DNA of 64,000 bases from Kroppenstedtia eburnea. Lineage in GTDB: Bacteria; Bacillota; Bacilli; Thermoactinomycetales; DSM-45169. The notes beneath the pieces are model-generated. The model saw nothing but the letters and a program-made list of their open reading frames with translations, was not told where the DNA came from and did no database searches. Positions 1-64,000 of the stretch are shown one piece after another; positions within the stretch are counted from its first letter, which is position 1; each line of letters begins with the position of its first letter. Location of the stretch: positions 620,001 through 684,000 of the forward strand of contig NZ_CP048103.1 of assembly GCF_013282215.1 (NCBI RefSeq). Direction: 5' to 3'. The position numbers were made by a program, and so were the translations under genes.

Positions 1-384
1 GTGGTACACCTTGGTATACTTTCCGCTTGTTTCGTAGAGGAACGATATCCAACCTTCCTTATCGTAGTATTTTTCTTTTCGATTCCTGAGAAAGATCTGA
101 TTCTCGATCCCCTTTGGAATGCCAATACCTGTTTTGTCGTACATGTCGTACATTTCCTTGTAGGCTTCGAGAATCTTATCCCTTCTGTTCTCATTGAGAT
201 GGAGAACGGTGCAATACCATGTTCTGAATTGCATCAATACTACAAACTTCGGCGTTTCTCCCTCTTTAAACACAACCACGTACATTTCCCGATCGTCGTG
301 CAACTTTTTGGCTTCTTCTTCAGTTAAGGGATCATCAGGAATTCCTCTACTAAGACTCCAGTGGCCATAGTATTCACATTTCAC
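1..384 (-). CDS. Immunity-like protein paralogue, 3' end cut by window edge
   Basis: This is a partial gene, 128 codons visible from a GTG start. The start is chosen because a GGGAGGGT ribosome binding site precedes it at the same spacing as in the intact paralogue at 544-1047. The two proteins are collinear and close throughout: both have MYVVVFKEG, the FRTWYCTV segment and the MYDMYDKTGIGIP stretch. I recognise no named domain. Because the paralogue is coupled to a polymorphic toxin gene, an immunity role is inferred for this copy too. Its own toxin gene is gone; only a scar remains just upstream (381-446). Orphan or duplicated immunity genes are common at polymorphic toxin loci, where they can protect against toxins of related strains. 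Confidence 0.7.
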   Translation of the reverse strand, partial: MKCEYYGHWSLSRGIPDDPLTEEEAKKLHDDREMYVVVFKEGETPKFVVLMQFRTWYCTVLHLNENRRDKILEAYKEMYDMYDKTGIGIPKGIENQIFLRNRKEKYYDKEGWISFLYETSGKYTKVYH

Positions 385-446
385 GGAACATACCCTCCCA
401 ATGTCCACCGATCCCCGCATCCCGCAGGATCGTGTCCGCATCGTTC
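381..446 (-). pseudogene. Scar of a deleted toxin gene
   Basis: Read on the minus strand, this stretch encodes NDADTILRDAGIGG, nearly identical to NDPDTILRDAGIGG in the middle of the toxin at 1044-2828. It then jumps, out of frame, to the last codons of the toxin (LGGYVP and stop, against LGGYIP and stop). The stop overlaps the GTG of the immunity-like gene at 384 by GTGA, mirroring the ATGA overlap of the intact pair. So an internal piece of a toxin gene was joined directly to its last six codons by a deletion of roughly 1 kb. Confidence 0.7.
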
Positions 447-512
447 CTTACTCGGTGTTTTCCTGTATTGCCTCCCAAAGGGCCTGAGTCTTTGAATAAT
501 GGAAACGACAAA

Positions 513-532
513 ACCCTCCACTATGGGAGGGT
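513..532 (-). terminator. Possible terminator after the immunity gene
   Basis: A perfect 7-bp stem (ACCCTCC/GGAGGGT) with a 6-nt loop lies 12 nt beyond the stop of the gene at 544-1047. It is followed on the minus strand by a short TTTTG run. The T tract is weak, so the call is tentative. Confidence 0.4.
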
Positions 533-543
533 AAATTAAAATC

Positions 544-1047
544 CTATGACAAACCCTCTTCCGGCAACAGAGCCCAATAATCGCCGAATTCGGGTTTGTC
601 CTTGATCAGTGTGTCCACGTGTTCGATGCCTTCTTCCCTTTCCAACACTCCTCCCGACCAACTGTGATAAGACCTTCTATACTTCCCGCTGACTTCATAA
701 AGCCAGTTATTCCAACCTTCTTTGTCAAAATACTTTTCCTGACGATTCCTGAGAAAGATCTGGTTCTCAATCTCTTTTGGAATGCCAATCCCTGTTTTGT
801 CGTACATATCGTACATTTCCGAGTAGGCTTCAATGATTTTTTCCCTTCTGTTCTCATTGAGATGGAAAACAGTACAATACCATGTTCTGAACTGCATCTT
901 CACAACAAACTTCGGTGTATCCCCCTCTTTAAACACAACCACGTACATTTCCTGTTCGTCGTGCAGTTTTTTTGCTTCCTTTTCAGTTAGAGGTCCATCA
1001 GGGGTACCACTTGGAAGATCCCAATACTCATAGTACTCTTGTTTCAT
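544..1047 (-). CDS. Probable immunity protein of the upstream toxin
   Basis: A 167-residue cytosolic, acidic protein with no signal peptide or membrane segment. Its ATG overlaps the TGA of the toxin gene (ATGA, 4 nt), with GGGAGGGT as ribosome binding site inside the toxin's last codons. The two are therefore translationally coupled, the usual arrangement of a toxin and its immunity protein. I do not recognise the family; visible features are a MYVVVFKEG strand, the WYCTVFHLNENRR segment and a charged C-terminus. Codon use looks AT-richer than in the metabolic genes further right, fitting an accessory locus. A second, truncated copy lies at 1-384. The immunity role is inferred from position and coupling, not from homology. 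Confidence 0.7.
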   Translation of the reverse strand: MKQEYYEYWDLPSGTPDGPLTEKEAKKLHDEQEMYVVVFKEGDTPKFVVKMQFRTWYCTVFHLNENRREKIIEAYSEMYDMYDKTGIGIPKEIENQIFLRNRQEKYFDKEGWNNWLYEVSGKYRRSYHSWSGGVLEREEGIEHVDTLIKDKPEFGDYWALLPEEGLS

Positions 1048-2828
1048 GGAATGTACCCTCCCAATACCTTTCCTTTTTCATCTCGAATGGTTATTCTATT
1101 CTTTTTCGCGTACTCCAAAACTGCCTTCGGTACGGGTTTTTTCTGTACTGGTACCTCCAAAAACATTCTACCCTCAAGGGTGGCCCCAGCCAAATCTGCA
1201 TTCTGATGCCCTGATCCTGGCCGCTGTGTCGGAACATCTCTTATTCTAGTCCCAGGAGTATACTTCATCAAAAACTCATTCATGTAGTTCCTGGCTGTTT
1301 GATACTGAATTCCAGCCAATTGAGTATATTTCCTCGATATAATTTCTCCTTTATCCGGATCGTAGGAATCGACTTTTCCTTCCCGCCATCTCCCTTTCTT
1401 GTCTTTATACTTCACGTATACCTCATTGTGAGGATACTTTGATTTCATCTTAGCATTAAAGGCATTTCCCCTTGCCAGATCGAGGGAAATTCTTCTTGCT
1501 GTCTTTTCATCGTACCTTTCACGAAGAGACTTATATAACGATGTTTCGGAGATATCTTTCCCGATGAGATCGTTCACGATCTCATCTACACTTTTGGACT
1601 TGCTTACGATGTCACCGACATCATCTGCGGCTTGTTTGCCACCCCCACCACTTTTACCCGTGGCCTTGTTATACCCCTCCGCCGCTTCCTGACCGTTTTT
1701 CTTCACCCACGGCATCGCCAGTGTGCCGTCGCCGGAGACACCGGGGATCATTTGTTGCAACTGTTTTCCCAGAGCGGGGGCGCCGTCGAGGACCGCTCCG
1801 GCATAGGGGATCAATATGCCGATCATGCCCGCAATGGTGGCACTTCTCCAATCGAATTTGCGATCTCTCAGCCAGTCAAACGCCGATTGATCCGCCACTC
1901 CACCACTGCCGCCGCCGATGATCTTGGGCAACCACTTCTGTATGAATGGACTGAGCGTGGATTGGGCCAATCGGGCTCCCGCATATCGGGTGACACCGGC
2001 AAACACACCATAACCGAAGACTCCCGCAAATCCACCAATCCCCGCATCCCGCAGGATGGTGTCCGGATCGTTTCCCTGAAGCCACGAAACTCCGCCGGAA
2101 ATGGCTCCGCTGACCAGCATCGTTACCCCAAGGGGAGGGGAGGCAAAGAGAGCAATGATGGTTGCGGCTAAACCGATGGTAAATGCGGGATGATCCATTC
2201 CAAAACTGACTAACTCAAAAAACGGATCGACCCCGGTGATGGCTCCAATCAGCTTGGAAAAGCCAATCAAACCTTTGAATTGAGGGTGTTTTCCCATCTG
2301 ATCATACGCAATCCGCTTCCCGACATAGTTTGCAATGCATTCCTGATCGTTTCCACAATGTTGACGTGCTTCCTGAAGAAGCCTTTTTATACGTTCTTCA
2401 CGCAACTGCTTTTTCTTTTCTTCACTGGGGCCAGAAAGAAGCTCTCCCCCTTTTTTCTTGATGCAGTCCCAGCTTAGTGCACATTCATACCAAGGTGGAT
2501 CGCTTTTCACTGGCCGGGGTTGGTTTTCAAGGTCAGGCTTTGTGACCAATTGAAGAGGATTTGTTTCTTCTGCCGGAGGTTCCGGCTCCGGGTCTTCTTT
2601 GGCCATGTATTTCCCGGCCTTACAGGAAGGTTCTCCGTTTTCATCGTAAAGGAAGGGAACAGAGCAAAGAATGACTTGTCGTAAGGATGCCTGCACGGGC
2701 TCACTTTTCACAATTCCGACCACAATTCCCGCCAACATCGCGGCGGCCACCATCACAAACACATATTCAACGGTGGGGGAGCCTCTTCTGCTTCTTACCT
2801 TTCGAAGGAGCAAACGTAAAAAATCCAA
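1044..2828 (-). CDS. Polymorphic toxin with prepilin-like N-terminus and C-terminal nuclease-like domain
   Basis: A 594-residue modular protein. Start TTG, with AAGGAG 9 nt upstream. Residues 13-17 are basic (RSRRG), followed by SPTVEY and a hydrophobic stretch: Gly at the would-be cleavage point with Glu at +5 is the pattern of Flp/TadE-type (type IVb) prepilins. Residues 60-180 hold a Pro/Glu-rich linker and a charged, cysteine-containing helical segment. Residues about 200-360 are Gly/Ala-rich with several hydrophobic helices, perhaps membrane-translocating. The last 130 residues, after a Gly-rich hinge (GKSGGGGKQ), contain VDSYDPDKGEIISRKY, resembling the D...ExxxRK core of restriction-endonuclease-fold toxins. 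The coupled downstream gene is the likely immunity protein. The domain assignment is by eye; the nuclease call is moderately sure, the secretion route is inference. Confidence 0.7.
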   Translation of the reverse strand: MDFLRLLLRKVRSRRGSPTVEYVFVMVAAAMLAGIVVGIVKSEPVQASLRQVILCSVPFLYDENGEPSCKAGKYMAKEDPEPEPPAEETNPLQLVTKPDLENQPRPVKSDPPWYECALSWDCIKKKGGELLSGPSEEKKKQLREERIKRLLQEARQHCGNDQECIANYVGKRIAYDQMGKHPQFKGLIGFSKLIGAITGVDPFFELVSFGMDHPAFTIGLAATIIALFASPPLGVTMLVSGAISGGVSWLQGNDPDTILRDAGIGGFAGVFGYGVFAGVTRYAGARLAQSTLSPFIQKWLPKIIGGGSGGVADQSAFDWLRDRKFDWRSATIAGMIGILIPYAGAVLDGAPALGKQLQQMIPGVSGDGTLAMPWVKKNGQEAAEGYNKATGKSGGGGKQAADDVGDIVSKSKSVDEIVNDLIGKDISETSLYKSLRERYDEKTARRISLDLARGNAFNAKMKSKYPHNEVYVKYKDKKGRWREGKVDSYDPDKGEIISRKYTQLAGIQYQTARNYMNEFLMKYTPGTRIRDVPTQRPGSGHQNADLAGATLEGRMFLEVPVQKKPVPKAVLEYAKKNRITIRDEKGKVLGGYIP

Positions 2829-2866
2829 TCAACCACGCTCCTTTTTTGGAAGAGTTCGTCAACTGG

Positions 2867-2896
2867 ATTATATTTCATCTTGACTTTCCTGACCAA
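2867..2896 (-). promoter_or_regulatory. Possible sigma-A promoter of the toxin operon
   Basis: On the minus strand TTGGTC, an 18-nt spacer and a perfect TATAAT lie about 40 nt upstream of the toxin start. The -35 is poor, so only the -10 is convincing. Confidence 0.35.
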
Positions 2897-2910
2897 TAGG
2901 ACTTTGGTTG

Positions 2911-2940
2911 TAAAAAGAAAAAATCCAGCTATAGCTGGAT
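2911..2940 (-). terminator. Rho-independent terminator upstream of the toxin gene
   Basis: AATCCAGC-TATA-GCTGGATT is a perfect 8-bp stem with a 4-nt loop, followed on the minus strand by TTTTTCTTTTTA. It would stop minus-strand transcripts arriving from the right before the toxin promoter. No minus-strand gene is evident immediately to its right, so it may insulate the toxin locus or be left from a lost gene. Confidence 0.6.
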
Positions 2941-3068
2941 TGCGGAAGTTTTATGGGATTAGTGCAGTCTTCATAGCACTTCTAATGAAACGGTGACTCC
3001 CCAAAAGCCCATGTGCAACATATGCTATTGAACCCCACCAAATGAATCATGTGATGGAGAGTGATGAT

Positions 3069-3410
3069 GTGGACCGAGGGATTCACTTGCAGGAGAATCA
3101 GATTTACGTTTACCCGGCGCTGTTTCTTGTTGGGAATCAAGCGGGAATTGAAGTGATCTTTCCCGATTTACCCGGCTGTGTTGCGTACGGTGAGAATGAG
3201 GGGATGGCCTATGTGGAGGCAAAGGAAGCACTGGCCCATCATCTCCGTGGTCTGGAAGGGGAGCCGCCGGAGCCCACCCCCGTCGATGACCTGGATCCGG
3301 ATCCATATTTAAGAGAAGAGGAGAAAGGTGTCTTCGTCCTGATCAGCGTGTCGGTAAGTCCGTCCTCAGGTTCTCCATCACGAATCCATCTGCATCACCC
3401 CCGGGGTTGA
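3069..3410 (+). CDS. Orphan HicB-like antitoxin, C-terminus abnormal
   Basis: The core (YPALFLVGNQAG, then FPDLPGCVAYG, then an EAKEALAHHLRGLE helix) is the partial RNase-H-like fold of HicB antitoxins. In HicAB modules HicB binds and neutralises the mRNA interferase HicA. No hicA gene is adjacent. After the family-typical end (VFVLISVSV) the protein continues with a low-complexity Pro/Ser/His tail ending RIHLHHPRG, which looks like a frameshifted or truncated C-terminus. GTG 3069 is preferred because GGAGAG lies 7 nt upstream; in-frame ATGs at 3042 and 3054 lack a good ribosome binding site. Function as an antitoxin is doubtful without a partner. It may be a relic. Confidence 0.6.
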   Translation: MDRGIHLQENQIYVYPALFLVGNQAGIEVIFPDLPGCVAYGENEGMAYVEAKEALAHHLRGLEGEPPEPTPVDDLDPDPYLREEEKGVFVLISVSVSPSSGSPSRIHLHHPRG

Positions 3411-3426
3411 TCCCGGCGGAACCATT

Positions 3427-3462
3427 AAAACCTCACGTGAAGCGACCGCTACGTGAGGTTTT
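3427..3462. terminator. Bidirectional terminator between convergent genes
   Basis: AAAACCTCACGT and ACGTGAGGTTTT form a perfect 12-bp stem around a 12-nt loop, with A and T runs on either side, between the convergent genes at 3069-3410 and 3499-3717. Confidence 0.75.
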
Positions 3463-3498
3463 TCCCTGATTCCCGGAGGATCATCCCGACTTCTTTTT

Positions 3499-3717
3499 TC
3501 AGTGGTCCTCCACCTTGTGTCCATAGTGTTGCTTGATGTTTTCCACAGAGTCCCCGTCGATGAGAAAATCGGCGCTGGGTGTACTCAATTTAATGACTCG
3601 TTGTTGCAGATCAAAGGAGGTGTCACCCAGGTGGATTTCATACATTTCTCCGGATGCAGTCGTGATGATCAGTTCTCCCCACTGTTTTAACCGCTCTTGC
3701 ACGGATTCCATCTTCAT
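3499..3717 (-). CDS. Small hypothetical protein
   Basis: A 72-residue protein beginning MKMESVQERLKQWG, with alternating beta-type segments (ELIITTASGEMYEIHLGD, then RVIKLSTPSADFLIDGD) and an acidic/His end. I recognise no family. The ATG at 3717 is preceded by GAGGTG at 8 nt; a longer reading upstream lacks a ribosome binding site. There is no signal peptide or membrane helix, so it is probably cytosolic. It converges with the HicB-like gene and is divergent from the aldehyde dehydrogenase gene to its right. Confidence 0.6.
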   Translation of the reverse strand: MKMESVQERLKQWGELIITTASGEMYEIHLGDTSFDLQQRVIKLSTPSADFLIDGDSVENIKQHYGHKVEDH

Positions 3718-3904
3718 CGTGTGTTCACCTCGGATACTGGATTCCTTGTTAATATCTCCGGCAGTCCTCCCCCTCATTCCTCTGCCATCCAGATAAAAAG
3801 TGGAACCCCTGTATGCCTTTTAAAACGAAAGCCCTGTGTATACTTGACCCATGAAAAGGTGAGAGTAAGTTTAATCCATTTTTCAGCGAAAAGGAGATTT
3901 GGCG

Positions 3905-5371
3905 TTGGCCGAATACACAGATTTAAACAAACCGCTCATCGGTACCAGGTGGCGGGAGGGTTCCACGGGGAAGCCTTGTCACGTCACCAATCCATACAAC
4001 CAGGAAACGATTGCGGAAATTATCATGGCTGACAAAAATGATGTGGATGAGGCCTATCATACCGCAAAAAGCATGCAGGAAGAGTGGGCCAAGGTACTTC
4101 CCCAGGAGAAAAGGGCCATTCTGGAACGCGCTGCGGAGATTATGGAACGGCGACGGGAGGAATTGGTGAAATGGCTGGCTGTGGAATCGGGGAGTTCCCG
4201 GCTGAAGGCCCATGTGGAGATCGATTTCTGCATCAGCATCATCAAAGAGGCCGCCACTTTCCCCTTTCGGATGAACGGCAGCATCGTGCCCTCCATCGTC
4301 CCCGGCAAGGAAAACAGGATTTACAGAAAGCCGGTGGGGGTTGTCGGGGTGATCAGTCCCTGGAATTTTCCCCTCTATCTGTCGATGCGATCCATCGCCC
4401 CCGCTCTGGGTGCCAGCAATGGGGTGGTGGTGAAGCCACCGGTTTCGACGCCGATCACCGGGGGGATTTTGATCGGGAAAATTTTTGAAGAAGCCGGTCT
4501 GCCGGCGGGATTGTTCAACGTCATCATCGGCGAAAACGAAGAAGTGGGAGATCCCATGGTCGTCCATCCCATCCCGGGGATCATCTCTTTCACCGGATCG
4601 ACCCGGGTGGGTCGAATGATCGGAGCCAAGGCGGGGGAGAGATTAAAACGGGTGGCTTTGGAACTGGGCGGAAACAATGTGTTCATCGTGCTGGATGATG
4701 CCGATCTCGACCGGGCGGCCAGAGCGGCGGCCTTCGGCAAGTTTATGCATCAGGGGCAAATCTGTATGTCGATCAACCGAATCATTGTGGACCGACAAGT
4801 GTACGAGCCCTTTCTCGAAAAGCTGAAGGAGAGAGTATCATCGTTGAAAGTGGGTGACCCCCTGGAGAAAGAGACTCAGATCGGCCCCTTGATCAAACCC
4901 TCGGAAGTGAAAAGAATTCAGGAAATGGTGGAAGAGAGTAAACGTCAAGGGGCCAAACCCATTCTGGAAGGCAGTGCCCGGGGAGCTCTCATGGATCCCG
5001 TGATTCTGGCCGATGTCACCAATGAGATGCCCATCGCCAAAAATGAAATTTTTGGGCCGGTGGCCGCAGTGATTCCAGTGGATGGGGAAGAAGAGGCGAT
5101 CCAGGTGGCCAATGACACTTCGTTCGGATTGAGCGGGTCGGTTCATGCCGGTACCATCGAACGGGGTGTGCGGGTTGCACACCTGATCGAAACGGGCATG
5201 ATCCACGTCAATGACCAACCGGTCAACGATGAACCGGTGATCGCCTTTGGCGGAGAGAAAGACTCGGGGTTGGGCCGATTCGGCGGAGAATGGGCATTGG
5301 ACGAATTTACGACGGTAAAGTGGATATCAGTACAGGAAACCAAACGTGCCTATCCCTTTGATCAGGGTTGA
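3905..5371 (+). CDS. Aldehyde dehydrogenase, aromatic-aldehyde (benzaldehyde/vanillin) type
   Basis: NAD(P)-dependent oxidation of an aldehyde to its acid; 488 residues, full length for the superfamily. Visible motifs are PWNFPLYLS in the cofactor domain, the Rossmann FTGSTRVG turn, the general-base Glu in LELGGNN, the nucleophile Cys in GQICMS, and EIFGPV near the C-terminus. GQICMS with this overall pattern resembles benzaldehyde/vanillin dehydrogenases, but substrate cannot be fixed by eye. TTG at 3905 is chosen: AAGGAG ends 8 nt before it, while the in-frame TTG at 3899 is too close. It is followed 25 nt later by a zinc alcohol dehydrogenase gene, suggesting an operon that takes an aromatic alcohol through the aldehyde to the acid, or the reverse detoxification. 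Confidence 0.85.
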   Translation: MAEYTDLNKPLIGTRWREGSTGKPCHVTNPYNQETIAEIIMADKNDVDEAYHTAKSMQEEWAKVLPQEKRAILERAAEIMERRREELVKWLAVESGSSRLKAHVEIDFCISIIKEAATFPFRMNGSIVPSIVPGKENRIYRKPVGVVGVISPWNFPLYLSMRSIAPALGASNGVVVKPPVSTPITGGILIGKIFEEAGLPAGLFNVIIGENEEVGDPMVVHPIPGIISFTGSTRVGRMIGAKAGERLKRVALELGGNNVFIVLDDADLDRAARAAAFGKFMHQGQICMSINRIIVDRQVYEPFLEKLKERVSSLKVGDPLEKETQIGPLIKPSEVKRIQEMVEESKRQGAKPILEGSARGALMDPVILADVTNEMPIAKNEIFGPVAAVIPVDGEEEAIQVANDTSFGLSGSVHAGTIERGVRVAHLIETGMIHVNDQPVNDEPVIAFGGEKDSGLGRFGGEWALDEFTTVKWISVQETKRAYPFDQG

Positions 5372-5396
5372 GTGCACCGGAACAGGAGGAGTCAAG

Positions 5397-6497
5397 ATGG
5401 AAATCAAGGCGGCGGTGACGACAGCAAAAGGATCCCCTTTTTCCGTTGAGCATGTCCAATTGGAAGAACCCAAAGAGGGGGAAGTGTTGGTCAAAGTGGT
5501 CGCCTCGGGAACCTGTCATACGGACATGGTGGCCCGGGACCAGGAATACCCGGTCCCGCTTCCGGCAGTCTTGGGGCATGAAGGGGCGGGCGTGGTGGAA
5601 AAAGTGGGTGGCGGCGTGAAGAGTGTGGCGGAAGGGGATCATGTGGTCCTTTCTTTCGCCTACTGCGGACGATGCAAGAGCTGTCTCACGGGTCATCCAT
5701 ACGTCTGTGAGAATTTTTCAGAACTCAATTTTGTCGGAGACAGTCCCAATCCTCCCCGTCGCATCCATCGGGATGGGGAGTATCTCACCACCTTTTTTGG
5801 ACAATCTTCCTTTGCGACCTACGCACTGACCAGCGAGCAGAATGTGGTGAAAGTGGACAGGGAGGCGGATCTCAATATTCTCGGCCCCTTGGGTTGCGGG
5901 ATTCAAACCGGGGCCGGTGCCGTACTGAACACCCTGAAACCCCAGGCGGGATCCAGTATCGCCTGTTTCGGTTGCGGTGCCGTCGGCTTGAGTGCGCTGA
6001 TGGCGGCCCGGGCGGTGGGGTGTACCCCGATCATTGCCATCGATGTCCATGATCAACGACTCCAACTTGCCAAAGAACTGGGAGCGACCCATACCATCAA
6101 TGGGAAAGATGAAGATGCGGTGGAAGTGATCCGGAAGTTGCTGGGTACAGGAGTGAAGTACTCTGTGGAGACCACCGGTGTACCTGCTGTGCTGAGGCAG
6201 GCCGTCGAATCCCTGACATTCATGGGGATGGCCGCAGTGATCGGGGCCCCGCCCTTCGGCGCCACAGTGGAGTTGGACATCAATGACGTCCTTCTGCAAG
6301 AGAAAACCATCCGCGGGGTGATCGAAGGGGACAGCATCCCGCAAGTGTTTATCCCGCAATTGATCGCTCTCTACAAGGAAGGCTTGTTTCCCTTCGACAA
6401 GTTGATCCGCTTCTACGAGTTGGATGAGATCAATGAAGCGATCAAGGATTCCGAGACCGGAGTGACGATCAAGCCGGTGATCCGGATGCCCCATTGA
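5397..6497 (+). CDS. Zinc-dependent alcohol dehydrogenase, aryl-alcohol (XylB) type
   Basis: A medium-chain dehydrogenase/reductase of 366 residues. The catalytic zinc Cys sits in SGTCHTD, with GHEGAG carrying the His/Glu pair; CGRCKSC and the following HPYVC give the four cysteines of the structural zinc lobe. The Rossmann turn reads GCGAVG. It would interconvert an alcohol and an aldehyde with NAD(H). The arrangement with the preceding aldehyde dehydrogenase matches aryl-alcohol degradation pairs. ATG 5397 has AGGAGG at ideal spacing; the longer reading that overlaps the upstream gene is not needed. A strong terminator closes the operon at 6503-6536. Confidence 0.88.
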   Translation: MEIKAAVTTAKGSPFSVEHVQLEEPKEGEVLVKVVASGTCHTDMVARDQEYPVPLPAVLGHEGAGVVEKVGGGVKSVAEGDHVVLSFAYCGRCKSCLTGHPYVCENFSELNFVGDSPNPPRRIHRDGEYLTTFFGQSSFATYALTSEQNVVKVDREADLNILGPLGCGIQTGAGAVLNTLKPQAGSSIACFGCGAVGLSALMAARAVGCTPIIAIDVHDQRLQLAKELGATHTINGKDEDAVEVIRKLLGTGVKYSVETTGVPAVLRQAVESLTFMGMAAVIGAPPFGATVELDINDVLLQEKTIRGVIEGDSIPQVFIPQLIALYKEGLFPFDKLIRFYELDEINEAIKDSETGVTIKPVIRMPH

Positions 6498-6502
6498 TCA
6501 AC

Positions 6503-6536
6503 AAAACCCCTCACGTAAAGGGATGTGAGGGGTTTT
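6503..6536. terminator. Bidirectional terminator
   Basis: AAAACCCCTCAC / GTGAGGGGTTTT, a perfect 12-bp stem, lies between the alcohol dehydrogenase gene (+) and the helicase gene (-), which converge here. Confidence 0.8.
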
Positions 6537-6540
6537 CCCG

Positions 6541-9500
6541 TCAATCCATATTCAAAATCTCCCGGAGATCGGCTTCGCTCAGGCTGGTCAGCATCTGTTC
6601 CCCCGGTTGGATCACTTGATCAAAGAGAGCCTGTTTCTTTTGTTGCAGTTCGTAAATTTTCTCCTCAATGGTTCCCCGGGTGATCAGCCGGATCACCTGG
6701 ACGGTCTTTTTTTGGCCGATGCGGTGGGCACGGTCGGCGGCCTGTTGCTCGACGGCGGGGTTCCACCAGAGGTCGTACAGAATCACGGTGTCCGCCCCGG
6801 TCAGGTTGAGTCCGGTGCCTCCCGCTTTCAGAGAGATAAGAAAAAGGTCCTTCTCTCCGCTGTTGAAGCGGTGGGCCATTTCGAGACGTTCTTTGGCAGG
6901 GGTGGACCCGTCCAGATAATGATAGGGAATCCCCCGCTTCTCCAGCTCCCCGCGGATCAATGCCAACATCCCGGTGAATTGGGAGAAGATGAGCACCCGG
7001 CGTCGGTTTTGCAACAATTCATCCAGCTTTTCGAGCAGCTGCGCAAACTTGCCGGAGTCCGCGGTGTAGTTCGCCAAATAGAGGGAAGGGTGGCAACAGA
7101 TCTGACGCAACCGGGTCAATCCCGCCAGGATTTTCATCCGGCTCTTTTGAAACCCTTCCGTCTTCAGAGCGAGCTCGGTCTCCTGTTGCAGCTGTTGCAA
7201 CGTGGCCATATACAGTCTCTTTTGCTGGGTGGTCAGCTCAGAGAGTTGAATCGACTCGATCTTCTCCGGCAATTCGGTCAGCACATCCCGCTTCATGCGG
7301 CGCAGGATGAAGGGGCGCACCCGCCGGGCCACCTCCTCTGTCGGAAGACCGCGCAAGGCTTGGCGATCGGAGAAGAGTCCGGGCATCACCACTTCCATTA
7401 TGGACCCCAATTCGTCCAGGCTGTTTTCGATCGGGGTCCCGCTCAGTGCGAACCGGGTGCGTGACGAGATGCGACGGACGGCCTGGGCGGTTCGGGAGTG
7501 TTGATTCTTAAAGGATTGGGCCTCATCCAGAATCAGCGTCCGGAACCGATGGGAATCATACAGCTCCAGGTCCCGTCGGAGCAAGGGATAAGAGGTGATC
7601 AGCAGATCGACGTCAGTGAGATCCTGCAACAGCCGCTCCCGTTCTTCCCGGTTGCCGGCGATGACCACCGCCTTTAAGCCGGGGGCAAAGCGGGTGCATT
7701 CTTTTTCCCAGTTATAGATGAGGGAAGCGGGTGACACGACCAGGGCGGGTCCGGCGCGTCCGTCGGAGTCTTCCTCCAGTTCGGAGAGGATAAAGGTCAG
7801 GGCTTGCAATGTTTTCCCCAAGCCCATGTCGTCAGCCAAAATCCCGCCAAATCGATAATGGGCCAAGGTTTTCAGCCATTGGAAGCCGAACCGCTGATAA
7901 TCCCGCAAGACCGGCGCCAGGGATGCCGGAGGGGAGAAATCCAGATTCTCCGGGTCTTGGATATTTCGGATCAAGCGGCGGAATCGATGGCCCAGTTTGA
8001 TATCCGGTGCCGGCTGTTCCAAAAGTTCCTCCAGCTGCAAGGCACGGGCGGCCGGCAATTTCAGACGGTCGCCGTCGATGAAGTCGCGTCGGCGGGCCCC
8101 TTCCTCCAGCAGGGAACGGAAAGAGTCCACACCCGGGGGCTCCAGAGAGACAAAAGCCCCGCTTTGCAAGCGATAATACCGTTTCCGCTCAATCATGGCC
8201 CGCAGCATCTTCTCCAGCTCGTCAGGATCCGCATCGGGCAGTTCAAACCGGACCTCCAGCCAGTCCGTCGAAGTATCCACATCGACATGGGGCACCGGGC
8301 GCCGACCCGGTTCAAAGAGGATGTCACGTAAAGCGGGGGTGGTGTACAGATCCGCCATCTCTTCCAGCTGTGGCATCTTGTCGTGGATGAAACGGAAGAG
8401 GGCGGCTTCATCATTCAGATACAGTTCCCTCCCGTTGAACTTAAAGCCGACCTCCTCAAAGACGGCCATCACCTGTTGCTCTTTTTCCGCGTCCCGGAGA
8501 AGGACGATCCCATCTTTTTTCTGTCCGTCCCTCATCAAGGGATCCACGGTGATCTCCCCGTATATATGGGTGATCCGGGCAGTCAACCGCTCGCCGTGAT
8601 CCGTGTCCCTTTTGTAATCGAGGTGGATCTCGGTGCGCAAGGGGTGTTGCACCATCCGGTCCGAGACATCGCGCTGGATGGTCAGCCGGCCCTCTCTTTT
8701 CAAAGCAGGTAAAACGGCGGAAGAGAAGCTTTCCATTCGGATGGCAGGAATGTACAGTTTTTCTTCCGGCAGTTGCCGGATGCGACGATACAGAGGAAGG
8801 ATGTTTTCCCGTTGCGCCTGATTCAGTTTGTAGATCCGCCCGGCATGAAAACAGATGCCATCCTCAGAGAGGAGGACCGGACCTTCCCGCTTTTCCCGTT
8901 CTTCCGGTTCCAACACATACTCTTCCCCTTCTCTGTTCAGAGAAAAGGAGACAGGTGACTCTCCCTCGATGATGGGGAGTTCGGTGTAAGAATCGCCGTC
9001 ATTCTCCAGACAAAACCGCCCTGTGGGAAGATGTTGGAGCAGTGCGACGATCTGATCCGGGGGGATCGTCAGCTGACGTTCGTTTTTTTCAGCGGGTGGA
9101 TCCCAGGGATGGAGCATCTGTTGATACATCTGCTCGCTTTTGCAGAGGGACGCCAAAAAGCGGAGCATCTCCCGATCCTTTTGATCGGGAAGGTGCACCG
9201 CGGGATCATAGGTGAAGTTTTTGGTGAAATAGAGAGGTTTCCCCTCAGCGAAGGCCGATAAAAATTCCCGGATGTTTTTCACCACATAGAGTCGCTTGGG
9301 TCCTGCTTTCAGCCGGAGAGTCAACCAGCGGTCCGTTTTCCGGTTCCAGGAAGGAATCAGCTCCAGCAGGTATTCCACCTGGAGAGGAGCGGCAGTGGTG
9401 TGGTTCTCTTCCGGAAGGGCCGGTTGAAACAGCCCGATGATCTCCCGGATGGTCTTCTCATGAGGGTCCTGCTTTGGCGGAAAGTCGGAGAGCCTCATCT

Positions 9501-9786
9501 CTTCCCTGAGTTGGAGCAATGCGGCGACGATATGTTTGCAGTGGCCGGCCACGGAGGCAAAGGCGGGACAGGTACAATCCACCCTGCTTAAACGGCCATC
9601 CATGTCCGTTTGCAGAATCACTTCATATGGTTCGCCGCCTTCCACAAGGGCCCGAAAAGTCATCTCATCGGGATCAAACCGGATCGTTTTCACCCTGTGG
9701 TCACGAAAATACTCCATTCCTCTTTTATAGGTCATCCAACCTGAAGATTGTTTCAGAATCTGATCCAAACCGGCAAGCCATGCCAT
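6541..9786 (-). CDS. SWIM zinc-finger SNF2-family DEAD/DEAH helicase
   Basis: A 1081-residue Swi2/Snf2-type ATPase. Near residue 70 is a SWIM zinc finger (CTCPAF...GHCKH). A long middle part of SNF2-associated type follows. The two RecA-like lobes show Walker A DMGLGKT (about 650), DEAQ box (about 755), the SGTPIENSLDEL motif III region, and HRIGQ in motif VI (about 1020). Such enzymes translocate on duplex DNA and remodel protein-DNA or polymerase complexes; the closest bacterial model is RapA/HepA, but SWIM-headed ones are uncharacterised. ATG 9786 follows AAAGGGGAAAG; an upstream reading has no ribosome binding site. It is the last gene of a run with the TPR protein and the AAA+ ATPase upstream, though 131 nt separate it from the TPR gene. 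Confidence 0.88.
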   Translation of the reverse strand: MAWLAGLDQILKQSSGWMTYKRGMEYFRDHRVKTIRFDPDEMTFRALVEGGEPYEVILQTDMDGRLSRVDCTCPAFASVAGHCKHIVAALLQLREEMRLSDFPPKQDPHEKTIREIIGLFQPALPEENHTTAAPLQVEYLLELIPSWNRKTDRWLTLRLKAGPKRLYVVKNIREFLSAFAEGKPLYFTKNFTYDPAVHLPDQKDREMLRFLASLCKSEQMYQQMLHPWDPPAEKNERQLTIPPDQIVALLQHLPTGRFCLENDGDSYTELPIIEGESPVSFSLNREGEEYVLEPEEREKREGPVLLSEDGICFHAGRIYKLNQAQRENILPLYRRIRQLPEEKLYIPAIRMESFSSAVLPALKREGRLTIQRDVSDRMVQHPLRTEIHLDYKRDTDHGERLTARITHIYGEITVDPLMRDGQKKDGIVLLRDAEKEQQVMAVFEEVGFKFNGRELYLNDEAALFRFIHDKMPQLEEMADLYTTPALRDILFEPGRRPVPHVDVDTSTDWLEVRFELPDADPDELEKMLRAMIERKRYYRLQSGAFVSLEPPGVDSFRSLLEEGARRRDFIDGDRLKLPAARALQLEELLEQPAPDIKLGHRFRRLIRNIQDPENLDFSPPASLAPVLRDYQRFGFQWLKTLAHYRFGGILADDMGLGKTLQALTFILSELEEDSDGRAGPALVVSPASLIYNWEKECTRFAPGLKAVVIAGNREERERLLQDLTDVDLLITSYPLLRRDLELYDSHRFRTLILDEAQSFKNQHSRTAQAVRRISSRTRFALSGTPIENSLDELGSIMEVVMPGLFSDRQALRGLPTEEVARRVRPFILRRMKRDVLTELPEKIESIQLSELTTQQKRLYMATLQQLQQETELALKTEGFQKSRMKILAGLTRLRQICCHPSLYLANYTADSGKFAQLLEKLDELLQNRRRVLIFSQFTGMLALIRGELEKRGIPYHYLDGSTPAKERLEMAHRFNSGEKDLFLISLKAGGTGLNLTGADTVILYDLWWNPAVEQQAADRAHRIGQKKTVQVIRLITRGTIEEKIYELQQKKQALFDQVIQPGEQMLTSLSEADLREILNMD

Positions 9787-9917
9787 GGTTTCTTTCCCCT
9801 TTGAACGTGTCCTTATCTGGCTATTGTAACACAGTGAGGAGTGAGCCAAACTTCGTCGGGATCCCGGTGGGGAGGGAAAGGGCTGCCTTCAGTGCTTTTC
9901 CCCCCGATGCCCCCGCC

Positions 9918-10787
9918 TCATTTGATCCACCCCCGCCGGACCAGGAAGTTGAACAAAGGATCCACCATCCAGAACAGGATGACGAAGAGAAGATGGAGGA
10001 GGAAAAGGGGGCGAAGAAAGATAAACAGCCCGATGATCAGAAGCCAACGCCATCGTCCCATCCGCGACATGAACAGAGCCCAGGACCGGAACGGACGGTA
10101 GACAGGATGTTTCGCTTTCAGGGAAAGAAGGAAAGTTTCCCGGATGTCCGGATCCCCCGGATCGATCCGCACCGCCTCCCGCAGATGCTGGAAGGCTGGT
10201 TTGGGGCGGTTCTGGTTCAGCAGGAACAACCCGTAATTGTAATGGATGTTCAGGCCTTCGGGATCGAGTCTGAGGGCGGTTTGGAAGGCTTCCCGGGCCG
10301 CTTTGGGTTTCTTTTTTTCCCACAGGATCCGTCCGTGGAGGGTGTAATAATCCGCATCTCCCGGATCCAGCTCCAAGGCCCTTTGAATGTGGTCCAGTGC
10401 CCGATCCGGCTGTTGGCGGTTTTGGAGGAGAAACTCCGCGTACCAATAATGGATCAGGTCATGGTCAGGATCCATCCGGAGAGCCTGTTGAAAAGCTTTG
10501 TCCGCCTCGGTGTTTTTTTTGACGGCTCCCAAAAGAACCCCGTGAAAGGCGAGATACAAGGGCTCCTCCGGTTGAAGACGGACAGCCTTTACAATGGATT
10601 CCAGCGCCTGGTGAGGCTGTTCCCTCAAACATTCTGCCCGGGACATCAAATAGTGGGCACCGGCATGGTCCGGTTCAGCGGTCAGAACTTTGGCAGTGAT
10701 CTCCAAGGCGAGATCGTGGCGCCCGATCCGGAGGGCCTGTTCCGCCCGGTCAAGTTCCAGGGGGACATCGATTCCGGCGACTGACAT
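9918..10787 (-). CDS. TPR-repeat protein with C-terminal membrane anchor
   Basis: A 289-residue protein with about six tetratricopeptide repeats (for example AFQQALRMDPDH, HIQRALELDPGD, AFQTALRLDPEG, HLREAVRIDPGD) over residues 10-215. A strongly hydrophobic C-terminus follows (GRWRWLLIIGLFIFLRPLFL and the segment after it), about two membrane helices, so the repeats likely face the cytosol from the membrane. AGGAGGGG precedes the ATG. Only 10 nt separate it from the AAA+ ATPase gene upstream, so the two are co-transcribed. It probably serves as a protein-binding scaffold for that ATPase; the AAA+ protein carries its own TPR-like N-terminus. The partner assignment is inference from gene order. 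Confidence 0.75.
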   Translation of the reverse strand: MSVAGIDVPLELDRAEQALRIGRHDLALEITAKVLTAEPDHAGAHYLMSRAECLREQPHQALESIVKAVRLQPEEPLYLAFHGVLLGAVKKNTEADKAFQQALRMDPDHDLIHYWYAEFLLQNRQQPDRALDHIQRALELDPGDADYYTLHGRILWEKKKPKAAREAFQTALRLDPEGLNIHYNYGLFLLNQNRPKPAFQHLREAVRIDPGDPDIRETFLLSLKAKHPVYRPFRSWALFMSRMGRWRWLLIIGLFIFLRPLFLLHLLFVILFWMVDPLFNFLVRRGWIK

Positions 10788-10797
10788 GGTGCCCCTC

Positions 10798-12111
10798 CTA
10801 CTTATTCAGGTACTCCAGAATCTCATCATAGGTTCCGGCTTGATTGCTGTAGGTGGCATAGTTTTTGGCGGTGGACATCCACTCCAGGGTGGAGGGTTTC
10901 ACCTCTTTGACGGCCTGAACCAGCATCGAGGTGGTGATGGGGCGCTTTTGGCCTGTTTTCATCGCTTCCCGGATCGCCATGTCGGCGGCGGTATCCACCA
11001 CGGCCCGCAGGTCGGCTCCGGAGAAGCGATCCGTTTTTTTCGCCACCTTCACATAATCGATCTCCTCCACAGGCTTCTCTTTCAGATGAATATGCAGAAT
11101 CTCCACCCGGGCCTCCAGATCGGGAGGGGCGACAAACAGGACCCGGTCAAACCGTCCCGGCCGTCGCAGGGCGGAATCGACAAACCAGGGAGTGTTGGTG
11201 GCTCCCAGGACGAGAATATCCCGGTTATCGGAGTGGATTCCGTCCAGCTCATTCAGCAACTGGTTGGTCAGAGCCCGGGAATGGGCGGACTGTCCCTGTT
11301 GCCGGGCCCCGCCGATCGCGTCCAGTTCATCGATAAAGATGATGGTGGGTGCATGGCGGCGGGCAGTCTCAAAGAGTTCGTGCAGATTTTTCTCGCTTTG
11401 TCCGATATACATATCCAGGATCCGGTGAATATCCAAACTGATGAAATGGGCGTTGCACTCCCCGGCAGTCGCCCGGGCGATAAAGGTTTTGCCGCAGCCG
11501 GGAGGACCGTACAACAAGATGCCGCCGCCGGTTTTCTTGCCATAGGAACGAAACAGGTCAGGGTTTTGAAAGGGATAGATGATGTTCATGCGGATATTTT
11601 CTTTCAGCTTTTCCAGCCCGCCCACATCCTGAAAGGTGAGGGTGGGACGTTCCACGTCTTCGTCAAGGGCGTTTTTCCGGAATTCCAGCACTTTCAGCCG
11701 GGCCTTCACTTTGGCCCCCTGCTGCTGCAATTCTTCCTGAAACTCCGGATCTTCCAGGGAGGGATCCTCTTCCAGGGCTTCCTGGTAGCGGTCGGCAGCC
11801 TCTTGGGCATCCCCCAGGGCAAGTGCGATTTTGGCCGCCAGCATCCGCATCTGAGGCGTCGGCTCCCCTGTGCGTTGCAGACAAGCTTCTGCTTTCCGGA
11901 ACTGTCCCTGGTCATACCAAGCCTGGGCCAACAGATGGACGGTGTCCGGCTCTGACTCTTTCTCCAGGATCTCTTCCAGAAGACGGATCCCTTCCTCATG
12001 TCTTCCTGCCTGAATCAAGAGTTGGGCCGCATGCCTTTTCAAGGGATGATTTTCCGGGCTGAATTTCAGCGCTTCGAGGACAGCGGCGATATTTTTTTGA
12101 AGTTCCTGCAT
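10798..12111 (-). CDS. AAA+ ATPase with N-terminal TPR-like region
   Basis: A 437-residue protein. The first ~170 residues are helical repeats (LEALKFSPENHPLKRHA, then LLEEILEKESEPDTV). An AAA module of the Cdc48/proteasomal-ATPase type follows: GPPGCGKT Walker A near residue 204, IIFIDELDAIG Walker B near 260, sensor-1 GATN and the arginine fingers in RRPGRFD. It would form a hexamer that unfolds or remodels proteins. ATG 12111 is chosen because AGGAGGG lies just upstream; the longer reading has none. It heads a minus-strand operon with the TPR membrane protein 10 nt downstream. A good sigma-A promoter sits about 60 nt upstream (12171-12199). Relatives include SpoVK-like proteins; the substrate is unknown. 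Confidence 0.85.
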   Translation of the reverse strand: MQELQKNIAAVLEALKFSPENHPLKRHAAQLLIQAGRHEEGIRLLEEILEKESEPDTVHLLAQAWYDQGQFRKAEACLQRTGEPTPQMRMLAAKIALALGDAQEAADRYQEALEEDPSLEDPEFQEELQQQGAKVKARLKVLEFRKNALDEDVERPTLTFQDVGGLEKLKENIRMNIIYPFQNPDLFRSYGKKTGGGILLYGPPGCGKTFIARATAGECNAHFISLDIHRILDMYIGQSEKNLHELFETARRHAPTIIFIDELDAIGGARQQGQSAHSRALTNQLLNELDGIHSDNRDILVLGATNTPWFVDSALRRPGRFDRVLFVAPPDLEARVEILHIHLKEKPVEEIDYVKVAKKTDRFSGADLRAVVDTAADMAIREAMKTGQKRPITTSMLVQAVKEVKPSTLEWMSTAKNYATYSNQAGTYDEILEYLNK

Positions 12112-12170
12112 AAGTCCCTCCTGTGATTGAACTCCCCTGGAAAAGGGAAAAAAATAAGATTTCACAACCT

Positions 12171-12199
12171 GTTATATCACTTGACACTTGGATGAACAA
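12171..12199 (-). promoter_or_regulatory. Sigma-A promoter of the AAA+/TPR operon
   Basis: TTGTTC - 17 nt - TATAAC on the minus strand, with the predicted start of transcription about 50 nt before the ATG at 12111. Confidence 0.55.
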
Positions 12200-12204
12200 G
12201 GGAT

Positions 12205-12237
12205 TTTAAAAGGAAACCCCCGCCGAATCAGCGGGGG
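12205..12237 (-). terminator. Terminator of the flavodoxin-fold gene
   Basis: CCCCCGC-7 nt-GCGGGGG stem, followed on the minus strand by TTTCCTTTT, 26 nt past the stop of the gene at 12263-12808. Confidence 0.65.
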
Positions 12238-12262
12238 AGAAGTGTGACGTGGGTCCGGGGCT

Positions 12263-12808
12263 TTATTTCAGTGTGCGGAGGAGGTGGTTGAGGGATTGGG
12301 CCTTGGCGAGGGCGGCATCGTCGTGGAGGATCTCCCCGGGCTTATTCCCTGTCCCGATCACATAATCGAGGAAGGTCATCCCCACAAAATCAAAAATCCA
12401 GTGGAACTGCTGGATGAGCGGCAAGCCCTTCATTCCGGGAGAATCCCCCCCGGTCAGGACGACCAGCGCCTGTTTCCCCCGCACGGCTTCCCGGAAGGAC
12501 CAATCGGGATCGCGGAGGGATTGGGACCAGCGGTCGACAAAGTTTTTCATCCGACCGGACATTCCGTACCAGTAAAGGGGGGTGGCGAAAAGAATCACAT
12601 CATGTTCGGCCATCTGCTTCACACACTTGTCATAGTCATCGTCCACCCTTTGAAATCCACCGGGTTCGTGACGGAGGTCATCGATCGGCAGAATCCGGGT
12701 CTCTTTCAGGCGGAGGGTGGTGACGGACAGTCCGGTGGTCACCCGGTCCGCCAATTGCTCTGTATTGCCGTTTTTACGGGAGCTTCCCAGCAGGGTGAGG
12801 ATCTTCAC
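12263..12808 (-). CDS. NAD(P)H-dependent FMN reductase / flavodoxin-fold oxidoreductase
   Basis: A protein of 181 residues from the start used here. The family N-terminus LTLLGSSRKNGNTEQLAD gives the FMN-phosphate loop, and ATPLYWYGMSGRMKNFVDRW is the flavin-binding loop typical of the NADPH-dependent FMN reductase (iron-sulfur flavoprotein-like) family. It would reduce FMN or a quinone/nitro substrate in the cytosol. GTG 12808 is picked on homology. A GTG at 12892 has a better-spaced GGGAGG and lies just inside the predicted transcript, so a 28-residue extension is possible. It is divergent from a LysR-type gene, which may control it. Confidence 0.8.
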   Translation of the reverse strand: MKILTLLGSSRKNGNTEQLADRVTTGLSVTTLRLKETRILPIDDLRHEPGGFQRVDDDYDKCVKQMAEHDVILFATPLYWYGMSGRMKNFVDRWSQSLRDPDWSFREAVRGKQALVVLTGGDSPGMKGLPLIQQFHWIFDFVGMTFLDYVIGTGNKPGEILHDDAALAKAQSLNHLLRTLK

Positions 12809-12916
12809 GGGGATTGAAAGTCTCCTTTCGTGGATGGATTGAAAAAGGGAGCCGCAAGATTCGGTACCGGTTCGGACCCCGGAGGGGATCACTCCGGTTG
12901 CCTCCCATTCGCCTCC

Positions 12917-12945
12917 ATTATAGGCTCCCCGCTTCGATCCGTTAA
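12917..12945 (-). promoter_or_regulatory. Sigma-A promoter of the flavodoxin-fold gene
   Basis: TTAACG - 17 nt - TATAAT on the minus strand in the divergent region shared with the LysR gene. A TATAAT at about 12975 on the plus strand would serve the LysR gene. Confidence 0.6.
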
Positions 12946-13005
12946 ATGAATGATTCCGATTTAAACGATCGGGATTTATAATGACAGGGAAAGGAGGAGG
13001 ATATC

Positions 13006-13917
13006 ATGGAGTTGCGTCATCTGAAAACTTTCCGAACCGTGGCGGAAAAGGGTGGCTTCAGCCGGGCCGGGGAGGAGTTGGGATACGCCCAGTCAACGGT
13101 GACCGCCCATATCCACAAGCTGGAGGAGGAACTGGGCAGTCCCCTCTTTGACCGGTTGGGGAAACGGACGGTGTTGACCGATGCCGGCAAGCATCTCCTG
13201 CCCTATGCTAAGGAAATGGTCCGCCTCTCCCGGGAAGCGGCGGAAATCATCGGCCACTCGGAAGCACCGGCGGGCCCGTTGCGGATCGGGGCGGCGGAAT
13301 CCCTCCTCGTCTACCGGTTGCCATCCATTCTCCATGAGTTCCGAAAGCGGTACCCCCAAGTCCGATTGGAGCTGTATCCCGGACAGTGTCGGAATATGCG
13401 AACCCGGCTGAAGGAAGGAGAGATGGACCTGGCCTTTCTCCTGGATGAGGAACGGAGGGAACCGGAATTGCACACAGAAACCTTGATCCGGGAAGAGTTG
13501 ATGCTGGTGGCCCCGCCGGGCCATGCCCTCGCCGGGAGGAAGCGGATTCTCCCCAGCGACCTGATGGGACAGACCCTGTTGCAGACGGAGTTGGGTTGCA
13601 GTTATCGCACGTTGTTGGAAAGACGGCTGAAGAAGGCGGGCAGTGTTGGACAACGGATCGATTTTTGGAATATTGAAGCGATCAAACAATGCACCATCAG
13701 CGGCCTGGGCATCGCCTATCTCCCCCGGATGACAGTGGACAGGGAACTGGAGGAGGGACGGTTGATCGAGCTGCCCTGGCTCCACCAGGGGGACCGCGTC
13801 TTCACCCAACTCGCCTGGCATAAGGACAAATGGACCACCCCGGCGATGGCGGGGTTTATCGAACTGGTGAGGGAAAGGATCCGGCCGGGAGGGACGGACA
13901 TGGCCGGGAAACAGTGA
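13006..13917 (+). CDS. LysR-family transcriptional regulator
   Basis: 303 residues, the usual LysR length. An N-terminal winged helix-turn-helix (LKTFRTVAEKGGFSRAGEELGYAQSTVTAHIHKLE, residues 4-40) is followed by a dimerisation helix. The C-terminal part is a periplasmic-binding-protein-like effector domain (LRIGAAESL near 87, then two alpha/beta lobes). ATG follows AGGAGG. It is divergent from the flavodoxin-fold reductase gene with about 110-200 nt between starts, the classical layout for a LysR protein controlling its neighbour. The effector is unknown. Downstream, the insertion element at 13944-15439 ends only 27 nt after its stop, so the native terminator may have been displaced. Confidence 0.9.
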   Translation: MELRHLKTFRTVAEKGGFSRAGEELGYAQSTVTAHIHKLEEELGSPLFDRLGKRTVLTDAGKHLLPYAKEMVRLSREAAEIIGHSEAPAGPLRIGAAESLLVYRLPSILHEFRKRYPQVRLELYPGQCRNMRTRLKEGEMDLAFLLDEERREPELHTETLIREELMLVAPPGHALAGRKRILPSDLMGQTLLQTELGCSYRTLLERRLKKAGSVGQRIDFWNIEAIKQCTISGLGIAYLPRMTVDRELEEGRLIELPWLHQGDRVFTQLAWHKDKWTTPAMAGFIELVRERIRPGGTDMAGKQ

Positions 13918-13943
13918 GCCGTCTCCGGTCTTTGAAACTTCTT

Positions 13944-15439
13944 TTTGACACTCCACACGCCTGAAGGCGTGGGATTCTTGGGTAATCTCCAGTAACCCGG
14001 AGAAATGGACCAAGCTTAGACCGCATGCCCTGCGGCAATGATCCTCAAACCTTCCCGCAAAATATTCGTTGCAGCATTGATATCCCGGTCGTGATGCTCG
14101 TGACACTCAGGACAGGTCCATTCTCTGAGGCTCAGCTTCTTGACTTCTCGATTTCGATATTTACAACCGGAACAAAGTTGACTGGACGGAAAGTCTCTCC
14201 CCACTTTCACCAAGGTTCTCCCGTTCCATTTCGCTTTGTACTCCAGCATGGAACCAAACTCCGACCAGGAGGCATCGGTGATGCTCTTTGCCAGATTGCG
14301 ATTCTGGACCAAATTCTTCACGGGCAAGTCTTCGATGCTGATCACTTGGTTTTCGTGAATCAGCTTGGAAGACAGCTTATGAAGGAAATCATGGCGGGCA
14401 TTCACGATCTTTTCATGGATTCGTGCCACCTTGATCCGTGCTTTGTGCCAATTGGAACCCCCTTTCGTCCGTCGGGATAAGATTCGTTGCCATTTTGCCA
14501 ACTTCTTTTCGTATGTACGAAAGTACCGGGGGGGGCTTGACCTTGGGTGTTCCGTCTGAAAAGATGGCAAAGTCCGTTAAGCCCAGATCGATCCCGATGG
14601 CTTTTTCTTTGTCTACCGGTTGATATGGACAACGATCCATCTCACATTGAACCGAAACAAAGTATTTACCGGATGGGTTGCGCCGAATGGTGGCAGAGAG
14701 AATTCTCCCTTCCACTTCACGTGATTTGGCAAACTTCACCCAACCTAACTTCGGAAGCTTGATCCGATTCCCGGCCACTTCAATCGAAGGCTTCCTTCCC
14801 TTTGGGTGGTTGCACTGTGAAGTGTAGGACTGGACTCGATTCCTTCTGCTTTTGAAACGGGGTTTGTCATTTTGCTTCTTGAAGAAGCGTGAAAAGGCAT
14901 CCGTAATTCTTCAACGAATTTTGCAAAGATGTGGAATCCACTTCGTTCAGCCAGTCGATCTCTTTTTTCAACTGAGTTAATTGACTTGAACAAGTATGGT
15001 ATGTAAGACCTTTTCCTGTATTCGTATAGTTCTCATTCCATCTGACCAGAAATTGATTGAACACAAAACGGCTGCAACCCATGGATTTGTGGATCAAGGT
15101 GGCTTGCTTGGGTGTTGGATACAGACGAAATTTATATGCTTTGTGCATTTTTTCACCTCCTAGCGTTTAATGTTCTTTAACCCCCACGGTTAGGATGGAA
15201 GGAATATACTCATTGTTTTCGCATTTCACTTCAGCCATGGACTTACGCATGCATGACGATTGGCTATTTGCGATCCATTTTTCAATGAGCCACTCATCCT
15301 TAGTTTAACCACGGAACGTATGTTTGTAAATGCTCTTCAGAATTTGTCGTTCTAAGGATCCCCACAAGGGAGGGGAGATCCCGAACGACGCTCGCTTTCA
15401 TCCCAACCCTAAAAGGCTGGGTTTTATCGCTCGCTTTTT
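13944..15439 (-). mobile_element. IS605-superfamily TnpB-only element, copy 1 (decayed)
   Basis: About 1.5 kb, nearly identical to copy 2 at 38582-40072 along its entire length, which fixes both ends. The left end starts AAAAAGCGAGCG directly after TTTAT (15444-15440, minus strand). The right end is the hairpin CCCACGCCTTCAGGCGTGTGG followed by AGTGTCAA. There is no tnpA and no target duplication, as expected for IS200/IS605-type single-strand transposition in trans. It landed at the far side of the terminator of the XRE-TPR regulator gene. Confidence 0.85.
14016..15148 (-). pseudogene. tnpB: tnpB, frameshifted copy
   Basis: Compared with the intact copy at 38867-40000 this gene carries two frameshifts. 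A 2-nt deletion falls after NSLKN (copy 2 reads LADAFSRFF; here it becomes YGCLFTLLQ). A one-base expansion of a C run (8 instead of 7) falls just after TPKVKPP. Between and after these points the protein is intact in the appropriate frames, including the RuvC-like [10 protein letters not shown] segment and the C-terminal zinc finger and DRDINAATN motif. The encoded nuclease would be non-functional unless the second shift is suppressed. Shifts in a homopolymer could also be a sequencing error, but the 2-nt deletion is not in one. Confidence 0.85.
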
Positions 15440-15444
15440 ATAAA

Positions 15445-15469
15445 CAAAAAACCCGGGTGGTCACCCGGG
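15445..15469 (-). terminator. Terminator of the XRE-TPR regulator gene
   Basis: CCCGGGT-GACC-ACCCGGG followed by TTTTTTG on the minus strand, 28 nt past the stop codon at 15498. Confidence 0.8.
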
Positions 15470-15497
15470 TGAGAGGGATGGATGTCCCGCCGATTTT

Positions 15498-16832
15498 TCA
15501 GTCCATCTCCTCCTGAATGCCGCCTTCTTCCTCCTGCAACTCCTGCTGTACCTGGTACAGCTTGCGCAAGCATTGGTGGAATTCCTGCTCGTCCACGGTT
15601 TCATAGCATTGAGACAGTCGGAACAGGGCGAGGTATTCCTTCTTTTTATAGTCATGCTTCTGAGCCAGTTTCAACATTTTGTTGTAATAGAGGATGGCTT
15701 GTTCCAGATCATCCTGTTTACGGAAGTAATCTCCCATCACCTGCAGAGCGTAGGACAGGCGTGTGGCACTGTTTGTCCGTTCTCCGATCTGGATGGCTTT
15801 TTGAATGGTTTCATAAGGGTCGCCCCCGTCGGATCGGTTCATATACAGGACACCCAACCGGGCGTGGACGGTGACCAGTTTATCCTCATGCAGGACCTGG
15901 TCGGCCAATTTTAAAGCCATTTCAAAGCTGGATTCCGCTTGATCCCACCGCTTTTGGTTCATATAGATGCTGCCCAGTACGGTCCACAGGTCAAACATCG
16001 AATCATGGTGACGGTTGATGCGCGCCAACTCCAGCCCCTCTTTGGCATAGGTGATGGCTTCGTCAAACATATGGGAGCGGCGGAGGAGATCGGAGCGCAA
16101 CCAGTAGAAGCTGAGGATGGTTTCGATTTGCACCATTTCACGGATCTGAGGCCAAGCTTCCTGCACGATTTGCATCGCTTCCCCCAACCGGCCCAATCGT
16201 TCCAGGTAGATGGCCCGGTTCCGCTTGAGAATAAATTCGTATTGAGGACGTTCTCCCCCGGGTTGGAAAACTTCCAGGCCGTTTTCCGTATACTTGAGTG
16301 CCTGTTTCATATCATTCTGACCGAAACTGTTCAGACTCAGTTCGTTGTAGGCGGCAGCCTCAATGTTGCTCTCCCGCCCCGGATTGCCCTGGTTGGCCAG
16401 GCGGATGGCATTGAAGAAAGCGCGTTCGGCCCGTTTCCAATTCTTTTTTATACGGTTCAGTTTTCCCTTCAGGAAATGAGCGGTGGCCGCATAGGGATGT
16501 CCATCATCCAGATTCAGCTGTTCCAGTTTTTTCTGGGCTTGGTTCAGATCTTCAATATCAAGCAAGAGTTCCACTTTAAAAAGTTCAAACTTGGTCTCTT
16601 CCATCTCCTGCTGTTCACTGACCATCAGACTGGGAAGGGTTTCAAGGTCCAGCTCCAGCTTTCTGAGAAGATACTTGGTTTTTTCCAGGTTGACATGGGG
16701 AACTCCCCGTTCAATGTTGCTGATCGTGGCGGGGGAGATATTTTCATCTGCCAGGTCTTCCAAGCGAAGACCGCGATCCTTTCTCACTTTGCGGATCACT
16801 TCGCCAATTTCATGGATTTCCAGAAGACTCAC
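15498..16832 (-). CDS. XRE-family regulator with C-terminal TPR domain (RRNPP-like)
   Basis: 444 residues. Residues 8-60 are an XRE-type helix-turn-helix (IRKVRKDRGLRLEDLADENISPATISNIERG). The remainder is a run of TPR-like helical repeats, as in the Rap/PlcR/NprR group of peptide-binding regulators, so it may sense a secreted oligopeptide. I saw no convincing pheromone-precursor gene beside it, so the quorum-sensing role is only a possibility. GTG 16832 is preceded by GAGGTGA. The TATAAT at 16890-16895 and the palindrome ACCAATTGGT just downstream suggest autoregulation. Its terminator abuts the TnpB insertion. Confidence 0.8.
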   Translation of the reverse strand: MSLLEIHEIGEVIRKVRKDRGLRLEDLADENISPATISNIERGVPHVNLEKTKYLLRKLELDLETLPSLMVSEQQEMEETKFELFKVELLLDIEDLNQAQKKLEQLNLDDGHPYAATAHFLKGKLNRIKKNWKRAERAFFNAIRLANQGNPGRESNIEAAAYNELSLNSFGQNDMKQALKYTENGLEVFQPGGERPQYEFILKRNRAIYLERLGRLGEAMQIVQEAWPQIREMVQIETILSFYWLRSDLLRRSHMFDEAITYAKEGLELARINRHHDSMFDLWTVLGSIYMNQKRWDQAESSFEMALKLADQVLHEDKLVTVHARLGVLYMNRSDGGDPYETIQKAIQIGERTNSATRLSYALQVMGDYFRKQDDLEQAILYYNKMLKLAQKHDYKKKEYLALFRLSQCYETVDEQEFHQCLRKLYQVQQELQEEEGGIQEEMD

Positions 16833-16876
16833 GGGATCACCTCATTTATTTATTCCACAGTTGTTGAATGAAATAG

Positions 16877-16895
16877 ACCAATTGGTTCTATTATA
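16877..16895 (-). promoter_or_regulatory. -10 element and overlapping palindrome of the XRE-TPR gene
   Basis: TATAAT (16895-16890) is followed after 3 nt by the perfect 10-bp palindrome ACCAATTGGT, placed where a repressor would block the transcription start. No good -35 is seen. Confidence 0.4.
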
Positions 16896-17011
16896 AAATA
16901 AAAAACAGACATATATAAAAATTTCTTTCCATGAAAAATCAACCATTTTTAAGGACAGAGGTGGAAAATGGCGTGAGTCGAGTCGATATATTCCGAATAG
17001 TGACCCTCCGA

Positions 17012-17050
17012 CACACGCCTGTTTTGTGTAAACAGGCGTGTGGAGTGTCA
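17012..17050 (+). repeat. Relic of a TnpB-element right end
   Basis: CAGGCGTGTGGAGTGTCA (17033-17050) is identical over 18 nt to the right end of the intact TnpB element at 40053-40070. Here it is part of a longer, 12-bp-arm hairpin (ACACGCCTGTTT/AAACAGGCGTGT). No other part of the element is present. It covers the stop codon of the oxidase subunit IV gene. Confidence 0.6.
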
Positions 17051-17347
17051 GCCCCGCATAAAATAGATACCGACGACAATGATCAGACTGAAGCCGAGTC
17101 CGGCCGTCATAAACAGGATCGGAATCTGACTGCGCCGATCCAGATGCATGAAACTGGTCAGTTGCAATATCAACTGGATCCCGGCCATGACCAGGATCAC
17201 TGTCAAGGTGATTGACGCCGGAAAATACCGGGAGCCCACTGACGCAAATGCAATCGCTGTCACGAGTAACATCCATCCGAAGGAACGGAGATGACCGGAG
17301 GGAGTTTCCCGGCGACGGGTGTTTGGTTTGTGATCGGTCTGAGTCAT
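17048..17347 (-). CDS. Cytochrome c/quinol oxidase subunit IV-like (CyoD/CtaF family), orphan
   Basis: A 99-residue integral membrane protein with three hydrophobic helices (SFGWMLLVTAIAFASVGS; LTVILVMAGIQLILQL; ILFMTAGLGFSLIIVVGIYF) and the conserved FMHL between helices two and three. That is the prokaryotic oxidase subunit IV signature, a small accessory subunit of haem-copper oxidases. No other oxidase gene is nearby, and a paralogue is at 53434-53751. The ATG has only a short GAAGG just ahead of it, so the start is less certain. Its stop codon lies in the TnpB-end relic. Confidence 0.8.
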   Translation of the reverse strand: MTQTDHKPNTRRRETPSGHLRSFGWMLLVTAIAFASVGSRYFPASITLTVILVMAGIQLILQLTSFMHLDRRSQIPILFMTAGLGFSLIIVVGIYFMRG

Positions 17348-17615
17348 CCTTCATTCCGCCTTTGTTCTTCAGGTTCAGATCATTCCTCATTAGTGGAGGA
17401 TGCTCCGAATCGGGCTTGTATATTCGGATTGACGCCGACCGGTTTCATTCCTCCGGGCCGAAGGGGAAGTCGCCGTTTCCCATGGCGGATCAGAGGCGAG
17501 GCTGAATCTCAAGAAATCAACCCGATCCCACTTCCCATTTCTCACATCTCCCTGCCGGAGCGTAGACTTAGAAGGAGTGGTTGGGATACAATAACAGTGA
17601 AGGAGGGATCCTGTG

Positions 17616-18056
17616 ATGGCGCAAGATTTCTATATTCAACAGATGCAATCGATGGTTCAGCCGATGCGGGACGAGTTGACCCGGATCGGTTTTGAAGAGT
17701 TGCGGACACCTGAAGAAGTGGTGGAAGCGCTGGAGGAAAAAGGCGCAAAAGGGACCGCCTTGGTTGTGGTCAACTCTGTCTGCGGCTGTGCCGCCGGTCT
17801 CGCCCGCCCGGCCGTGGCCCATTCCCTGAACAACGAGCGGAAGCCGGATCATCTGTTCACGGTTTTTGCCGGTCAGGATCGGGAAGCAACGGCCAAAGCC
17901 CGGGAATACTTTGAGGGATATCCGCCTTCTTCCCCGTCCTTCGCCCTGATGAAGGATGGCAAGATCGTTCACATGGTGCAACGTCACGAGATCGAGGACC
18001 GGTCATTGGAAGAGATCTCGGCCAATCTGACCAGCGCCTACGACAAATACTGCTAG
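17616..18056 (+). CDS. BrxA/BrxB family bacilliredoxin (YphP/YqiW type)
   Basis: 146 residues, the family length. The hallmark CGC motif is in VNSVCGCAAGLARPAV near residue 55, and PPSSPSFALMKDGKIVHMV forms the thioredoxin-like second half. Bacilliredoxins remove bacillithiol from S-bacillithiolated protein cysteines in the cytosol. ATG 17616 is preferred (AGGAGGG, 8 nt); GTG 17613 is only 5 nt from it. A terminator follows at 18074. Confidence 0.9.
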   Translation: MAQDFYIQQMQSMVQPMRDELTRIGFEELRTPEEVVEALEEKGAKGTALVVVNSVCGCAAGLARPAVAHSLNNERKPDHLFTVFAGQDREATAKAREYFEGYPPSSPSFALMKDGKIVHMVQRHEIEDRSLEEISANLTSAYDKYC

Positions 18057-18073
18057 CCGGAAAAAGCCACGGT

Positions 18074-18101
18074 GCCGCCTTTTATGAAGGCGGCGCTTTT
18101 T
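18074..18101 (+). terminator. Terminator after the bacilliredoxin gene
   Basis: GCCGCCTT-TTATG-AAGGCGGC followed by GCTTTTTG. Confidence 0.8.
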
Positions 18102-18121
18102 GAAGAGGAGGAAGAAATCCG

Positions 18122-18781
18122 ATGGCAGAAACCTTGCAGCAACTGTTGGATCAGGCTGAGGAAGTGGAGGCTGGGGAATCTTTTGTCAAACAGAACAGCC
18201 AGGCGTTGAAAATACATGTAACGGATCGTGTATACTGCCGGGTGGGAAGCATGGTGGCTTATCAGGGGGAGATCAAATTCCGCAGCACCGCCGGCGGAGT
18301 GGGAAAGTGGTTTAAGCAGAAAATGACCGGTGAGGGTTTTCCGTTGATGGAGGCGACAGGGCGGGGAGATCTTTTTCTGGCTGACGATGCGGCGGAGGTC
18401 ACCATATTGAAGCTGGAGGGGGAGACCCTGTTTGTGGAGGGGCGTCATCTGCTGGCCTTCGAGAAGACCATCGCTTGGGATATCTCCATGATCCGGGGGG
18501 CGGGGATCGCCTCCGGGGGACTCTTTACCTGCAAGCTGACGGGAAGCGGCTATGTGGCCATCAGTTCCCACGGAGAACCGATCGCCCTGGAGGCCCCGGT
18601 GGTGGTGGACCCCAACGCGGTGATCGGCTGGACATCCGGTGTATCCCCTCAGTTGAAAGCGGACATCAATCTGAAAACTCTGCTGGGCCGGTCCTCCGGT
18701 GAGACATTCCAACTCAATTTCACCGGGACCGGCAAGGTACTCATTCAACCGGCGGAACTGACTTCTTTCGGGAAAAAATAA
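18122..18781 (+). CDS. AIM24 family protein
   Basis: 219 residues of mostly beta-strand character, matching the AIM24/DUF124 fold (TRAP-like beta-roll). Segments such as GSMVAYQGEIKF, GRGDLFLADDAAEVTIL, FEKTIAWDISMIRGAG and GSGYVAISSHGEP are typical. The bacterial function is unknown; the name comes from a yeast mitochondrial protein. It has no signal peptide or membrane helix. GAGGAGG precedes the ATG. The next gene (HAD hydrolase) begins at or within 20 nt of its stop, so the two are likely co-transcribed. Confidence 0.82.
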   Translation: MAETLQQLLDQAEEVEAGESFVKQNSQALKIHVTDRVYCRVGSMVAYQGEIKFRSTAGGVGKWFKQKMTGEGFPLMEATGRGDLFLADDAAEVTILKLEGETLFVEGRHLLAFEKTIAWDISMIRGAGIASGGLFTCKLTGSGYVAISSHGEPIALEAPVVVDPNAVIGWTSGVSPQLKADINLKTLLGRSSGETFQLNFTGTGKVLIQPAELTSFGKK

Positions 18782-18799
18782 ATGAAGGGAGTGGAGGGT

Positions 18800-19444
18800 G
18801 TGATCCGGGCAGTGCTGTTTGATTTTGACGGAACCTTGGCCGATACGCTTCCCTTGATCTACCGCTCCTTCCGGGAAATGTGGAGAGGAGTGGACGGAAG
18901 GGAGCGCACGGATGAGGAGATTCTCTCCCTCTTCGGTCCGCCGGAGGAGGAGATCATCCGCCGGGAAGTGCCGGAGGAGCGGCTGGAGGCTTCCCTGGAG
19001 GAATACTTTTCTCTGTACCGGAAGTTTCATGAGGAAGAAGTGGTGCAGGTGCCCCAGGTGCTGCAACTCCTTCGCGACCTGAAGGAGAAAGGCTGCCAGG
19101 TGGGCGTGGTTACCGGGAAAGGGCGCAGAAGTGCGGAGATTTCCCTCGCCAAGCTGGAGATGGTTGACCTGGTGGACACACTGGTGACCGGTTCGGATGT
19201 CCGCCGCTACAAACCCCATCCTGAAGGGATTCAGAGGGCTCTCTCCCAGTTGGGTTGCTCACCGGAGGAGGGGATTTATGTCGGTGATTCCCCGGGGGAT
19301 GTCCGCGCCGGATTGGCGGCGGGTGTGGGTACGGTGGGTGCCCGGTGGTTCATCGGAAGTGATCCCCGTCCCTTCGATCCAAAGCCCCAGCTGGTGGCGG
19401 AATCGCTGGAATCTTTTCAGGATTGGTTATCCTTGCGGGGTTGA
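18800..19444 (+). CDS. HAD-superfamily hydrolase (phosphoglycolate phosphatase/PpaX-like)
   Basis: 214 residues. HAD motif I FDFDGTLADT is near the N-terminus, motif II threonine is in GVVTGKG, the motif III lysine is in RRYKPHPEG, and motif IV is YVGDSPGDVRAG, with an alpha-helical C1 cap between motifs I and II. It hydrolyses a small phosphate ester with Mg2+; the pattern is that of the phosphoglycolate/pyrophosphatase PpaX branch. GTG 18800 is preferred because AAGGGAG lies 8 nt upstream; ATG 18782, directly abutting the previous stop, is the alternative. Confidence 0.85.
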   Translation: MIRAVLFDFDGTLADTLPLIYRSFREMWRGVDGRERTDEEILSLFGPPEEEIIRREVPEERLEASLEEYFSLYRKFHEEEVVQVPQVLQLLRDLKEKGCQVGVVTGKGRRSAEISLAKLEMVDLVDTLVTGSDVRRYKPHPEGIQRALSQLGCSPEEGIYVGDSPGDVRAGLAAGVGTVGARWFIGSDPRPFDPKPQLVAESLESFQDWLSLRG

Positions 19445-19479
19445 ACCTGAAAAAGCGGCCCCCGCCGGGACCGCATCTG

Positions 19480-20208
19480 TCATTTGCCGAAAAAGGTCAA
19501 CAGAGCTTGGGGAAGATCTTTCTGCCAGAAACCCCAGGTATGGCCACCCTCCTGCTCCGAATAGAGAACCCGGGCGTTCTTCTCCTGCAGAGCACGACAT
19601 ACTTCCCGGTTTCGTGCCAACAGGTTGAGGGAGCCCATGTGGGTGGGGACGTCGGATTCCGCTTTTCCCACAGTCTGATAGATCTCCAGTCCGTCCAGGG
19701 ATTCCGCCCGACGAATCGCGTCCAATGTAGGGGGAAGGAAGGCTCCGGACTGGGAGAGAACCCGTCGAAAGCGGTCCGGATGAGTCAATGCCAGGTGCAG
19801 GGAAACCGTGCCGCCGAGGGAAGAGCCCCCCAGGACACGATCATCGACGGAAGCGGCCACGGGAAAATCCCGCTCCACCATCGGCACCAGCTCCTCGGCA
19901 AAAAAGCGGAGGTACAGAGGATTTCGCTCGCCATGGGGGGCGTACTCGGAGGTTCGCTTCTTTTTATCGACGGGAATGGCCACCGCCGCAAAAGGATGGG
20001 CCTGTCCGTCCAGGATCAGTCGATTGGCCTGGGTGGCCAAGCGGCCCAGGTTGAAATAATCATCCCCGTCCTGCAGGTAAATGACGGGATAGGATTGATC
20101 CATGTCATGCTCCGGGGGCAGGTACACCTGGAATGGGCGTGTCTCCCCCAGGTGATCGCTCACGATCTCTTTTTTCAGAATGGTCCGTTTCAAATATCTT
20201 TTATCCAT
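19480..20208 (-). CDS. Alpha/beta-hydrolase esterase (enterochelin-esterase/YbbA-like)
   Basis: A 242-residue putative esterase of the Fes/esterase-D type. The nucleophile Ser is in the elbow LGGSSLGGTVS, the catalytic His is in EGGHTWGFW near the C-terminus, and PVIYLQDGDDYF gives the oxyanion region. There is no signal peptide, so it is cytosolic. It would cleave an ester of a siderophore, acyl glycerol or similar; the substrate is undetermined. It converges with the HAD gene and is divergent from the acyl-CoA synthetase gene. A TACAAT -10 lies about 55 nt upstream of its ATG. Confidence 0.82.
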   Translation of the reverse strand: MDKRYLKRTILKKEIVSDHLGETRPFQVYLPPEHDMDQSYPVIYLQDGDDYFNLGRLATQANRLILDGQAHPFAAVAIPVDKKKRTSEYAPHGERNPLYLRFFAEELVPMVERDFPVAASVDDRVLGGSSLGGTVSLHLALTHPDRFRRVLSQSGAFLPPTLDAIRRAESLDGLEIYQTVGKAESDVPTHMGSLNLLARNREVCRALQEKNARVLYSEQEGGHTWGFWQKDLPQALLTFFGK

Positions 20209-20357
20209 GATCCACCACCTGTTTCTTCCTTTGTCTCTCTCTTTGATTGTACCCTAAATGGAGTGGGGGACCCACAGGGAGTTACAAGGAGTTTTGACCC
20301 CCTGATTGAGACTGTTTAGAATAGATTAAAAAGGCGTTTGAACAGGAGAGTGGACCT

Positions 20358-22298
20358 ATGAGCAAAGCCGTCTGGTTTCCAACAGAAGATCAAGTGACGG
20401 AGATGAAGTTGTACCGGCTGATGAAGAAACACGGGATAACCGATTACGACGAATTCCACAAGCGCTCAATTCAGGACACCGCCTGGTTTTGGAGGATCGT
20501 GGAAGAGGATATGGAGTTGGACTGGTTCCAACCCTATCGACAGGTGAAGGACAGTTCCGACGGAGTTCCCTGGACCCGATGGTTTGTGGACGGCAAGATC
20601 AATGTGGCCCACAATTGTCTGGACCGCTTTGTGAAGGATCCGGTTGCCCGTCATCGGTTGGCGTTGATCTGGGAGGGGGATGACGGAGAGGTCCGGAAGC
20701 TGACCTATCAGGAGCTGTGGAAAGAGGTTAACGCTTTGGCCAACGGTCTTCGCAAGTTGGATGTCCGCCGGGGGGATCGGATCGCCATCTATCTGCCGAT
20801 GGTGGCTGAAAACGTGATCACCATGCTGGCAGCCGCCCGGATCGGGGCTGTTTTCACCCCTTGTTTTTCCGGGTACGGAGCAGATGCCGTGGCCACCCGC
20901 CTGAGGGATTGCGAAGCCAAGGTGCTGGTGACCGCCGACGGGTTCCTGCGACGGGGCAAAGTGATCCCCATGAAAGAGGAAGCGGATCAAGCTGCGGATC
21001 TCTCTCCCAGTGTGGAGAAGGTGGTCGTCGTCAACCGGCTCCGGCGGGAGGACTGTCCCCGCAACGGGAGCCGGGATGTGGACTGGGCTGATTTGGTGAC
21101 AGATTCGAAAGCGCTTCCATCCGAAGTGACCGATGCCGACACCCCCTTTATGATCATCTACACCTCCGGCACCACCGGCCGGCCGAAAGGAACCGTTCAC
21201 GTTCATGCGGGATTTCCGGTTAAATCCGGCTTTGATGCGGGCTACAGCATGGATGTGAAAGCGGGGGACATCCTCTTTTGGATGACCGACATGGGCTGGA
21301 TGATGGGACCGTGGATGGTGTTTGGCGCATTGATGAACGGGGCGACCATGCTCCTCTTTGAAGGGACCCCGGATTATCCCGAACCGGACCGCCTGTGGAA
21401 GCTGGTGGATGCCCACGGTGTCACCCACCTGGGGGTGTCTCCGACGGCGATCCGTGCCCTGATGAAACACGGGGAGAGCTGGGTCCGCCGACACGATCTG
21501 AGCAGTCTGAAGGTGTTTGGCTCCACCGGAGAACCCTGGAATCCCGAACCGTGGCAGTGGTTGTTTGCACAAGTGGGCAAAAAAAGGGTTCCGATCTGGA
21601 ACTATTCCGGCGGAACGGAGATTTCCGGGGGAATTCTCGCCGGCAACCTGATGAAGCCGATCGCTCCCTGCTCTTTCAACGGGCCCGTTCCGGGGATGGA
21701 TGTGGAGGTCCTGAACGGCGAGGGGCAACCGATCCGCGGAGAGGTGGGAGAGCTGGTGATCCGCCAACCCTGGGTCGGAATGACCAGCGGTTTTTGGAGG
21801 GATCCACAGCGCTATGAAGAGGCCTACTGGAACCGCTGGCCGGACCAATGGGTGCACGGAGACTGGGTCCTGGCCGAGGATGAAGGGTTCTGGTACATCA
21901 CCGGCCGTTCCGATGACACTTTGAAAATTGCCGGAAAGCGGTTGGGTCCGGCAGAGGTGGAATCGATCCTGGTGGATCACGCTGCGGTGCTGGAGGCGGC
22001 CACCATCGGGGTGCCCGATCCGGACAAAGGGGAGGCAGCCGTCTGTTTTGCCGTTTTAAAGCCGGGTTTTGTGGCGGATGAGGAGCTGAAACAGGAGTTG
22101 ATGACTTCCATCGCGGAAAAAATGGGAAAAGCGCTGAGGCCGAAAGAGATCCACTTTGTGTCCGATCTGCCCAAAACCCGGAATGGTAAAATCCTGCGAC
22201 GGGCGATCAAAGCGGCATACACCGGTAAAGAAGCCGGAGATCTTTCTTCCCTGGAGAATCCCCAGGCCGTGGAAGCGGTGCGGAGTGTCCATTCATAA
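20358..22298 (+). CDS. AMP-forming acyl-CoA synthetase (acetyl-CoA synthetase-like)
   Basis: 646 residues, the length of acetyl/propionyl-CoA synthetases. Motif A3 is YTSGTTGRPKGTVHVH near residue 270. Also seen are FGSTGEPWNPE, WNYSGGTEISGG, the hinge GRSDDTLKIAGKRLGPAEVE and the catalytic Lys in PKTRNGKILRR, the residue that acetylation often controls. It activates a short carboxylate to acyl-CoA with ATP via an acyl-adenylate. The exact acid (acetate, propionate or other) cannot be told. ATG follows an AGGAG. A strong terminator closes the gene at 22321-22348. Confidence 0.88.
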   Translation: MSKAVWFPTEDQVTEMKLYRLMKKHGITDYDEFHKRSIQDTAWFWRIVEEDMELDWFQPYRQVKDSSDGVPWTRWFVDGKINVAHNCLDRFVKDPVARHRLALIWEGDDGEVRKLTYQELWKEVNALANGLRKLDVRRGDRIAIYLPMVAENVITMLAAARIGAVFTPCFSGYGADAVATRLRDCEAKVLVTADGFLRRGKVIPMKEEADQAADLSPSVEKVVVVNRLRREDCPRNGSRDVDWADLVTDSKALPSEVTDADTPFMIIYTSGTTGRPKGTVHVHAGFPVKSGFDAGYSMDVKAGDILFWMTDMGWMMGPWMVFGALMNGATMLLFEGTPDYPEPDRLWKLVDAHGVTHLGVSPTAIRALMKHGESWVRRHDLSSLKVFGSTGEPWNPEPWQWLFAQVGKKRVPIWNYSGGTEISGGILAGNLMKPIAPCSFNGPVPGMDVEVLNGEGQPIRGEVGELVIRQPWVGMTSGFWRDPQRYEEAYWNRWPDQWVHGDWVLAEDEGFWYITGRSDDTLKIAGKRLGPAEVESILVDHAAVLEAATIGVPDPDKGEAAVCFAVLKPGFVADEELKQELMTSIAEKMGKALRPKEIHFVSDLPKTRNGKILRRAIKAAYTGKEAGDLSSLENPQAVEAVRSVHS

Positions 22299-22320
22299 AA
22301 AAGTTCATTGACAGAGAAGG

Positions 22321-22348
22321 GCCCGTTGATTGAAAACGGGCTTTTTTT
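22321..22348 (+). terminator. Terminator of the acyl-CoA synthetase gene
   Basis: GCCCGTT-7 nt-AACGGGC followed by seven T. Confidence 0.85.
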
Positions 22349-22559
22349 CTGAGAATTACATTTCGAAAAAGGGACGGGGAGTTTATAATATAAGTTGCCG
22401 TCGGTCAACGGATCACCCCACGCCACGAAGGATTACAAGAAATCATGAACATCCCCCGGAATCATTCCGGGGGAATTGCTGAACCGAAGGACGCGCATGG
22501 TTTCATTGCGATGAATCCCTCCGTGTGTCGCGTCGGTTTGCAGTGGTTCATCCATCATG

Positions 22560-22698
22560 CCTGGAAACATGGTGAAAAAGCCGTTCCCAAGAGGGTTGGG
22601 TTTCACATGGAGTGACTTTGGCAGTTCAGAACAACCGGAAGGTCATGTGAAACCCAATCCCGACCGCCTTCAAAGGCAATAAATCTCAATATTTCTGG
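22560..22698 (+). repeat. Palindromic repeat element, copy A (divergent)
   Basis: The core GGGTTGGGTTTCACATGG ... CATGTGAAACCCAATCCCG hairpin is present, with degenerate outer arms (CTGGAAACATGGTGA ... CTCAATATTTCTGG). It lies in the 620-nt gap between the acyl-CoA synthetase and sigI genes. The rest of that gap holds a TATAATATA at 22383 and a CCCCCGGAA/TTCCGGGGG hairpin at about 22450, with no convincing gene. Confidence 0.75.
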
Positions 22699-22921
22699 TG
22701 CAAGCTCGGGATCGGTCGCCTGATTCTGTTATGATGTTCTTCTTTTTTCCATTTTACAAGCTCTTTATCTTAAAGCATTCCTGGTATGATTCTCCGCTGT
22801 TCCCGGCGGTTTTCCGCCATATGGAAAGATCGACCGACACAGGAGAAAGAGAGAAAAGGTTCAAATCGGACCTAAAACGGTGCGAAGCTCCGAATATATA
22901 ATGTAGGGAGAGGTGTCGGCA

Positions 22922-23710
22922 TTGCATGGCCCGGGGGATGGTGATCACAATCAGAAGGTGTCAGTTTTGGAGGAGCGCTTATTGAAAGCTCGAAACGATC
23001 CCGCCGTTCGGGAAGAGCTGATCGATGAGAATCAGACGTATATTCTCAAAGTGGCCTCCAAAATTTGCATCCGAAACATTACCAGACAAGATGATGAATA
23101 TTCGGTGGCACTTCTTGGTTTCAATGAAGCGATCAACAGTTACCGGTCCGATCAGAGTACCAAATTCCACTCCTTTGCCTTTACGGTGATTCGGAGAAGG
23201 CTGACCGATTACTTCCGGAGCGAGACCAGACACTTCAACCAGGTACCGCTGGTATCCGCCGATTCAAAGGATAACGAACCGACCTATCCGGAAGTGATCC
23301 GAAAGGCTTTTGAAGAGCATCACGATCGGGAACTGGAGGAGAAACGGAGGTCGGATTTGGAGGAGTTTGCAAAGCACCTTCAACGATTTAAAATCTCCCT
23401 GAATGATTTGGTCAAGATCTCTCCCAAACATCGGGACACCCGGCAAAACCTCCAGGAAATCGCCCGGCGGATCGCTTCCAAAAAGGAATTGTTGGAGCAA
23501 TTTTATAAACAAAAGCGCCTGAAAAAGGGGTTTGCCGAGCAGGTCGGTTGCCACAGGCGAACATTGAAGCGGCACCGAAATTACCTGATCGCGCTGGTGG
23601 TCGTTCTGGTTGAGGACCTGCCCACGATCCGGGAATATCTCGGCCTGTCGGCCGCTGACAGGAAAGGAGGTGGCGATGGTGCAGAAAGGAATTTTGATGG
23701 AGGTCAGTAA
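22922..23710 (+). CDS. sigI: RNA polymerase sigma factor SigI
   Basis: An alternative sigma factor of the sigma-I group, 262 residues. Region 2 is visible as DENQTYILKVASKIC ... DEYSVALLGFNEAINSY ... FHSFAFTVIRRRLTDYFRSE, and the C-terminal helix-turn-helix as GCHRRTLKRHRNYLIAL. SigI responds to heat or envelope/polysaccharide signals and is held by the membrane anti-sigma RsgI, encoded by the overlapping next gene. TTG 22922 is chosen (GGGAGAGG 8 nt upstream); GTG 22913 is in frame but too close. TATAAT at about 22895 may be a sigma-A promoter; no clear SigI-type promoter was seen. Confidence 0.88.
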   Translation: MHGPGDGDHNQKVSVLEERLLKARNDPAVREELIDENQTYILKVASKICIRNITRQDDEYSVALLGFNEAINSYRSDQSTKFHSFAFTVIRRRLTDYFRSETRHFNQVPLVSADSKDNEPTYPEVIRKAFEEHHDRELEEKRRSDLEEFAKHLQRFKISLNDLVKISPKHRDTRQNLQEIARRIASKKELLEQFYKQKRLKKGFAEQVGCHRRTLKRHRNYLIALVVVLVEDLPTIREYLGLSAADRKGGGDGAERNFDGGQ

Positions 23711-24800
23711 GCGGCATTGGATCGTGATGACACCGGATGGGGAATTTTTGAAAGTTCCCCACCGGGGACGTGAAGCCAGGCTGGGTGAGGAGGTCAACTT
23801 CACTTTGCAGGAGACCCCCGGCCGATGGGGATGGTTGAGACGGAATCCCTGGATCATGGGAGGGTTGGCAGCGGCAGTATTGGTGATCGCCATGATCTTG
23901 CCTCTGTTTCAGCCGGTGGATGTCAATGCCCAATCCTATGTTTATCTCGATGACACGGAATCCAGTCTGGTGATCGGGGTGAACAAGGATCATGAAGTGA
24001 TCTCTGTCGACGGGATGAACAGCAAGGGGAAGAGGCTGGCGGAACGGATCAAGGGGGACATGGCTTTCAAGGGGGTCCATGTCGACGACTTTGTCGCCAA
24101 CCTGCTGGCCCATGCCAAAACCGATTACAAGGGACTGCTGAATACGGAGAACGGGGTGTTTCTGTCCCAGATCCCGTCCAATTCAAAAATCCTTGCCGGA
24201 GAGAGAATTGATCTTGAGGGCACACTGAACAACATTAAAGAAAAGGTGGGCCGGAATCCGGAGCTGAAGGATACTCAGTTACTGTACACCATGTCTCTTC
24301 CGGATGAACTGAAAAGCCGGGCCAAGGAGTACGGTGTGTCTCCAACCAAGTATGCTTTGTGGCTCCTGGCCTGTGAAGAGGGATACGAGATTCGGATCGA
24401 TGAAATAGACAATCATTCCACGGAGTTGGTTGCCATTCTGGAATCCTTCCAGGAAAAATATCCACTGACGGAAGCCGAATGGTTGGAGATCATGAACAGA
24501 CACGATCCGGAAATGGAGCCGGATCAGAAAAAACCGGCGGATCCCAAGGATTCGGATCTGCAACAACCACCTGGTGAAAAGAAGGACCACAAATCCAAGG
24601 GAAACCAGGAGAAGAGTGGAAATGATCCGGTGAAGGAGCATCCGGCCAAGACGGAACCTGAACCGGAAGGGGAAACCCCATCCGGGGGTGGATCGGAAGA
24701 TCCACCGCCGGAGACCGGAACCGGCGAAGGCAACGGCTCCCCGGGTTCTGACGGGAACGGAAGTTTCCAGGACAGTGGAAACAACGCCAACGTCCAGTGA
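23676..24800 (+). CDS. rsgI: Anti-sigma-I factor RsgI
   Basis: 374 residues. An N-terminal cytosolic anti-sigma domain (QKGILMEVSKRHWIVMTPDGEFLKVP) is followed by a single membrane helix near residues 60-80 (IMGGLAAAVLVIAMILPLF) and an extracellular part, including a 90-residue Pro/Gly/Glu-rich, low-complexity tail. ATG 23676 with AGGAGG lies inside the end of sigI (35-nt overlap), giving coupled synthesis of sigma and anti-sigma. In well-studied RsgI proteins the juxtamembrane segment contains a DINPS-like site for autoproteolysis. Here the aligned segment reads YVYLDDTESSLVIGVN, so the Asn-Pro pair is absent. There is no carbohydrate-binding module at the C-terminus, so the signal sensed is unclear. 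Confidence 0.85.
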   Translation: MVQKGILMEVSKRHWIVMTPDGEFLKVPHRGREARLGEEVNFTLQETPGRWGWLRRNPWIMGGLAAAVLVIAMILPLFQPVDVNAQSYVYLDDTESSLVIGVNKDHEVISVDGMNSKGKRLAERIKGDMAFKGVHVDDFVANLLAHAKTDYKGLLNTENGVFLSQIPSNSKILAGERIDLEGTLNNIKEKVGRNPELKDTQLLYTMSLPDELKSRAKEYGVSPTKYALWLLACEEGYEIRIDEIDNHSTELVAILESFQEKYPLTEAEWLEIMNRHDPEMEPDQKKPADPKDSDLQQPPGEKKDHKSKGNQEKSGNDPVKEHPAKTEPEPEGETPSGGGSEDPPPETGTGEGNGSPGSDGNGSFQDSGNNANVQ

Positions 24801-24946
24801 CCGAAAAGGGTCAACCTCCCATGGAGGGGCGGAGCTGTTGCTTGACCGGAAAGGCGGGTAAGCTTGAGTACCGGCTTCCCCCACCCGTTTCTGCAAGCCG
24901 ATCTCTCCCTTTCTGCTTGTTAAATCGGGGTATGGGGGAATGATGG

Positions 24947-25195
24947 ATGCGAGGAATCGGGATCGTCCGAAAAGTGGACCATCTGGGCCGGATTGTCTTG
25001 CCCAAGGAATTGCGGGAAACAATGAATATTCAAGCCCATGACGGTGTGGAGATATTCGTGGATCACGAGCAGATTGTGATGCGGAAGTACAATCCCTCCT
25101 GTATTTTTTGTGATTCCGGCGAATCCCTGTTCCAGTTCAGGGGAAAAATCGTTTGCCGGGAATGTCTGGAGGAAGCCGGCAGTGATGTCCTTTGA
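24947..25195 (+). CDS. AbrB-family transition-state regulator
   Basis: 82 residues. The swapped-hairpin DNA-binding domain is RGIGIVRKVDHLGRIVLPKELRE (residues 2-24). The C-terminal half carries CIFC ... CREC, as in AbrB/Abh proteins, and may bind a metal or form the dimer. These proteins repress stationary-phase and sporulation genes during growth. ATG 24947 is used; GGGGGA lies 6-7 nt upstream and an in-frame stop (TGA) just before it excludes a longer form. A terminator follows at 25201. Confidence 0.9.
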   Translation: MRGIGIVRKVDHLGRIVLPKELRETMNIQAHDGVEIFVDHEQIVMRKYNPSCIFCDSGESLFQFRGKIVCRECLEEAGSDVL

Positions 25196-25200
25196 CGAGA

Positions 25201-25221
25201 AGCCCGAAAGGGCTTTTTTCT
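25201..25221 (+). terminator. Terminator of the AbrB-family gene
   Basis: AAGCCC-GAAA-GGGCTT followed by TTTTCTTTT. Confidence 0.85.
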
Positions 25222-25295
25222 TTTGCTTTATCCCTGTAAAGCAACTTGCTGACATGGGATGGACACATTTGATAAAATAGTGATTGTAGAGGGAA

Positions 25296-25337
25296 TAGAC
25301 TGTGAAATGCAAATTGGCTAAAATGTAAGCGCTTTAA
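25296..25337 (+). promoter_or_regulatory. Promoter with overlapping cre (CcpA) site for the crotonase/PheDH block
   Basis: TAGACT - 17 nt - TAAAAT (25296-25324). Beginning at the last base of the -10, TGTAAGCGCTTTAA (25324-25337) matches 13 of 14 positions of the cre consensus TGWAARCGYTWWCW. A CcpA dimer here would block the start of transcription, so the downstream catabolic genes are probably glucose-repressed. Confidence 0.6.
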
Positions 25338-25361
25338 CCACAGCGGAAGGGGTTGGCTCAT

Positions 25362-26135
25362 TTGGAATCCGATTTTCTCAAGGTGTCCAATGAAAAGGGG
25401 GTGGGCTGGATCCGGCTTCACCGTCCGGAGGTGCTCAATGCCTTGAATCGTCAGATGGTGGCGGATCTGGTCGGGCTACTGGAAAGCTTTGACCGGGATG
25501 AAAACATCCGCGCCATCCTGCTGACAGGCGGACCGAAAGCTTTTGCCGCCGGAGCGGACATCGGGGAGATGGCCCAGGCGACATCTGTGGAAATGCTCCA
25601 CTTGGATCCCTTTGCCGACTGGGATCGGATTCGTCACATTTCCAAACCGATTGTGGCCGCCGTCAGCGGATATGCCTTGGGAGGAGGGTGCGAGCTGGCC
25701 ATGGCTTGTGACTTGATCCTGGCGTCGGAATCGGCCAAGTTCGGTCAGCCGGAAATCAACATCGGGGTGATGCCGGGGGCCGGCGGGACCCAGCGTCTGA
25801 CCCGGGCGGTGGGGAAGGCCCGGGCGATGGAGATGGTGCTGACAGGAAAGCCGATCACAGCCCAAGAGGCTTTGCAAGCCGGCCTGGTCAACCGGGTGAT
25901 CCCGGTGGAGAAGCTGGAAGAGGAAGCGATGAAACTGGCGGAGGAGCTGGCTTCCAAACCCCCCGTCGCTCTCCGGCTCGCCAAACAAGCGGTGTTGAAA
26001 GCGGCGGAGGTCGGATTGGAAGAGGGTTTGGATTATGAACAGAAGCTCTTTTACTTTCTGTTTTCCACCGAGGATCAAAAGGAAGGCATGCAAGCCTTTT
26101 CAGAAAAGCGCCGCCCCTTGTTTCGGGGGAGATAA
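25362..26135 (+). CDS. Enoyl-CoA hydratase/isomerase family protein (crotonase)
   Basis: 257 residues. The crotonase oxyanion-hole segments are AFAAGADIGEMAQ and YALGGGCELAMACD. The two catalytic glutamates of true hydratases appear as the E of GGGCELAMACD and the E of FGQPEINIGVMPGAGGTQRL, so hydration of an enoyl-CoA is likely. TTG 25362 is chosen (GGAAGGGG 9 nt upstream); TTG 25353 has no spacing. It is the first gene after the cre-regulated promoter and is followed 15 nt later by a second crotonase. Together with the phenylalanine dehydrogenase block this suggests a role in aromatic or branched acyl-CoA degradation, comparable to PaaF. Confidence 0.87.
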   Translation: MESDFLKVSNEKGVGWIRLHRPEVLNALNRQMVADLVGLLESFDRDENIRAILLTGGPKAFAAGADIGEMAQATSVEMLHLDPFADWDRIRHISKPIVAAVSGYALGGGCELAMACDLILASESAKFGQPEINIGVMPGAGGTQRLTRAVGKARAMEMVLTGKPITAQEALQAGLVNRVIPVEKLEEEAMKLAEELASKPPVALRLAKQAVLKAAEVGLEEGLDYEQKLFYFLFSTEDQKEGMQAFSEKRRPLFRGR

Positions 26136-26150
26136 AGGAGGTCATGGGAA

Positions 26151-26945
26151 GTGAAATTCCAGGGGGATACGATCACCTGGCAATTGGAGGAAGGGGTCGG
26201 AGTGATCACTCTGAACCGTCCTGAGGTGTATAACGCCTTTAATCGGGAGATGGACCGGGCCCTGACCACGGCACTGAAAGAAGCGGCTTCGGATGCCGAT
26301 GTGCGGGCATTGGTGATCACCGGTGCAGGCAAAGCTTTCTGCTCGGGGCAGGATCTGAACGATCGCTCCGATCCCAACATCGGAAGCCTCTCCCTTGGAG
26401 AGAGTGTCCGGGAACGGTACAATCCCCTGATCCGAACCATCGCGGAGATGGAAAAGCCGGTGATCGCCTCCGTCAACGGGGTGGCCGCCGGTGCGGGCTG
26501 CAGCCTCGCCCTGGCATGCGATATGCGGATCGTATCCGACCGGGCCAAATTTGTCGAGGCTTTTGTCCGCATCGGGCTGGTTCCCGATAGCGGCTCCAGT
26601 TGGTTTTTACCGCGTCTGATCGGGTTCGGGCGGGCGATGGAGCTCTTGGTCACCGGCAGGGATGTGGATGCACAGGAGGCAGTGCAGATCGGATTGGCCA
26701 ACCGGCTGGTTCCCCATGATCGCTTGGCAGGGGAGAGTATCGCCTTTGCCCGCAAGCTGGCACAGGCACCGACCCGGGCGATCGGATGGACCAAGCGCGC
26801 GCTCCATCAGGCGATGGATTCCGGTCTGGAGGAAGCTTTGGAGATGGAAGCCCGGTTGCAGGAGCTGGCCGGCAAGACAGAGGATTTTCGGGAAGGAGTT
26901 CAGGCCTTCGCGGAAAAGCGGCCCCCCCGGTTTCAAGGAAAATGA
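26151..26945 (+). CDS. Enoyl-CoA hydratase/isomerase family protein, PaaG-like
   Basis: 264 residues of crotonase fold. The oxyanion loops are AFCSGQDLND and GVAAGAGCSLALACDM. At the position of the first hydratase glutamate there is Ser (AGCSLALACD instead of GGCELAMACD), and the second region reads EAFVRIGLVPDSGSSWFLPRL. This Asp-bearing pattern is that of the PaaG branch, which isomerises the epoxide of phenylacetyl-CoA to an oxepin. GTG with AGGAGG upstream. Transcribed with the preceding crotonase. The PaaG function is inferred from these residues and from the neighbouring phenylalanine dehydrogenase; no paaABCDE oxygenase genes are in this window. Confidence 0.83.
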   Translation: MKFQGDTITWQLEEGVGVITLNRPEVYNAFNREMDRALTTALKEAASDADVRALVITGAGKAFCSGQDLNDRSDPNIGSLSLGESVRERYNPLIRTIAEMEKPVIASVNGVAAGAGCSLALACDMRIVSDRAKFVEAFVRIGLVPDSGSSWFLPRLIGFGRAMELLVTGRDVDAQEAVQIGLANRLVPHDRLAGESIAFARKLAQAPTRAIGWTKRALHQAMDSGLEEALEMEARLQELAGKTEDFREGVQAFAEKRPPRFQGK

Positions 26946-27148
26946 ACAGAAAGCTGAACTTCCCCGCCTTTGGGCGCATATCCTGATGATAGAGATTGTA
27001 ATGGAGCCTGTCTTTACTGGGTTACATCCCGAGCGGTCGCTCGATAGGTGACCTTTTCACTTTACAAAGGACAAGGGTGATGGCGATGAAAGTCTTGGGA
27101 AGCAATCAACGGACAAGGGAAAAGGAAAACACAACCCGGAGTGAAGAG

Positions 27149-28255
27149 ATGGATCAACAGAGCCGGATGGAAGATGTGTTTAAACTGATGGAAGAAGGGG
27201 GTCATCAACAAGTCGTCTTTTGCCGTGATCCCGGGTCGGGGCTGAAGGCGATCATTGCCATTCACGACACCACCATGGGTCCGGCTCTGGGCGGGTGCCG
27301 GATGATCCCGTATCCCTCCACGGAGGAGGCATTGAAGGATGTGCTCCGTCTTTCCCGGGGCATGACATATAAATGCGGTCTGGCTGATGTGGATTATGGT
27401 GGCGGCAAAGCGGTGGTGATCGGTGACCCGGCCAAGGACAAAAGTCCCGAATTGTTCCGGGCCCTGGGTCGTTTTGTCGGAGGACTGAACGGACGCTTCT
27501 TCACCGGCACCGATATGGGAACCACACCGGAGGACTTCGTCCATGCCGCCCGGGAGTCAAAGTCCTTTGCCGGATTGCCGAAAAGCCACGGCGGCAGTGG
27601 GAACACCGCCATTCCGACGGCTTTCGGGGTGATGCAGGGTTTCCGGGCCACCGCACGCCATCTGTGGGGAACGGACAGCCTGAAAGGAAGAACCGTCGCC
27701 CTTCAGGGGGTGGGCAAGGTGGGAGCCCGGGTGGTGGATCACCTGGTGGAGGAAGGTGCCCGGTGTGTGATCGCTGATGTATCCCCGGAACGGACCGACC
27801 GGATCCAGGCACGTCATCCCGGGGTGGCGGTGATGCATGTGGAGGAGATCCACCGGGCGGACTGCGATATTTTTGCCCCTTGTGCCATCGGCGGGGTGAT
27901 CAATGACGAGACGGTGGAGGAGCTTCGCTGTCAGGCTGTGGTGGGTTCGGCCAACAACCAGCTGGAAGCCGATCGCCACGGGGATCGGCTTCATGAAAAG
28001 GGAATCCTGTACGCTCCCGATTATCTGGTCAATGCCGGTGGTCTGATTCAGGTGGCGGATGAGTTGGAGGGTTACAACCATGAGCGGGTGATGGAAAAGA
28101 CGCGGGGGATCTATGATATGTTGTTGCGCATTTATGAGTTGTCCAGGCGGGAAGATCTGCCCACCTGTCGGGCGGCGGATCGACTGGTCCTGGAACGACT
28201 GCAGCGGACGACGGATCTGAAGCGGATCTTTCTCGGTCTGGATCGCCGGTCCTGA
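27149..28255 (+). CDS. pdh: Phenylalanine dehydrogenase
   Basis: 368 residues. NAD-dependent reversible oxidative deamination of L-phenylalanine to phenylpyruvate. The sequence closely follows the Thermoactinomyces intermedius enzyme as I recall it: GPALGGCRMIPY, GMTYKCGLADVDYGGGK with the catalytic Lys, TGTDMGTTPEDFVHAARES, the Rossmann GVGKVGARV, and GSANNQL. The ADVD sequence after the catalytic region separates it from leucine dehydrogenase, which has AGLNLGGGK. ATG 27149 (GGAG 7 nt upstream) gives the family length; ATGs at 27080 and 27086 would add 21-23 residues. The 2-oxoacid dehydrogenase genes follow 14 nt later, consistent with conversion of phenylpyruvate to phenylacetyl-CoA. Confidence 0.9.
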   Translation: MDQQSRMEDVFKLMEEGGHQQVVFCRDPGSGLKAIIAIHDTTMGPALGGCRMIPYPSTEEALKDVLRLSRGMTYKCGLADVDYGGGKAVVIGDPAKDKSPELFRALGRFVGGLNGRFFTGTDMGTTPEDFVHAARESKSFAGLPKSHGGSGNTAIPTAFGVMQGFRATARHLWGTDSLKGRTVALQGVGKVGARVVDHLVEEGARCVIADVSPERTDRIQARHPGVAVMHVEEIHRADCDIFAPCAIGGVINDETVEELRCQAVVGSANNQLEADRHGDRLHEKGILYAPDYLVNAGGLIQVADELEGYNHERVMEKTRGIYDMLLRIYELSRREDLPTCRAADRLVLERLQRTTDLKRIFLGLDRRS

Positions 28256-28269
28256 GGGGAGGAAGGAAG

Positions 28270-29349
28270 ATGCTGAAGCTGATGGATCGGGTGGACCGGC
28301 AATATATCTTGCCTGATGGGAAATTAAGCCCTGAAGGACGGCAAGCGTGGGGGAAGCTGCCCAAGGAGCGGAAGTTGGATTTCCACCGTTGGATGGTTCA
28401 GGTTCGCACCTTTGACCGGCGGGCTGTCATTTTGCAACGGCAAGGTCGGATCGGCACCTATGCCCCCCTGGAAGGTCAGGAGGCCGCCCAAGTGGGCAGT
28501 GCTTTGGCCCTCTCGCAGGAAGATTGGATCTTTCCCAGCTATCGGGAACACGGAGTGGCCATGATCGCCGGGATGCCGCTGTCACAGATCCTCCTGTATT
28601 GGATGGGCCGGGTGGAAGGGAACCTGGCCCCGCCGGGAGTGCGCCTCCTGCCCCCTTATGTCCCCATTGCCACCCAGATGCCCCAGGCGATGGGTGCGGC
28701 ATGGGCTTCCCGTTTGAAAAGGGAGTCCGCCATTTCTGTCGCCTACTTCGGCGACGGGGCCACATCGGAAGGGGACTTCCACGAAGCTTGCAATTTCGCC
28801 GGGGTGTTTCGCCTGCCCGTCATTTTCTTCTGCCAGAACAATCATTACGCCATCAGTGTACCCTTTACCCGGCAATCGGCGGTTCCCACGGTGGCGGAAC
28901 GGGCAGCCGCCTACAACATCCGGGGGATCCGGGTGGACGGAAATGATGTGCTGGCGGTGTACACGGCGATGGAGGAAGCGGTGACCTGTGCCCGCGACGG
29001 GAAGGGTGCCACTCTGATCGAGGCGGTCACCTATCGCAAGGGCTCCCACACCACTGCCGATGATGCCGCCCGCTACCGGGAACCTGCCGAGGTGGGAGAG
29101 TGGGTGCGAAACCGGGACCCGATCCCTCGCCTGGAAAAGCTCCTGCAGGCGGAAGGATTGCTGACGGAGGCGGAAATCCGGGAATGGGAAGAGCACTGCG
29201 CGGAAAGGGTGGAACAGGCGGTGAAGGAGGCGGAGTCCAGCCCCGCACCGCCGGCGGATCACCTGTTTGCCCATGTATATGAGACACCTCCGCCGGAACT
29301 TCGCCGGCAGCAGGCCGAACTGTTGCGGGAGGGGAAAAGGGATGGCTGA
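28270..29349 (+). CDS. 2-oxoacid dehydrogenase complex E1 component, alpha subunit
   Basis: 359 residues. The thiamine-diphosphate motif is FGDGATSEGDFHEACNFAGV...FCQNN (around 160-195), and YRKGSHTTADDAARYR matches the phosphorylation-loop region. With the beta subunit it decarboxylates a 2-oxoacid and transfers the acyl group to lipoyl-E2. The long N-terminus, with YILPDGKLSPEG, resembles PdhA/BkdA of Bacilli. ATG with GGAGGAAGG upstream. The pathway could be pyruvate, branched-chain or phenylpyruvate; the position next to phenylalanine dehydrogenase favours an aromatic or branched oxoacid. The gene overlaps the beta-subunit gene by 8 nt. Confidence 0.87.
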   Translation: MLKLMDRVDRQYILPDGKLSPEGRQAWGKLPKERKLDFHRWMVQVRTFDRRAVILQRQGRIGTYAPLEGQEAAQVGSALALSQEDWIFPSYREHGVAMIAGMPLSQILLYWMGRVEGNLAPPGVRLLPPYVPIATQMPQAMGAAWASRLKRESAISVAYFGDGATSEGDFHEACNFAGVFRLPVIFFCQNNHYAISVPFTRQSAVPTVAERAAAYNIRGIRVDGNDVLAVYTAMEEAVTCARDGKGATLIEAVTYRKGSHTTADDAARYREPAEVGEWVRNRDPIPRLEKLLQAEGLLTEAEIREWEEHCAERVEQAVKEAESSPAPPADHLFAHVYETPPPELRRQQAELLREGKRDG

Positions 29350-30319
29350 AAAAACACTGATCCAGGGGATCAACGATGGGTTGCGGACGGCTTTGGGACA
29401 GGATGCCGAAGTGGTGGTTCTGGGAGAGGATGTCGGGAAGAACGGCGGGGTGTTCCGGGCGACGGAAGGGTTGTGGGAAGAGTTTGGTGACGAGCGGGTG
29501 ATCGACACTCCCCTGGCTGAGGCGGGGATTGTGGGAGCGGCCGTCGGGATGGCGGTGAACGGCCTGCGGCCGGTGGCGGAGATCCAGTTTATGGGGTTCA
29601 TCTATCCCGCCTTTGAACAGATCGTCACCCACGTTGCCCGTCTGCGCACCCGTACCCAGGGGCAGTACCCGGCTTCCCTGGTGATCCGGGCTCCCTACGG
29701 TGGCGGGATCCGGGCTCCGGAACTTCACTCGGACTCCACCGAGTCCTTCTTCGTCCACACACCCGGTCTGAAGGTGGTGGTCCCTTCCACCCCCTCCGAT
29801 GCCAAAGGGTTGCTCCTGGCGGCCATCCGGGATCCCGATCCGGTGATCTATCTGGAGCCAATGAAAATTTACCGTTCCTTCCGGGAGGAGGTGCCTGAAG
29901 GGTGGCATGAAGTGCCCATCGGGAAAGCGCGAAAAGTGCGGGCGGGGGATGACGTCACTCTGATTGCCTGGGGCGCGATGGTTCCGGTGGCACAACGGGC
30001 GGCCCATTCCTGTGCGGAGCGGGGGATCTCCTGTGAGGTGCTGGATCTGAGGAGTCTGTATCCCCTGGACGAGGAAGCGGTGATCGCCTCGGTGAAGAAG
30101 ACGGGTCGGGCTGTCATCATCCATGAGGCCCCGAAGACAGCAGGCCTCGGGGCGGAATTGGCGGCCCGCATCCACGAGCTGGCCTTCCTGTGGATGGAAG
30201 CCCCTGTGGAGCGGGTGACAGGATATGATGTGCCTGTCCCGATGTTCGCCCTGGAAGATGATTTTCGCCCCGGTCCCGGGCGGATTGAGGCGGCAGTCCA
30301 AAAAGTGATCCACTTTTGA
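29342..30319 (+). CDS. 2-oxoacid dehydrogenase complex E1 component, beta subunit
   Basis: 325 residues. The transketolase-like pyrimidine-binding domain shows LGEDVGKNGGVFRATEGLWEEFG, DTPLAEAGIVGAAVGMA and EIQFMGFIYPAFEQIV; the C-terminal domain shows EVLDLRSLYPLDEEAV and HEAPKTAGLGAE. It forms the alpha2beta2 E1 with the preceding gene. ATG 29342 lies inside the end of the alpha gene, with GGAGGGG as ribosome binding site: tight coupling for equal subunit amounts. The E2 gene follows 13 nt later. Confidence 0.9.
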   Translation: MAEKTLIQGINDGLRTALGQDAEVVVLGEDVGKNGGVFRATEGLWEEFGDERVIDTPLAEAGIVGAAVGMAVNGLRPVAEIQFMGFIYPAFEQIVTHVARLRTRTQGQYPASLVIRAPYGGGIRAPELHSDSTESFFVHTPGLKVVVPSTPSDAKGLLLAAIRDPDPVIYLEPMKIYRSFREEVPEGWHEVPIGKARKVRAGDDVTLIAWGAMVPVAQRAAHSCAERGISCEVLDLRSLYPLDEEAVIASVKKTGRAVIIHEAPKTAGLGAELAARIHELAFLWMEAPVERVTGYDVPVPMFALEDDFRPGPGRIEAAVQKVIHF

Positions 30320-30332
30320 GGGAGGCGAGAGC

Positions 30333-31658
30333 ATGGGTGTCAAGTTCAGGCTGCCGGATGTGGGTGAAGGAATGACAGAGGCCGAGGTGGTCCGCTGGCT
30401 GGTGCGGGAAGGGGAGACGGTCGCTTCCGATCAGCCGGTCGTCGAGATTCAGACGGACAAAGCGGTGGTGGAGCTTCCCGCTCCCGTTCCGGGAAAGGTG
30501 GGTCAAATCCCATGGAAGGAAGGGGATACGGTGGCGGTGGGAGAGGTGTTGCTGGTGATTGACACCGACAACGAATCGGCCCATCGGGAGACAGCCGCCG
30601 CCAGCGAGGCCGCCCCGGCCCCTGAAGCAAAAGAGGAGTCCCCCTCTTCGCTCCATCACACCCTGGTGGAGGAGGAAACAGCATCCCCTCATCGACGACG
30701 GGTCCTGGCGGCCCCCTCCACCCGGCGCCTCGCCCGGGATCTCGGCGTCGAGATCCAACAGGTGACCGGCACCGGCCCCGGGGGGCGGGTGACCAAGGAG
30801 GATGTCCGCAAGGTGGCCGCCTCGCTGGCGGAGTCCCACGGGGTGATCCGCTTTGCCGACCGTGTCGCCCGGGCCGCGAAAAAGGGCTCCCCTGCCGATC
30901 CTGACGATACGGGAGTTTCCTCTGGAGGGGAAACAGAAAAGGCGGGTGACACAGGAACGATCACTGAAGAGCCCCTCTCCCCGACCCGCCGGGTGATTGC
31001 CGACCGGCTGCTCTTTTCCGTCACCCGAAAGCCCCATGCCACTCATTTTGACGAGCTGGAGGCCGAAGGGCTGGTGGCCTGGCGGCATCGGCTCAAGGAG
31101 GAGACCGGGTCAGGTGCCTCCCCGGTGGGATACCTGCCGATTCTGCTCAAGGCGACTGCTGTCGCCCTGAAACGTCACCCCCTGTTGAATGCCCATTTCG
31201 ACGAGGAAAAGATGACGGTCCGCCGCTTCTCCCCCATCCATCTGGGAGTGGCCGCCGACACCCCCCGGGGCCTGCTCGTCCCGGTGATCCGGGATGTGGA
31301 TCGGAAAAGTATCCTGCAAATCGCCGATGAGCTCCGGGAGTTGACCGAGGCCGCCCGTCTGGGGCGTCTGATGCCCGACCGGATGAAGGGGAGCACCTTT
31401 ACCGTCAGCAATGCCGGCGCCCTGGGCGGGCACTTTGCCACTCCCATCATCAATCCGCCGGAAGTGGCCATCCTGGCCCTGCACCCGGTGGAACAGCGGC
31501 CGGTCGTCCGGGATGGAGAGCTGGTCCCCGGCTGGCGCATGAATGTCTCCCTCTCCTTTGACCATCGGATTCTCGACGGTGCCGACGCCATCCGCTTCAC
31601 CCAAACCCTCGGCTCCTACACCGCCGATCCGGGAAGATTGCTGCTGGAGCTGACCTGA
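30333..31658 (+). CDS. 2-oxoacid dehydrogenase complex E2 (dihydrolipoamide acyltransferase)
   Basis: 441 residues with three modules. The lipoyl domain (lipoylated Lys in EIQTDKAVVELPAP, residues about 40-55) is joined by an acidic/Ala-Pro linker to the E1/E3-binding domain (APSTRRLARDLGVEI ... GTGPGGRVTKEDV, about 127-165). The catalytic acyltransferase domain ends with SFDHRILDGADAIRF (the His-Asp catalytic pair). It passes the acyl group from lipoate to CoA. There is no E3 (lipoamide dehydrogenase) gene here, so E3 must come from elsewhere in the genome. A terminator follows at 31678-31716. Confidence 0.9.
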   Translation: MGVKFRLPDVGEGMTEAEVVRWLVREGETVASDQPVVEIQTDKAVVELPAPVPGKVGQIPWKEGDTVAVGEVLLVIDTDNESAHRETAAASEAAPAPEAKEESPSSLHHTLVEEETASPHRRRVLAAPSTRRLARDLGVEIQQVTGTGPGGRVTKEDVRKVAASLAESHGVIRFADRVARAAKKGSPADPDDTGVSSGGETEKAGDTGTITEEPLSPTRRVIADRLLFSVTRKPHATHFDELEAEGLVAWRHRLKEETGSGASPVGYLPILLKATAVALKRHPLLNAHFDEEKMTVRRFSPIHLGVAADTPRGLLVPVIRDVDRKSILQIADELRELTEAARLGRLMPDRMKGSTFTVSNAGALGGHFATPIINPPEVAILALHPVEQRPVVRDGELVPGWRMNVSLSFDHRILDGADAIRFTQTLGSYTADPGRLLLELT

Positions 31659-31677
31659 CGGTCCATAAAACAGGACA

Positions 31678-31716
31678 AAACCCCCGGTTCTCCCGATCGA
31701 AGAGAGCGGGGGGTTT
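31678..31716 (+). terminator. Terminator of the 2-oxoacid dehydrogenase operon
   Basis: AAACCCCC and GGGGGTTT stem with a long loop, 20 nt past the E2 stop. The T run is short. Confidence 0.6.
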
Positions 31717-31739
31717 CCTCTTGGGTGAAATCAGTTCGA

Positions 31740-31882
31740 CTAGAAGTATTGTGAAAAAACCATTCAGGGAGGGTTGGGTTTCAGCATGGAGTGATTTTGG
31801 ATCGTCAGAACAACGAAAACGACATGTGAAACCCAATCCCGACCGGCCCGGCCCCAGATAAAGATTTATCAGACAGGCCCTA
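31740..31882 (+). repeat. Palindromic repeat element, copy B1
   Basis: Left end CTAGAAGTATTGTGA, then the core GGGTTGGGTTTCAGCATGG ... ACATGTGAAACCCAATCCCG, with the alternative right end AGATTTATCAGACAGGCCCTAG. It overlaps copy B2 by the shared CTAG. It fills most of the gap between the E2 gene and 32172. Confidence 0.85.
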
Positions 31883-32017
31883 GAAGCGTTGTGAAAAAGC
31901 CATTCACAGGGAGGGTTGGGTTTCACATGGAATGACTTTGGCTCGGAAGAATAACGGAATGGAATGTGAAACCCAATCCCGACCACCTTCAAACGCAGTA
32001 AATCACAATGCTTCTAG
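31880..32017 (+). repeat. Palindromic repeat element, copy B2
   Basis: Full element. Left end CTAGAAGCGTTGTGA, the core hairpin, and right end TCACAATGCTTCTAG, giving near-perfect outer inverted repeats. Confidence 0.88.
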
Positions 32018-32171
32018 AGTGTGTCTGGCGACCATTGGTACGTTCCTGTGGTACCTTCGCTCTCAGCCCCACCCTCCCGGACTGGGTTTTCTCCCTCACT
32101 CTTGATAAAATCAACATCAGGTGGGAAGTTTGAGAACCATTTGGACTTATTGTACAAGGGAGAATCAATGA

Positions 32172-32519
32172 TTGGGAAATAAAAAGCGAAAAAAAATGAA
32201 GGAACTGGCCAGACAGAGGAAGCTCCAGAAAGAACGGGCTGTCACCAACCGAAAGATGAAAGAGAATCTCTTTTATCGCATCGGATCCTGGGTGATCACC
32301 ACCCTGTTGCTCTTACTCAAAGGGATGGTCATGATCGTCTCGGCTGTATTCTCCCTGGGATCCATGGCATTTCAACTCTTGATCATCCTCCTTCTCCTCA
32401 TCCTATCCTTTTATTTGCTTTACAGCCTTTCCACCGACGACCGGGAAGGGATGTTTGTCTCTGCTGCTGCCTTATTGATATGGGGCTCCGTTTGGTTTTT
32501 GATGAGGCGGACGAGATGA
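32172..32519 (+). CDS. Small membrane protein of unknown function
   Basis: 115 residues: a very basic N-terminus (NKKRKKMKELARQRKLQKER), then three hydrophobic helices (SWVITTLLLLLKGMVMIVSA; LGSMAFQLLIILLLLILSFY; MFVSAAALLIWGSVWFLM). The basic head is likely cytosolic. I recognise no family. TTG 32172 has AAGGGAG 9 nt upstream, with no better start. It stands alone between the repeat pair B1/B2 and a region of hairpins. Confidence 0.55.
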   Translation: MGNKKRKKMKELARQRKLQKERAVTNRKMKENLFYRIGSWVITTLLLLLKGMVMIVSAVFSLGSMAFQLLIILLLLILSFYLLYSLSTDDREGMFVSAAALLIWGSVWFLMRRTR

Positions 32520-32652
32520 AATATCTTTGAAAACAGGGGAGTCGTGCACCGTTACCTGGACCGGGAACGAAGCCCATCTGGCAGGACGGGTGTCCAACGG
32601 AACGGTGAAATCAAGGCGTGGCAAAAGTATGGATTTTAAATCAGACGGTGGA

Positions 32653-32702
32653 ATCAAAGATCATACAGCGGGAAGATTCCTTCCCGCTGTATGATCTTTG
32701 AT
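32653..32702. repeat. 22-bp perfect inverted repeat
   Basis: The arms at 32653-32674 and 32681-32702 are exact reverse complements around a 6-nt loop (GATTCC). There is no T tract on either side, so an ordinary terminator is unlikely. It lies just upstream of the small AT-rich gene at 32734. Confidence 0.8.
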
Positions 32703-32733
32703 CATGAAAAAGCATATGAGGAGTTGAGCGAAA

Positions 32734-32943
32734 ATGTTGGATCCATCTATTATAGGTGCAACAGGTGCCGGGTTTTTTATGATAGGTTTTTTTCTATTGG
32801 TTGATAAAATAAAAGGCTTTCCTAAAGGATCTTATCTAATAAAAGACATTCCTAAAGGGTCTGATCCAATTTATTATTTAAGTCCATTAGTTCTTTTGGT
32901 AATTGGAGCTACCCTTATGTTAACTGGACTTATTTTTAGATGA
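32734..32943 (+). CDS. Small AT-rich membrane protein
   Basis: 69 residues with two hydrophobic helices (IIGATGAGFFMIGFFLLVD; YLSPLVLLVIGATLMLTGLIF) and a short repeated loop (FPKGSYLIKD, then IPKGSDPIY). No family is recognised. The coding sequence is visibly AT-richer than its neighbours, suggesting recent acquisition. GAGGAG lies 10 nt before the ATG. The gene follows the 22-bp inverted repeat. Confidence 0.5.
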   Translation: MLDPSIIGATGAGFFMIGFFLLVDKIKGFPKGSYLIKDIPKGSDPIYYLSPLVLLVIGATLMLTGLIFR

Positions 32944-33061
32944 TAATCCCAATGGTCTCAACTGCAAGCAGAGCTTTGTCTACAATGACAAAAATGAACT
33001 GGTCAGCGAAAAAGATGCCAATGCCACCCACTGTCCGGGAGAAACAGAGTTTGAGCAATAC

Positions 33062-33721
33062 TCACCCGGTCGTTTCCGCCCATTCCCAATCATGGCAGAT
33101 CCATTGCAGGGCGAGATGCCACTCATCAACCGTAAACGGTTCCACCCCTGCGGGAGCCTCACTATTCTCTTCCCTTGCCTTTTGCAATCCATGGAATAGC
33201 CGAAACATCAGATCTGCCTGATCCGCGATTTCGGATAGCGGGCGAAATTCTGCGTTTTCGATAAAGGATTCTGTCGATTCTCCCAACTGGGGCACTGCAT
33301 TTCCCACTTGTTCTGCATTACTCTGACCGGAGGGCCAGCCCAAAGTTTCTATTTTCCCCAATGACCACAACAGAGCCCACAGTGCCTCCATCCGCCAGGT
33401 GATCCGATTGGATTGCATACGTCTCAATTTCCAAACCCTCTCTCCTTCATCCTCTATAAGCGGAATTTGGAAGATCTCTTTCTCCCGCGGAGTTAATTCC
33501 TCCCACAAGCCTTCCTCTCTTACCCATTCCACCACATCCAGCGGCCGATGATAAAAAATCACGCCCAGGAGAGCGTGCAAAACCAAGGCTCGCCTGGCCA
33601 CTTCCTGCGGAGACCTGAATTGAAAATCCTCCACGTATTTCAACCCGGGATCCATCGGAATTCCGTGTTCCCGCAACATTCTTTCCGATTGTTGTTTCCT
33701 CACCAAATCATGCTCTAACAT
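33062..33721 (-). CDS. DUF4272 family protein
   Basis: 219 residues, soluble, mostly helical. The pattern RSPQEVARRALVLHALLGVIFYHRP, then TWRMEALWALLWSLGKIETLGWPS, then LSEIADQADLMFRLFHGLQ and TVDEWHLALQWICHDWEW, matches the DUF4272 family as I know it. Function is unknown; in other Firmicutes such proteins are often found near polymorphic toxin loci. ATG 33721 has AAGGAGAGG 9 nt upstream; a TTG start at 33748 would add nine residues. The upstream region is very AT-rich with a TATAAT on each strand. Confidence 0.65.
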   Translation of the reverse strand: MLEHDLVRKQQSERMLREHGIPMDPGLKYVEDFQFRSPQEVARRALVLHALLGVIFYHRPLDVVEWVREEGLWEELTPREKEIFQIPLIEDEGERVWKLRRMQSNRITWRMEALWALLWSLGKIETLGWPSGQSNAEQVGNAVPQLGESTESFIENAEFRPLSEIADQADLMFRLFHGLQKAREENSEAPAGVEPFTVDEWHLALQWICHDWEWAETTG

Positions 33722-33949
33722 CTCTCCGATCCTCTCCTTGTTCGGCAAGCTGTGTCACTATGTATACAGATAATTATATCATTTTTTTGGATGATGATAT
33801 AATGGTTCCCTCAATTACATGTGAGAGAGGTGAGAGGAACTTTGTCCAAGTAGAGTCAAGGGTGGAGACTTTCAAATGCATCCTGGGGACTGGCGAGGTA
33901 CAGATGCTATCCTTAAATATTTTAGTTGACCAAAATTGCGCCGTAAGCT

Positions 33950-34088
33950 CTAGAAGCATTGTGAAAAAGCGATTCATAGGGAGGGTTGGGTTTCACATGG
34001 AGTGATTTTGGATCGTCAGAACAACGAAAACGACATGTGAAACCCAATCCCGACCGCCTTCAAACGCACTAAATCACAATGCTTCTAG
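33950..34088 (+). repeat. Palindromic repeat element, copy C1 (reference form)
   Basis: The best-preserved copy. Outer inverted repeats CTAGAAGCATTGTGA / TCACAATGCTTCTAG are a perfect 15 bp; the inner hairpin is GGTTGGGTTTCACATGG / CGACATGTGAAACCCAATCC. It shares its right CTAG with copy C2. The 33722-34546 gap holds only C1, C2 and promoter elements; no gene is evident. Confidence 0.9.
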
Positions 34089-34378
34089 AAGCATTGTGAA
34101 AAAGCCATTCATACCCATAGGGCACAAGTCTCGTCAGGATGCTTTCGCACCCGATCTCGCTATGCACTCACCAGCACAAGTCTCGCCTAGGTCACTCCGT
34201 TCCCGGTCTCGCTATGCACTCACCAGTACAAGTCTCGCCAGGTCACTCCGTTCCCGGTCTCGCTATGTAGGGAGGGGTGGGTTTCACATGGAGTGATTTT
34301 GGCTCGTAAGAACAACGAAAACGACATGTGAAACCCAATCCCGACCGACCATGAACGCATAAATCACAACACTTCTAG
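34085..34378 (+). repeat. Palindromic repeat element, copy C2, expanded by nested 52-bp units
   Basis: Left end CTAGAAGCATTGTGA and right end TCACAACACTTCTAG. Between the left arm and the core lie three units of a 52-bp tandem repeat. Confidence 0.88.
34123..34267 (+). repeat. 52-bp tandem module, 2.8 units, nested in copy C2
   Basis: Units at 34123-34174, 34175-34226 and 34227-34267. Each begins CACAAGTCTCG (TACAAG in the third) and ends GATCTCGCTATG or GGTCTCGCTATG, the first two adding CACTCACCAG. The centre exists in two forms, GGATGCTTTCGCACCC and GGTCACTCCGTTCCC, both able to fold back. Single units occur in other copies at 47105-47155, 56339-56390 and 62364-62424. Confidence 0.85.
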
Positions 34379-34492
34379 TGCCTCTTCGTAGCATGTCGGT
34401 TTCAATTTTTCAATCAGATGATCCTTTGTTCAATCGATTGACAAAGATTGCGGTCGGTGATAAGGTAATCCCGGTATAAAATGTTCGCAATA

Positions 34493-34511
34493 TACTGTGA
34501 TAATCACAGTA
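34493..34511. promoter_or_regulatory. Operator-like palindrome upstream of the isomerase/oxidoreductase operon
   Basis: TACTGTGATAATCACAGTA has perfect 9-bp arms with one central base. It lies about 35 nt before the start at 34547 and downstream of a TTGACA (34438) and a TATAAAAT (about 34475). The regulator is unknown; no regulator gene is adjacent. Confidence 0.5.
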
Positions 34512-34546
34512 AAGTATCTCCATATCATGTGAAAGGGGAGCTCCTG

Positions 34547-35515
34547 GTGAAATTGGGTGTGTTTGCGGTTCTATTCGGGGATAAGCCCTTGGAGGAAGCC
34601 TTGGATTATATCGCGGAAAGCGGGCTGGAGGCGGTGGAGATCGGGGCTGGCGGGTTTCCGGGGGACAGCCATTGCAACCCGCGGAATCTGCTGGAAGATG
34701 AAAGCCGATTGAATCGGTTTAAACAGGCTGTGGAAAGCCGTGGCCTGGAGATCAGCGCCTTGAGTTGCCACGGGAATCCGCTTCATCCCAACCCACAGAT
34801 CGCCCGGCGGGATCATGAGACCTTTGAACAGACGGTCCGCCTCGCCGCCCGACTGGGTGTGGAAAATGTGATCACCTTCTCCGGATGCCCGGGGGAGTCG
34901 GAACACTCCCTCAATCCGGTCTGGGTCACCTGCCCTTGGCCCGACGAGTTTTCCTCCGTGCTGAAATGGCAGTGGGAGGAAAAGGTGATTCCCTATTGGA
35001 AGGAACAGGATCGGTTCCTGAAGCAGCACGGGGTGCGGGTGGCGATTGAGCCGCATCCGGGGTTTGTCGTGTACAACACGGAGACGATGCTCCGCCTGCG
35101 GGAGGAGTGCGGGGATAACATCGGGGTCAATTTTGATCCGAGCCACCTCTTTTGGCAGCAGATGGACCCGGTGGCGGCGATCAAGGAACTGGGTAAAGCG
35201 GGAGCGCTGTACCACTTCCACGCCAAGGACACAGGGATCGATCGGCAGAACACGGCGGCCAACGGCGTGCTGGATACGAAGAGCTACCGGGACGAGCTGA
35301 ACCGGTCCTGGATTTTCCGCACTGTGGGCTACGGACATGGGGAGGAAACCTGGAAACAGATCATCAGTGCGTTGCAAATGGTCGGTTACCAAGGGGCGAT
35401 CAGCATCGAGCACGAAGACAGCCTGATGTCGGTGGAGGAAGGGTTCCAAAAAGCGGTCTCCTTTTTGAAGAACCTGTTGATCAAGGAACGGGTGGGTGAC
35501 CTCTGGTGGGCGTGA
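34547..35515 (+). CDS. Sugar phosphate isomerase/epimerase (xylose-isomerase-like TIM barrel)
   Basis: 322 residues. AP-endonuclease-2/xylose-isomerase-type barrel with metal ligands visible in AIEPHPGF, NFDPSHLFWQQMDP, YHFHAKDT and SIEHEDS. Such enzymes epimerise or isomerise keto- or inositol-type sugars in the cytosol. GTG 34547 (AAGGGGAG 6 nt upstream) begins the family-typical KLGVFAVLFGDKPLEEAL. It overlaps the oxidoreductase gene that follows; such pairs usually degrade inositol- or glycoside-derived sugars. The palindrome at 34493-34511 is the probable control point. Confidence 0.85.
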   Translation: MKLGVFAVLFGDKPLEEALDYIAESGLEAVEIGAGGFPGDSHCNPRNLLEDESRLNRFKQAVESRGLEISALSCHGNPLHPNPQIARRDHETFEQTVRLAARLGVENVITFSGCPGESEHSLNPVWVTCPWPDEFSSVLKWQWEEKVIPYWKEQDRFLKQHGVRVAIEPHPGFVVYNTETMLRLREECGDNIGVNFDPSHLFWQQMDPVAAIKELGKAGALYHFHAKDTGIDRQNTAANGVLDTKSYRDELNRSWIFRTVGYGHGEETWKQIISALQMVGYQGAISIEHEDSLMSVEEGFQKAVSFLKNLLIKERVGDLWWA

Positions 35516-36693
35516 GCAAAAAGCAGGTCCGGGTCGGGATGATCGGCTACAAGTTCATGGGCAAGGCGCACAGCCATGCCTACCGCGACTTGCCCTTCTT
35601 TTTTGATACCGACGTGGTCCCGGTGCAGCAGGCTCTGGCCGGGCGGGACCGGGAAGGGGTGGAACAGGCGGCAACACAGTGGGGATGGGCCTCCACTGAA
35701 ACGGATTGGCGCCGTCTGCTCGAACGGGAGGATATCGATCTGATCGATATCGTCACTCCCAATCACCTCCACGCGGAGATGGCCATTGCCGCGGCGGAGG
35801 CGGGGAAGCATGTGATCTGCGAAAAACCCTTGGCGATGTCGGTGGATGAGGCCAGGCGGATGGTGGAAGCCGTCCAAAAAGCGGGAACGGTCCATATGCT
35901 GTGTCACAACTATCGCTTTGCCCCGGCAGTGCAGTTCGCCAAAAAGCTGATCGAGGAAGGACGGCTGGGCCGGATCTACCACATCCGGGGTCAGTATCTG
36001 CAGGATTGGATTATGGACCCCCAATTTCCGCTGGTATGGCGTCTGCGCAAAGAAGTGACCGGTTCCGGCGCCCTCGGGGACGTCGGAGCGCACATTTTGG
36101 ATCTGGCCCGGTTTTTGGTCGGGGAGTTTCAAGAAGTGTCCGGGATGATGGAGACCTTTATCCGAGAGCGTCCCCTCGGCGAGATGAGCGGCGGGTTGAA
36201 CGCCAGGGCTGAAGCGGGGAACAGGGGCGAAGTGGATGTGGATGATGCGGCAGTGTTTATGGCCCGGTTTGAAAACGGCGCCCTAGGCGTCTTCGAGGCG
36301 ACCCGCTTCGCCGGGGGAAACCGCAACGGCAACCGGTTTGAGATCAACGGGGAAAAGGGTTCCATCCGCTGGGATCTGGAGAACATGAACAACCTGGAGG
36401 TTTATCTGGAGGAGGACGAACCGGGGTTGCAAGGATTCCGCACCATCAACTGCACTGAGGAACATCACCCCTATGGGGCTGCTTACTGGCCGTCCGGTCA
36501 CATCATCGGTTATGAACACACCTTTATCAATCTGTTCAGCGAGCTGATGAAGGGGATCGCCGACGGATCCAGCCCGGCTCCCAATTTTGAAGACGGCCTG
36601 CGCAACCAGCTGGTGCTGGCGGCGGTGGAAAAGTCTTCACGGAGCGGGCAATGGATCAAGGTGTCCGATCTCAACCCGGTCACCCGGCGATAA
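35512..36693 (+). CDS. Gfo/Idh/MocA family oxidoreductase
   Basis: 393 residues. An N-terminal Rossmann fold (VRVGMIGYKFMGKAHSHAY), the family EKPLA motif in VICEKPLAMSVDEA and the GSGALGDVGAHILDLARFLVG segment with catalytic Asp/His are followed by a C-terminal beta-sheet dimer domain. It oxidises or reduces a sugar or inositol with NAD(P). The GTG at 35512 overlaps the preceding stop as GTGA; GTG 35506 is in frame and also possible. Co-translated with the isomerase. A strong terminator ends the operon at 36720-36758. Confidence 0.88.
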   Translation: MSKKQVRVGMIGYKFMGKAHSHAYRDLPFFFDTDVVPVQQALAGRDREGVEQAATQWGWASTETDWRRLLEREDIDLIDIVTPNHLHAEMAIAAAEAGKHVICEKPLAMSVDEARRMVEAVQKAGTVHMLCHNYRFAPAVQFAKKLIEEGRLGRIYHIRGQYLQDWIMDPQFPLVWRLRKEVTGSGALGDVGAHILDLARFLVGEFQEVSGMMETFIRERPLGEMSGGLNARAEAGNRGEVDVDDAAVFMARFENGALGVFEATRFAGGNRNGNRFEINGEKGSIRWDLENMNNLEVYLEEDEPGLQGFRTINCTEEHHPYGAAYWPSGHIIGYEHTFINLFSELMKGIADGSSPAPNFEDGLRNQLVLAAVEKSSRSGQWIKVSDLNPVTRR

Positions 36694-36719
36694 ATGCAGA
36701 AGAAGCGGGTGAAAAAATG

Positions 36720-36758
36720 AAAAAGCTGGGCGGGGAGCCATCCCTGCCCAGCTTTTTT
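36720..36758 (+). terminator. Terminator of the isomerase/oxidoreductase operon
   Basis: AAAAAGCTGGGC / GCCCAGCTTTTTT with a 14-nt loop. Confidence 0.85.
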
Positions 36759-36762
36759 GGTT

Positions 36763-36849
36763 TCCGCATAGGTACGTTATAAACGCTCGCATGATTCCGG
36801 AAGATGCTGTAAAATACGCGTTTCAATTCCTCATAGGTACGTTATAAAC
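36763..36849. CRISPR. CRISPR relic: one full repeat, one partial repeat, one spacer
   Basis: A full 30-bp repeat at 36820-36849 begins GTTTCAATTCCTCATAGG and ends TACGTTATAAAC. A partial copy ends at 36784 (TTCCGCATAGG, then TACGTTATAAAC), keeping about 22 nt of the repeat. Between them is a 35-nt spacer-sized segment (36785-36819). The GTTTCAATTCCTCATAGGTA head is a well-known motif of type I-B/III repeats in Firmicutes. No cas gene is in the window and no third repeat follows. Confidence 0.7.
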
Positions 36850-36969
36850 CCATCAAAACGCCGATATGATGCCATTTCTTCATTGTCTTCATCATACAAA
36901 AATGATCCGTGGGAAACAACCGGATATTCAAAATTCCTTGTCATATCAGGTGTATTCGCCACTTTATGA

Positions 36970-37017
36970 TTGTCGTCGATCCCCGGGGGTTTTTACGCTA
37001 CTGGGGATCGACGACAA
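36970..37017. repeat. 15-bp perfect inverted repeat
   Basis: TTGTCGTCGATCCCC (36970-36984) and GGGGATCGACGACAA (37003-37017) around an 18-nt loop, followed on the plus strand by GTTTTTC. It could be a weak plus-strand terminator. It lies 48 nt from the amidase stop. Nothing else is seen in 36850-37064. Confidence 0.6.
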
Positions 37018-37064
37018 GTTTTTCATCCCTGAACCGGGATCCAATCCCGTATAGATCTATCTAT

Positions 37065-38555
37065 TTATCCCATGAAGGGATTTCCTTTCATCCCCACCCA
37101 GAGTTCCGATTGCTCCAGGGCACAGGCCAGCCTGAGCAACCGGTTTTCCATGCCTTTCGGTGCAATAAACTGGACCCCGAGGGGAAGGCCGTCCGGCGTC
37201 AGGTGGACCGGGACGCTCATGGCGGGCTGTCCGGTGAGGTTGGCCAGTTGGGTGAAGGGGGTGTAGGTGAGGCTGGGCAAAAACATGTCATAGATCAGGG
37301 ACTGCTGTTCCTGTTTTGTCAGTTGACTGACCTTCATCAGTTCCTTTGTTTCCTGCGGGGTGTGGGTCAACTCACCCACTCGCGGTGCGGCATGGGCTGT
37401 TGCCGGAGTGACATAGAGATCATAGGTTTTGTGAAACTCCGCCATTTGTTCTGCGGCTGTATCCCATGAGGCGAGACTGGCCGCAAATTCCGCTGCGGTC
37501 ACTTTCTTTCCGGCTTCATTCAGCACCCAGGAGACGATTTCCATGTCTTGTGATGTGATGGGCCTGCCCAGTGACGTTTCCAGAGATGCCACCATCGACG
37601 CCATTTCGCCGCTGTTCATCAGATAGTAATCCTGCATCAGCCGGATTCCATCGACGCCGGTCTCCTGCTCCTCCACATGGTGTCCCTGTTCTTCCAGCCA
37701 TTTTACCGTTTTGTGGACGGCCACCACCGCCTCCTCGCTGACAGGGGTTCCCACCGGGGAAGCGGTGGCAAAGGCGATGCGAAGCGGTTTCATCCCCCTC
37801 TGCATATCCTCGCGGAAACTTCCGTCAAACAAGGGGGTCTGGAAAGCCGCCTCCGGTTGTACCGTTTGCAGCAGATCCAGCAATGCCGCACTGTCCCGCA
37901 CCGAACGGGTGAGCACAAAGTCGATGGATGCCCCTTGCCACTGGCGTCCCACACCGGGTCCGACAGGTGTCCGGCCCCGGGTCGGCTTTAACCCGAACAA
38001 ACCGGTGAACGAGGCGGGGATGCGGATGGAGCCGCCCCCATCACTGGCCCCTGCCAAGGGAACCACCCCGGAAGCCACGGCCGCTGCTGAGCCTCCGCTG
38101 GATCCCCCCGGCGAACAGGCGGGATTCCACGGGTTCCGGGAAGATCCGTACAGCTCGGGTTCCGTAATATTTTTCAGCCCGAATTCCGGTGTGTTGGTAT
38201 GTCCGAGAAAAAGAAAGCCCGCCTCCCGCAATTTGGCGACCAGGTGGGAATCCCGTCGGGCCACATGGGAGGATAACAAGCGGGCCCCTGCGGTCAACTT
38301 CTCCCCGGCCACTGCCTGGGAGATGTCTTTCAGCAGGATCGGCACACCGGCAAAGGGTTGTTGGGAAAGATTGAGTTGCTCGATCTCCCGCAACACCTTT
38401 TCCCGCCTCGTCCGCACCACCGCCTGCAACCGGGGATCGACTTCCTCCAGCCGGGCAAAAGCAGCCTCAACCAACTCCCTTGGCGACACTTCCCTCTTCT
38501 TGATCTTTTCCGCCAAGGCTGTCGCATCGTATGAGATATATTCGGATGGGTTCAT
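37065..38555 (-). CDS. Amidase signature family protein
   Basis: 496 residues. The Ser-cisSer-Lys triad is visible: Lys in PILLKDI near residue 77, and the Gly/Ser-rich signature SPGGSSGGSAAAVASG near 150 holding the cis-Ser, then the nucleophile Ser in ASDGGGSIRIPA. It hydrolyses a carboxylic amide; it could be a nitrile-pathway amidase or a paralogue of GatA, but no gatB/gatC is nearby. GAGAGGG precedes the ATG. Its upstream region is cut off 26 nt before the start codon by the TnpB element, so its native promoter has probably been lost or displaced. Confidence 0.87.
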   Translation of the reverse strand: MNPSEYISYDATALAEKIKKREVSPRELVEAAFARLEEVDPRLQAVVRTRREKVLREIEQLNLSQQPFAGVPILLKDISQAVAGEKLTAGARLLSSHVARRDSHLVAKLREAGFLFLGHTNTPEFGLKNITEPELYGSSRNPWNPACSPGGSSGGSAAAVASGVVPLAGASDGGGSIRIPASFTGLFGLKPTRGRTPVGPGVGRQWQGASIDFVLTRSVRDSAALLDLLQTVQPEAAFQTPLFDGSFREDMQRGMKPLRIAFATASPVGTPVSEEAVVAVHKTVKWLEEQGHHVEEQETGVDGIRLMQDYYLMNSGEMASMVASLETSLGRPITSQDMEIVSWVLNEAGKKVTAAEFAASLASWDTAAEQMAEFHKTYDLYVTPATAHAAPRVGELTHTPQETKELMKVSQLTKQEQQSLIYDMFLPSLTYTPFTQLANLTGQPAMSVPVHLTPDGLPLGVQFIAPKGMENRLLRLACALEQSELWVGMKGNPFMG

Positions 38556-38581
38556 TTATAGGCCCTCTCTTTCGGTTTTAT

Positions 38582-40072
38582 AAAAAGCGAGCGATAAAAC
38601 CCAGCCCTTTAGGGTTGGGATGAAAGCGAGCGTGTTCGGGATCTCCCTTGTGGGGATCCTTAGAACGACAAATTCTGAAGAGTATTTACAAACATACGTT
38701 CCGTGGCTAAACTAAGGATGAGTGGCTCATTGAAAAATGGATCGCAAATAGCCAATCGTCATGCATGCGTAAGTCCATGGCTGAAGTGAAATGCGAAAAC
38801 AATGAGTATATTCCGTCCATCCTAACCGTGGGGGTTAAAGAATATTAAACGATCGGAGGTGAAAAAATGCACAAAGCATATAAATTTCGTCTGTATCCCA
38901 CACCCAAGCAAGCCACCTTGATCCACAAATCCATCGGTTGCAGCCGTTTTGTGTTCAATCAATTTCTTGCCAAATGGAATGAGAACTATCAGCTTACAGG
39001 GAAAGGTCTTACATACCATACTTGTTCAAGCCAAATAACGCAGTTGAAAAAGGAGATCGACTGGCTGAATGAAGTGGATTCCACATCTTTGCAAAATTCG
39101 TTGAAGAATTTGGCGGATGCCTTTTCACGCTTCTTCAAGAAGCAAAATGACAAACCCCGTTTCAAAAGCAGAAGAAATCGAGTCCAGTCCTACACTTCAC
39201 AGTGTAACTACCCAAAGGGAAGAAAGCCTTCGATTGAAGTGGCCGGGAATCGGATCAAGCTTCCGAAGTTAGGTTGGGTGAAGTTTGCCAAGTCACGTGA
39301 AGTGGAAGGGAGAATTCTCTCTGCCACCATTCGACGCAACCCATCAGGCAAATACTTTGTTTCGGTTCAATGTGAGATGGATCGTTGTCCATATCAACCG
39401 GTAGACAAAGAAAAAGCCATCGGGATCGATCTGGGCTTAACGGACTTTGCCATCTTCTCAAACGGAACACCCAAGGTCAAGCCCCCCCGATCCTTTCGTA
39501 CATACGAAAAGAAACTGGCAAAAGCGCAAAAAATCATGTCCCGACGCACGAAAGGGGGTTCCAATTGGCACAGGGCACGGGTGAAGGTAGCCCGAATCCA
39601 TGAAAAGATCGTGAATGCCCGCCACGATTTTCTTCATAAGCTGTCTTCCAAGCTGATTTACGAAAACCAAGTGATCAGCGTCGAAGACTTGCCTGTGAAG
39701 AATTTGGTCCAGAATCACAAGCTGGCAAAGAGCATCAGCGATGCCTCGTGGTCGGAGTTTGGTTCCATGCTGGAGTACAAAGCGAAATGGCACGGGAGGA
39801 CCCTGGTGAAAGTAGGGAAAGACTTTCCGTCCAGTCAACTTTGTTCCGGTTGTAAATATCGAAATCAAGAGGTAAAGAAGCTGAGCGTCAGAGAATGGAC
39901 CTGTCCTGAGTGTCACGAGCATCACGACCGGGATATCAATGCTGCAACGAATATTTTGCGGGAAGGTTTAAGGATCATTGCCGCAGGGCATGCGGTCTAA
40001 GCTTGGTCCATTTCTCCGGGTTACTGGAGATTACCCAAGAATCCCACGCCTTCAGGCGTGTGGAGTGTCAAA
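38582..40072 (+). mobile_element. IS605-superfamily TnpB-only element, copy 2 (intact)
   Basis: About 1.49 kb. Left end AAAAAGCGAGCG directly after TTTTAT; right end hairpin CCCACGCCTTCAGGCGTGTGG followed by AGTGTCAA. Both ends were fixed by comparison with copy 1. The 285 nt before tnpB, conserved in both copies, contain inverted repeats (AACCCAGCC/GGGTTGGG) and no gene. No tnpA. Confidence 0.88.
38867..40000 (+). CDS. tnpB: TnpB RNA-guided nuclease (IS200/IS605 accessory protein)
   Basis: 377 residues, full TnpB length. The RuvC-like catalytic set is complete: D188 in [11 protein letters not shown]273 in [11 protein letters not shown], and the final Asp in [12 protein letters not shown] (354/356). 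The zinc ribbon has C326, C329, C346 and C349 (CSGCKYRN ... CPECHEHH). The N-terminal helix-turn-helix/WED-like part begins [18 protein letters not shown]. TnpB cuts DNA next to a short target-adjacent motif, guided by an RNA made from the element's right end. GGAGGTG precedes the ATG. There is no TnpA in the window, so movement would need a transposase from another element. Confidence 0.92.
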
Positions 40073-40090
40073 GTCTGGTTTCTATTATAC
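39880..40090 (+). ncRNA. Predicted TnpB guide RNA (omega/reRNA)
   Basis: In TnpB systems the guide RNA overlaps the 3' part of tnpB and runs through the right end of the element, with the guide taken from the flanking host DNA. Here that places the scaffold roughly at 39880-40072, including the hairpin at 40043-40062, and the guide at about 40073-40090 (GTCTGGTTTCTATTATAC). The 5' boundary is a guess; position and role are from family knowledge. Confidence 0.45.
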
Positions 40091-40258
40091 TAGGGTTTGT
40101 CTGATAAATCTCTCGGCCGAGCCGGTCGGGATGGGGTTTCACATGTCGTTTTCGTTGTTCTGACGATCCAAAATCACTCCATGTGAAACCCAACCCTCCC
40201 TCTGTTACTCTCACAACGTCTCACATTCCAGGAAAATTGAATTACCAGATACGACCTA
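40090..40258 (-). repeat. Palindromic repeat element, copy D
   Basis: Reverse orientation. It carries the alternative termini CTAGGGTTTGTCTGATAAAT on the left and, on the right, GGAAAATTGAATTACCAGAT with a final CCTA. The core hairpin is intact. It begins 18 nt after the end of the TnpB element. Confidence 0.85.
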
Positions 40259-40289
40259 ATTAAGCAGGATGAATGTGTGGTCAACAACT

Positions 40290-40327
40290 AAATCCCCCTT
40301 CCCCATACTTGGGGAGGGGGGATTTTT
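40290..40327 (+). terminator. Strong hairpin terminator
   Basis: AAATCCCCCTTCCCC and GGGGAGGGGGGATTTTTT around ATACTT. It is best on the plus strand but also usable by the convergent gene at 40338-41636. Confidence 0.75.
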
Positions 40328-40337
40328 TCACTGATGA

Positions 40338-41636
40338 TCAATGAACCGCACGTGCCGCCGCTTTCACCAGGGATACGGTCTGATCGACGGTGACTCTTCG
40401 ATGGTGTTGAAAGTCCGGGTCGGTATGGATGGAAGGATCCTCCGGGTAGAACTCCAACTCCGCGATATGCAGATGTCCGCCGGGAAGATCCTGTGCGCCC
40501 AGTCCGAGGCGGAGGCGATTGGAACGGTACTGGCTCTCATTGGAGAGATAGCTGCCACCGCCGCCGGAGCGGGCTTTGGAGCCCGGTGTCGGACCACCGT
40601 CGTGACAGGAGTATGGATCGGAGAAGTCGGGGGGCAACCACTCACACACCTCATCGTTCCGCAAGACCGGCCAGGGCCCCGTACCGGCGTCGATCATCGC
40701 CTGAACAGGCAGAGTCGTTTCTATAAACTCCGGCAGAGGATCCGGCATCGGCCAGTGGGAGACGGTGGGGGTCACTTCGGAGCGTGACTCCAACCGGTTG
40801 TCGATGCCGGTGTGCCAGCGGCCGGCGTAACCTTCAATGGCCATGCGACGGGGACCGCCCTGACTGATGGTCATCATCAGATCAATCCGGTGGGGTCCTT
40901 GGGTCAGATGGGGGCCGAAGGCATCCTCGACGATTCCATCTTCAAAATCCTCCCAACGGACGGGGAAGGTGACGGCCTGAATGACCGCGGGACCGTCTTC
41001 TGTCCGGATCCGCATCCCGTCCAACTGCAATGCGGAAGCCCCAGAGGGGTTGCTGCGCCGGAACTCCTGCTCCAGCCGGTAGGGATCAAATCCGCTGACC
41101 AGAATTCGCTTGATCCCTTTTCCTTTGGGAAACTGAACGGAAGTGATGCCGCGGGAGGCGTATTCCAATTGCTTCAGGAGTTCCTGCCGTTGAGCACCGG
41201 TCATGGGGAAGTCGGGCTTCCATTGACGGAGCGCCCGGGTCATTTGCAACCGGGCCCAGTAGAGGGGACGGTCGTCATAGCGGTCCAGGGTGCCGAGATC
41301 GGGGCGTTTCCCCTGGGCACGATCGACAGCGGTTTGCCACAGTCGGGTGCTGTGTCTCTCCACCACCTTCTCTGCGGTTCGTAAATCGGGGGCCGAACAG
41401 AGGGCGTGTTCAAATCGGTCCACATAGCGGTCAAAACGGCTCTCTTTCAGAATCCGCTGTGGAATCGGTGCACCGTCGGTGATTCGTTTCTCTTCAGGGG
41501 TGATGGAAACACGGGAGTCAAAACAGCCGGTCTTGGTTTCAGCGTGGGCTCCCTGAGGTCCTGACGAAATCAGGAAGGATGTCAGCAAAACCGGGAGGAG
41601 GAACAGGCAAAGCCTGGAGGATCGTTTTTTGAACAT
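40338..41636 (-). CDS. Secreted pyroglutamyl-peptidase-like protein (C15 fold)
   Basis: 432 residues. A signal peptide (FKKRSSRLCLFLLPVLLTSF ... GAHA, residues 2-32) is followed by a ~120-residue helical region, then a pyrrolidone-carboxyl-peptidase-like domain. That domain shows KRILVSGFDPY (family VTGFEPFG), NPSGASALQLDG, TISQGGPRRMAIEGYAGR (the Glu of the triad), NDEVCEW (nucleophile Cys) and GGHLHIAELEF (His). Classical C15 enzymes are about 215-residue cytosolic proteins removing N-terminal pyroglutamate; a secreted version with an N-terminal extension is unusual. AGGAGG lies 8 nt before the ATG. It stands alone. Confidence 0.78.
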   Translation of the reverse strand: MFKKRSSRLCLFLLPVLLTSFLISSGPQGAHAETKTGCFDSRVSITPEEKRITDGAPIPQRILKESRFDRYVDRFEHALCSAPDLRTAEKVVERHSTRLWQTAVDRAQGKRPDLGTLDRYDDRPLYWARLQMTRALRQWKPDFPMTGAQRQELLKQLEYASRGITSVQFPKGKGIKRILVSGFDPYRLEQEFRRSNPSGASALQLDGMRIRTEDGPAVIQAVTFPVRWEDFEDGIVEDAFGPHLTQGPHRIDLMMTISQGGPRRMAIEGYAGRWHTGIDNRLESRSEVTPTVSHWPMPDPLPEFIETTLPVQAMIDAGTGPWPVLRNDEVCEWLPPDFSDPYSCHDGGPTPGSKARSGGGGSYLSNESQYRSNRLRLGLGAQDLPGGHLHIAELEFYPEDPSIHTDPDFQHHRRVTVDQTVSLVKAAARAVH

Positions 41637-41845
41637 GAATCGTGCCTCCTTTTATTCCGCATAAATAATAATTCTATTCACAATATAAAATCCCTCCCGA
41701 TTTTTCCTTTGTTGTTCGGGGAATTCATGTGATCCACGTCACTCGGCCTTCTGCTCTCCTGCGCCGGGTTCTTGAGATTGGAAAACAAAATGATGTCAAC
41801 AATAAGAGTGACGAAAGTGTGTTTAGATTTGATTGCTCCCTGGTT

Positions 41846-41859
41846 TGAAAGCGCTTTAT
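41846..41859 (+). promoter_or_regulatory. cre (CcpA) site upstream of mtlA
   Basis: TGAAAGCGCTTTAT matches 13 of 14 positions of the cre consensus and lies 30 nt before the mtlA start. It indicates catabolite repression of the mannitol operon. A clear -35/-10 pair could not be fixed. Confidence 0.65.
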
Positions 41860-41889
41860 GATGAAAGAAACAGGACGGGGGGATCAAAT

Positions 41890-43323
41890 ATGTCTGCGAA
41901 TCAACAAGCCATTGACCAAAACAGAGAACCTGCCCAAGAGCAGAATTGGAAAGTGAAGGTCCAACGCATGGGGAGTCACTTGAGCGGGATGATCATGCCC
42001 AACATCGGGGCGTTTATCGCCTGGGGACTGATCACGGCTCTGTTTATCCCGACAGGATGGCTTCCCAATGAACACCTGGCCAAACTGGTCGATCCGATGA
42101 TCAAGTATCTGCTGCCGCTGTTGATCGGGTTTACCGGGGGGAACATGGTGTACGGGGCGCGGGGTGGCGTGGTCGGAGCCACCGCTACAATCGGAGTGAT
42201 CGTCGGCGCCGATATCCCGATGTTCCTGGGGGCGATGTTGATGGGTCCCTTGGGCGGCTTTGCCATCAAACAGGTGGATCGTCTCTTTGAAGGCAAGGTC
42301 CGTTCCGGGTTTGAAATGCTGGTGAATAATTTCTCCGCCGGGATTGTGGGTGGTTTGCTTACCTTGGCCGCCTATCTGGGGATTGGACCGGTGGTGCTGT
42401 GGTTGAATAAAGCGTTGGCTGCCGGGGTGGAAGTGATCGTCGGTGCCGGTCTGCTCCCTTTGGCCAACATTTTTATCGAACCGGCCAAAGTGCTCTTCCT
42501 GAACAACGCCATCAATCATGGTGTTCTGAGTCCCGTTGGGATCGAGCAGGCGGCGAACACGGGGAAATCGATTCTGTTCCTGCTGGAAGCAAATCCCGGG
42601 CCGGGGCTGGGGATTCTGCTCGCCTTCACGATCTTCGGCAAAGGGTCGGCCAGACAGTCGGCTCCCGGTGCGGCCATCATTCAATTCCTGGGTGGAATTC
42701 ATGAGATCTATTTTCCCTACATCCTGATGAAACCGCTCCTGATTCTGGCGGCCATCGGCGGCGGGGTGGCCGGGGTATTCACCTTTACCTTGTTTGATGC
42801 GGGGCTGGTGGCAGTCCCTTCGCCGGGCAGTATCTTCGCCGTGCTGGCCATGACTCCCCGCGGCGGTTATGTCGGTGTTCTGGCCGGTGTCCTGGTTGCC
42901 GCCGTTGTCTCCTTCCTGATCGCCGCCCTGTTTTTGAAAAGAAGCTCCGGTGATGAGGCGGGGGACCTGGAAGAAGCGGCCAAAAGCATGGAAGCCATGA
43001 AAGGTAAAAAAAGTGCCGCCGCATCCATGCTGACTTCCCAAAAGCCGGTGCGAAAAATTGTGTTTGCTTGTGACGCCGGGATGGGTTCCAGCGCCATGGG
43101 AGCTTCTGTCCTGAAAAACAAGGTGAACAAAGCGGGACTGGAGATCCAGGTGACCAACACTTCCATCAGTCAACTGCCTGAGGATGCGGATCTCGTCATC
43201 ACCCATAAGAACCTGACCGACCGGGCCAAAGAGAAGCTCCCTCATGCCCGTCACATCTCCGTGGACAACTTCCTGAACAGCCCGGAATACGATGCGTTGA
43301 TCTCCCGCTTAAAAGAAGACTGA
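41890..43323 (+). CDS. mtlA: PTS mannitol transporter subunit IICB
   Basis: 477 residues. The EIIC membrane domain (about residues 25-340) starts with VQRMGSHLSGMIMPNIGAFIAWGLITA and contains the conserved GGIHEIYFPYIL. A linker and the EIIB domain follow, with phosphorylated Cys in VFACDAGMGSSAMGAS near residue 397. It imports mannitol as mannitol-1-phosphate; the EIIA is encoded separately by mtlF two genes downstream. ATG 41890 follows GGGGGGA. First gene of the mtlA-mtlR-mtlF-mtlD operon, the order known from Geobacillus stearothermophilus. Regulated by the cre site and presumably by MtlR. Confidence 0.93.
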   Translation: MSANQQAIDQNREPAQEQNWKVKVQRMGSHLSGMIMPNIGAFIAWGLITALFIPTGWLPNEHLAKLVDPMIKYLLPLLIGFTGGNMVYGARGGVVGATATIGVIVGADIPMFLGAMLMGPLGGFAIKQVDRLFEGKVRSGFEMLVNNFSAGIVGGLLTLAAYLGIGPVVLWLNKALAAGVEVIVGAGLLPLANIFIEPAKVLFLNNAINHGVLSPVGIEQAANTGKSILFLLEANPGPGLGILLAFTIFGKGSARQSAPGAAIIQFLGGIHEIYFPYILMKPLLILAAIGGGVAGVFTFTLFDAGLVAVPSPGSIFAVLAMTPRGGYVGVLAGVLVAAVVSFLIAALFLKRSSGDEAGDLEEAAKSMEAMKGKKSAAASMLTSQKPVRKIVFACDAGMGSSAMGASVLKNKVNKAGLEIQVTNTSISQLPEDADLVITHKNLTDRAKEKLPHARHISVDNFLNSPEYDALISRLKED

Positions 43324-43351
43324 AGGCATTACCTACAGGCAGGTGAAGGCC

Positions 43352-45460
43352 ATGTACTTTTCATCCAGGGAGCGAAACTTGATCCGTCTGCTGATGGACT
43401 CTGACCAGGTGTGGACCGTCAAAAAGCTGGCCGAGACCCTGGGCGTCAGCGAACGGACCATCCACCGGGATCTGTCGGGGGTGGAAGCCTCTTTGGACGG
43501 GATGGGTCTTTCCCTGCGGAAAAAAACGGGAGTCGGCATCTCACTGGAAGGGGATTCAGCCGGTCTGGAGGCACTCCGGTCCGTTTTGGCGGAGCAGCCG
43601 GAAACCGAGTTTACACCGGATGAACGGAAAACACTGTTGCTGTGCACTCTGCTTGTCACCTCGGAACCGGTCAAGCTGATCGCCCTCGCCCAGGATCTTC
43701 ATATCAGCTCCGCCACGGTGAGCCAAGACTTGTCCCGGATCGAAGGGTGGCTGGCATCCTTTGGTCTGACACTCGTGAAAAAACGGGGTTGGGGGGTTCA
43801 GGTCACCGGGAATGAGAAAGACAGACGGGCGGCCATCCGTTCTCTGCTCGCCGAGCATTTTGATGAGGCGGAAATCCTGGGGATGTTGAAACAATCCCTT
43901 CAGCGTAAAACCGGGAATTACTCCGGCCTCGTCATGGAACGGCTGTTGGGGATGGTGGAACGGGAGAAACTGAGTGCGGTGGAAGAAGCGGTGAAGGAGG
44001 AGATCGGTCGTCTCCCCTATTCCCTGGCAGATGGCGCGTATATCGGGTTGGTGGTTCATCTGGCACTGGCAGTGGAACGGATTGAGCAGGGGGAGACGCT
44101 CACCTTCGATTCCAAACTGCTCCATGAACTGCAGATGACACGGGAATACAGGATCGCGGCCCGGATTGCGAGCCGGTTGGAATCCGAATTCCAGCAGGAA
44201 TTTCCGGAATCCGAGGTGGCGAACCTGACGCTCCACCTGCGCGGGGCCAAACTGGGAAGTGACCGGCAAAATTGGCTGGAGTCGGAGGTCGGGGCCGCGG
44301 CGGTGGAAGCGGGGGAACTGATTCGTCGGGTGGAGCAGGAGTTGAATGTGTCTCTTGCCGATGATCCATCCCTGATGCAGGGGCTGGCGGCTCATTTGGA
44401 GCGGGCCGTTTACCGGATGAAATTGAATCTGCCGATCCACAACCCTTTGCTCGCCCGGATCGAACAGGATTATCCGGCGGTGTTTGCCGCGGTCGAACAG
44501 GCGATAAAAGAGGTGTTCCCCCAATATCGGGTTCCCCGGGAGGAGATCGGATATCTGGTCATGCATTTCGGATCCGCCCTGGCCCGGAAAAGACGGGGGC
44601 GTTCCCCCAGTGTTTTGGTTGTCTGTGCCAGCGGGATCGGAACCTCCAAGCTGCTGGTCAGTCAATTGCAGACGGAGTTCCCGGAACTCAGACGAATCCG
44701 AAACGCTTCCCTGCTTGAACTGCAACAACAGGGATTGTCGGAATACGATCTGGTGATCTCCACCATCCCATTGGAGTCGGATGAGGTGGACGTCCTGCGG
44801 GTTCACCCCTATCTGACCGGGGAAGATCTTGTCAAGATCCGGGCTTATCTGGATGAACGGATGCAGCGTCGGATCCGGGGAAAGCCCCGGGAGCAGGCGG
44901 TGGAAGGAAAGGATGGACAGCGGACGATGGATCGGCTGGAGAACATCCAGTTGCTGATCCAGACCACCCTGGAGCTGGTGAAGGGATTCTCCCTGTCATC
45001 GCTGCCCGCCGAACCCCTGCGGAGCCTGTTGGACCGGGCCTGCGGGAAGCTGGAGGAAACCGGAGTGCTCCGGGACGGGAAACCCGTGGTGGATCGGTTG
45101 CTGGAGCGGGCGGAGGGAGGGGGGCTGGGGATTCCCGGTACCGGCATGGCCCTTTTCCATACCCGAAGCGGGGAAGTTCTCCGCCCCTCCTTTACAATGT
45201 ATCATTTGACCGATTCGATCCCCGTGGAGGGGATGGACGGAACCACGATGCTGATGGATGATTTGTTGCTCCTGCTGGCACCGGGGGACACCCGGAAGAT
45301 CGTGTCGGATCTGTTGAGTCGGATCAGCGTACTGATCATCGAAAGCCCCCACAGTCTGGCCGTCTTCCAGTCCAAAGACGAAGAGCGAATCCGTGATTAT
45401 CTCACAGAACATCTCAACCGTTATATTTACGATCAGATTGAAGAACAAAGGAGTGTATGA
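43352..45460 (+). CDS. mtlR: Mannitol operon activator, PRD/PTS-domain regulator
   Basis: 702 residues. Two N-terminal winged helices (VKKLAETLGVSERTIHRDLSGVE; ALAQDLHISSATVSQDLSRIE) are followed by two PTS-regulation domains (around 180-400, with His in the segments YIGLVVHLALAVERIE and EEIGYLVMHFGSAL). An EIIB-Gat-like domain has Cys in VLVVCASGIGTSKL, and an EIIA-like domain has His in GTGMALFHTRSGEVL. Phosphorylation of these by HPr and the mannitol EII components sets its activity. ATG 43352 (AGGTG 6 nt upstream) is preferred to GTG 43343. Its end overlaps the region carrying the mtlF ribosome binding site. Confidence 0.9.
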   Translation: MYFSSRERNLIRLLMDSDQVWTVKKLAETLGVSERTIHRDLSGVEASLDGMGLSLRKKTGVGISLEGDSAGLEALRSVLAEQPETEFTPDERKTLLLCTLLVTSEPVKLIALAQDLHISSATVSQDLSRIEGWLASFGLTLVKKRGWGVQVTGNEKDRRAAIRSLLAEHFDEAEILGMLKQSLQRKTGNYSGLVMERLLGMVEREKLSAVEEAVKEEIGRLPYSLADGAYIGLVVHLALAVERIEQGETLTFDSKLLHELQMTREYRIAARIASRLESEFQQEFPESEVANLTLHLRGAKLGSDRQNWLESEVGAAAVEAGELIRRVEQELNVSLADDPSLMQGLAAHLERAVYRMKLNLPIHNPLLARIEQDYPAVFAAVEQAIKEVFPQYRVPREEIGYLVMHFGSALARKRRGRSPSVLVVCASGIGTSKLLVSQLQTEFPELRRIRNASLLELQQQGLSEYDLVISTIPLESDEVDVLRVHPYLTGEDLVKIRAYLDERMQRRIRGKPREQAVEGKDGQRTMDRLENIQLLIQTTLELVKGFSLSSLPAEPLRSLLDRACGKLEETGVLRDGKPVVDRLLERAEGGGLGIPGTGMALFHTRSGEVLRPSFTMYHLTDSIPVEGMDGTTMLMDDLLLLLAPGDTRKIVSDLLSRISVLIIESPHSLAVFQSKDEERIRDYLTEHLNRYIYDQIEEQRSV

Positions 45461-45462
45461 CG

Positions 45463-45900
45463 ATGAGCCACTCAATCTTGACAGAAGAGACGGTCCTCTT
45501 GAATGCAGATGCGAAAAACAAGGAGGAGGCCATTCGTCTGGCGGGACAATTGCTCGTTGATCAGGGCTGCGTGGAACCTTCTTATATTGAAAGGATGTTG
45601 GAACGGGAACAATCCCTGACCACCTATATCGGTAATTCCGTCGCAATTCCCCACGGGACTGAAGAGGGGAAAAAGAATATCCTGCGTTCCGGCATCTCCA
45701 TTCTCCAGATCCCAGGAGGTGTCGACTTCGGAGATGGACAGACGGCCAAAATCCTGATCGGCATCGCCGGGAAGGGGGACGAACACATGGAGATTCTCTC
45801 CAAAATCGCCCTGGTCTGTGCGGAAGAGGAAAGCGTGGACAAAATGGTTCACGCCCAATCCAAAGAGGAACTCCTTTCTCTCTTCGATGAGGTGAACTGA
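45463..45900 (+). CDS. mtlF: PTS mannitol-specific subunit IIA
   Basis: 145 residues of the mannitol/fructose EIIA fold. The phospho-accepting His is in GNSVAIPHGTEEGK, near residue 65. It takes phosphate from HPr and passes it to the IIB domain of MtlA. ATG 45463 has AAAGGAG at 9 nt; the ATG at 45457, overlapping the mtlR stop, is too close to it. mtlD starts 2 nt after its stop. Confidence 0.92.
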   Translation: MSHSILTEETVLLNADAKNKEEAIRLAGQLLVDQGCVEPSYIERMLEREQSLTTYIGNSVAIPHGTEEGKKNILRSGISILQIPGGVDFGDGQTAKILIGIAGKGDEHMEILSKIALVCAEEESVDKMVHAQSKEELLSLFDEVN

Positions 45901-45902
45901 TC

Positions 45903-47057
45903 ATGCTGGCGGTCCATTTCGGTGCAGGCAATATTGGAAGAGGGTTTGTCGGGGCCTTGCTGAGCCATTCGGGATACGAGGTTTGTTTCGTCGATATTCA
46001 GGCATCTCTGGTGGAAGCGATCCGGGAGCGGAGAGCTTTCACCATTCACCTGCTGGGGGATGAGGGGAAAAGGATCGACGTGAACAATGTGACTGCTCTC
46101 AACAGCGGAACCGAACCGGAACGGGTGATCGAAACCATCGCCGGGGCGGATGTGGTGACCACTGCAGTCGGCCCGACGGTGTTGAAGAGTGTCGCCCCGC
46201 TCCTGGCCGACGGGTTGCGCCGCCGACTCGAAAAGGGCGGCGGCCCTCTGAACGTGATCGCCTGTGAGAATATGTTGGGTGGATCCAGCCTGTTGAAAAG
46301 GCTGGTCACCGGTGAGATGACGGAAGAGGAGTGTCGGGAGGTGGATTCGCTGATCGGTTTTCCCGATGCCGCCGTCGACCGGATCGTGCCGGAACAAAGG
46401 GAGACCGATCTGCTGGCGGTGGAGGTGGAGCCCTTTTATGAATGGGTCGTCGACCTTCGCGGAGTGAAAGGAAACCTCCCATCCATCCAAGGTGTCACCT
46501 ATGTGGAGGGGCTTGCGCCGTACATCGAACGGAAACTGTTTACGGTGAACACCGGCCACGCCGTCTGTGCTTATCTGGGACATCATCTGGGATATGGCAC
46601 GGTACAGGAAGCGATCGCGGACCCCTCCGTGAGCGAAACCCTCCGGGGGGTTTGGGAGGAGACAGGGGAACTCCTGGTACGGAAACACGGATTTGATCCC
46701 CGGGATCACCGGAAATACGTCGGAGAAATCCGGCATCGTTTCCAAAATCCCCACCTGACGGACCCGGTCACCCGGGTGGGACGTTCCCCCATCCGAAAGC
46801 TGGGCCGGGAAGAGCGGTTGTTGGGGCCCGCACTCCAGCTGATGGACCGTGGAATCCAACCCGACCACCTCGCCGTCGGCATCGCCGCCGCCCTTCGCTT
46901 CGAAAATCCGGCGGACCCGGAGGCGGTGGAACTGCAGCGGATTCTCCAAGGGGAGGGAGTGGCCGGGGCACTGGATACGATCGCCGGGCTCTCTCCGGAA
47001 CACCCCTTGGTGCGACGGGTGTGGGAGCGGTACCAGAAGCTCGGACAAGGGGTGTGA
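45903..47057 (+). CDS. mtlD: Mannitol-1-phosphate 5-dehydrogenase
   Basis: 384 residues. The N-terminal NAD-binding motif is AVHFGAGNIGRGFVG, and the catalytic Lys region of polyol dehydrogenases reads ERKLFTVNTGHAVCAYLG near residue 210. It oxidises mannitol-1-phosphate to fructose-6-phosphate, completing the pathway begun by MtlA/MtlF. The ATG lies 2 nt after the mtlF stop, so the two are coupled. A palindromic repeat element begins 20 nt past the stop. Confidence 0.93.
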   Translation: MLAVHFGAGNIGRGFVGALLSHSGYEVCFVDIQASLVEAIRERRAFTIHLLGDEGKRIDVNNVTALNSGTEPERVIETIAGADVVTTAVGPTVLKSVAPLLADGLRRRLEKGGGPLNVIACENMLGGSSLLKRLVTGEMTEEECREVDSLIGFPDAAVDRIVPEQRETDLLAVEVEPFYEWVVDLRGVKGNLPSIQGVTYVEGLAPYIERKLFTVNTGHAVCAYLGHHLGYGTVQEAIADPSVSETLRGVWEETGELLVRKHGFDPRDHRKYVGEIRHRFQNPHLTDPVTRVGRSPIRKLGREERLLGPALQLMDRGIQPDHLAVGIAAALRFENPADPEAVELQRILQGEGVAGALDTIAGLSPEHPLVRRVWERYQKLGQGV

Positions 47058-47076
47058 ATGTTGTACTTGAATGCCC

Positions 47077-47587
47077 TAAAAGCGTTGTGAAAAACCCGTC
47101 ATACCCATAGGGCACAAATCTCGCCTAGGTCACTCCGTTCCCGGTCTCGCTATGCAGGGAGGGTTGGGTTTCACATGGAGTGATTTTGGATCGTCGGAAC
47201 AACGAAAACGACATGTGAAACCTAGGGCTGTTGATTAACCCGAAAATGGGCGGTGGAAGGGAGTCGTGTGCTGCCAAAGCGACCTTTGTACCACAGGCAC
47301 TACAATCCAGATGGGCTGAAGCCCTGGGATGAAGGTTGCCATCCTACCCAGCGGAGAATCTGGAGAGAGGGCGTTTAGGGGCAACATTCTTCCTTGTGTT
47401 GCTTCCGTAAGGCTTTGCCCCTGCCCGAAGGTCAGATTTGGAGCGGCCAGTCATTACTTCCTTGCTGGATGGCAACCGGAGCGTGGTAGAACACGATCTC
47501 CCCACCCAAAATATAGCTAATTAACACGCCTGTGTGAAATCCAATCCCGACCGCCTTCAAACGCAGTAAATCACAATGTGCTTCTAA
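47077..47587 (+). repeat. Palindromic repeat element, copy E, split by an insert
   Basis: The left part (47077-47218), including a 52-bp-type unit at 47105-47155, runs up to ACATGTGA. The right part resumes at 47538 with AATCCAATCCCGACC and ends TCACAATGTGCTTCTA. The 319 nt between are foreign to the repeat. Confidence 0.85.
47219..47537 (+). ncRNA. Structured-RNA-like insert, possible ORF-less HEARO/IscB-type element
   Basis: The insert sits directly after GTGA inside the repeat copy E, and the same GTGA recurs at its right end. It has no reading frame with start and ribosome binding site but is dense in stems: CCAGAT/ATCTGG enclosing GGGCT/AGCCC, AGGGGCAA/TTGCCCCT enclosing CTTCCGTAAGG, and GGCCAG/CTGGATGGC. 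HEARO RNAs, the guide RNAs of IscB elements, are known to occur as repeats without a reading frame, and I recall their insertion after ATGA or GTGA. The resemblance is judged by eye. Another IS remnant or an unknown structured RNA is possible. Confidence 0.4.
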
Positions 47588-47596
47588 TGCATAAAC

Positions 47597-47630
47597 AAAA
47601 AGAAGCCTGAGGCCTCAGGCTTCTTTTTGT
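47597..47630. terminator. Bidirectional terminator
   Basis: AAAAAGAAGCCTGAGG / CCTCAGGCTTCTTTTT, a perfect palindrome flanked by A and T runs. It ends the spo0M transcript. Confidence 0.85.
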
Positions 47631-47637
47631 TTTTATT

Positions 47638-48600
47638 TTAGTCCTCATCGTCTCCGCCGAAAAAGTCTCCGATATCATCCAAGAGTTCGCCCCCGTCGGG
47701 GAGTTCAAAATCGGTGGCTTCTTCAATCGTTTCAGAGAGGCCGTCCAAGCCACCTTCCGCCAGTTCGGAGAGGACCATTCCACCCAAAAGTCCGGCGGCG
47801 AAACCTCCGACCATACCTCCCCAGTTGGGTCCACTCTTGGCCGCGTGACTCTGCATGGGTTGATGCTGTATGGGGGAGAAACCGGAGGAAGGATCGCTGA
47901 CCATTTCCGTGAGTACTTCCCGGAGATGCTCCTGCAGATAGTTTTCATCATCCAGGCAGTCGCTTGCGAGGAAGAGCTCTCTGCGTGCCTCCTGCTTGCC
48001 GAATCCAGTGAACACGTCCACTTCCAGGAGGAGCCGGACGCCGGAGCCGTCCAAAGCGGCAATAAATTCCACTTCCTCCACCTGTCCCTGGAGAAACTCC
48101 GTCGGGAACAATTCAAATTCTTGGGTCTGTCCAGTGAAGGAGCGGGAATCGTATTTTTCCCGGAATCCGAGTTGAGAGAAGGCGTCCAGCACTTTCTGCA
48201 GTGGCCGGGGCGGATGGATCCGGATGGTGTCGTGATCGAGATGATCGACGCCGGCGGCGATATCCAAACGGGTGTCAAAGGTGTAGAAGATGTGATTTCC
48301 CGAGACGGGAAGATCTTCCGGCAGTCTGTAGCTGAAAGGAAAGCTTCGACGTTCAGCGGATTGGATGGTGAAGGATTGCTGGAAAGGGAAGCTTTGGATG
48401 GTTTGGGACAGGGTCTTCTCCTTTACCCGGACACTCAGTCGCAGATCCACTTGGATCCGGTTGATCTGTTGATCGACGGTTCCGCCCTGGATCATCAGTT
48501 CGCCCTTCACCTCTTCGCCGGGGAGATAATCTTCTTTTTCCAGGACCAGGTCCACTTTGGCTCCGCCTTTGCCCAGCTTGGCCATCAGATTTTTTATCAA
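47638..48600 (-). CDS. spo0M: Sporulation-control protein Spo0M
   Basis: 320 residues. The arrestin-like N-terminal part shows KVDLVLEKEDYLPGEEVKGELMIQGGTVDQ, PFSYRLPEDLPVSG and FYTFDTRLDIAAGVDHLDHD; the family C-terminal domain includes GSGVRLLLEVDVF and DCLDDENYLQEHLREVL. A Gly-rich, hydrophobic segment (GGMVGGFAAGLLGGMVL) and a very acidic end are added beyond the usual ~260-residue size. Spo0M influences the sporulation phosphorelay in Bacillus. TTG 48600 with GGGAGGG 6 nt upstream is chosen; readings further upstream have no homology. An orphan transcription unit. Confidence 0.85.
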   Translation of the reverse strand: MIKNLMAKLGKGGAKVDLVLEKEDYLPGEEVKGELMIQGGTVDQQINRIQVDLRLSVRVKEKTLSQTIQSFPFQQSFTIQSAERRSFPFSYRLPEDLPVSGNHIFYTFDTRLDIAAGVDHLDHDTIRIHPPRPLQKVLDAFSQLGFREKYDSRSFTGQTQEFELFPTEFLQGQVEEVEFIAALDGSGVRLLLEVDVFTGFGKQEARRELFLASDCLDDENYLQEHLREVLTEMVSDPSSGFSPIQHQPMQSHAAKSGPNWGGMVGGFAAGLLGGMVLSELAEGGLDGLSETIEEATDFELPDGGELLDDIGDFFGGDDED

Positions 48601-48806
48601 GGCACACCCTCCCATGGAGTTGAGTTCTTTGGTGACAAGCCCAATATACCCAATCCAGGAGGAAAAGGCATCGGTCTGCAGTTGAAATAGTGAATTGGCT
48701 ATAGGCGACTCCCCCTCTCTGCCGGGCTGAGGGAGGAGGGGCGGGGCGAATGGGTGGTATGAATGGGCAGTACTTTGTAGTATCATAGGCGGTAAATATT
48801 CCGACT

Positions 48807-48973
48807 GGGGCGTGTCTGGTAATTCAATTTTCTGTGGAATGTGAGACATTGTGAGAGTAGCAGAGGGAGGGTGGGGTTTCACATGGAGTGACTTTGGCTC
48901 GTAAGAACAACGGAACGAAATGTGAAACCCAATCCCGACCGTTCAAGAAAGCACTAAATCACAATGCTTCTAG
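48807..48973 (+). repeat. Palindromic repeat element, copy F
   Basis: Left terminus GGGCGTGTCTGGTAATTCAA, the core GGGGTTTCACATGG ... AAATGTGAAACCCAATCCCG, and right terminus TCACAATGCTTCTAG. It is the only notable content of the 430-nt gap before 49031. Confidence 0.85.
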
Positions 48974-49030
48974 AGCGGTTGGTTGTGCCAGCTGGATCGA
49001 TATTTGAAAAACGATGAGAGTGTGAATGGG

Positions 49031-49840
49031 ATGAGCAAGCTTCAGATCGAACAGATGCAACAAGGGGAAGTGGACGCTCTTCAGTTCAGATTTAACTTCT
49101 TTGGCAACGGCTTTCGCATCTGCGTCTATCATGTGGATGGCCTGCTGCTGGAGACCGGACCACGACGGGTCCGGAAACAAATGAAGGAGTTTGCGGAAGT
49201 GATTCAACCCCGGGCCATCGCCCTCACCCATTTCCATGAGGACCACAGCGGCAATGCGGGATTTCTGTCAGGTCAGGGTCGGATTCCGGTCTGGATGGGG
49301 AGGCAGACAGCAGAGATTTTGTCCGATCCGCCCCGGATTCCCTTTTATCGGAGACTGGTTTGGGGTTCGATCGATCCGGTCCAGGGGGAAGACCGGGATG
49401 TGATTGAGACGGATCGCTTTCGATTGCGGGCGGTTCCCACCCCCGGTCACGCGGAGGATCATATCGCCTGGGTGGAAGAAGAACAAGGTTGGGCCTTCAC
49501 CGGGGATCTGTTCCTCGGTACCCGCCTGAACTATGGCCTGCGGGAGGAATCCCTGACAGCGATGGCAGCCTCCATCCGGCGCCTGCTGGCGTTTCCGATC
49601 CGGACGGTTTTCTGCTCCCATGCCGGGGTGGTCCCGGAGGGGGCGAAGTCTTTGGAAAAGAAACTGGATTTTTTGGATTGGCTCCGTGAGGAGACCCTTC
49701 GTCTTCACCGGCAAGGTGCCCAGCCCGGGGAGATCGCTTCCCGGTTGTTGAAAAAAACACCGGGATTGGTCTGGTTTTCCCGGGGGGAATTGTCGCCGGT
49801 TCATCTGATCCGCACGATTCTCCGGGAAGAAGGAGTCTGA
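49031..49840 (+). CDS. MBL-fold metallo-hydrolase
   Basis: 269 residues. The metallo-beta-lactamase core motif is THFHEDHSG, with further metal ligands in PTPGHAEDHI, FTGDLFLG and FCSHAG. Two metal ions activate water for hydrolysis; the substrate could be a lactone, thioester or phosphodiester and cannot be told. ATG 49031 is preferred because the protein then begins near the fold; GTG 48983 would add 16 residues without similarity. It converges with the PTS IIC gene. Repeat copy F lies immediately upstream and may hold its promoter. Confidence 0.82.
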   Translation: MSKLQIEQMQQGEVDALQFRFNFFGNGFRICVYHVDGLLLETGPRRVRKQMKEFAEVIQPRAIALTHFHEDHSGNAGFLSGQGRIPVWMGRQTAEILSDPPRIPFYRRLVWGSIDPVQGEDRDVIETDRFRLRAVPTPGHAEDHIAWVEEEQGWAFTGDLFLGTRLNYGLREESLTAMAASIRRLLAFPIRTVFCSHAGVVPEGAKSLEKKLDFLDWLREETLRLHRQGAQPGEIASRLLKKTPGLVWFSRGELSPVHLIRTILREEGV

Positions 49841-49866
49841 ATCGCCGCGCCATCTCCCGGCAAAAT

Positions 49867-51150
49867 TCAGGCGGATTGGGGATCGGACCCTCCCTCTGTC
49901 TCCATTTCCGCCATTTTGCGATCATATATCTTGAAAAAGGGCAGATAGATGCAGAAGGAGATGGCGATGTTCAGCAAGACCAGCAGAATAGCCCTCCAAT
50001 CCCCCCCGGTGGCCAGATAGGCACCGATCGGGGCGGGCAGGGTCCAAGGGGGCTGGATATAGGTGGGAGTGACCCAGCCGGCTGCCGTTGCAACATAGGA
50101 CAGGGTTGCGGTGATCAGAGGCGTGATCACAAAGGGGATGATCATGATGGGATTTAATACGATCGGCACACCGAAGATCACCGGTTCGTTGATGTTGAAG
50201 ATCCCCGGAACCAGGCAGGCTCTGGAGAGGGTCTTGGAGTATTTTGATTTGGAGAACAGCAACATCGCCAGTACCAGGCCCAGAGTCGCACCTGAGCCCC
50301 CGATCCAGATAAACCATTGGTAAAAGGTTTCCGGAGCGATATGGGGGATATGGGATGCGCCCGAGGCCACAGCATCGGCATTGTTGAAGAGATACACCTC
50401 CCATACCGGACGCGCGACGGTGCCCACGACGGAGACCCCGTGAATCCCGAAGGACCAAAAGAAGGTAATCAGAAAAACGGGAATCCACACACCGAAAATA
50501 CTGTCTCCCGCTGTCACCAAGGGGCTGACGGCTTTGTCCACGACCTGGTGCAGGTCGATTTCGAAAACCACTGTGATCAGGGACATGAGGAGTACAACGA
50601 GTGCAACGGGAATCAGCGCTTCAAAGGAGCGGGATACGGAGGCGGGAACCTGTTCCGGCATTTTGATCGTCAGCTTGCTCCCTTTGCAAAAGCGCAGGAT
50701 CTCCACGGACAGGATGGAGACCAACATGGCCACAAACAGGCCGTGTCCTCCCAGGTTGTTCATCGGGAGCACAAATCCCAGATCTTCAATCATGCGGGGT
50801 GTGATGGTCAACAGCAAGGCCGCCACAGCTGTCTGTGCCCCTGACAGGGGGTCCAGTTCATAACTTTTGGCCAGATTGTATCCGACCCCGAATGCGATAT
50901 ACAGCGACATGATGAACATGGTCAATCGGTAGGGGATCAAGATTTCGTTTACGTTTTCGGCGGCCCATCGGGAGATCGAGGAGTCTTCCGGCAGCGGGGG
51001 AAAGGCGACGATCAGGAAGAAACTGCCGACAATGATAAAGGGCAGTGCCGAAATCACCCCATCCCGAATCGCCCGCAGATGGCGTTGTTCGGACAGTCTG
51101 GCCATCGGTCCGGACAAATTTTTGTCCAAAAAAGAGATGAAAGTGTTCAT
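49867..51150 (-). CDS. PTS cellobiose/lactose-family transporter subunit IIC
   Basis: 427 residues, about ten membrane helices. The N-terminus FISFLDKNLSGPMARLSEQRHLRAIRDGVISALPFIIVGSFFLI is the family start, and GIHGVSVVGTVARPVWEVYL and FNINEPVIFGVPIVLNPIM are the conserved substrate loops of the CelB/LacE group. It would import a beta-glucoside or chitobiose-type disaccharide. A IIB gene lies upstream on the same strand, separated by a repeat copy; neither a IIA nor a glycosidase gene is adjacent. GGGAGGGAG precedes the ATG. Confidence 0.87.
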   Translation of the reverse strand: MNTFISFLDKNLSGPMARLSEQRHLRAIRDGVISALPFIIVGSFFLIVAFPPLPEDSSISRWAAENVNEILIPYRLTMFIMSLYIAFGVGYNLAKSYELDPLSGAQTAVAALLLTITPRMIEDLGFVLPMNNLGGHGLFVAMLVSILSVEILRFCKGSKLTIKMPEQVPASVSRSFEALIPVALVVLLMSLITVVFEIDLHQVVDKAVSPLVTAGDSIFGVWIPVFLITFFWSFGIHGVSVVGTVARPVWEVYLFNNADAVASGASHIPHIAPETFYQWFIWIGGSGATLGLVLAMLLFSKSKYSKTLSRACLVPGIFNINEPVIFGVPIVLNPIMIIPFVITPLITATLSYVATAAGWVTPTYIQPPWTLPAPIGAYLATGGDWRAILLVLLNIAISFCIYLPFFKIYDRKMAEMETEGGSDPQSA

Positions 51151-51189
51151 AGAGGCTCTCCCTCCCTGTCAATATGTTTTTGAAGGCAG

Positions 51190-51294
51190 TCGGGGTTGGG
51201 TTTCACATTCCATTTTCGTTGTTCTGACGATCCAAAATCACTCCATGTGAAACCCAACCCTCCCTTTGAGGGGCTTTTTCACAATGCTTCTAGA
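51190..51294 (-). repeat. Palindromic repeat element, copy G
   Basis: Reverse orientation, short left side. It has the core GGGTTTCACATTCC ... CATGTGAAACCCAACCCTCC and ends TCACAATGCTTCTAGA. It lies between the IIB and IIC genes and includes the stop codon of the IIB gene. Confidence 0.87.
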
Positions 51295-51598
51295 TCCCCA
51301 TGAGCTGTTTGACGGTTTTCAGCAAGATCGGCCCGCCCAGCGGAGTGTAAGCCTGGGGAGGAATGGCGCCACAAGGTACGGAAGCTTGGTCAGCCGCCTT
51401 CTGGATCGATTCCATCCGGTGCCTCACCTGGGGTGCCACCATCACGAGATCCCAGCCCTTGTTCAATTCGGCTTCGATGTCGCTTGTCCCCACCGCCTGC
51501 ACATCCAGCTCCACCCCCTGTTTTTCTCCCTCCTTTTTCAACGCCTGTACTACAATCGCACTGGACATGCCCCCTGAACATACGAACAACACCCTCAT
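51290..51598 (-). CDS. PTS cellobiose-family subunit IIB
   Basis: 102 residues. The phosphorylated Cys is at the N-terminus in VLFVCSGGMSSAIVVQAL; the rest is the small alpha/beta EIIB fold (WDLVMVAPQVRHRMESIQKAA). It passes phosphate to the sugar carried by IIC. ATG 51598 follows GAGGAGGAG. The TAG stop is the terminal CTAG of the repeat copy G, so the insertion sits exactly at the gene end; QLMGI may or may not be the original C-terminus. Confidence 0.87.
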   Translation of the reverse strand: MRVLFVCSGGMSSAIVVQALKKEGEKQGVELDVQAVGTSDIEAELNKGWDLVMVAPQVRHRMESIQKAADQASVPCGAIPPQAYTPLGGPILLKTVKQLMGI

Positions 51599-51690
51599 CT
51601 GGCTGATCTCCTCCTCTGAAATGGGTTCAATATATTCGATATGTTTCCGCTGTAACGAAAATTACGTCCCCATGCCGGAAATATCGGGGG

Positions 51691-51740
51691 TTGATTCGGC
51701 GCCTTTTCTCATGTACAATTCAACTACCTTGTGATACAAG
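51691..51740 (+). promoter_or_regulatory. Promoter and palindrome of the PadR-type gene
   Basis: TTGATT - 17 nt - TACAAT (51691-51719), followed by CTTGTGATACAAG (51728-51740), a perfect 5-bp-arm palindrome just after the predicted start of transcription. That fits autorepression. Confidence 0.55.
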
Positions 51741-51785
51741 AGAGTTTGCCGGGAAGGAGGAGTCTCCATCTCCAGTTACAGTCAA

Positions 51786-52100
51786 ATGTTGAAGGGGATC
51801 ATGGAAGGTTGCATCCTTGCGGTGATCGAGGAAGGAGAGGTATATGGATATGAACTCAGCCTCCGGTTGCAACGATATGGATTTCCCGAAGTGAGTGAGG
51901 GGAGTATCTACCCTCTGCTGTTACGCCTGCAAAAGGAGAACCTGATCCGGGGCACCCTGCACAAATCGCCCAGCGGAGGTCCGCCGCGGAAATACTATCA
52001 TTTGACCGAAGAGGGTACCGTTCAATTGATGCGTTTTCGTCAACAGTGGACAGAGTTGAGTTCTGCTGTGAATCGGGTGATTCAGGGAAAAAGGAAGTGA
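51786..52100 (+). CDS. PadR-family transcriptional regulator
   Basis: 104 residues from this ATG. A PadR winged helix: LKGIMEGCILAVIEEGEVYGYELSLRL, then EGSIYPLLLRLQKENLIRG and the wing SGGPPRKYYHLTEEG. It usually represses membrane or efflux genes and itself. Relatives begin with residues like SYSQMLKG; here SSYSQ is encoded just ahead of the ATG in the same frame, behind an ATC codon at 51768 placed 7 nt after a perfect AAGGAGG, while ATG 51786 is 25 nt from it. The true start may therefore be ATC 51768 (six residues longer). The HAAS-type membrane protein gene follows 60 nt downstream. Confidence 0.87.
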   Translation: MLKGIMEGCILAVIEEGEVYGYELSLRLQRYGFPEVSEGSIYPLLLRLQKENLIRGTLHKSPSGGPPRKYYHLTEEGTVQLMRFRQQWTELSSAVNRVIQGKRK

Positions 52101-52160
52101 TATTATTTTTGATCGTCTATCTTGTTTTGCAAGTTAGTTGATCAGGGAGGTTGAGTGTGG

Positions 52161-52853
52161 ATGAACACTGATGAGATGATTCAGATGAACAACCGGCTCC
52201 GTGAAAAACTGGCTCCGGAAAACCGGGAGTATTATGAAAAGATGTTGCTCTATCTCCGTTCCAGTCCCGTGCCCCAACATCAGACGGAGGAATTGTTGCT
52301 GGAATGGTTGGAGCACGTACTGGAGGCTGAGAAGCAAGGGAAAACCGCGCGGGAGGTCTTCGGCCCCGATCCGGAGGGATATTGTGAGGAAGTGGTGGCG
52401 GCCATGCCCCGGCGGGGATGGGGTTCCCTGGGAAAAGAGATTCTTTTCATCACCTGGCTGGGTTTAACTTGGACACTTTTTGTTCATGGAGCGTTGGGGA
52501 TCATTCTTATGCTTGTGGGAGAGTGGTGGGAGATTCCCTTCAGGGAGGGTTACCAACCGGATCAACTTTCCCTTCTGTTCGTGATTCAAATCTTGGGGTT
52601 GTTTTTCTTAGTCCACTGGGTTTTTCATCATTTCCGGAAGACGGTGTTCAGTGAAGAAGAGCATGGTGTCCGGGAGAATTTGAAGTTTGGTTTGACCTTT
52701 GCAGCGGGATTCGGGTTGATTTGGCTGCTGGAATTTTGGCTGGATCGCTGGTTGTCCCTGCCCACTCTCCCTCTGTCTCCGGTGATGAGTCTGATCTTGG
52801 GGGCTGTGTTTTACGCGGTTTACAGGGTATGGATCAGGAAACTGGATTTTTAA
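52161..52853 (+). CDS. HAAS/DUF1129-type membrane protein, PadR partner
   Basis: 230 residues. An N-terminal ~85-residue helical soluble domain (EMIQMNNRLREKLAPENREYYEKMLLYLR ... FGPDPEGYCEEVVAAMP) of HAAS type precedes five to six membrane helices. Proteins of this layout commonly follow PadR regulators, where the soluble domain is thought to sense or bind the regulator. ATG 52161 has AGGGAGG about 10 nt upstream; GTG 52155 is the alternative. Its function beyond this association is unknown. Confidence 0.72.
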   Translation: MNTDEMIQMNNRLREKLAPENREYYEKMLLYLRSSPVPQHQTEELLLEWLEHVLEAEKQGKTAREVFGPDPEGYCEEVVAAMPRRGWGSLGKEILFITWLGLTWTLFVHGALGIILMLVGEWWEIPFREGYQPDQLSLLFVIQILGLFFLVHWVFHHFRKTVFSEEEHGVRENLKFGLTFAAGFGLIWLLEFWLDRWLSLPTLPLSPVMSLILGAVFYAVYRVWIRKLDF

Positions 52854-52931
52854 GCAATCATTTCCCTGTTTTCAGTTCATTTCCCGGGAAAAGGTGTTCA
52901 GAAAACCACATCACGTAAGGAGGGGCAAGGG

Positions 52932-53384
52932 GTGATCCGTGTCGGCTTTTCCCATCTCGATTACAATGTGTCCGATTTGAAGAAAGCAGTCGGTTTTTAT
53001 GATCCGCTCATGGAATTCCTCGGGTTTTCCAAGGAAGTGGAGAGGCGGGAGTGGGCTCTGTATGGAAATGGGCGGATGAAATTGTGTCTCGTTTAGTGTG
53101 AACCGGCCTTTGCCGGCGCGGGATTCCATCGGAAACGACCGGGATTGAACCATATCGCCTTTCAGGCGGAACGCCGGGAAGATGTCGACCGAACGGCCGC
53201 CTTTCTCAAAGAGAGGGGGATTCACCTTCTCTACGGCAGTCCGGGGCAATTTCATTCGGAGATCGAATACTATGCGGTCTTCTTTGAAGACCCTTTTCGG
53301 TTGAAGCTGGAGGTGGTGTACAGCCCCCCATACCTTTTAAATTCCACGGAAGCGATTGACACCGGCGTGGACCCTGAGTCATAA
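52932..53384 (+). pseudogene. VOC-family (glyoxalase/bleomycin-resistance-like) gene with internal stop
   Basis: From GTG 52932 (AAGGAGG 8 nt upstream) the frame reads a VOC protein beginning IRVGFSHLDYNVSDLKKAVGFYDPLMEFLGF, with the first metal-binding His. It meets TAG at 53094 after KLCLV and continues in the same frame as a perfect second half: GLNHIAFQAERREDVDR and FFEDPFRLKLEVVY with the conserved His and Glu. One base change would restore a ~150-residue protein. It is therefore a recent nonsense mutation, a read-through product or a sequencing error. Confidence 0.8.
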
Positions 53385-53433
53385 TAATGTTACAATTTCG
53401 TGAACAAGGCTCGGGAAGGAGTGGGGAAACGCC

Positions 53434-53751
53434 GTGGCAGAAACGGAAAAAACGGCAGTTGAACAGAGGCCCATGATCCACAAACGGCGGGAGAGCGAAG
53501 GAAGGTATATGTTGTCCTTTGTCTGGATGCTCCTGTTCACAGGGATTTCCTTTGTATTGGTGGGAATGAACCTCTTGCCGGAAAATCTGATCATTCCGGC
53601 GATTCTCCTGTTGGCTGCCCTGCAGGTCCTGATGCAACTGTTCACCTTCATGCATCTCGATTTCAAATGGTATCTGACAGCGACTGTGTTTATGGGCAGT
53701 GGTTGTATCGTCGCCGCAACGGCGATCATCGCCATGCTCTACTGGGTGTGA
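53434..53751 (+). CDS. Cytochrome c/quinol oxidase subunit IV-like (CyoD/CtaF family)
   Basis: 105 residues, a charged N-terminal 25 residues and three membrane helices (SFVWMLLFTGISFVLVGM; IIPAILLLAALQVLMQLF; ATVFMGSGCIVAATAIIAML) with the conserved FMHLDFKWY. An accessory subunit of a haem-copper oxidase. As with the paralogue at 17048-17347, no oxidase core genes are adjacent. GTG 53434 is used with a GGGG about 9 nt upstream. It ends at a strong bidirectional terminator. Confidence 0.8.
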   Translation: MAETEKTAVEQRPMIHKRRESEGRYMLSFVWMLLFTGISFVLVGMNLLPENLIIPAILLLAALQVLMQLFTFMHLDFKWYLTATVFMGSGCIVAATAIIAMLYWV

Positions 53752-53759
53752 GGAAACTG

Positions 53760-53789
53760 AAAACCCTCTCCATACCAGGAGAGGGTTTT
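53760..53789. terminator. Bidirectional terminator
   Basis: AAAACCCTCTCC / GGAGAGGGTTTT around ATACCA, between the convergent oxidase subunit IV gene and uppP. Confidence 0.88.
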
Positions 53790-53794
53790 CCATG

Positions 53795-54577
53795 TCAAAA
53801 TCGGCCGGTCCACTGGAAGAAGAGGACGACCAGTCCCAGTCCCCAGACATAGGCGGCGAAGATCTTGAGGGAGCCGCGTTTCAGCAGGTTGATCATCCAG
53901 CGGACCGCCAGGTAGCCGAACAGGGCGGACATCAGTGTCGCCATCAACAAGGAGCTGAGCGGAAGCACCTGGGTCTGTCCCGACATCAGATCGACAAACT
54001 GAAGGAGCAGGGCTCCAGCGATCGCCGGGATGGACAGAAAAAAGGAGAAATGGGCGGCGGTGGATTTATCGATGCGGCGAAACAAGGCGGCGGCAATCGT
54101 GAGTCCGGAACGGGAGATGGCCGGCAAAATCGCCGCCCCCTGAAAGGTTCCAATAAAAACAGCGTCGGTATAGGAGATTTCCTCCAGCCCTTTGTGGCCG
54201 TGCCGTTTCCAGTTGTCGGAGAGCCACAGGATCCAACCGGTGACCAGGAACTCCCACCCGATGGTGACCCCTGTCTCTGAGATCTCTTCAAAAAAATCTT
54301 TGAAAGCGAGGCCGATGATCACCGTGGGGATGGTTCCCGCCACCAGGAGTCTGCCCATGGGGCCGAAGGGGTCCTTCAGGACCGCCGTCACCTCCTCCCG
54401 GTACACCGCCAGGACAGCGAGCAAAGTGCCGAGGTGGAGCATCGTATCCAGGAACAACCCCGCCTCATCCAAACCGAACAGGTGCCTGCCGAGATACAGA
54501 TGACCGGTGCTGCTGACGGGCAGGAATTCAGTCAGTCCCTGGATGATGCCCAGCACCGTCGCTTCCAGCCAATCCAT
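53795..54577 (-). CDS. uppP: Undecaprenyl-diphosphatase
   Basis: 260 residues, about eight membrane helices. Signature motifs are GLTEFLPVSSTGHL near residue 14 and FQGAAILPAISRSGLT near 150, together forming the active site. It dephosphorylates undecaprenyl diphosphate at the membrane so the carrier lipid can be reused for cell-wall synthesis, and confers bacitracin resistance. GGGGGG precedes the ATG. The thioredoxin-like gene upstream ends 42 nt away on the same strand. Confidence 0.92.
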   Translation of the reverse strand: MDWLEATVLGIIQGLTEFLPVSSTGHLYLGRHLFGLDEAGLFLDTMLHLGTLLAVLAVYREEVTAVLKDPFGPMGRLLVAGTIPTVIIGLAFKDFFEEISETGVTIGWEFLVTGWILWLSDNWKRHGHKGLEEISYTDAVFIGTFQGAAILPAISRSGLTIAAALFRRIDKSTAAHFSFFLSIPAIAGALLLQFVDLMSGQTQVLPLSSLLMATLMSALFGYLAVRWMINLLKRGSLKIFAAYVWGLGLVVLFFQWTGRF

Positions 54578-54619
54578 GGAACCCCCCCTCGCCCGCCACT
54601 CTGACGGCGGGCGTGCAGA

Positions 54620-55048
54620 TTAACGATCGAGCAGGTGACCGATAGCGTCTACGATTTCGATAAAGGGTGTCCGTTCATCATAGCGACCCACGATATTCCC
54701 TTCCGGATCGATCAGGACGGAGGCAGGGACCGAGGTGAGACCATAGGCGTCATAAGTGGAACGTCCCTCATCCAGCAATACGGGGAAACGGTATCCGTAT
54801 TCCCGGATGAAAGGTTTCACCTGCCGGGGATCCGCCTCCCGGCCCGTGACATTGATCGTGAAAAAAGAAAAACGGGAAGAGTCCAGCGAGCGGGCAAAGA
54901 TTTCCTTCCGGGGCAGGTCCGCCTGACAGGCGGGACACCAAGTCACCCAGAAAGAGAGAAGAATCACCTTTCCCCGCAAATCTTTAAGGCAGACCTTGTT
55001 GCCGTCCAAGGCTGGCAGACAAAAGTCGGGAGCTTTTTCTGCAGGCAT
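54620..55048 (-). CDS. TlpA/ResA-type thioredoxin-like protein without membrane anchor
   Basis: 142 residues of AhpC/TSA-redoxin type. The active-site motif is WCPAC in VILLSFWVTWCPACQADLPR near residue 38, with the cis-Pro loop SVPASVLIDPEGNIVGRY. Most TlpA/ResA proteins are exported; this one begins directly with the fold (PAEKAPDFCLPALDG) and has no signal peptide, so it should act in the cytosol. AAAGGAGG precedes the ATG. It lies 23 nt after the transporter gene, so the two are co-transcribed. Confidence 0.86.
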   Translation of the reverse strand: MPAEKAPDFCLPALDGNKVCLKDLRGKVILLSFWVTWCPACQADLPRKEIFARSLDSSRFSFFTINVTGREADPRQVKPFIREYGYRFPVLLDEGRSTYDAYGLTSVPASVLIDPEGNIVGRYDERTPFIEIVDAIGHLLDR

Positions 55049-55071
55049 GGACCCAACCTCCTTTCAACCAT

Positions 55072-55932
55072 TTACACCCGGGTGAGGGCCAATCCGACAA
55101 AGAGCAAGAAGAGAGAAGTTTTCTGCAGGGGGGAGAGTCGCTCCCTGAAAAAGCGGATCGACAGCAGGGCAACCACCAGGCTGTTGGTGGCAAAGAGCGG
55201 AGCCACAATACTCGCCGGCCCCCCGATCAGAGCCAGAGTGTACAGCTGCATCCCGATGAAGGAAAAGATTCCGGCGATGCCCCCCCACAAAAGACCGGTT
55301 CGAATCCCGATCGGATCCCGGGTTTCCTGCTGAGAACGGGACCTTCTGAGAATTTCCACACTCATCCACAACCAGCTGAACAGATACCCGTAAAACAGGA
55401 CGGTCTCCCCGGCCATATCCATTTCCTCAGTCACTTTCAGGCCACCGTTGCGAAAGGTGAAAAACAGCGTGGCGGCAATCACGAGGGTGTACCAGGACCG
55501 GTTCCGGATGGATAACTCCTCATCGGGATCGATGGGGATCAGGAAGACCGCTCCCACCAGCAGGATCACCCCCGCCCATTCGGTGAGGGAAAGATGCTCT
55601 CCATACCATGTGACGGAGAAAGCGATGATCAACAAAATATTGGTGTTGACGAGAGGGGAGGTCAGGCTGGCCGGCCCTTTGGCCAGGGCCAGCATGAACA
55701 GCCAGTTTCCCGCGGCTGAACCCAACCCCACGATCAGACCTCCGAGCAGGATCGGCAGATCCAGACGGAATTGGCCGGTGACGGCCACCCAGATTGCAAA
55801 ACCGAGGGTGCCGGTCAGATAAAGGCTCCACAAGGTGTGGGTGACTGATCCCCGACGGGCGGAGCTGACCTTCATCAGGAATCCGGACATGCCGAAGGTG
55901 ACAGAGCTTAACAGGGCCCAGAAAAACCACAT
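55072..55932 (-). CDS. EamA/DMT-superfamily transporter
   Basis: 286 residues, ten hydrophobic helices in two five-helix halves, the drug/metabolite transporter layout. The first half shows AKGPASLTSPLVNTNILLIIAFS with EHLSLTEWAGVILLVGAVFLI, and the second GGPASIVAPLFATNSLVVALLS with ERLSPLQKTSLFLLFVGLAL. Substrate unknown; it is likely an exporter. GGATCGGAG lies ahead of the ATG. First gene of a small minus-strand operon with the thioredoxin-like gene and possibly uppP. Confidence 0.87.
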   Translation of the reverse strand: MWFFWALLSSVTFGMSGFLMKVSSARRGSVTHTLWSLYLTGTLGFAIWVAVTGQFRLDLPILLGGLIVGLGSAAGNWLFMLALAKGPASLTSPLVNTNILLIIAFSVTWYGEHLSLTEWAGVILLVGAVFLIPIDPDEELSIRNRSWYTLVIAATLFFTFRNGGLKVTEEMDMAGETVLFYGYLFSWLWMSVEILRRSRSQQETRDPIGIRTGLLWGGIAGIFSFIGMQLYTLALIGGPASIVAPLFATNSLVVALLSIRFFRERLSPLQKTSLFLLFVGLALTRV

Positions 55933-56126
55933 GGCTTCTCCGATCCTTTCTGTTGGACTGTATTTTTCAACAAGCCCACCCTATCATAAGCCCTGTTCCT
56001 GAGTCCATGGGCGTGTCCCCCTTTCTATCTATACATAGTCTGACCGGGACAAAAGATTCCACTTGCATAAGCATCCGTTTCCCGCCGCACGCTATGGATG
56101 ATGAACAGCTGATTGGAGGGAAGGGG

Positions 56127-56312
56127 ATGGAAAAGAGGGACCGGGATCGGGGCCGTACCCACCTGGATCCGCTGGAGCAGGCGACGGAAGCGCTTCCGAA
56201 ACTGGATCGACATCCGACGGAAGAAGCAAAAGATGCCGATCTCCTGGACCATGAAGAAGGGATTCGGGATCCGGAACGACTTCCCTACAGTGAACAGCTG
56301 AAACGTCTTTAG
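56127..56312 (+). CDS. Small, highly charged hypothetical protein
   Basis: 61 residues, almost entirely charged and polar (EKRDRDRGRTHLDPLEQATEALPKL ... DLLDHEEGIRDPERLPYSEQLKRL), no hydrophobic core. ATG 56127 has GGAGG 7 nt upstream. The composition recalls small Bacilli proteins of unknown role made in stationary phase. The stop TAG is the end of the repeat copy H, so the original C-terminus may have differed. Confidence 0.5.
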   Translation: MEKRDRDRGRTHLDPLEQATEALPKLDRHPTEEAKDADLLDHEEGIRDPERLPYSEQLKRL

Positions 56313-56473
56313 AGGTGTTGTGAAAAAGCCATTCATACGCATAGGGCACAAGTCTCGCCAGGGTGCTTTCGCACCCGGTCTCGCTATGCAGGGAGGGTTG
56401 GGTTTCACATGGAGTGACTTTGGCTCGTAAGGACTTTGGCACGCAATGTGAAACCCAATCCCGACCGCCTTCC
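56309..56473 (+). repeat. Palindromic repeat element, copy H
   Basis: Left terminus TTTAGAGGTGTTGTGA, one 52-bp-type unit (56339-56390) with centre GGGTGCTTTCGCACCC, then the core hairpin. Truncated on the right after CCGACCGCC. Confidence 0.85.
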
Positions 56474-56576
56474 GGTTGTCACAGGGATGGGGACTGATCC
56501 TCCGGCATTTTTGTTACAATGGAGATGAAAACAACGGTCCGTTGCAACGGACCGTCTTTCGGCTGGAGGGAGATGC

Positions 56577-57269
56577 ATGACACATCTGGACAATCTGAAA
56601 GAGGCGGCCCGGCAACAGATCGCCCATCTGTTGCCCAACGGCATTTTCGATGAGTTCGACCAGCTGAACTCGCGGATGCTGATCGCTGTCACCTGCTTGC
56701 AGCGGGGACTGAAGGATCTCGCATATCCGTTGTTTCAATCCATCGCCGAGCATGGCCCCGCTGATAATGAAAATCGTCACTTCGCCTATGTGCGCAGTCT
56801 GGTGGAGATGGCCGAGATGGATGCGGAAAAAGAGGATTTTGCGCAGGCGGAAGAGAAAATGGACACGGCCCTGCGGGAATTCCCCGAGTCGATGGGGTAT
56901 ATGATGAGCCGGGTCCATCTGGAAGTCTACCTCACCTACTACCGATACCGCCTGGGCAAAAAAGAAGCGGCTTATGCCGGATTGGAAGAGATCATCCGGC
57001 GGGAAGAGAAGCGGTTCCGGGAGTTGGGTCCGGAAGACGGCCGCAACCTGGCGGGGCCGGGACTCTCCTATGCCATACACCAATTGGCCCTGTTCCACGG
57101 GGAGGATGGAAATTGGAAACAGGCTGTGGAGGTCTTCCGCCGGTTGCGGGATACCGTTTCCGAGGTGGATGAGGAAAGCTGGGGGCAGGGAGAGAGCCTG
57201 GCTGAACAAGGCCGGTACGCAGAGGCTTATCAGCACATGGAGGAGTCCGTCAGTTATCACGCGGGGTAG
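56577..57269 (+). CDS. TPR-type helical repeat protein of unknown function
   Basis: 230 residues, soluble, helical throughout with TPR-like pairs (LAYPLFQSIAEHGPADNENRHF; FAQAEEKMDTALREFPES; WKQAVEVFRRLRDTVSE; YAEAYQHMEESV). Likely a protein-interaction scaffold; no catalytic motif. ATG 56577 with GAGGGAG upstream and a TTACAAT -10 about 65 nt before it. The TAG stop coincides with the start of the repeat copy I. Confidence 0.7.
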   Translation: MTHLDNLKEAARQQIAHLLPNGIFDEFDQLNSRMLIAVTCLQRGLKDLAYPLFQSIAEHGPADNENRHFAYVRSLVEMAEMDAEKEDFAQAEEKMDTALREFPESMGYMMSRVHLEVYLTYYRYRLGKKEAAYAGLEEIIRREEKRFRELGPEDGRNLAGPGLSYAIHQLALFHGEDGNWKQAVEVFRRLRDTVSEVDEESWGQGESLAEQGRYAEAYQHMEESVSYHAG

Positions 57270-57415
57270 AAAGCGGATCGTCGGGATGGGGTTTTACATG
57301 TCGTTTTCGTTGTTCTGACGATCCAAAATCACTCCATGTGAAACCCAACCCTCCCTCTGTTACTCTCACAACGTCTCACATTCCAAGGAAAATTGAATTG
57401 ACCTGCCACGCCCTA
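57267..57415 (-). repeat. Palindromic repeat element, copy I
   Basis: Reverse orientation. It begins TAGAAAGCGGATCGTCGGG, has the core GGGGTTTTACATGTCG ... CCATGTGAAACCCAACCC, and ends TGAATTGACCTGCCACGCCC with TAA. Confidence 0.83.
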
Positions 57416-57468
57416 ACAAGACGTTGTGAAAGTCAAGGGTTAAAGAACGTACTGAGGAGGCTTCAGTC

Positions 57469-58452
57469 ATGCGCGCAGTCATCGTGAACCAACCCGGCGG
57501 ACCGGAACAGCTGGAGTTGGGAGAGGCTCCCCTCCCCCGGCCCGCCGCAGATGAGCTGTTGGTCCGGGTGCAAGCCACCGCTCTCAACCGGGCCGATATC
57601 ATGCAACGGCAGGGAAAATACCCACCGCCGCCGGGAGCCAGCCCGATCCTGGGACTGGAGATGGCCGGAGTGGTGGAAGAGGTGGGAGAAAAGTGCCGGG
57701 ACTGGAAAGTGGGGGATCGGGTGTTTGGACTCCTGCCGGGAGGCGGGTATGCGGAATATGCAGTGATCCCCGGACAGATGGCCCTCCCCGTCCCGAAGGG
57801 ATTGAACACGGTGGAAGCGGCGGCGATCGCCGAAGTGTTCCTGACAGCTTATCAAGCCTTGTTCTGGTTGGGTGACTTGCAAAAAGGGGATCGGGTACTG
57901 ATTCACGCCGGAGCCAGTGGAGTGGGAACGGCGGCGATTCAGTTGGCCAAGACTCATGGGGCCACCGTTTTCACCACTGCCGGCTCCCGGGAAAAACTGA
58001 AGGCTTGCCTTTCCCTCGGGGCGGATCTGGCACTCAATTACAAAGAGGGTCCCTTCGCCCCGGCCGTCCAAAAGGCGGCGGGGACGGAAGGGGTACAGGT
58101 GATCCTGGATTTTGTGGGGGCACCCTACTGGGAACAAAACGTCGACAGTCTGGGAATGGACGGCAAACTGGTCCTGATCAGTACCATGGGAGGAACCCGG
58201 CCGGAAAATTTCAGTCTGGGCCCCTTCCTGGCCAAGCGCCTGCAATTGACCGGCACCACCCTTCGCTCCCGCAGTCTTGACTACAAAAAGCGGCTCACCC
58301 GGGATTTTGCCGAGATGGCGCTTCCCCGTTTTGACGATGGGCGGCTCCGACCGATCATCGACCGCATTTTCCCTTGGGATGAAGTGAGGGAAGCTCACCG
58401 CTATATGGAGGAAAACCGGAATATCGGGAAGATCGTGTTGCAAGTGGAATAA
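57469..58452 (+). CDS. NAD(P)H:quinone oxidoreductase (zeta-crystallin/PIG3-like)
   Basis: 327 residues of the medium-chain dehydrogenase superfamily without zinc ligands. Family features are NRADIMQRQGKYPPPPGASPILGLEMAG, the nucleotide-binding VLIHAGASGVGTAAIQLAK near residue 145, and SLGADLALNYKEG. The PIG3/TP53I3-like branch reduces quinones with NADPH in the cytosol. GAGGAGG precedes the ATG. It stands alone after the repeat copy I. Confidence 0.9.
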   Translation: MRAVIVNQPGGPEQLELGEAPLPRPAADELLVRVQATALNRADIMQRQGKYPPPPGASPILGLEMAGVVEEVGEKCRDWKVGDRVFGLLPGGGYAEYAVIPGQMALPVPKGLNTVEAAAIAEVFLTAYQALFWLGDLQKGDRVLIHAGASGVGTAAIQLAKTHGATVFTTAGSREKLKACLSLGADLALNYKEGPFAPAVQKAAGTEGVQVILDFVGAPYWEQNVDSLGMDGKLVLISTMGGTRPENFSLGPFLAKRLQLTGTTLRSRSLDYKKRLTRDFAEMALPRFDDGRLRPIIDRIFPWDEVREAHRYMEENRNIGKIVLQVE

Positions 58453-58584
58453 TTCTATCTGCTGCCCCGTTTCACCGTCCCGGGATCGAAAGTTTACGCT
58501 TCTACCCTGATTCAAGCGTACAACCTTTCCTTTGGGAAGCCGAATAGGATATGGCGAACTCACTCGGAAAGGGGGAGACGGTCC

Positions 58585-58704
58585 ATGGGCTACGGTTACG
58601 GTGGCGGTTATGGCTATGGATTCGGGCTGGGTCGCCTGCTGTTGTTCCTGTTGGTGATTGCCACGATCTTTGCCCTGATCGGCTTCTACGGCTACGGATA
58701 CTGA
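58585..58704 (+). CDS. YjcZ-family small sporulation-type protein
   Basis: 39 residues: a Gly/Tyr-rich head (MGYGYGGGYGYGFGLGR), one hydrophobic helix (LLLFLLVIATIFALIGF) and YGYGY at the end. That is the pattern of the YjcZ/small spore-associated membrane peptides of Bacilli. GGGGGAG lies 7 nt before the ATG and a terminator 22 nt after the stop. Probably made in the forespore or mother cell; function unknown. Confidence 0.85.
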   Translation: MGYGYGGGYGYGFGLGRLLLFLLVIATIFALIGFYGYGY

Positions 58705-58725
58705 TCAAGCCTTGGAGCGATATGG

Positions 58726-58748
58726 AAAGCCCCGGCGACGGGGCTTTT
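58726..58748 (+). terminator. Terminator of the YjcZ-type gene
   Basis: AAAGCCCC-GGCGAC-GGGGCTTT followed by T. Confidence 0.85.
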
Positions 58749-58830
58749 TTCTGTTTCCTCAACCATGCGCATGAACGGGGAAAAGTTGGTACATCATACA
58801 GGTGACACGATTGCGGAGGAGGCTTGCACA

Positions 58831-59210
58831 GTGGAAAGTTCTTACGTGGAACAAGCATTGCGGGAGTACAAGGAAGGTGTGGGTGCTTTTGAAAAGGATT
58901 TGCCCGAATTGCCCGCCAATACATGAAATTTACTGAAGCCTGTTTTGAAGAAGGGGAGCTGTCCGTCAAGAACAAGCACCTGATCGCTGTCGCCCTCGGA
59001 GTGATGACCAATGATGAGTATTGCATCATCTATCACACCAAGGGGGCGCTGGACCAAGGAGCCGGTGAGCGGGAGGTCATGGAGGCTGCCGCCGTCGCCG
59101 GTGCATTTGGCGGCGGTTTGGCCATGTCCCAAACCGTCACCCTGCTCCGGGATGTATTGGAGGAATTCGGGGGAGGCGGATCCCCGGCAGGAGAAAGCAT
59201 CAAACACTGA
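58831..59210 (+). pseudogene. Carboxymuconolactone decarboxylase family gene with a frameshift
   Basis: GTG 58831 (GGAGGAGG upstream) opens a frame reading ESSYVEQALREYKEGVGAFEKDLPELPANT and then TGA. One frame over, starting at 58923, the protein continues as MKFTEACFEEGELSVKNKHLIAVALGVM ... CIIYHTKGALDQGAGEREVMEAAAVAGAFGGG. Relatives run through this point as one chain (pattern LPEL...NYMKFTEACFEEG), so a single base is missing between AAT and ACATG. The AhpD-like catalytic region is in the second part. It could be translated from ATG 58923 as a short form, but there is no ribosome binding site there. Confidence 0.8.
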
Positions 59211-59427
59211 CACCCTCCGTTTGGGGTCGGATCATGGAGCTTTTTACCTGCATTTCTAAAGATAACAGATCTACTCTCTCCCATTCCGGGGCGGGAGCAG
59301 CTGAGACCGGGGGAGGCCGCCTCAGCCAGTTTGGTCCCCCCTCGGATCCGTGATACGATGAGGCTGATTACGAAGGGAGAGGTTTTTTATTTTAAGGAAT
59401 AAAGTTTCCGCAACCATTGAGCGTGCC

Positions 59428-59556
59428 ATGTTTTCTTCCCACAATATGAGTTTCCCTGAATATGTCCACAGTCTGGATAAAAAGATGGAAGTGGAAAAAA
59501 GGCGGGAACAGGAATATCGAAAGGCCAAACAATGGTTGATGGAGGCGGGAGTTTAG
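59428..59556 (+). CDS. Possible small charged protein
   Basis: 42 residues beginning MFSSHNMSFPEYVHSLDKK, then a charged helix (VEKRREQEYRKAKQWLMEAG). No ribosome binding site is evident, so expression is uncertain. The frame ends at the TAG that opens the repeat copy J, which suggests a truncated or re-terminated gene. The 59211-59427 stretch before it holds a G/C-rich hairpin and nothing else recognised. Confidence 0.35.
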   Translation: MFSSHNMSFPEYVHSLDKKMEVEKRREQEYRKAKQWLMEAGV

Positions 59557-59725
59557 GACGTGGCAGGTCAATTCAAGTTTACGGAGGAATGTGAGACGCG
59601 TTGTGAGAATAACAGAGGGAGGGTTGGGTTTCACATGGAATGACTTTGGCTCGGAAGAACAACGGAATGGAATGTGAAACCCAATCCCGACCATTCAAGA
59701 AAGCACTAAATCACAATGTTTCTAA
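59554..59725 (+). repeat. Palindromic repeat element, copy J
   Basis: Left terminus TAGGACGTGGCAGGTCAATT (similar to the GGGCGTGTCTGGTAATTCAA form), the core GGGTTGGGTTTCACATGG ... GAATGTGAAACCCAATCCCG, and right end TCACAATGTTTCTA. Confidence 0.86.
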
Positions 59726-59813
59726 ACATCGGGACCATACAAATAACCTGGATCGGCAACCGGTGGCGGATGGCTGCCGGTTTGCCATTTTACAAAAAAT
59801 CGGGATATGAAGA

Positions 59814-59822
59814 TGATATAAT
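59814..59822 (+). promoter_or_regulatory. Extended -10 promoter of the oligoendopeptidase gene
   Basis: TGATATAAT, about 60 nt before the start codon at 59885. No matching -35 is present. Confidence 0.5.
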
Positions 59823-59884
59823 GGCAATAGGCGGATCAATCAACCATCCCGTTGGATGGGATGAAAAAGGAGAAGGGTGAGTCT

Positions 59885-61678
59885 ATGCCAGAAAAATACA
59901 GTATGAACTGGGATTTGGATGTCTTTTTTCCCGGAGGAAGTGATTCACCGGAGTTCAAGCGCTTTCTGGAAGAATTGGAAGGGGATGTGGAGGGTTTTAA
60001 CCGTCGGATCCGCCAATTGGAAGAAGCTCCGGCAACAGATGTTCGTTCCCTGCAGGAGATTTTGGCCACTCTGCAGGATCTGATCGCCCGCTTGGATGAA
60101 TCGGGCTCCTTCATCGAATGTCTGGCCTCTCAAAACATGAAAGATGAACAGGCCAAGATTCATCGTGCCCGTCTTTCCCAGACAGGGGCGGCTTTTCATT
60201 CAGCCATGACCCGACTGGATCGTCTCTTTCTGGAGATGTCCGATCAAGAGTGGGCCTCTTTTCTGAAGAATCCCGAAATGGACCCCATCGCTTTCTCCCT
60301 GGAGGAGCGGCGTCGGCGGGCAGTGGAAAAATTGCCCCCGGAAATGGAAAGTCTGGCGGGGGATCTCTCCGTCGATGGGTATGATGCCTGGGGGGAATTG
60401 TACAACACCATCGTCAGCCGGATGACCATTCCCGTCGAAGAAGACGGCAAGACCAGGGAACTTTCCGTCGGTCAGGCTTCCAACAAAATGACCAGCAGCA
60501 ACCGGGAATTGCGCCGCCAAGTATTCCATCGAATGGAGGATGCCTGGAAGGAACAAGAGGACCTGTTGGCCGCCAGCCTGAATCACCTCGGCGGTTTCCG
60601 ACTCAACCTGTACCGTCAGCGGGGATGGGATTCCGTTCTCAAAGAACCCCTGGATCTCAACCGGATGTCGGAAGCGACACTGAACACGATGTGGGAAGTG
60701 ATCAGCCAAAATAAGCAAGAACTGCTTCGCTTCTTTGAGCGGAAGGCTTCTCTCCTCGGGTTACATAAATTGAGCTGGTATGATGTTTACGCCCCGATCA
60801 GCCGGGAGGAGTCCCACGTTCCCTATGACGAAGCGGCGGCGTTTATTCTGGAACAGTTTCAACACTTCAACCCGGAGATGGCCACCTTCGCCAAGAAGGC
60901 GTTTGACGATCGCTGGATTGAAGCGGAGGACCGGCCGGGAAAAAGGCCCGGCGGTTTCTGCACCAATTTTGGTGTGAGCAACCAGTCCCGGATTTTCATG
61001 ACCTACTCCGGCACTGCCGGCAATATCAGCACCTTGGCCCATGAACTGGGGCATGCCTATCATCAGCATGTGATGACCGATCTGCCGGTGATGGCCCAGC
61101 AATATGCGATGAATGTGGCTGAGACCGCCTCCACCTTTGCCGAATCGATCGTCTCCGATGCTTCCATCCGCCATGCTCCCACCGAGGAGCGCCGGATCGC
61201 TCTCCTGGAGGATAAGATCCAGCGGGCCGTCGCCTTCTTTATGGATATCCATGCCCGGTTCCTGTTTGAGACCCGTTTTTACGAGGAACGGAAAAAAGGA
61301 CTGGTCTCTCCGGACCGGCTGAAGGAACTGATTCTGGAGGCGGAAAAGGAAGCCTTCTGTGACGGGTTGGAGGAATATCATCCCTATTTTTGGGCTTCCA
61401 AGCTTCACTTCTACATCACGGGAATGCCCTTCTATAACTTCCCTTACACCTTCGGCTATCTCTTCAGCACGGGCCTGTACGGTCGTGCCCTGAAAGAAGG
61501 ATCCGCCTTTGCCGGGAAATATGTGGATCTCTTGCGGGACACCGGACGGATGACTGTGGAAGATCTGGCCCAAAAGCATCTGGGTGTGGATCTCACGCGG
61601 CCGGATTTCTGGCAGGAAGCTGTCAACCTGGTGAAAGCGGATATCGATCAGTTTCTGAAGCTGACGGAAAAAGCCTGA
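59885..61678 (+). CDS. Oligoendopeptidase F family (M3) metallopeptidase
   Basis: 597 residues, full length for PepF. The zinc site is HELGHAYHQH in NISTLAHELGHAYHQHVM near residue 385, with the downstream Glu ligand in AETASTFAESIV. The C-terminal part has YHPYFWASKLHFYITGMPFYNFPYTFGYLFS, typical of the clade. It is cytosolic, cutting oligopeptides of about 7-20 residues. ATG 59885 is used; ATG 59861 would add eight residues and has a poorer ribosome binding site. A terminator follows at 61686-61718. Confidence 0.92.
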   Translation: MPEKYSMNWDLDVFFPGGSDSPEFKRFLEELEGDVEGFNRRIRQLEEAPATDVRSLQEILATLQDLIARLDESGSFIECLASQNMKDEQAKIHRARLSQTGAAFHSAMTRLDRLFLEMSDQEWASFLKNPEMDPIAFSLEERRRRAVEKLPPEMESLAGDLSVDGYDAWGELYNTIVSRMTIPVEEDGKTRELSVGQASNKMTSSNRELRRQVFHRMEDAWKEQEDLLAASLNHLGGFRLNLYRQRGWDSVLKEPLDLNRMSEATLNTMWEVISQNKQELLRFFERKASLLGLHKLSWYDVYAPISREESHVPYDEAAAFILEQFQHFNPEMATFAKKAFDDRWIEAEDRPGKRPGGFCTNFGVSNQSRIFMTYSGTAGNISTLAHELGHAYHQHVMTDLPVMAQQYAMNVAETASTFAESIVSDASIRHAPTEERRIALLEDKIQRAVAFFMDIHARFLFETRFYEERKKGLVSPDRLKELILEAEKEAFCDGLEEYHPYFWASKLHFYITGMPFYNFPYTFGYLFSTGLYGRALKEGSAFAGKYVDLLRDTGRMTVEDLAQKHLGVDLTRPDFWQEAVNLVKADIDQFLKLTEKA

Positions 61679-61685
61679 TGACATC

Positions 61686-61718
61686 GGATCCGGCGCCTGA
61701 GTGCACCGGATCCCTTTT
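61686..61718 (+). terminator. Terminator of the oligoendopeptidase gene
   Basis: GGATCCGG-12 nt-CCGGATCC followed by CTTTT. Confidence 0.7.
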
Positions 61719-61870
61719 ACTTTTGGAGCAGGGGAACCCGGGTGGATCGGAGAAACCATCTTTGGAAAGTGGCGGTGACCACTCTCTTTTCCCTCGTCGC
61801 ACGGTCTGTTATACATAAAAATGAATCTGGGCAGATTCCCCTGGTTCAAACTGAAAAATGTGGGTGATGA

Positions 61871-62172
61871 ATGTTGAAAGATTTCGCTGAATTTTGGCCC
61901 TTTTATCTGTCCCAACATCGGAGTCCCCGGACCCGCCGCTGGCACTTTGCGGGGACAGGCATGGTGTTCCTCTGTTTGGTGCTGGTGATCTTCATCCGTT
62001 GGTGGTTTTGGTTGCTGCCCCGGTGATTGCTTACGGTCTGGCTTGGTAGAGCCATTTTTTCGTGGAGGGAAACAAACCCGCCACCTTCGGTCACCCGGTT
62101 TGGTCCTTACGTGTCGATTTTCGCATGTTTGGATTGATGTTGACCGGACGGGTGGAGGAGGAGCTCCGGTGA
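61871..62172 (+). pseudogene. DUF962/Mpo1-like gene, frameshifted and with an internal stop
   Basis: The first part ([35 protein letters not shown]) and, in another frame, the second part ([10 protein letters not shown], then stop TAG, then SHFFVEGNKPATFGHPVWSLRVDFRMFGLMLTGRVEEEL) together give a complete DUF962 membrane protein. Relatives have WIGHFFFEGNKPATF in this place. Two independent lesions, a frameshift in the Trp/Phe-rich helix near 62010 and a TAG near 62048, mean the gene is dead. Mpo1-like proteins of yeast are dioxygenases of lipid metabolism; the bacterial role is unknown. Confidence 0.82.
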
Positions 62173-62235
62173 GTAGAGGAAAACTGTTTTTAAAAAAGCC
62201 GCGGTTTTCGCGACTTTTAAACGGACCGGAGGCGA

Positions 62236-62496
62236 AAGCCCCTGGCGAGACTTGTGTCCTGTGGGAACGACAGCTTTTTCACAATGCTTCTAGTGCCCCT
62301 TCAGGAAACTTTGATCTTGTTTTTCAGCAAGGCGGAGGCAGGAGGGTGGGGCGGCTCCGATCTCTTGCAAAGAGCGCATAGCGAGACCGGGAACGGAGTG
62401 ACCTTGGCGAGACTTGTGCCCTACAAAGGCGAATCAAATCCCCACCCTCCTTACCTTTCTGTGATTTTCCACACAATGTTCTCTGAGGGGCACTAG
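62236..62496. repeat. Composite of repeat-element fragments
   Basis: It contains part of a 52-bp-type unit (TGGCGAGACTTGTGTCC, 62240), a right arm TTTTTCACAATGCTTCTAG (near 62275-62293), a full reverse 52-bp-type unit (about 62364-62424), and terminal inverted repeats TAGTGCCCCTTCAG / CTGAGGGGCACTA. The core GGGTTTCACAT hairpin is absent. Nothing else is seen in 62173-62492 apart from an imperfect hairpin at about 62190-62218. Confidence 0.7.
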
Positions 62497-62987
62497 AATG
62501 CGTAATCAAAAGCACGTTCCATTTGATCGGCCTCTTTGGAGACTGCGAAAAAAATAAATGGACCCTTTGTCTTTAAAACGTGTTTATCGATCAAAAAAAA
62601 CTCTTCCGGGCGGTAATCCTTGAATTTTACGGTTTGGGCGTCGATTCTGTGCGATATTTTCTCTTTGACACTCTCTATCTGATGGGCATCTTTTACTTTG
62701 ATAATGGCCAATTCATCGGCCTTTACATTGGATGAGGCCGTAAAAAGGATGAAATCTTCAATGCTGTCGGCATCGATTTGATACAATTTTTGCAGCTTGC
62801 TCATGTCCCCTGGTTTCATGTGATCCAGGTTAACTTCCTGTTCAATCCGTTTCCCCACTTCGACAGCAGAAAGTTTTTCGACTGCCTCCTCTTTCTCACC
62901 GGAGCATCCGGACAAGAGACTCATCGCCACGGCCAGTGCGAACATCACGGCCAAAAACGTTCTTATATCCTTCCCATACCGCTTCAT
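62493..62987 (-). CDS. DUF4358-type lipoprotein
   Basis: 164 residues. Lipoprotein signal: basic N-terminus, hydrophobic AVMFALAVAMSLLSG and lipobox LLSGC with Cys near residue 28. The mature part (ELAIIKVKDAHQIESVKEKISHRID and surrounding) fits the DUF4358 family. The ATG overlaps the stop of the DHHW gene by ATGA, with GGAGG inside that gene, so they are translated together. DUF4358 lipoproteins usually accompany DHHW and MBOAT acyltransferase genes for surface-polysaccharide acetylation. The TAG stop is the terminus of the adjacent repeat composite. Confidence 0.8.
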   Translation of the reverse strand: MKRYGKDIRTFLAVMFALAVAMSLLSGCSGEKEEAVEKLSAVEVGKRIEQEVNLDHMKPGDMSKLQKLYQIDADSIEDFILFTASSNVKADELAIIKVKDAHQIESVKEKISHRIDAQTVKFKDYRPEEFFLIDKHVLKTKGPFIFFAVSKEADQMERAFDYAF

Positions 62988-64000
62988 TGGATCGCCTCCG
63001 ATAAGTTTTTGATCGATGGGTCTTCAGAGAACGTATGGACATTATAAAGCAGCAGTAACTCATCGATTTCACGTTCTTTCACAAACGTCGTCAAGTCTCC
63101 CTCGTAATATCGAAGGTCGACGACATCGATCTCGCTGAAGTGTTTTGTCAAGAATGGAATCAAACTGTTGGCATAGGAATCTTTGACCACCAGCAGCCTT
63201 TTCTTTTCTGGATGGGCTGTTGTGATTCGGATCAGCGGATGGTTGCCGTTAAGAAACACCGCATACTGATCCTTTTTATGAAGTTGTTCCATCTCATACA
63301 AGGAATCCGAGGTTTGGTCTTCATCGACATACTCCACCGTATATTTCTCCGGGTCCTTGGGCAAATACAGTTCAATGCTGTCCGGCTGGATCTGTCTGAA
63401 TCCACTCTTCGAATGGAGCGAACCGTAAAATTGACGGGAGACTTGCCGGATATTGAAATCTTCCTCCTGTTGGGGGGGAATCCCCATTTGCTTGCACAGC
63501 TCCCGATAGGCAAAATAGGCTCCCCGGGTGGTCCAATGATGATCGGTTTTATAAAAAATCGGTTGTTCCCGTTGGGTATACAGCGCGGGATATACATTGA
63601 CAAAAGGGATTCCGCGCTGTTGGATCAGTTGCCGGATTTGGTCCAAATACGCCTTTTCATCGCCAGCCGGGGCATATGCCGGAAGTTGTTCCTTGAGCAG
63701 GGTTGTGGCTGTTGGCACAAGCATCACGTATTTACGGAGATTGGGAGTGGCGCGGTCAAAGGCAAGAATAGCATCAACCTTCTTCTCCAAATCCCCATCC
63801 TCCGGTGGAATAAATTGTTGAATGAGATGTCCATCTTTGCCCAGGTAAATCCCGTTGCTTTCTTTTTTTCCCATGATCCGATCCGTATCGGTTTTCACTC
63901 CGATCCAAAGGTCTCTGAAGATCAATTGATCGGAAATGTATTTCTCGAAATCGGAGGTGAACTTTCCCGACGTCAGCGATTTCAGTGAGATCTGCGGCAG
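62984..64000 (-). CDS. DHHW-family (AlgX/AlgJ-like SGNH) protein, N-terminus beyond window
   Basis: 339 codons visible; the frame is open to the right edge, so the start (probably with a signal anchor) is missing. Family features are KFTSDFEKYISDQ at the visible N-terminal side, NGIYLGKDGHLIQ, the DHHW motif in FYKTDHHWTTRGAYFAYREL, the GSLHSKSGF stretch and VVKDSYANSLIPFLTKHFSEIDVVDLRYY. Such SGNH-like proteins transfer or hydrolyse acetyl groups on exported polysaccharides together with an MBOAT protein, whose gene is expected just beyond 64000. Coupled to the lipoprotein gene downstream. Confidence 0.85.
   Translation of the reverse strand: MPQISLKSLTSGKFTSDFEKYISDQLIFRDLWIGVKTDTDRIMGKKESNGIYLGKDGHLIQQFIPPEDGDLEKKVDAILAFDRATPNLRKYVMLVPTATTLLKEQLPAYAPAGDEKAYLDQIRQLIQQRGIPFVNVYPALYTQREQPIFYKTDHHWTTRGAYFAYRELCKQMGIPPQQEEDFNIRQVSRQFYGSLHSKSGFRQIQPDSIELYLPKDPEKYTVEYVDEDQTSDSLYEMEQLHKKDQYAVFLNGNHPLIRITTAHPEKKRLLVVKDSYANSLIPFLTKHFSEIDVVDLRYYEGDLTTFVKEREIDELLLLYNVHTFSEDPSIKNLSEAIQ

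What the first reader, a model, noticed from the sequence alone, without database searches (positions are those of the whole stretch)
51287..51294. Repeat termini supply the stop codons of five genes
The TAG stops of the PTS IIB gene (51290), the 61-residue gene (56312), the TPR gene (57269), the 42-residue frame (59556) and the DUF4358 lipoprotein gene (62493) all lie in the terminal CTAG/TTAG of the elements. Five in one window is beyond what I would expect by chance. It suggests insertion at a TA within stop codons or selection for copies whose end terminates the frame, protecting genes from read-through into the palindrome.
Basis: partly seen in the sequence, partly recalled or inferred. 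Interest (0 to 1): 0.62.

Follow-up and report, generated by a model that had tools for sequence, protein, structure and literature searches.

The report
Small transposons landing in stop codons
Hundreds of short non-coding mobile repeats in this bacterium sit at CTAG-like sites, and about one in six of those sampled lies exactly in a gene's stop codon without changing the protein, which looks odd but is mostly an ordinary result of where they land and which landings do no harm.

Summary
Four of the five stops (51290, 56312, 59556, 62493) lie in the terminal CTAG/TTAG of an element; 57269 reads GTAG beside a decayed end. In a sample of 218 elements, 34 distinct ends carry a gene's stop as the last three letters of the flanking tetramer, a one-nucleotide peak. 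In the main family that tetramer is not element sequence but a 4-bp target duplication, consensus CTAG. Comparison with K. guangzhouensis shows no truncation: 25 of 25 such stops fall at the same codon. Conditioned on tetramer, stops are hit about 3 times more than expected (34 against 11.3), but the first 30 nt after stops show a similar excess (37 against 14.7), so stop-specific targeting is not needed. Best reading: MITEs with a CTAG/YTAR target hit existing stops, the duplication regenerates the stop, and insertions at gene 3' ends are tolerated. Unsettled: filled stops are TAG, while 10 of 12 empty orthologues are TAA or TGA (p 0.0003 or 0.015 by two controls). Pneumococcal BOX repeats are a published precedent (PMC3049150).

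The parts
51290..51293 (-). CTAG at the 5' end of a minus-strand a-type element; contains the TAG stop of the PTS IIB gene (51290-51598)
   Evidence: orthologue in G001 without the element ends with TAG at the same codon; PF02302 PTS_IIB
51186..51293 (-). a-type element (core 51238-51260), 3' end decayed; between PTS IIB and IIC genes; absent from G001. Left limit approximate
56309..56312 (+).
57267..57269 (+). TAG stop of the TPR-like gene; reads GTAG, next to a decayed element end without TIR; same TAG in G001 without element
59553..59725 (+). Chimeric element (5' c-type end, 3' a-type end), flanked by TTAG and CTAA; TTAG holds the stop of the 42-residue frame; G001 empty site reads TTAAA with TAA stop at the same codon
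62290..62496 (.). IS630-type MITE with ends CTAG|TGCCCC; CTAG 62493-62496 holds the TAG stop of the DUF4358 gene (62493-62987, minus)
   Evidence: similar ends flank a DDE_3 transposase gene in L260 (PF13358)
31880..32017 (+). Intact a/a element flanked by CTAG on both sides (example away from a stop)
33950..34378 (+). Two a/a elements in tandem sharing one CTAG (34085-34088)
22561..22698 (+). a/a element with 4-bp duplication CTGG/CTGG; empty site CCGG in G001

Best explanation
The repeats are modular MITEs (non-autonomous transposons, mostly about 130-240 bp between ends) of at least three end types. They insert at 4-bp sites of consensus CTAG (YTAR). A stop codon TAG or TAA preceded by C or T is such a site, so a share of insertions falls exactly on it. 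Main family: the 4-bp site is duplicated, so the copy on the gene side keeps the stop. IS630-type and probably c/b family: TA is duplicated and the element begins with G, so TAA or TAG becomes TAG. Either way the protein is unchanged. Insertions at and just after gene ends are over-represented 2.5 to 3 times, most simply because they do least harm. Shown: ends, 4-bp duplication, same-codon stops, the peak, the 3'-end excess. Inferred: transposition as the cause, tolerance as the reason for the excess, the TA mode for c/b and, in this genome, for the IS630-type element.
For: 4-bp duplications: 62 of 105 well-matched a/a pairs identical against 24.3 by shuffling. Empty sites: flanks are 4 nt apart in 15 of 33 candidate insertion differences, the commonest distance, with clean cases CAAG/CAAG/CAAG, CTAT/CTAT/CTAT, CTAA/CTAA/CTAA (left/right/empty). 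Same-codon stops: 25 of 25 against 330 of 385 other orthologue pairs (p 0.035). Exact peak: 34 ends at distance 0, at most 3 at any other position from -8 to +40. Free CTAG sites in 1.5 Mb of G001: 19 of 163 are stop codons. Observed/expected ends: stops 3.0, 3' side 1-30 nt 2.5, 31-100 nt 1.4, 101-200 nt 1.1, further 0.86; 5' side 1.5, 0.79, 1.37, 0.57 for the same bins. IS630-type partner found.
Against: The empty orthologue's stop is TAA (4) or TGA (6) in 10 of 12 clean cases. Against TAG stops without an element this is p 0.0003 if each species' TAG is a case (10 of 42), but 0.015 if each pair counts once (10 of 26), and 0.06 or 0.11 when doubtful cases are dropped or added. TGA is not a preferred target. 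Stops reading TTAG outnumber CTAA 11 to 1 although sites are about equal (26 and 27; p 0.003); in the a family alone it is 6 to 1 (p 0.065). Two CTAG/CTAG insertions in unique flanks have non-CTAG empty sites (1552019: CTCC; 310547: CAT). No transposase with a-type or c-type ends was found. 18 of 33 insertion differences have a flank distance other than 4. The 5' side is uneven (excess at 1-30 and 101-200 nt), so the tolerance gradient is not clean.
Confidence: 0.7

Rival explanations
1. The ends write the stop: insertion hits a stop codon of any type and leaves TAG because the element (or its conversion by other copies) carries CTAG at its tips, so the element literally supplies the terminator.
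For: Filled alleles TAG in 15 of 15 stops with an end in one species only; empty alleles TAG 2, TAA 4, TGA 6 among the 12 clean ones, near to general stop usage in G001 (TGA 836, TAA 419, TAG 151); CTAG/CTAG insertions with non-CTAG empty sites.
Against: Several a/a insertions keep a non-CTAG duplication equal to the empty site. Where the far tetramer can be read at a TGA or TAA case it is YTAA (679557, 881040, 663324, 3339769, 2289129), which points to a TAA target and later drift to TGA in the empty lineage. No excess of complementary over identical ends (4 against 3.0 by shuffling). The stop-type difference weakens with a pair-wise control.
Confidence: 0.17
2. Selection for elements whose end terminates the frame, protecting the gene from read-through into the palindrome.
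For: Threefold excess at stops over tetramer-only expectation.
Against: Nearly the same excess 1-30 nt after stops, where no frame needs ending; no lengthened or truncated C-termini; the original stop is kept anyway.
Confidence: 0.05
3. Gene-calling artefact: the TAG in an element end terminates spurious short frames.
For: Ten of the 34 genes score below 40; the 42-residue frame and the frame ending at 56312 match no Pfam family.
Against: 24 well-scored genes against 7.2 expected; orthologues with the same stop, short ones included.
Confidence: 0.05

Closest known systems
BOX elements of Streptococcus pneumoniae (PMC3049150; passages seen)
   Same: Modular small repeats; in 36 CDSs the repeat encodes the stop codon at the extreme 3' end, and orthologues give no strong evidence of truncation
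   Different: No shared sequence was looked for; exact-register peak, target duplication and empty sites are tested here, and do not appear in the passages seen
IS630 family insertion sequences and their MITEs
   Same: CTAG context; a DDE_3 transposase gene in this genome has ends like those of the 62290-62496 element. TA duplication of the family: passages of PMC2170065; IS630's CTAG preference seen there only as a cited title
   Different: The main a/a family duplicates 4 bp, not TA
IS5 group (4-bp target duplication YTAR; passages of PMC10359306)
   Same: Length and consensus of the duplication
   Different: No transposase with matching ends found; ends AAGCRTTGTGA not compared with ISfinder (not available)

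Membership tests
MITE | Terminal inverted repeats | tested here: met
   AAGCRTTGTGA...TCACAAYGCTT (a), GGGYGTGTCTGRTAAWTC (c/b), TGCCCC (IS630-type):
MITE | Short, no transposase gene | tested here: met
   Distances between ends mostly 128-246 bp, too short for a transposase gene
MITE | Target site duplication | tested here: met
   a/a; c/b: only compatible with TA, 16 pairs
MITE | Autonomous partner with the same ends | tested here: inconclusive
   Found for the IS630-type only. For a and c/b: four Pfam transposase families searched in the own genome, ends looked for at seven of these loci and in 935 kb held; nine of the genes found between a-type ends there are ordinary, none a transposase
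MITE | Mobility | not testable with these tools
   Only inferred from insertion differences between two species
IS630 MITE (62290-62496) | Ends shared with a DDE_3 element | tested here: met
IS630 MITE (62290-62496) | TA duplicated on insertion | tested here: inconclusive
   CTAG on both sides; no empty site, as the orthologue was not found in the G001 DNA held
IS5-group MITE (a/a) | YTAR duplication and IS5-type transposase with same ends | tested here: inconclusive
   Duplication met; the two DDE_Tnp_1 genes show no convincing ends of this kind
BOX element | boxA/B/C sequence | not tested
   Not aligned with BOX; the Rfam scan of the window at gathering thresholds gave only a CRISPR repeat hit

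The most novel reading that the evidence does not exclude
The insertion itself rewrites the stop: the mobile element captures stop codons of any type and replaces them by TAG at the same codon, because its tips carry CTAG through a joining step that is not plain target duplication. That would be an unrecognised way for a transposon to insert into gene ends without cost.
Probability: 0.13. Interest if true: 0.6.

Novelty: new member of a known kind. Interest (0 to 1): 0.33.

Why it matters
It shows how a target preference that resembles a stop codon lets a transposon settle in a compact genome: CTAG is scarce between genes, yet 12% of free CTAG sites are stop codons (19 of 163), and the duplication makes such hits silent. 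It also warns annotators that a stop inside a repeat need not mean a truncated gene. The shift of stop type at filled sites is a clear, cheap question for more genomes of the genus.

Tried and rejected
Orientation bias of elements along genes (92 against 38) was an artefact of which hits the search listed; in two contiguous stretches it is 23 against 17. Palindrome correction of the two flanks (left becoming the complement of the right) was tested and not supported. Searching for autonomous copies between a-type ends gave several genes; I scanned nine of them in Pfam and none is a transposase. PF13546, PF13340, PF01609 and PF13358 were searched in the own genome; only PF13358 led to matching ends. 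The first element count (281) counted mirror images of the core on the opposite strand; the cleaned set is 218, in which at least one element (window 31740-31883) is still picked by its mirror core and given a wrong end (31817). In one search, with a looser end motif, 26 of 28 pairs had the same stop; the two that differed were three-error matches at TGA stops and vanished with the stricter motif. From the 15 stops with an end in one species only I dropped three (2323107, 904388, 3465638) because the other species shows element remnants; keeping them gives 10 of 15 non-TAG (p 0.005 by the tip-wise, 0.11 by the pair-wise control). Two kept ones are doubtful (755772 and 2289129: an element lies nearby in the other species); without them 8 of 10 (p 0.0017 or 0.06). 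Of the 33 insertion differences, at least four have flanks inside the repeat's own module or another element (3001917, 351460, 2878120, 693.9 kb), so their 'empty' partner may be another copy; the flank fit allowed up to 9 of 28 mismatches. Of 36 stop cases, 21 had no orthologue in the G001 DNA then held. One search (Kroppenstedtia, repeat, genome) found 29 papers; among the 10 listed none is about repeats of this genus. Other paper searches. Target rules of IS701 and IS427 came to mind from memory and are not used as evidence.

Full report
What is in the window. The window is bases 620001-684000 of a 3.56 Mb genome; the only named organism found with the exact repeat core is Kroppenstedtia guangzhouensis (the own genome may be left out of that scan). 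The core (TTGGGTTTCACATGGAGTGA, up to 2 mismatches) occurs 318 times in the own genome, 81 times in G001, once each in two genomes of other genera of the family, and in none of the other 27 of 31 genomes searched. Elements are mosaics: 5' ends of type a (AAGCRTTGTGA) or c (GGYGTGKC), 3' ends of type a or b, in all four combinations.

The five stops. Four of five are in a terminal CTAG or TTAG. The TPR gene's stop (57269) is GTAG beside an end without terminal repeat. The DUF4358 gene's stop lies in a different element, 62290-62496, whose ends CTAG|TGCCCC also flank a DDE_3 (IS630-type) transposase gene at about 861.1-862.3 kb.

What the CTAG is. In the main a/a family the four letters outside the two ends are a duplicated target. 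Of 105 well-matched pairs, 62 are identical (24.3 by shuffling) and 23 are identical without being palindromic (2.4 by shuffling, never reached in 2000). Empty sites agree: in 33 candidate insertion differences between the two species, the flanks are 4 nt apart in the empty copy in 15 (next: 3 nt in 6), with clean triplets such as CAAG/CAAG/CAAG, CTAT/CTAT/CTAT and CTAA/CTAA/CTAA. Some of the 33 are nested in other elements, and the fit was loose for several. For c/b elements (16 pairs) left and right are not associated; left reads mostly YTAG (11 of 16) and right mostly CTAR (9 of 16), as expected if TA is duplicated and the element begins with G. The sample is small.

How often a stop is hit. 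Among 379 distinct ends of 218 elements, 34 have a called gene's stop as the last three letters of the tetramer; tetramers CTAG 19, TTAG 11, one each of CTGA, CTAA, TTAA, ATAA. Other positions from -8 to +40 have at most 3. Expected numbers were computed from the tetramers used away from stops and the count of those tetramers at stops and between genes in 1.5 Mb of G001 with elements masked: 11.6 (8.1-16.2), or 7.2 for well-scored genes, where 24 were seen. An earlier background of 360 kb had given 20.4. Free CTAG sites are stop codons in 19 of 163 cases. The excess is not special to the stop: the first 30 nt after stops hold 37 ends against 14.7 expected, 31-100 nt 41 against 29.3, while starts show 22 against 14.7 (1-30 nt), 29 against 36.8 (31-100 nt) and 52 against 37.8 (101-200 nt). 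Scaling by the 1-30 nt excess gives 28.4 expected at stops; 34 is then unremarkable (p 0.17).

Proteins are not shortened. Of 410 orthologue pairs compared, 25 have an element end directly after the stop in one or both species; all 25 stop at the same codon, against 330 of 385 others. For the window: IIB has TAG in G001 without element, the 56312 frame TGA, the 42-residue frame TAA, the TPR gene TAG; the DUF4358 gene has no orthologue in the DNA held.

What remains odd. In the 15 stops where one search found an element end in one species only, the filled allele is TAG in 15. Leaving out three with remnants in the other species, the empty allele is TAG in 2, TAA in 4, TGA in 6. TAG stops without an element have a non-TAG partner in 10 of 42 if each species' TAG is a case (the 16 TAG/TAG pairs counted from both sides), or in 10 of 26 pairs; the difference has p 0.0003 or 0.015, and 0.0017 to 0.11 with other choices of cases. 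Where the far copy of the tetramer can be read it is YTAA, which suggests a TAA target, TAG on the gene side, and later TAA to TGA drift in the empty lineage; TAA against TGA is the commonest change (23 and 18 of 330 same-stop pairs without element), but six TGA of ten remains high. With two genomes the direction cannot be settled.

Known or new. MITEs, CTAG/YTAR targets and silent insertion in stops are known kinds of thing. A study of pneumococcal BOX repeats (PMC3049150, passages seen) reports 36 genes whose stop is encoded by the repeat without strong evidence of truncation. IS5 is described with target motif YTAR (PMC10359306, passages). IS630-family insertion into TA is in PMC2170065 (passages), where the IS630 preference for TA in CTAG appears as a cited title. 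Other papers were seen in search listings only, except PMC3119063, of which passages were seen.

Noticed in passing
window 36820-36849: Single Rfam CRISPR-DR2 direct-repeat match (43.1 bits, gathering 37)
   Followed up: no
window 15-314 and 678-977: 300-nt direct repeat, 83% identical, 663 nt apart
   Followed up: no
window 34122-34269, 47112-47156, 56346-56390, 62240-62430: A module like GGGCACAAGTCTCGCC...CTCGCTATGCA is shared between a-type elements and the IS630-type MITE; at 34122-34269 it stands three times in a row
   Followed up: partly
G000 756.8-788.1 kb: About 31 kb present here and absent at the syntenic place in G001; holds both DDE_Tnp_1 transposase genes and one DDE_3 gene
   Followed up: no
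a/a elements in the sample: Left ends read CTGG (22) and right ends CCAG (23) far more often than the reverse (right CTGG 4, left CCAG 5, mirror cores included); unexplained
   Followed up: partly
G000 3465638 and 904388: In G000 the gene stop is TAG followed by CTGG and an a-type end, in G001 TAG is followed by the (at 904388 poor) end directly: a 4-nt shift at one stop
   Followed up: no
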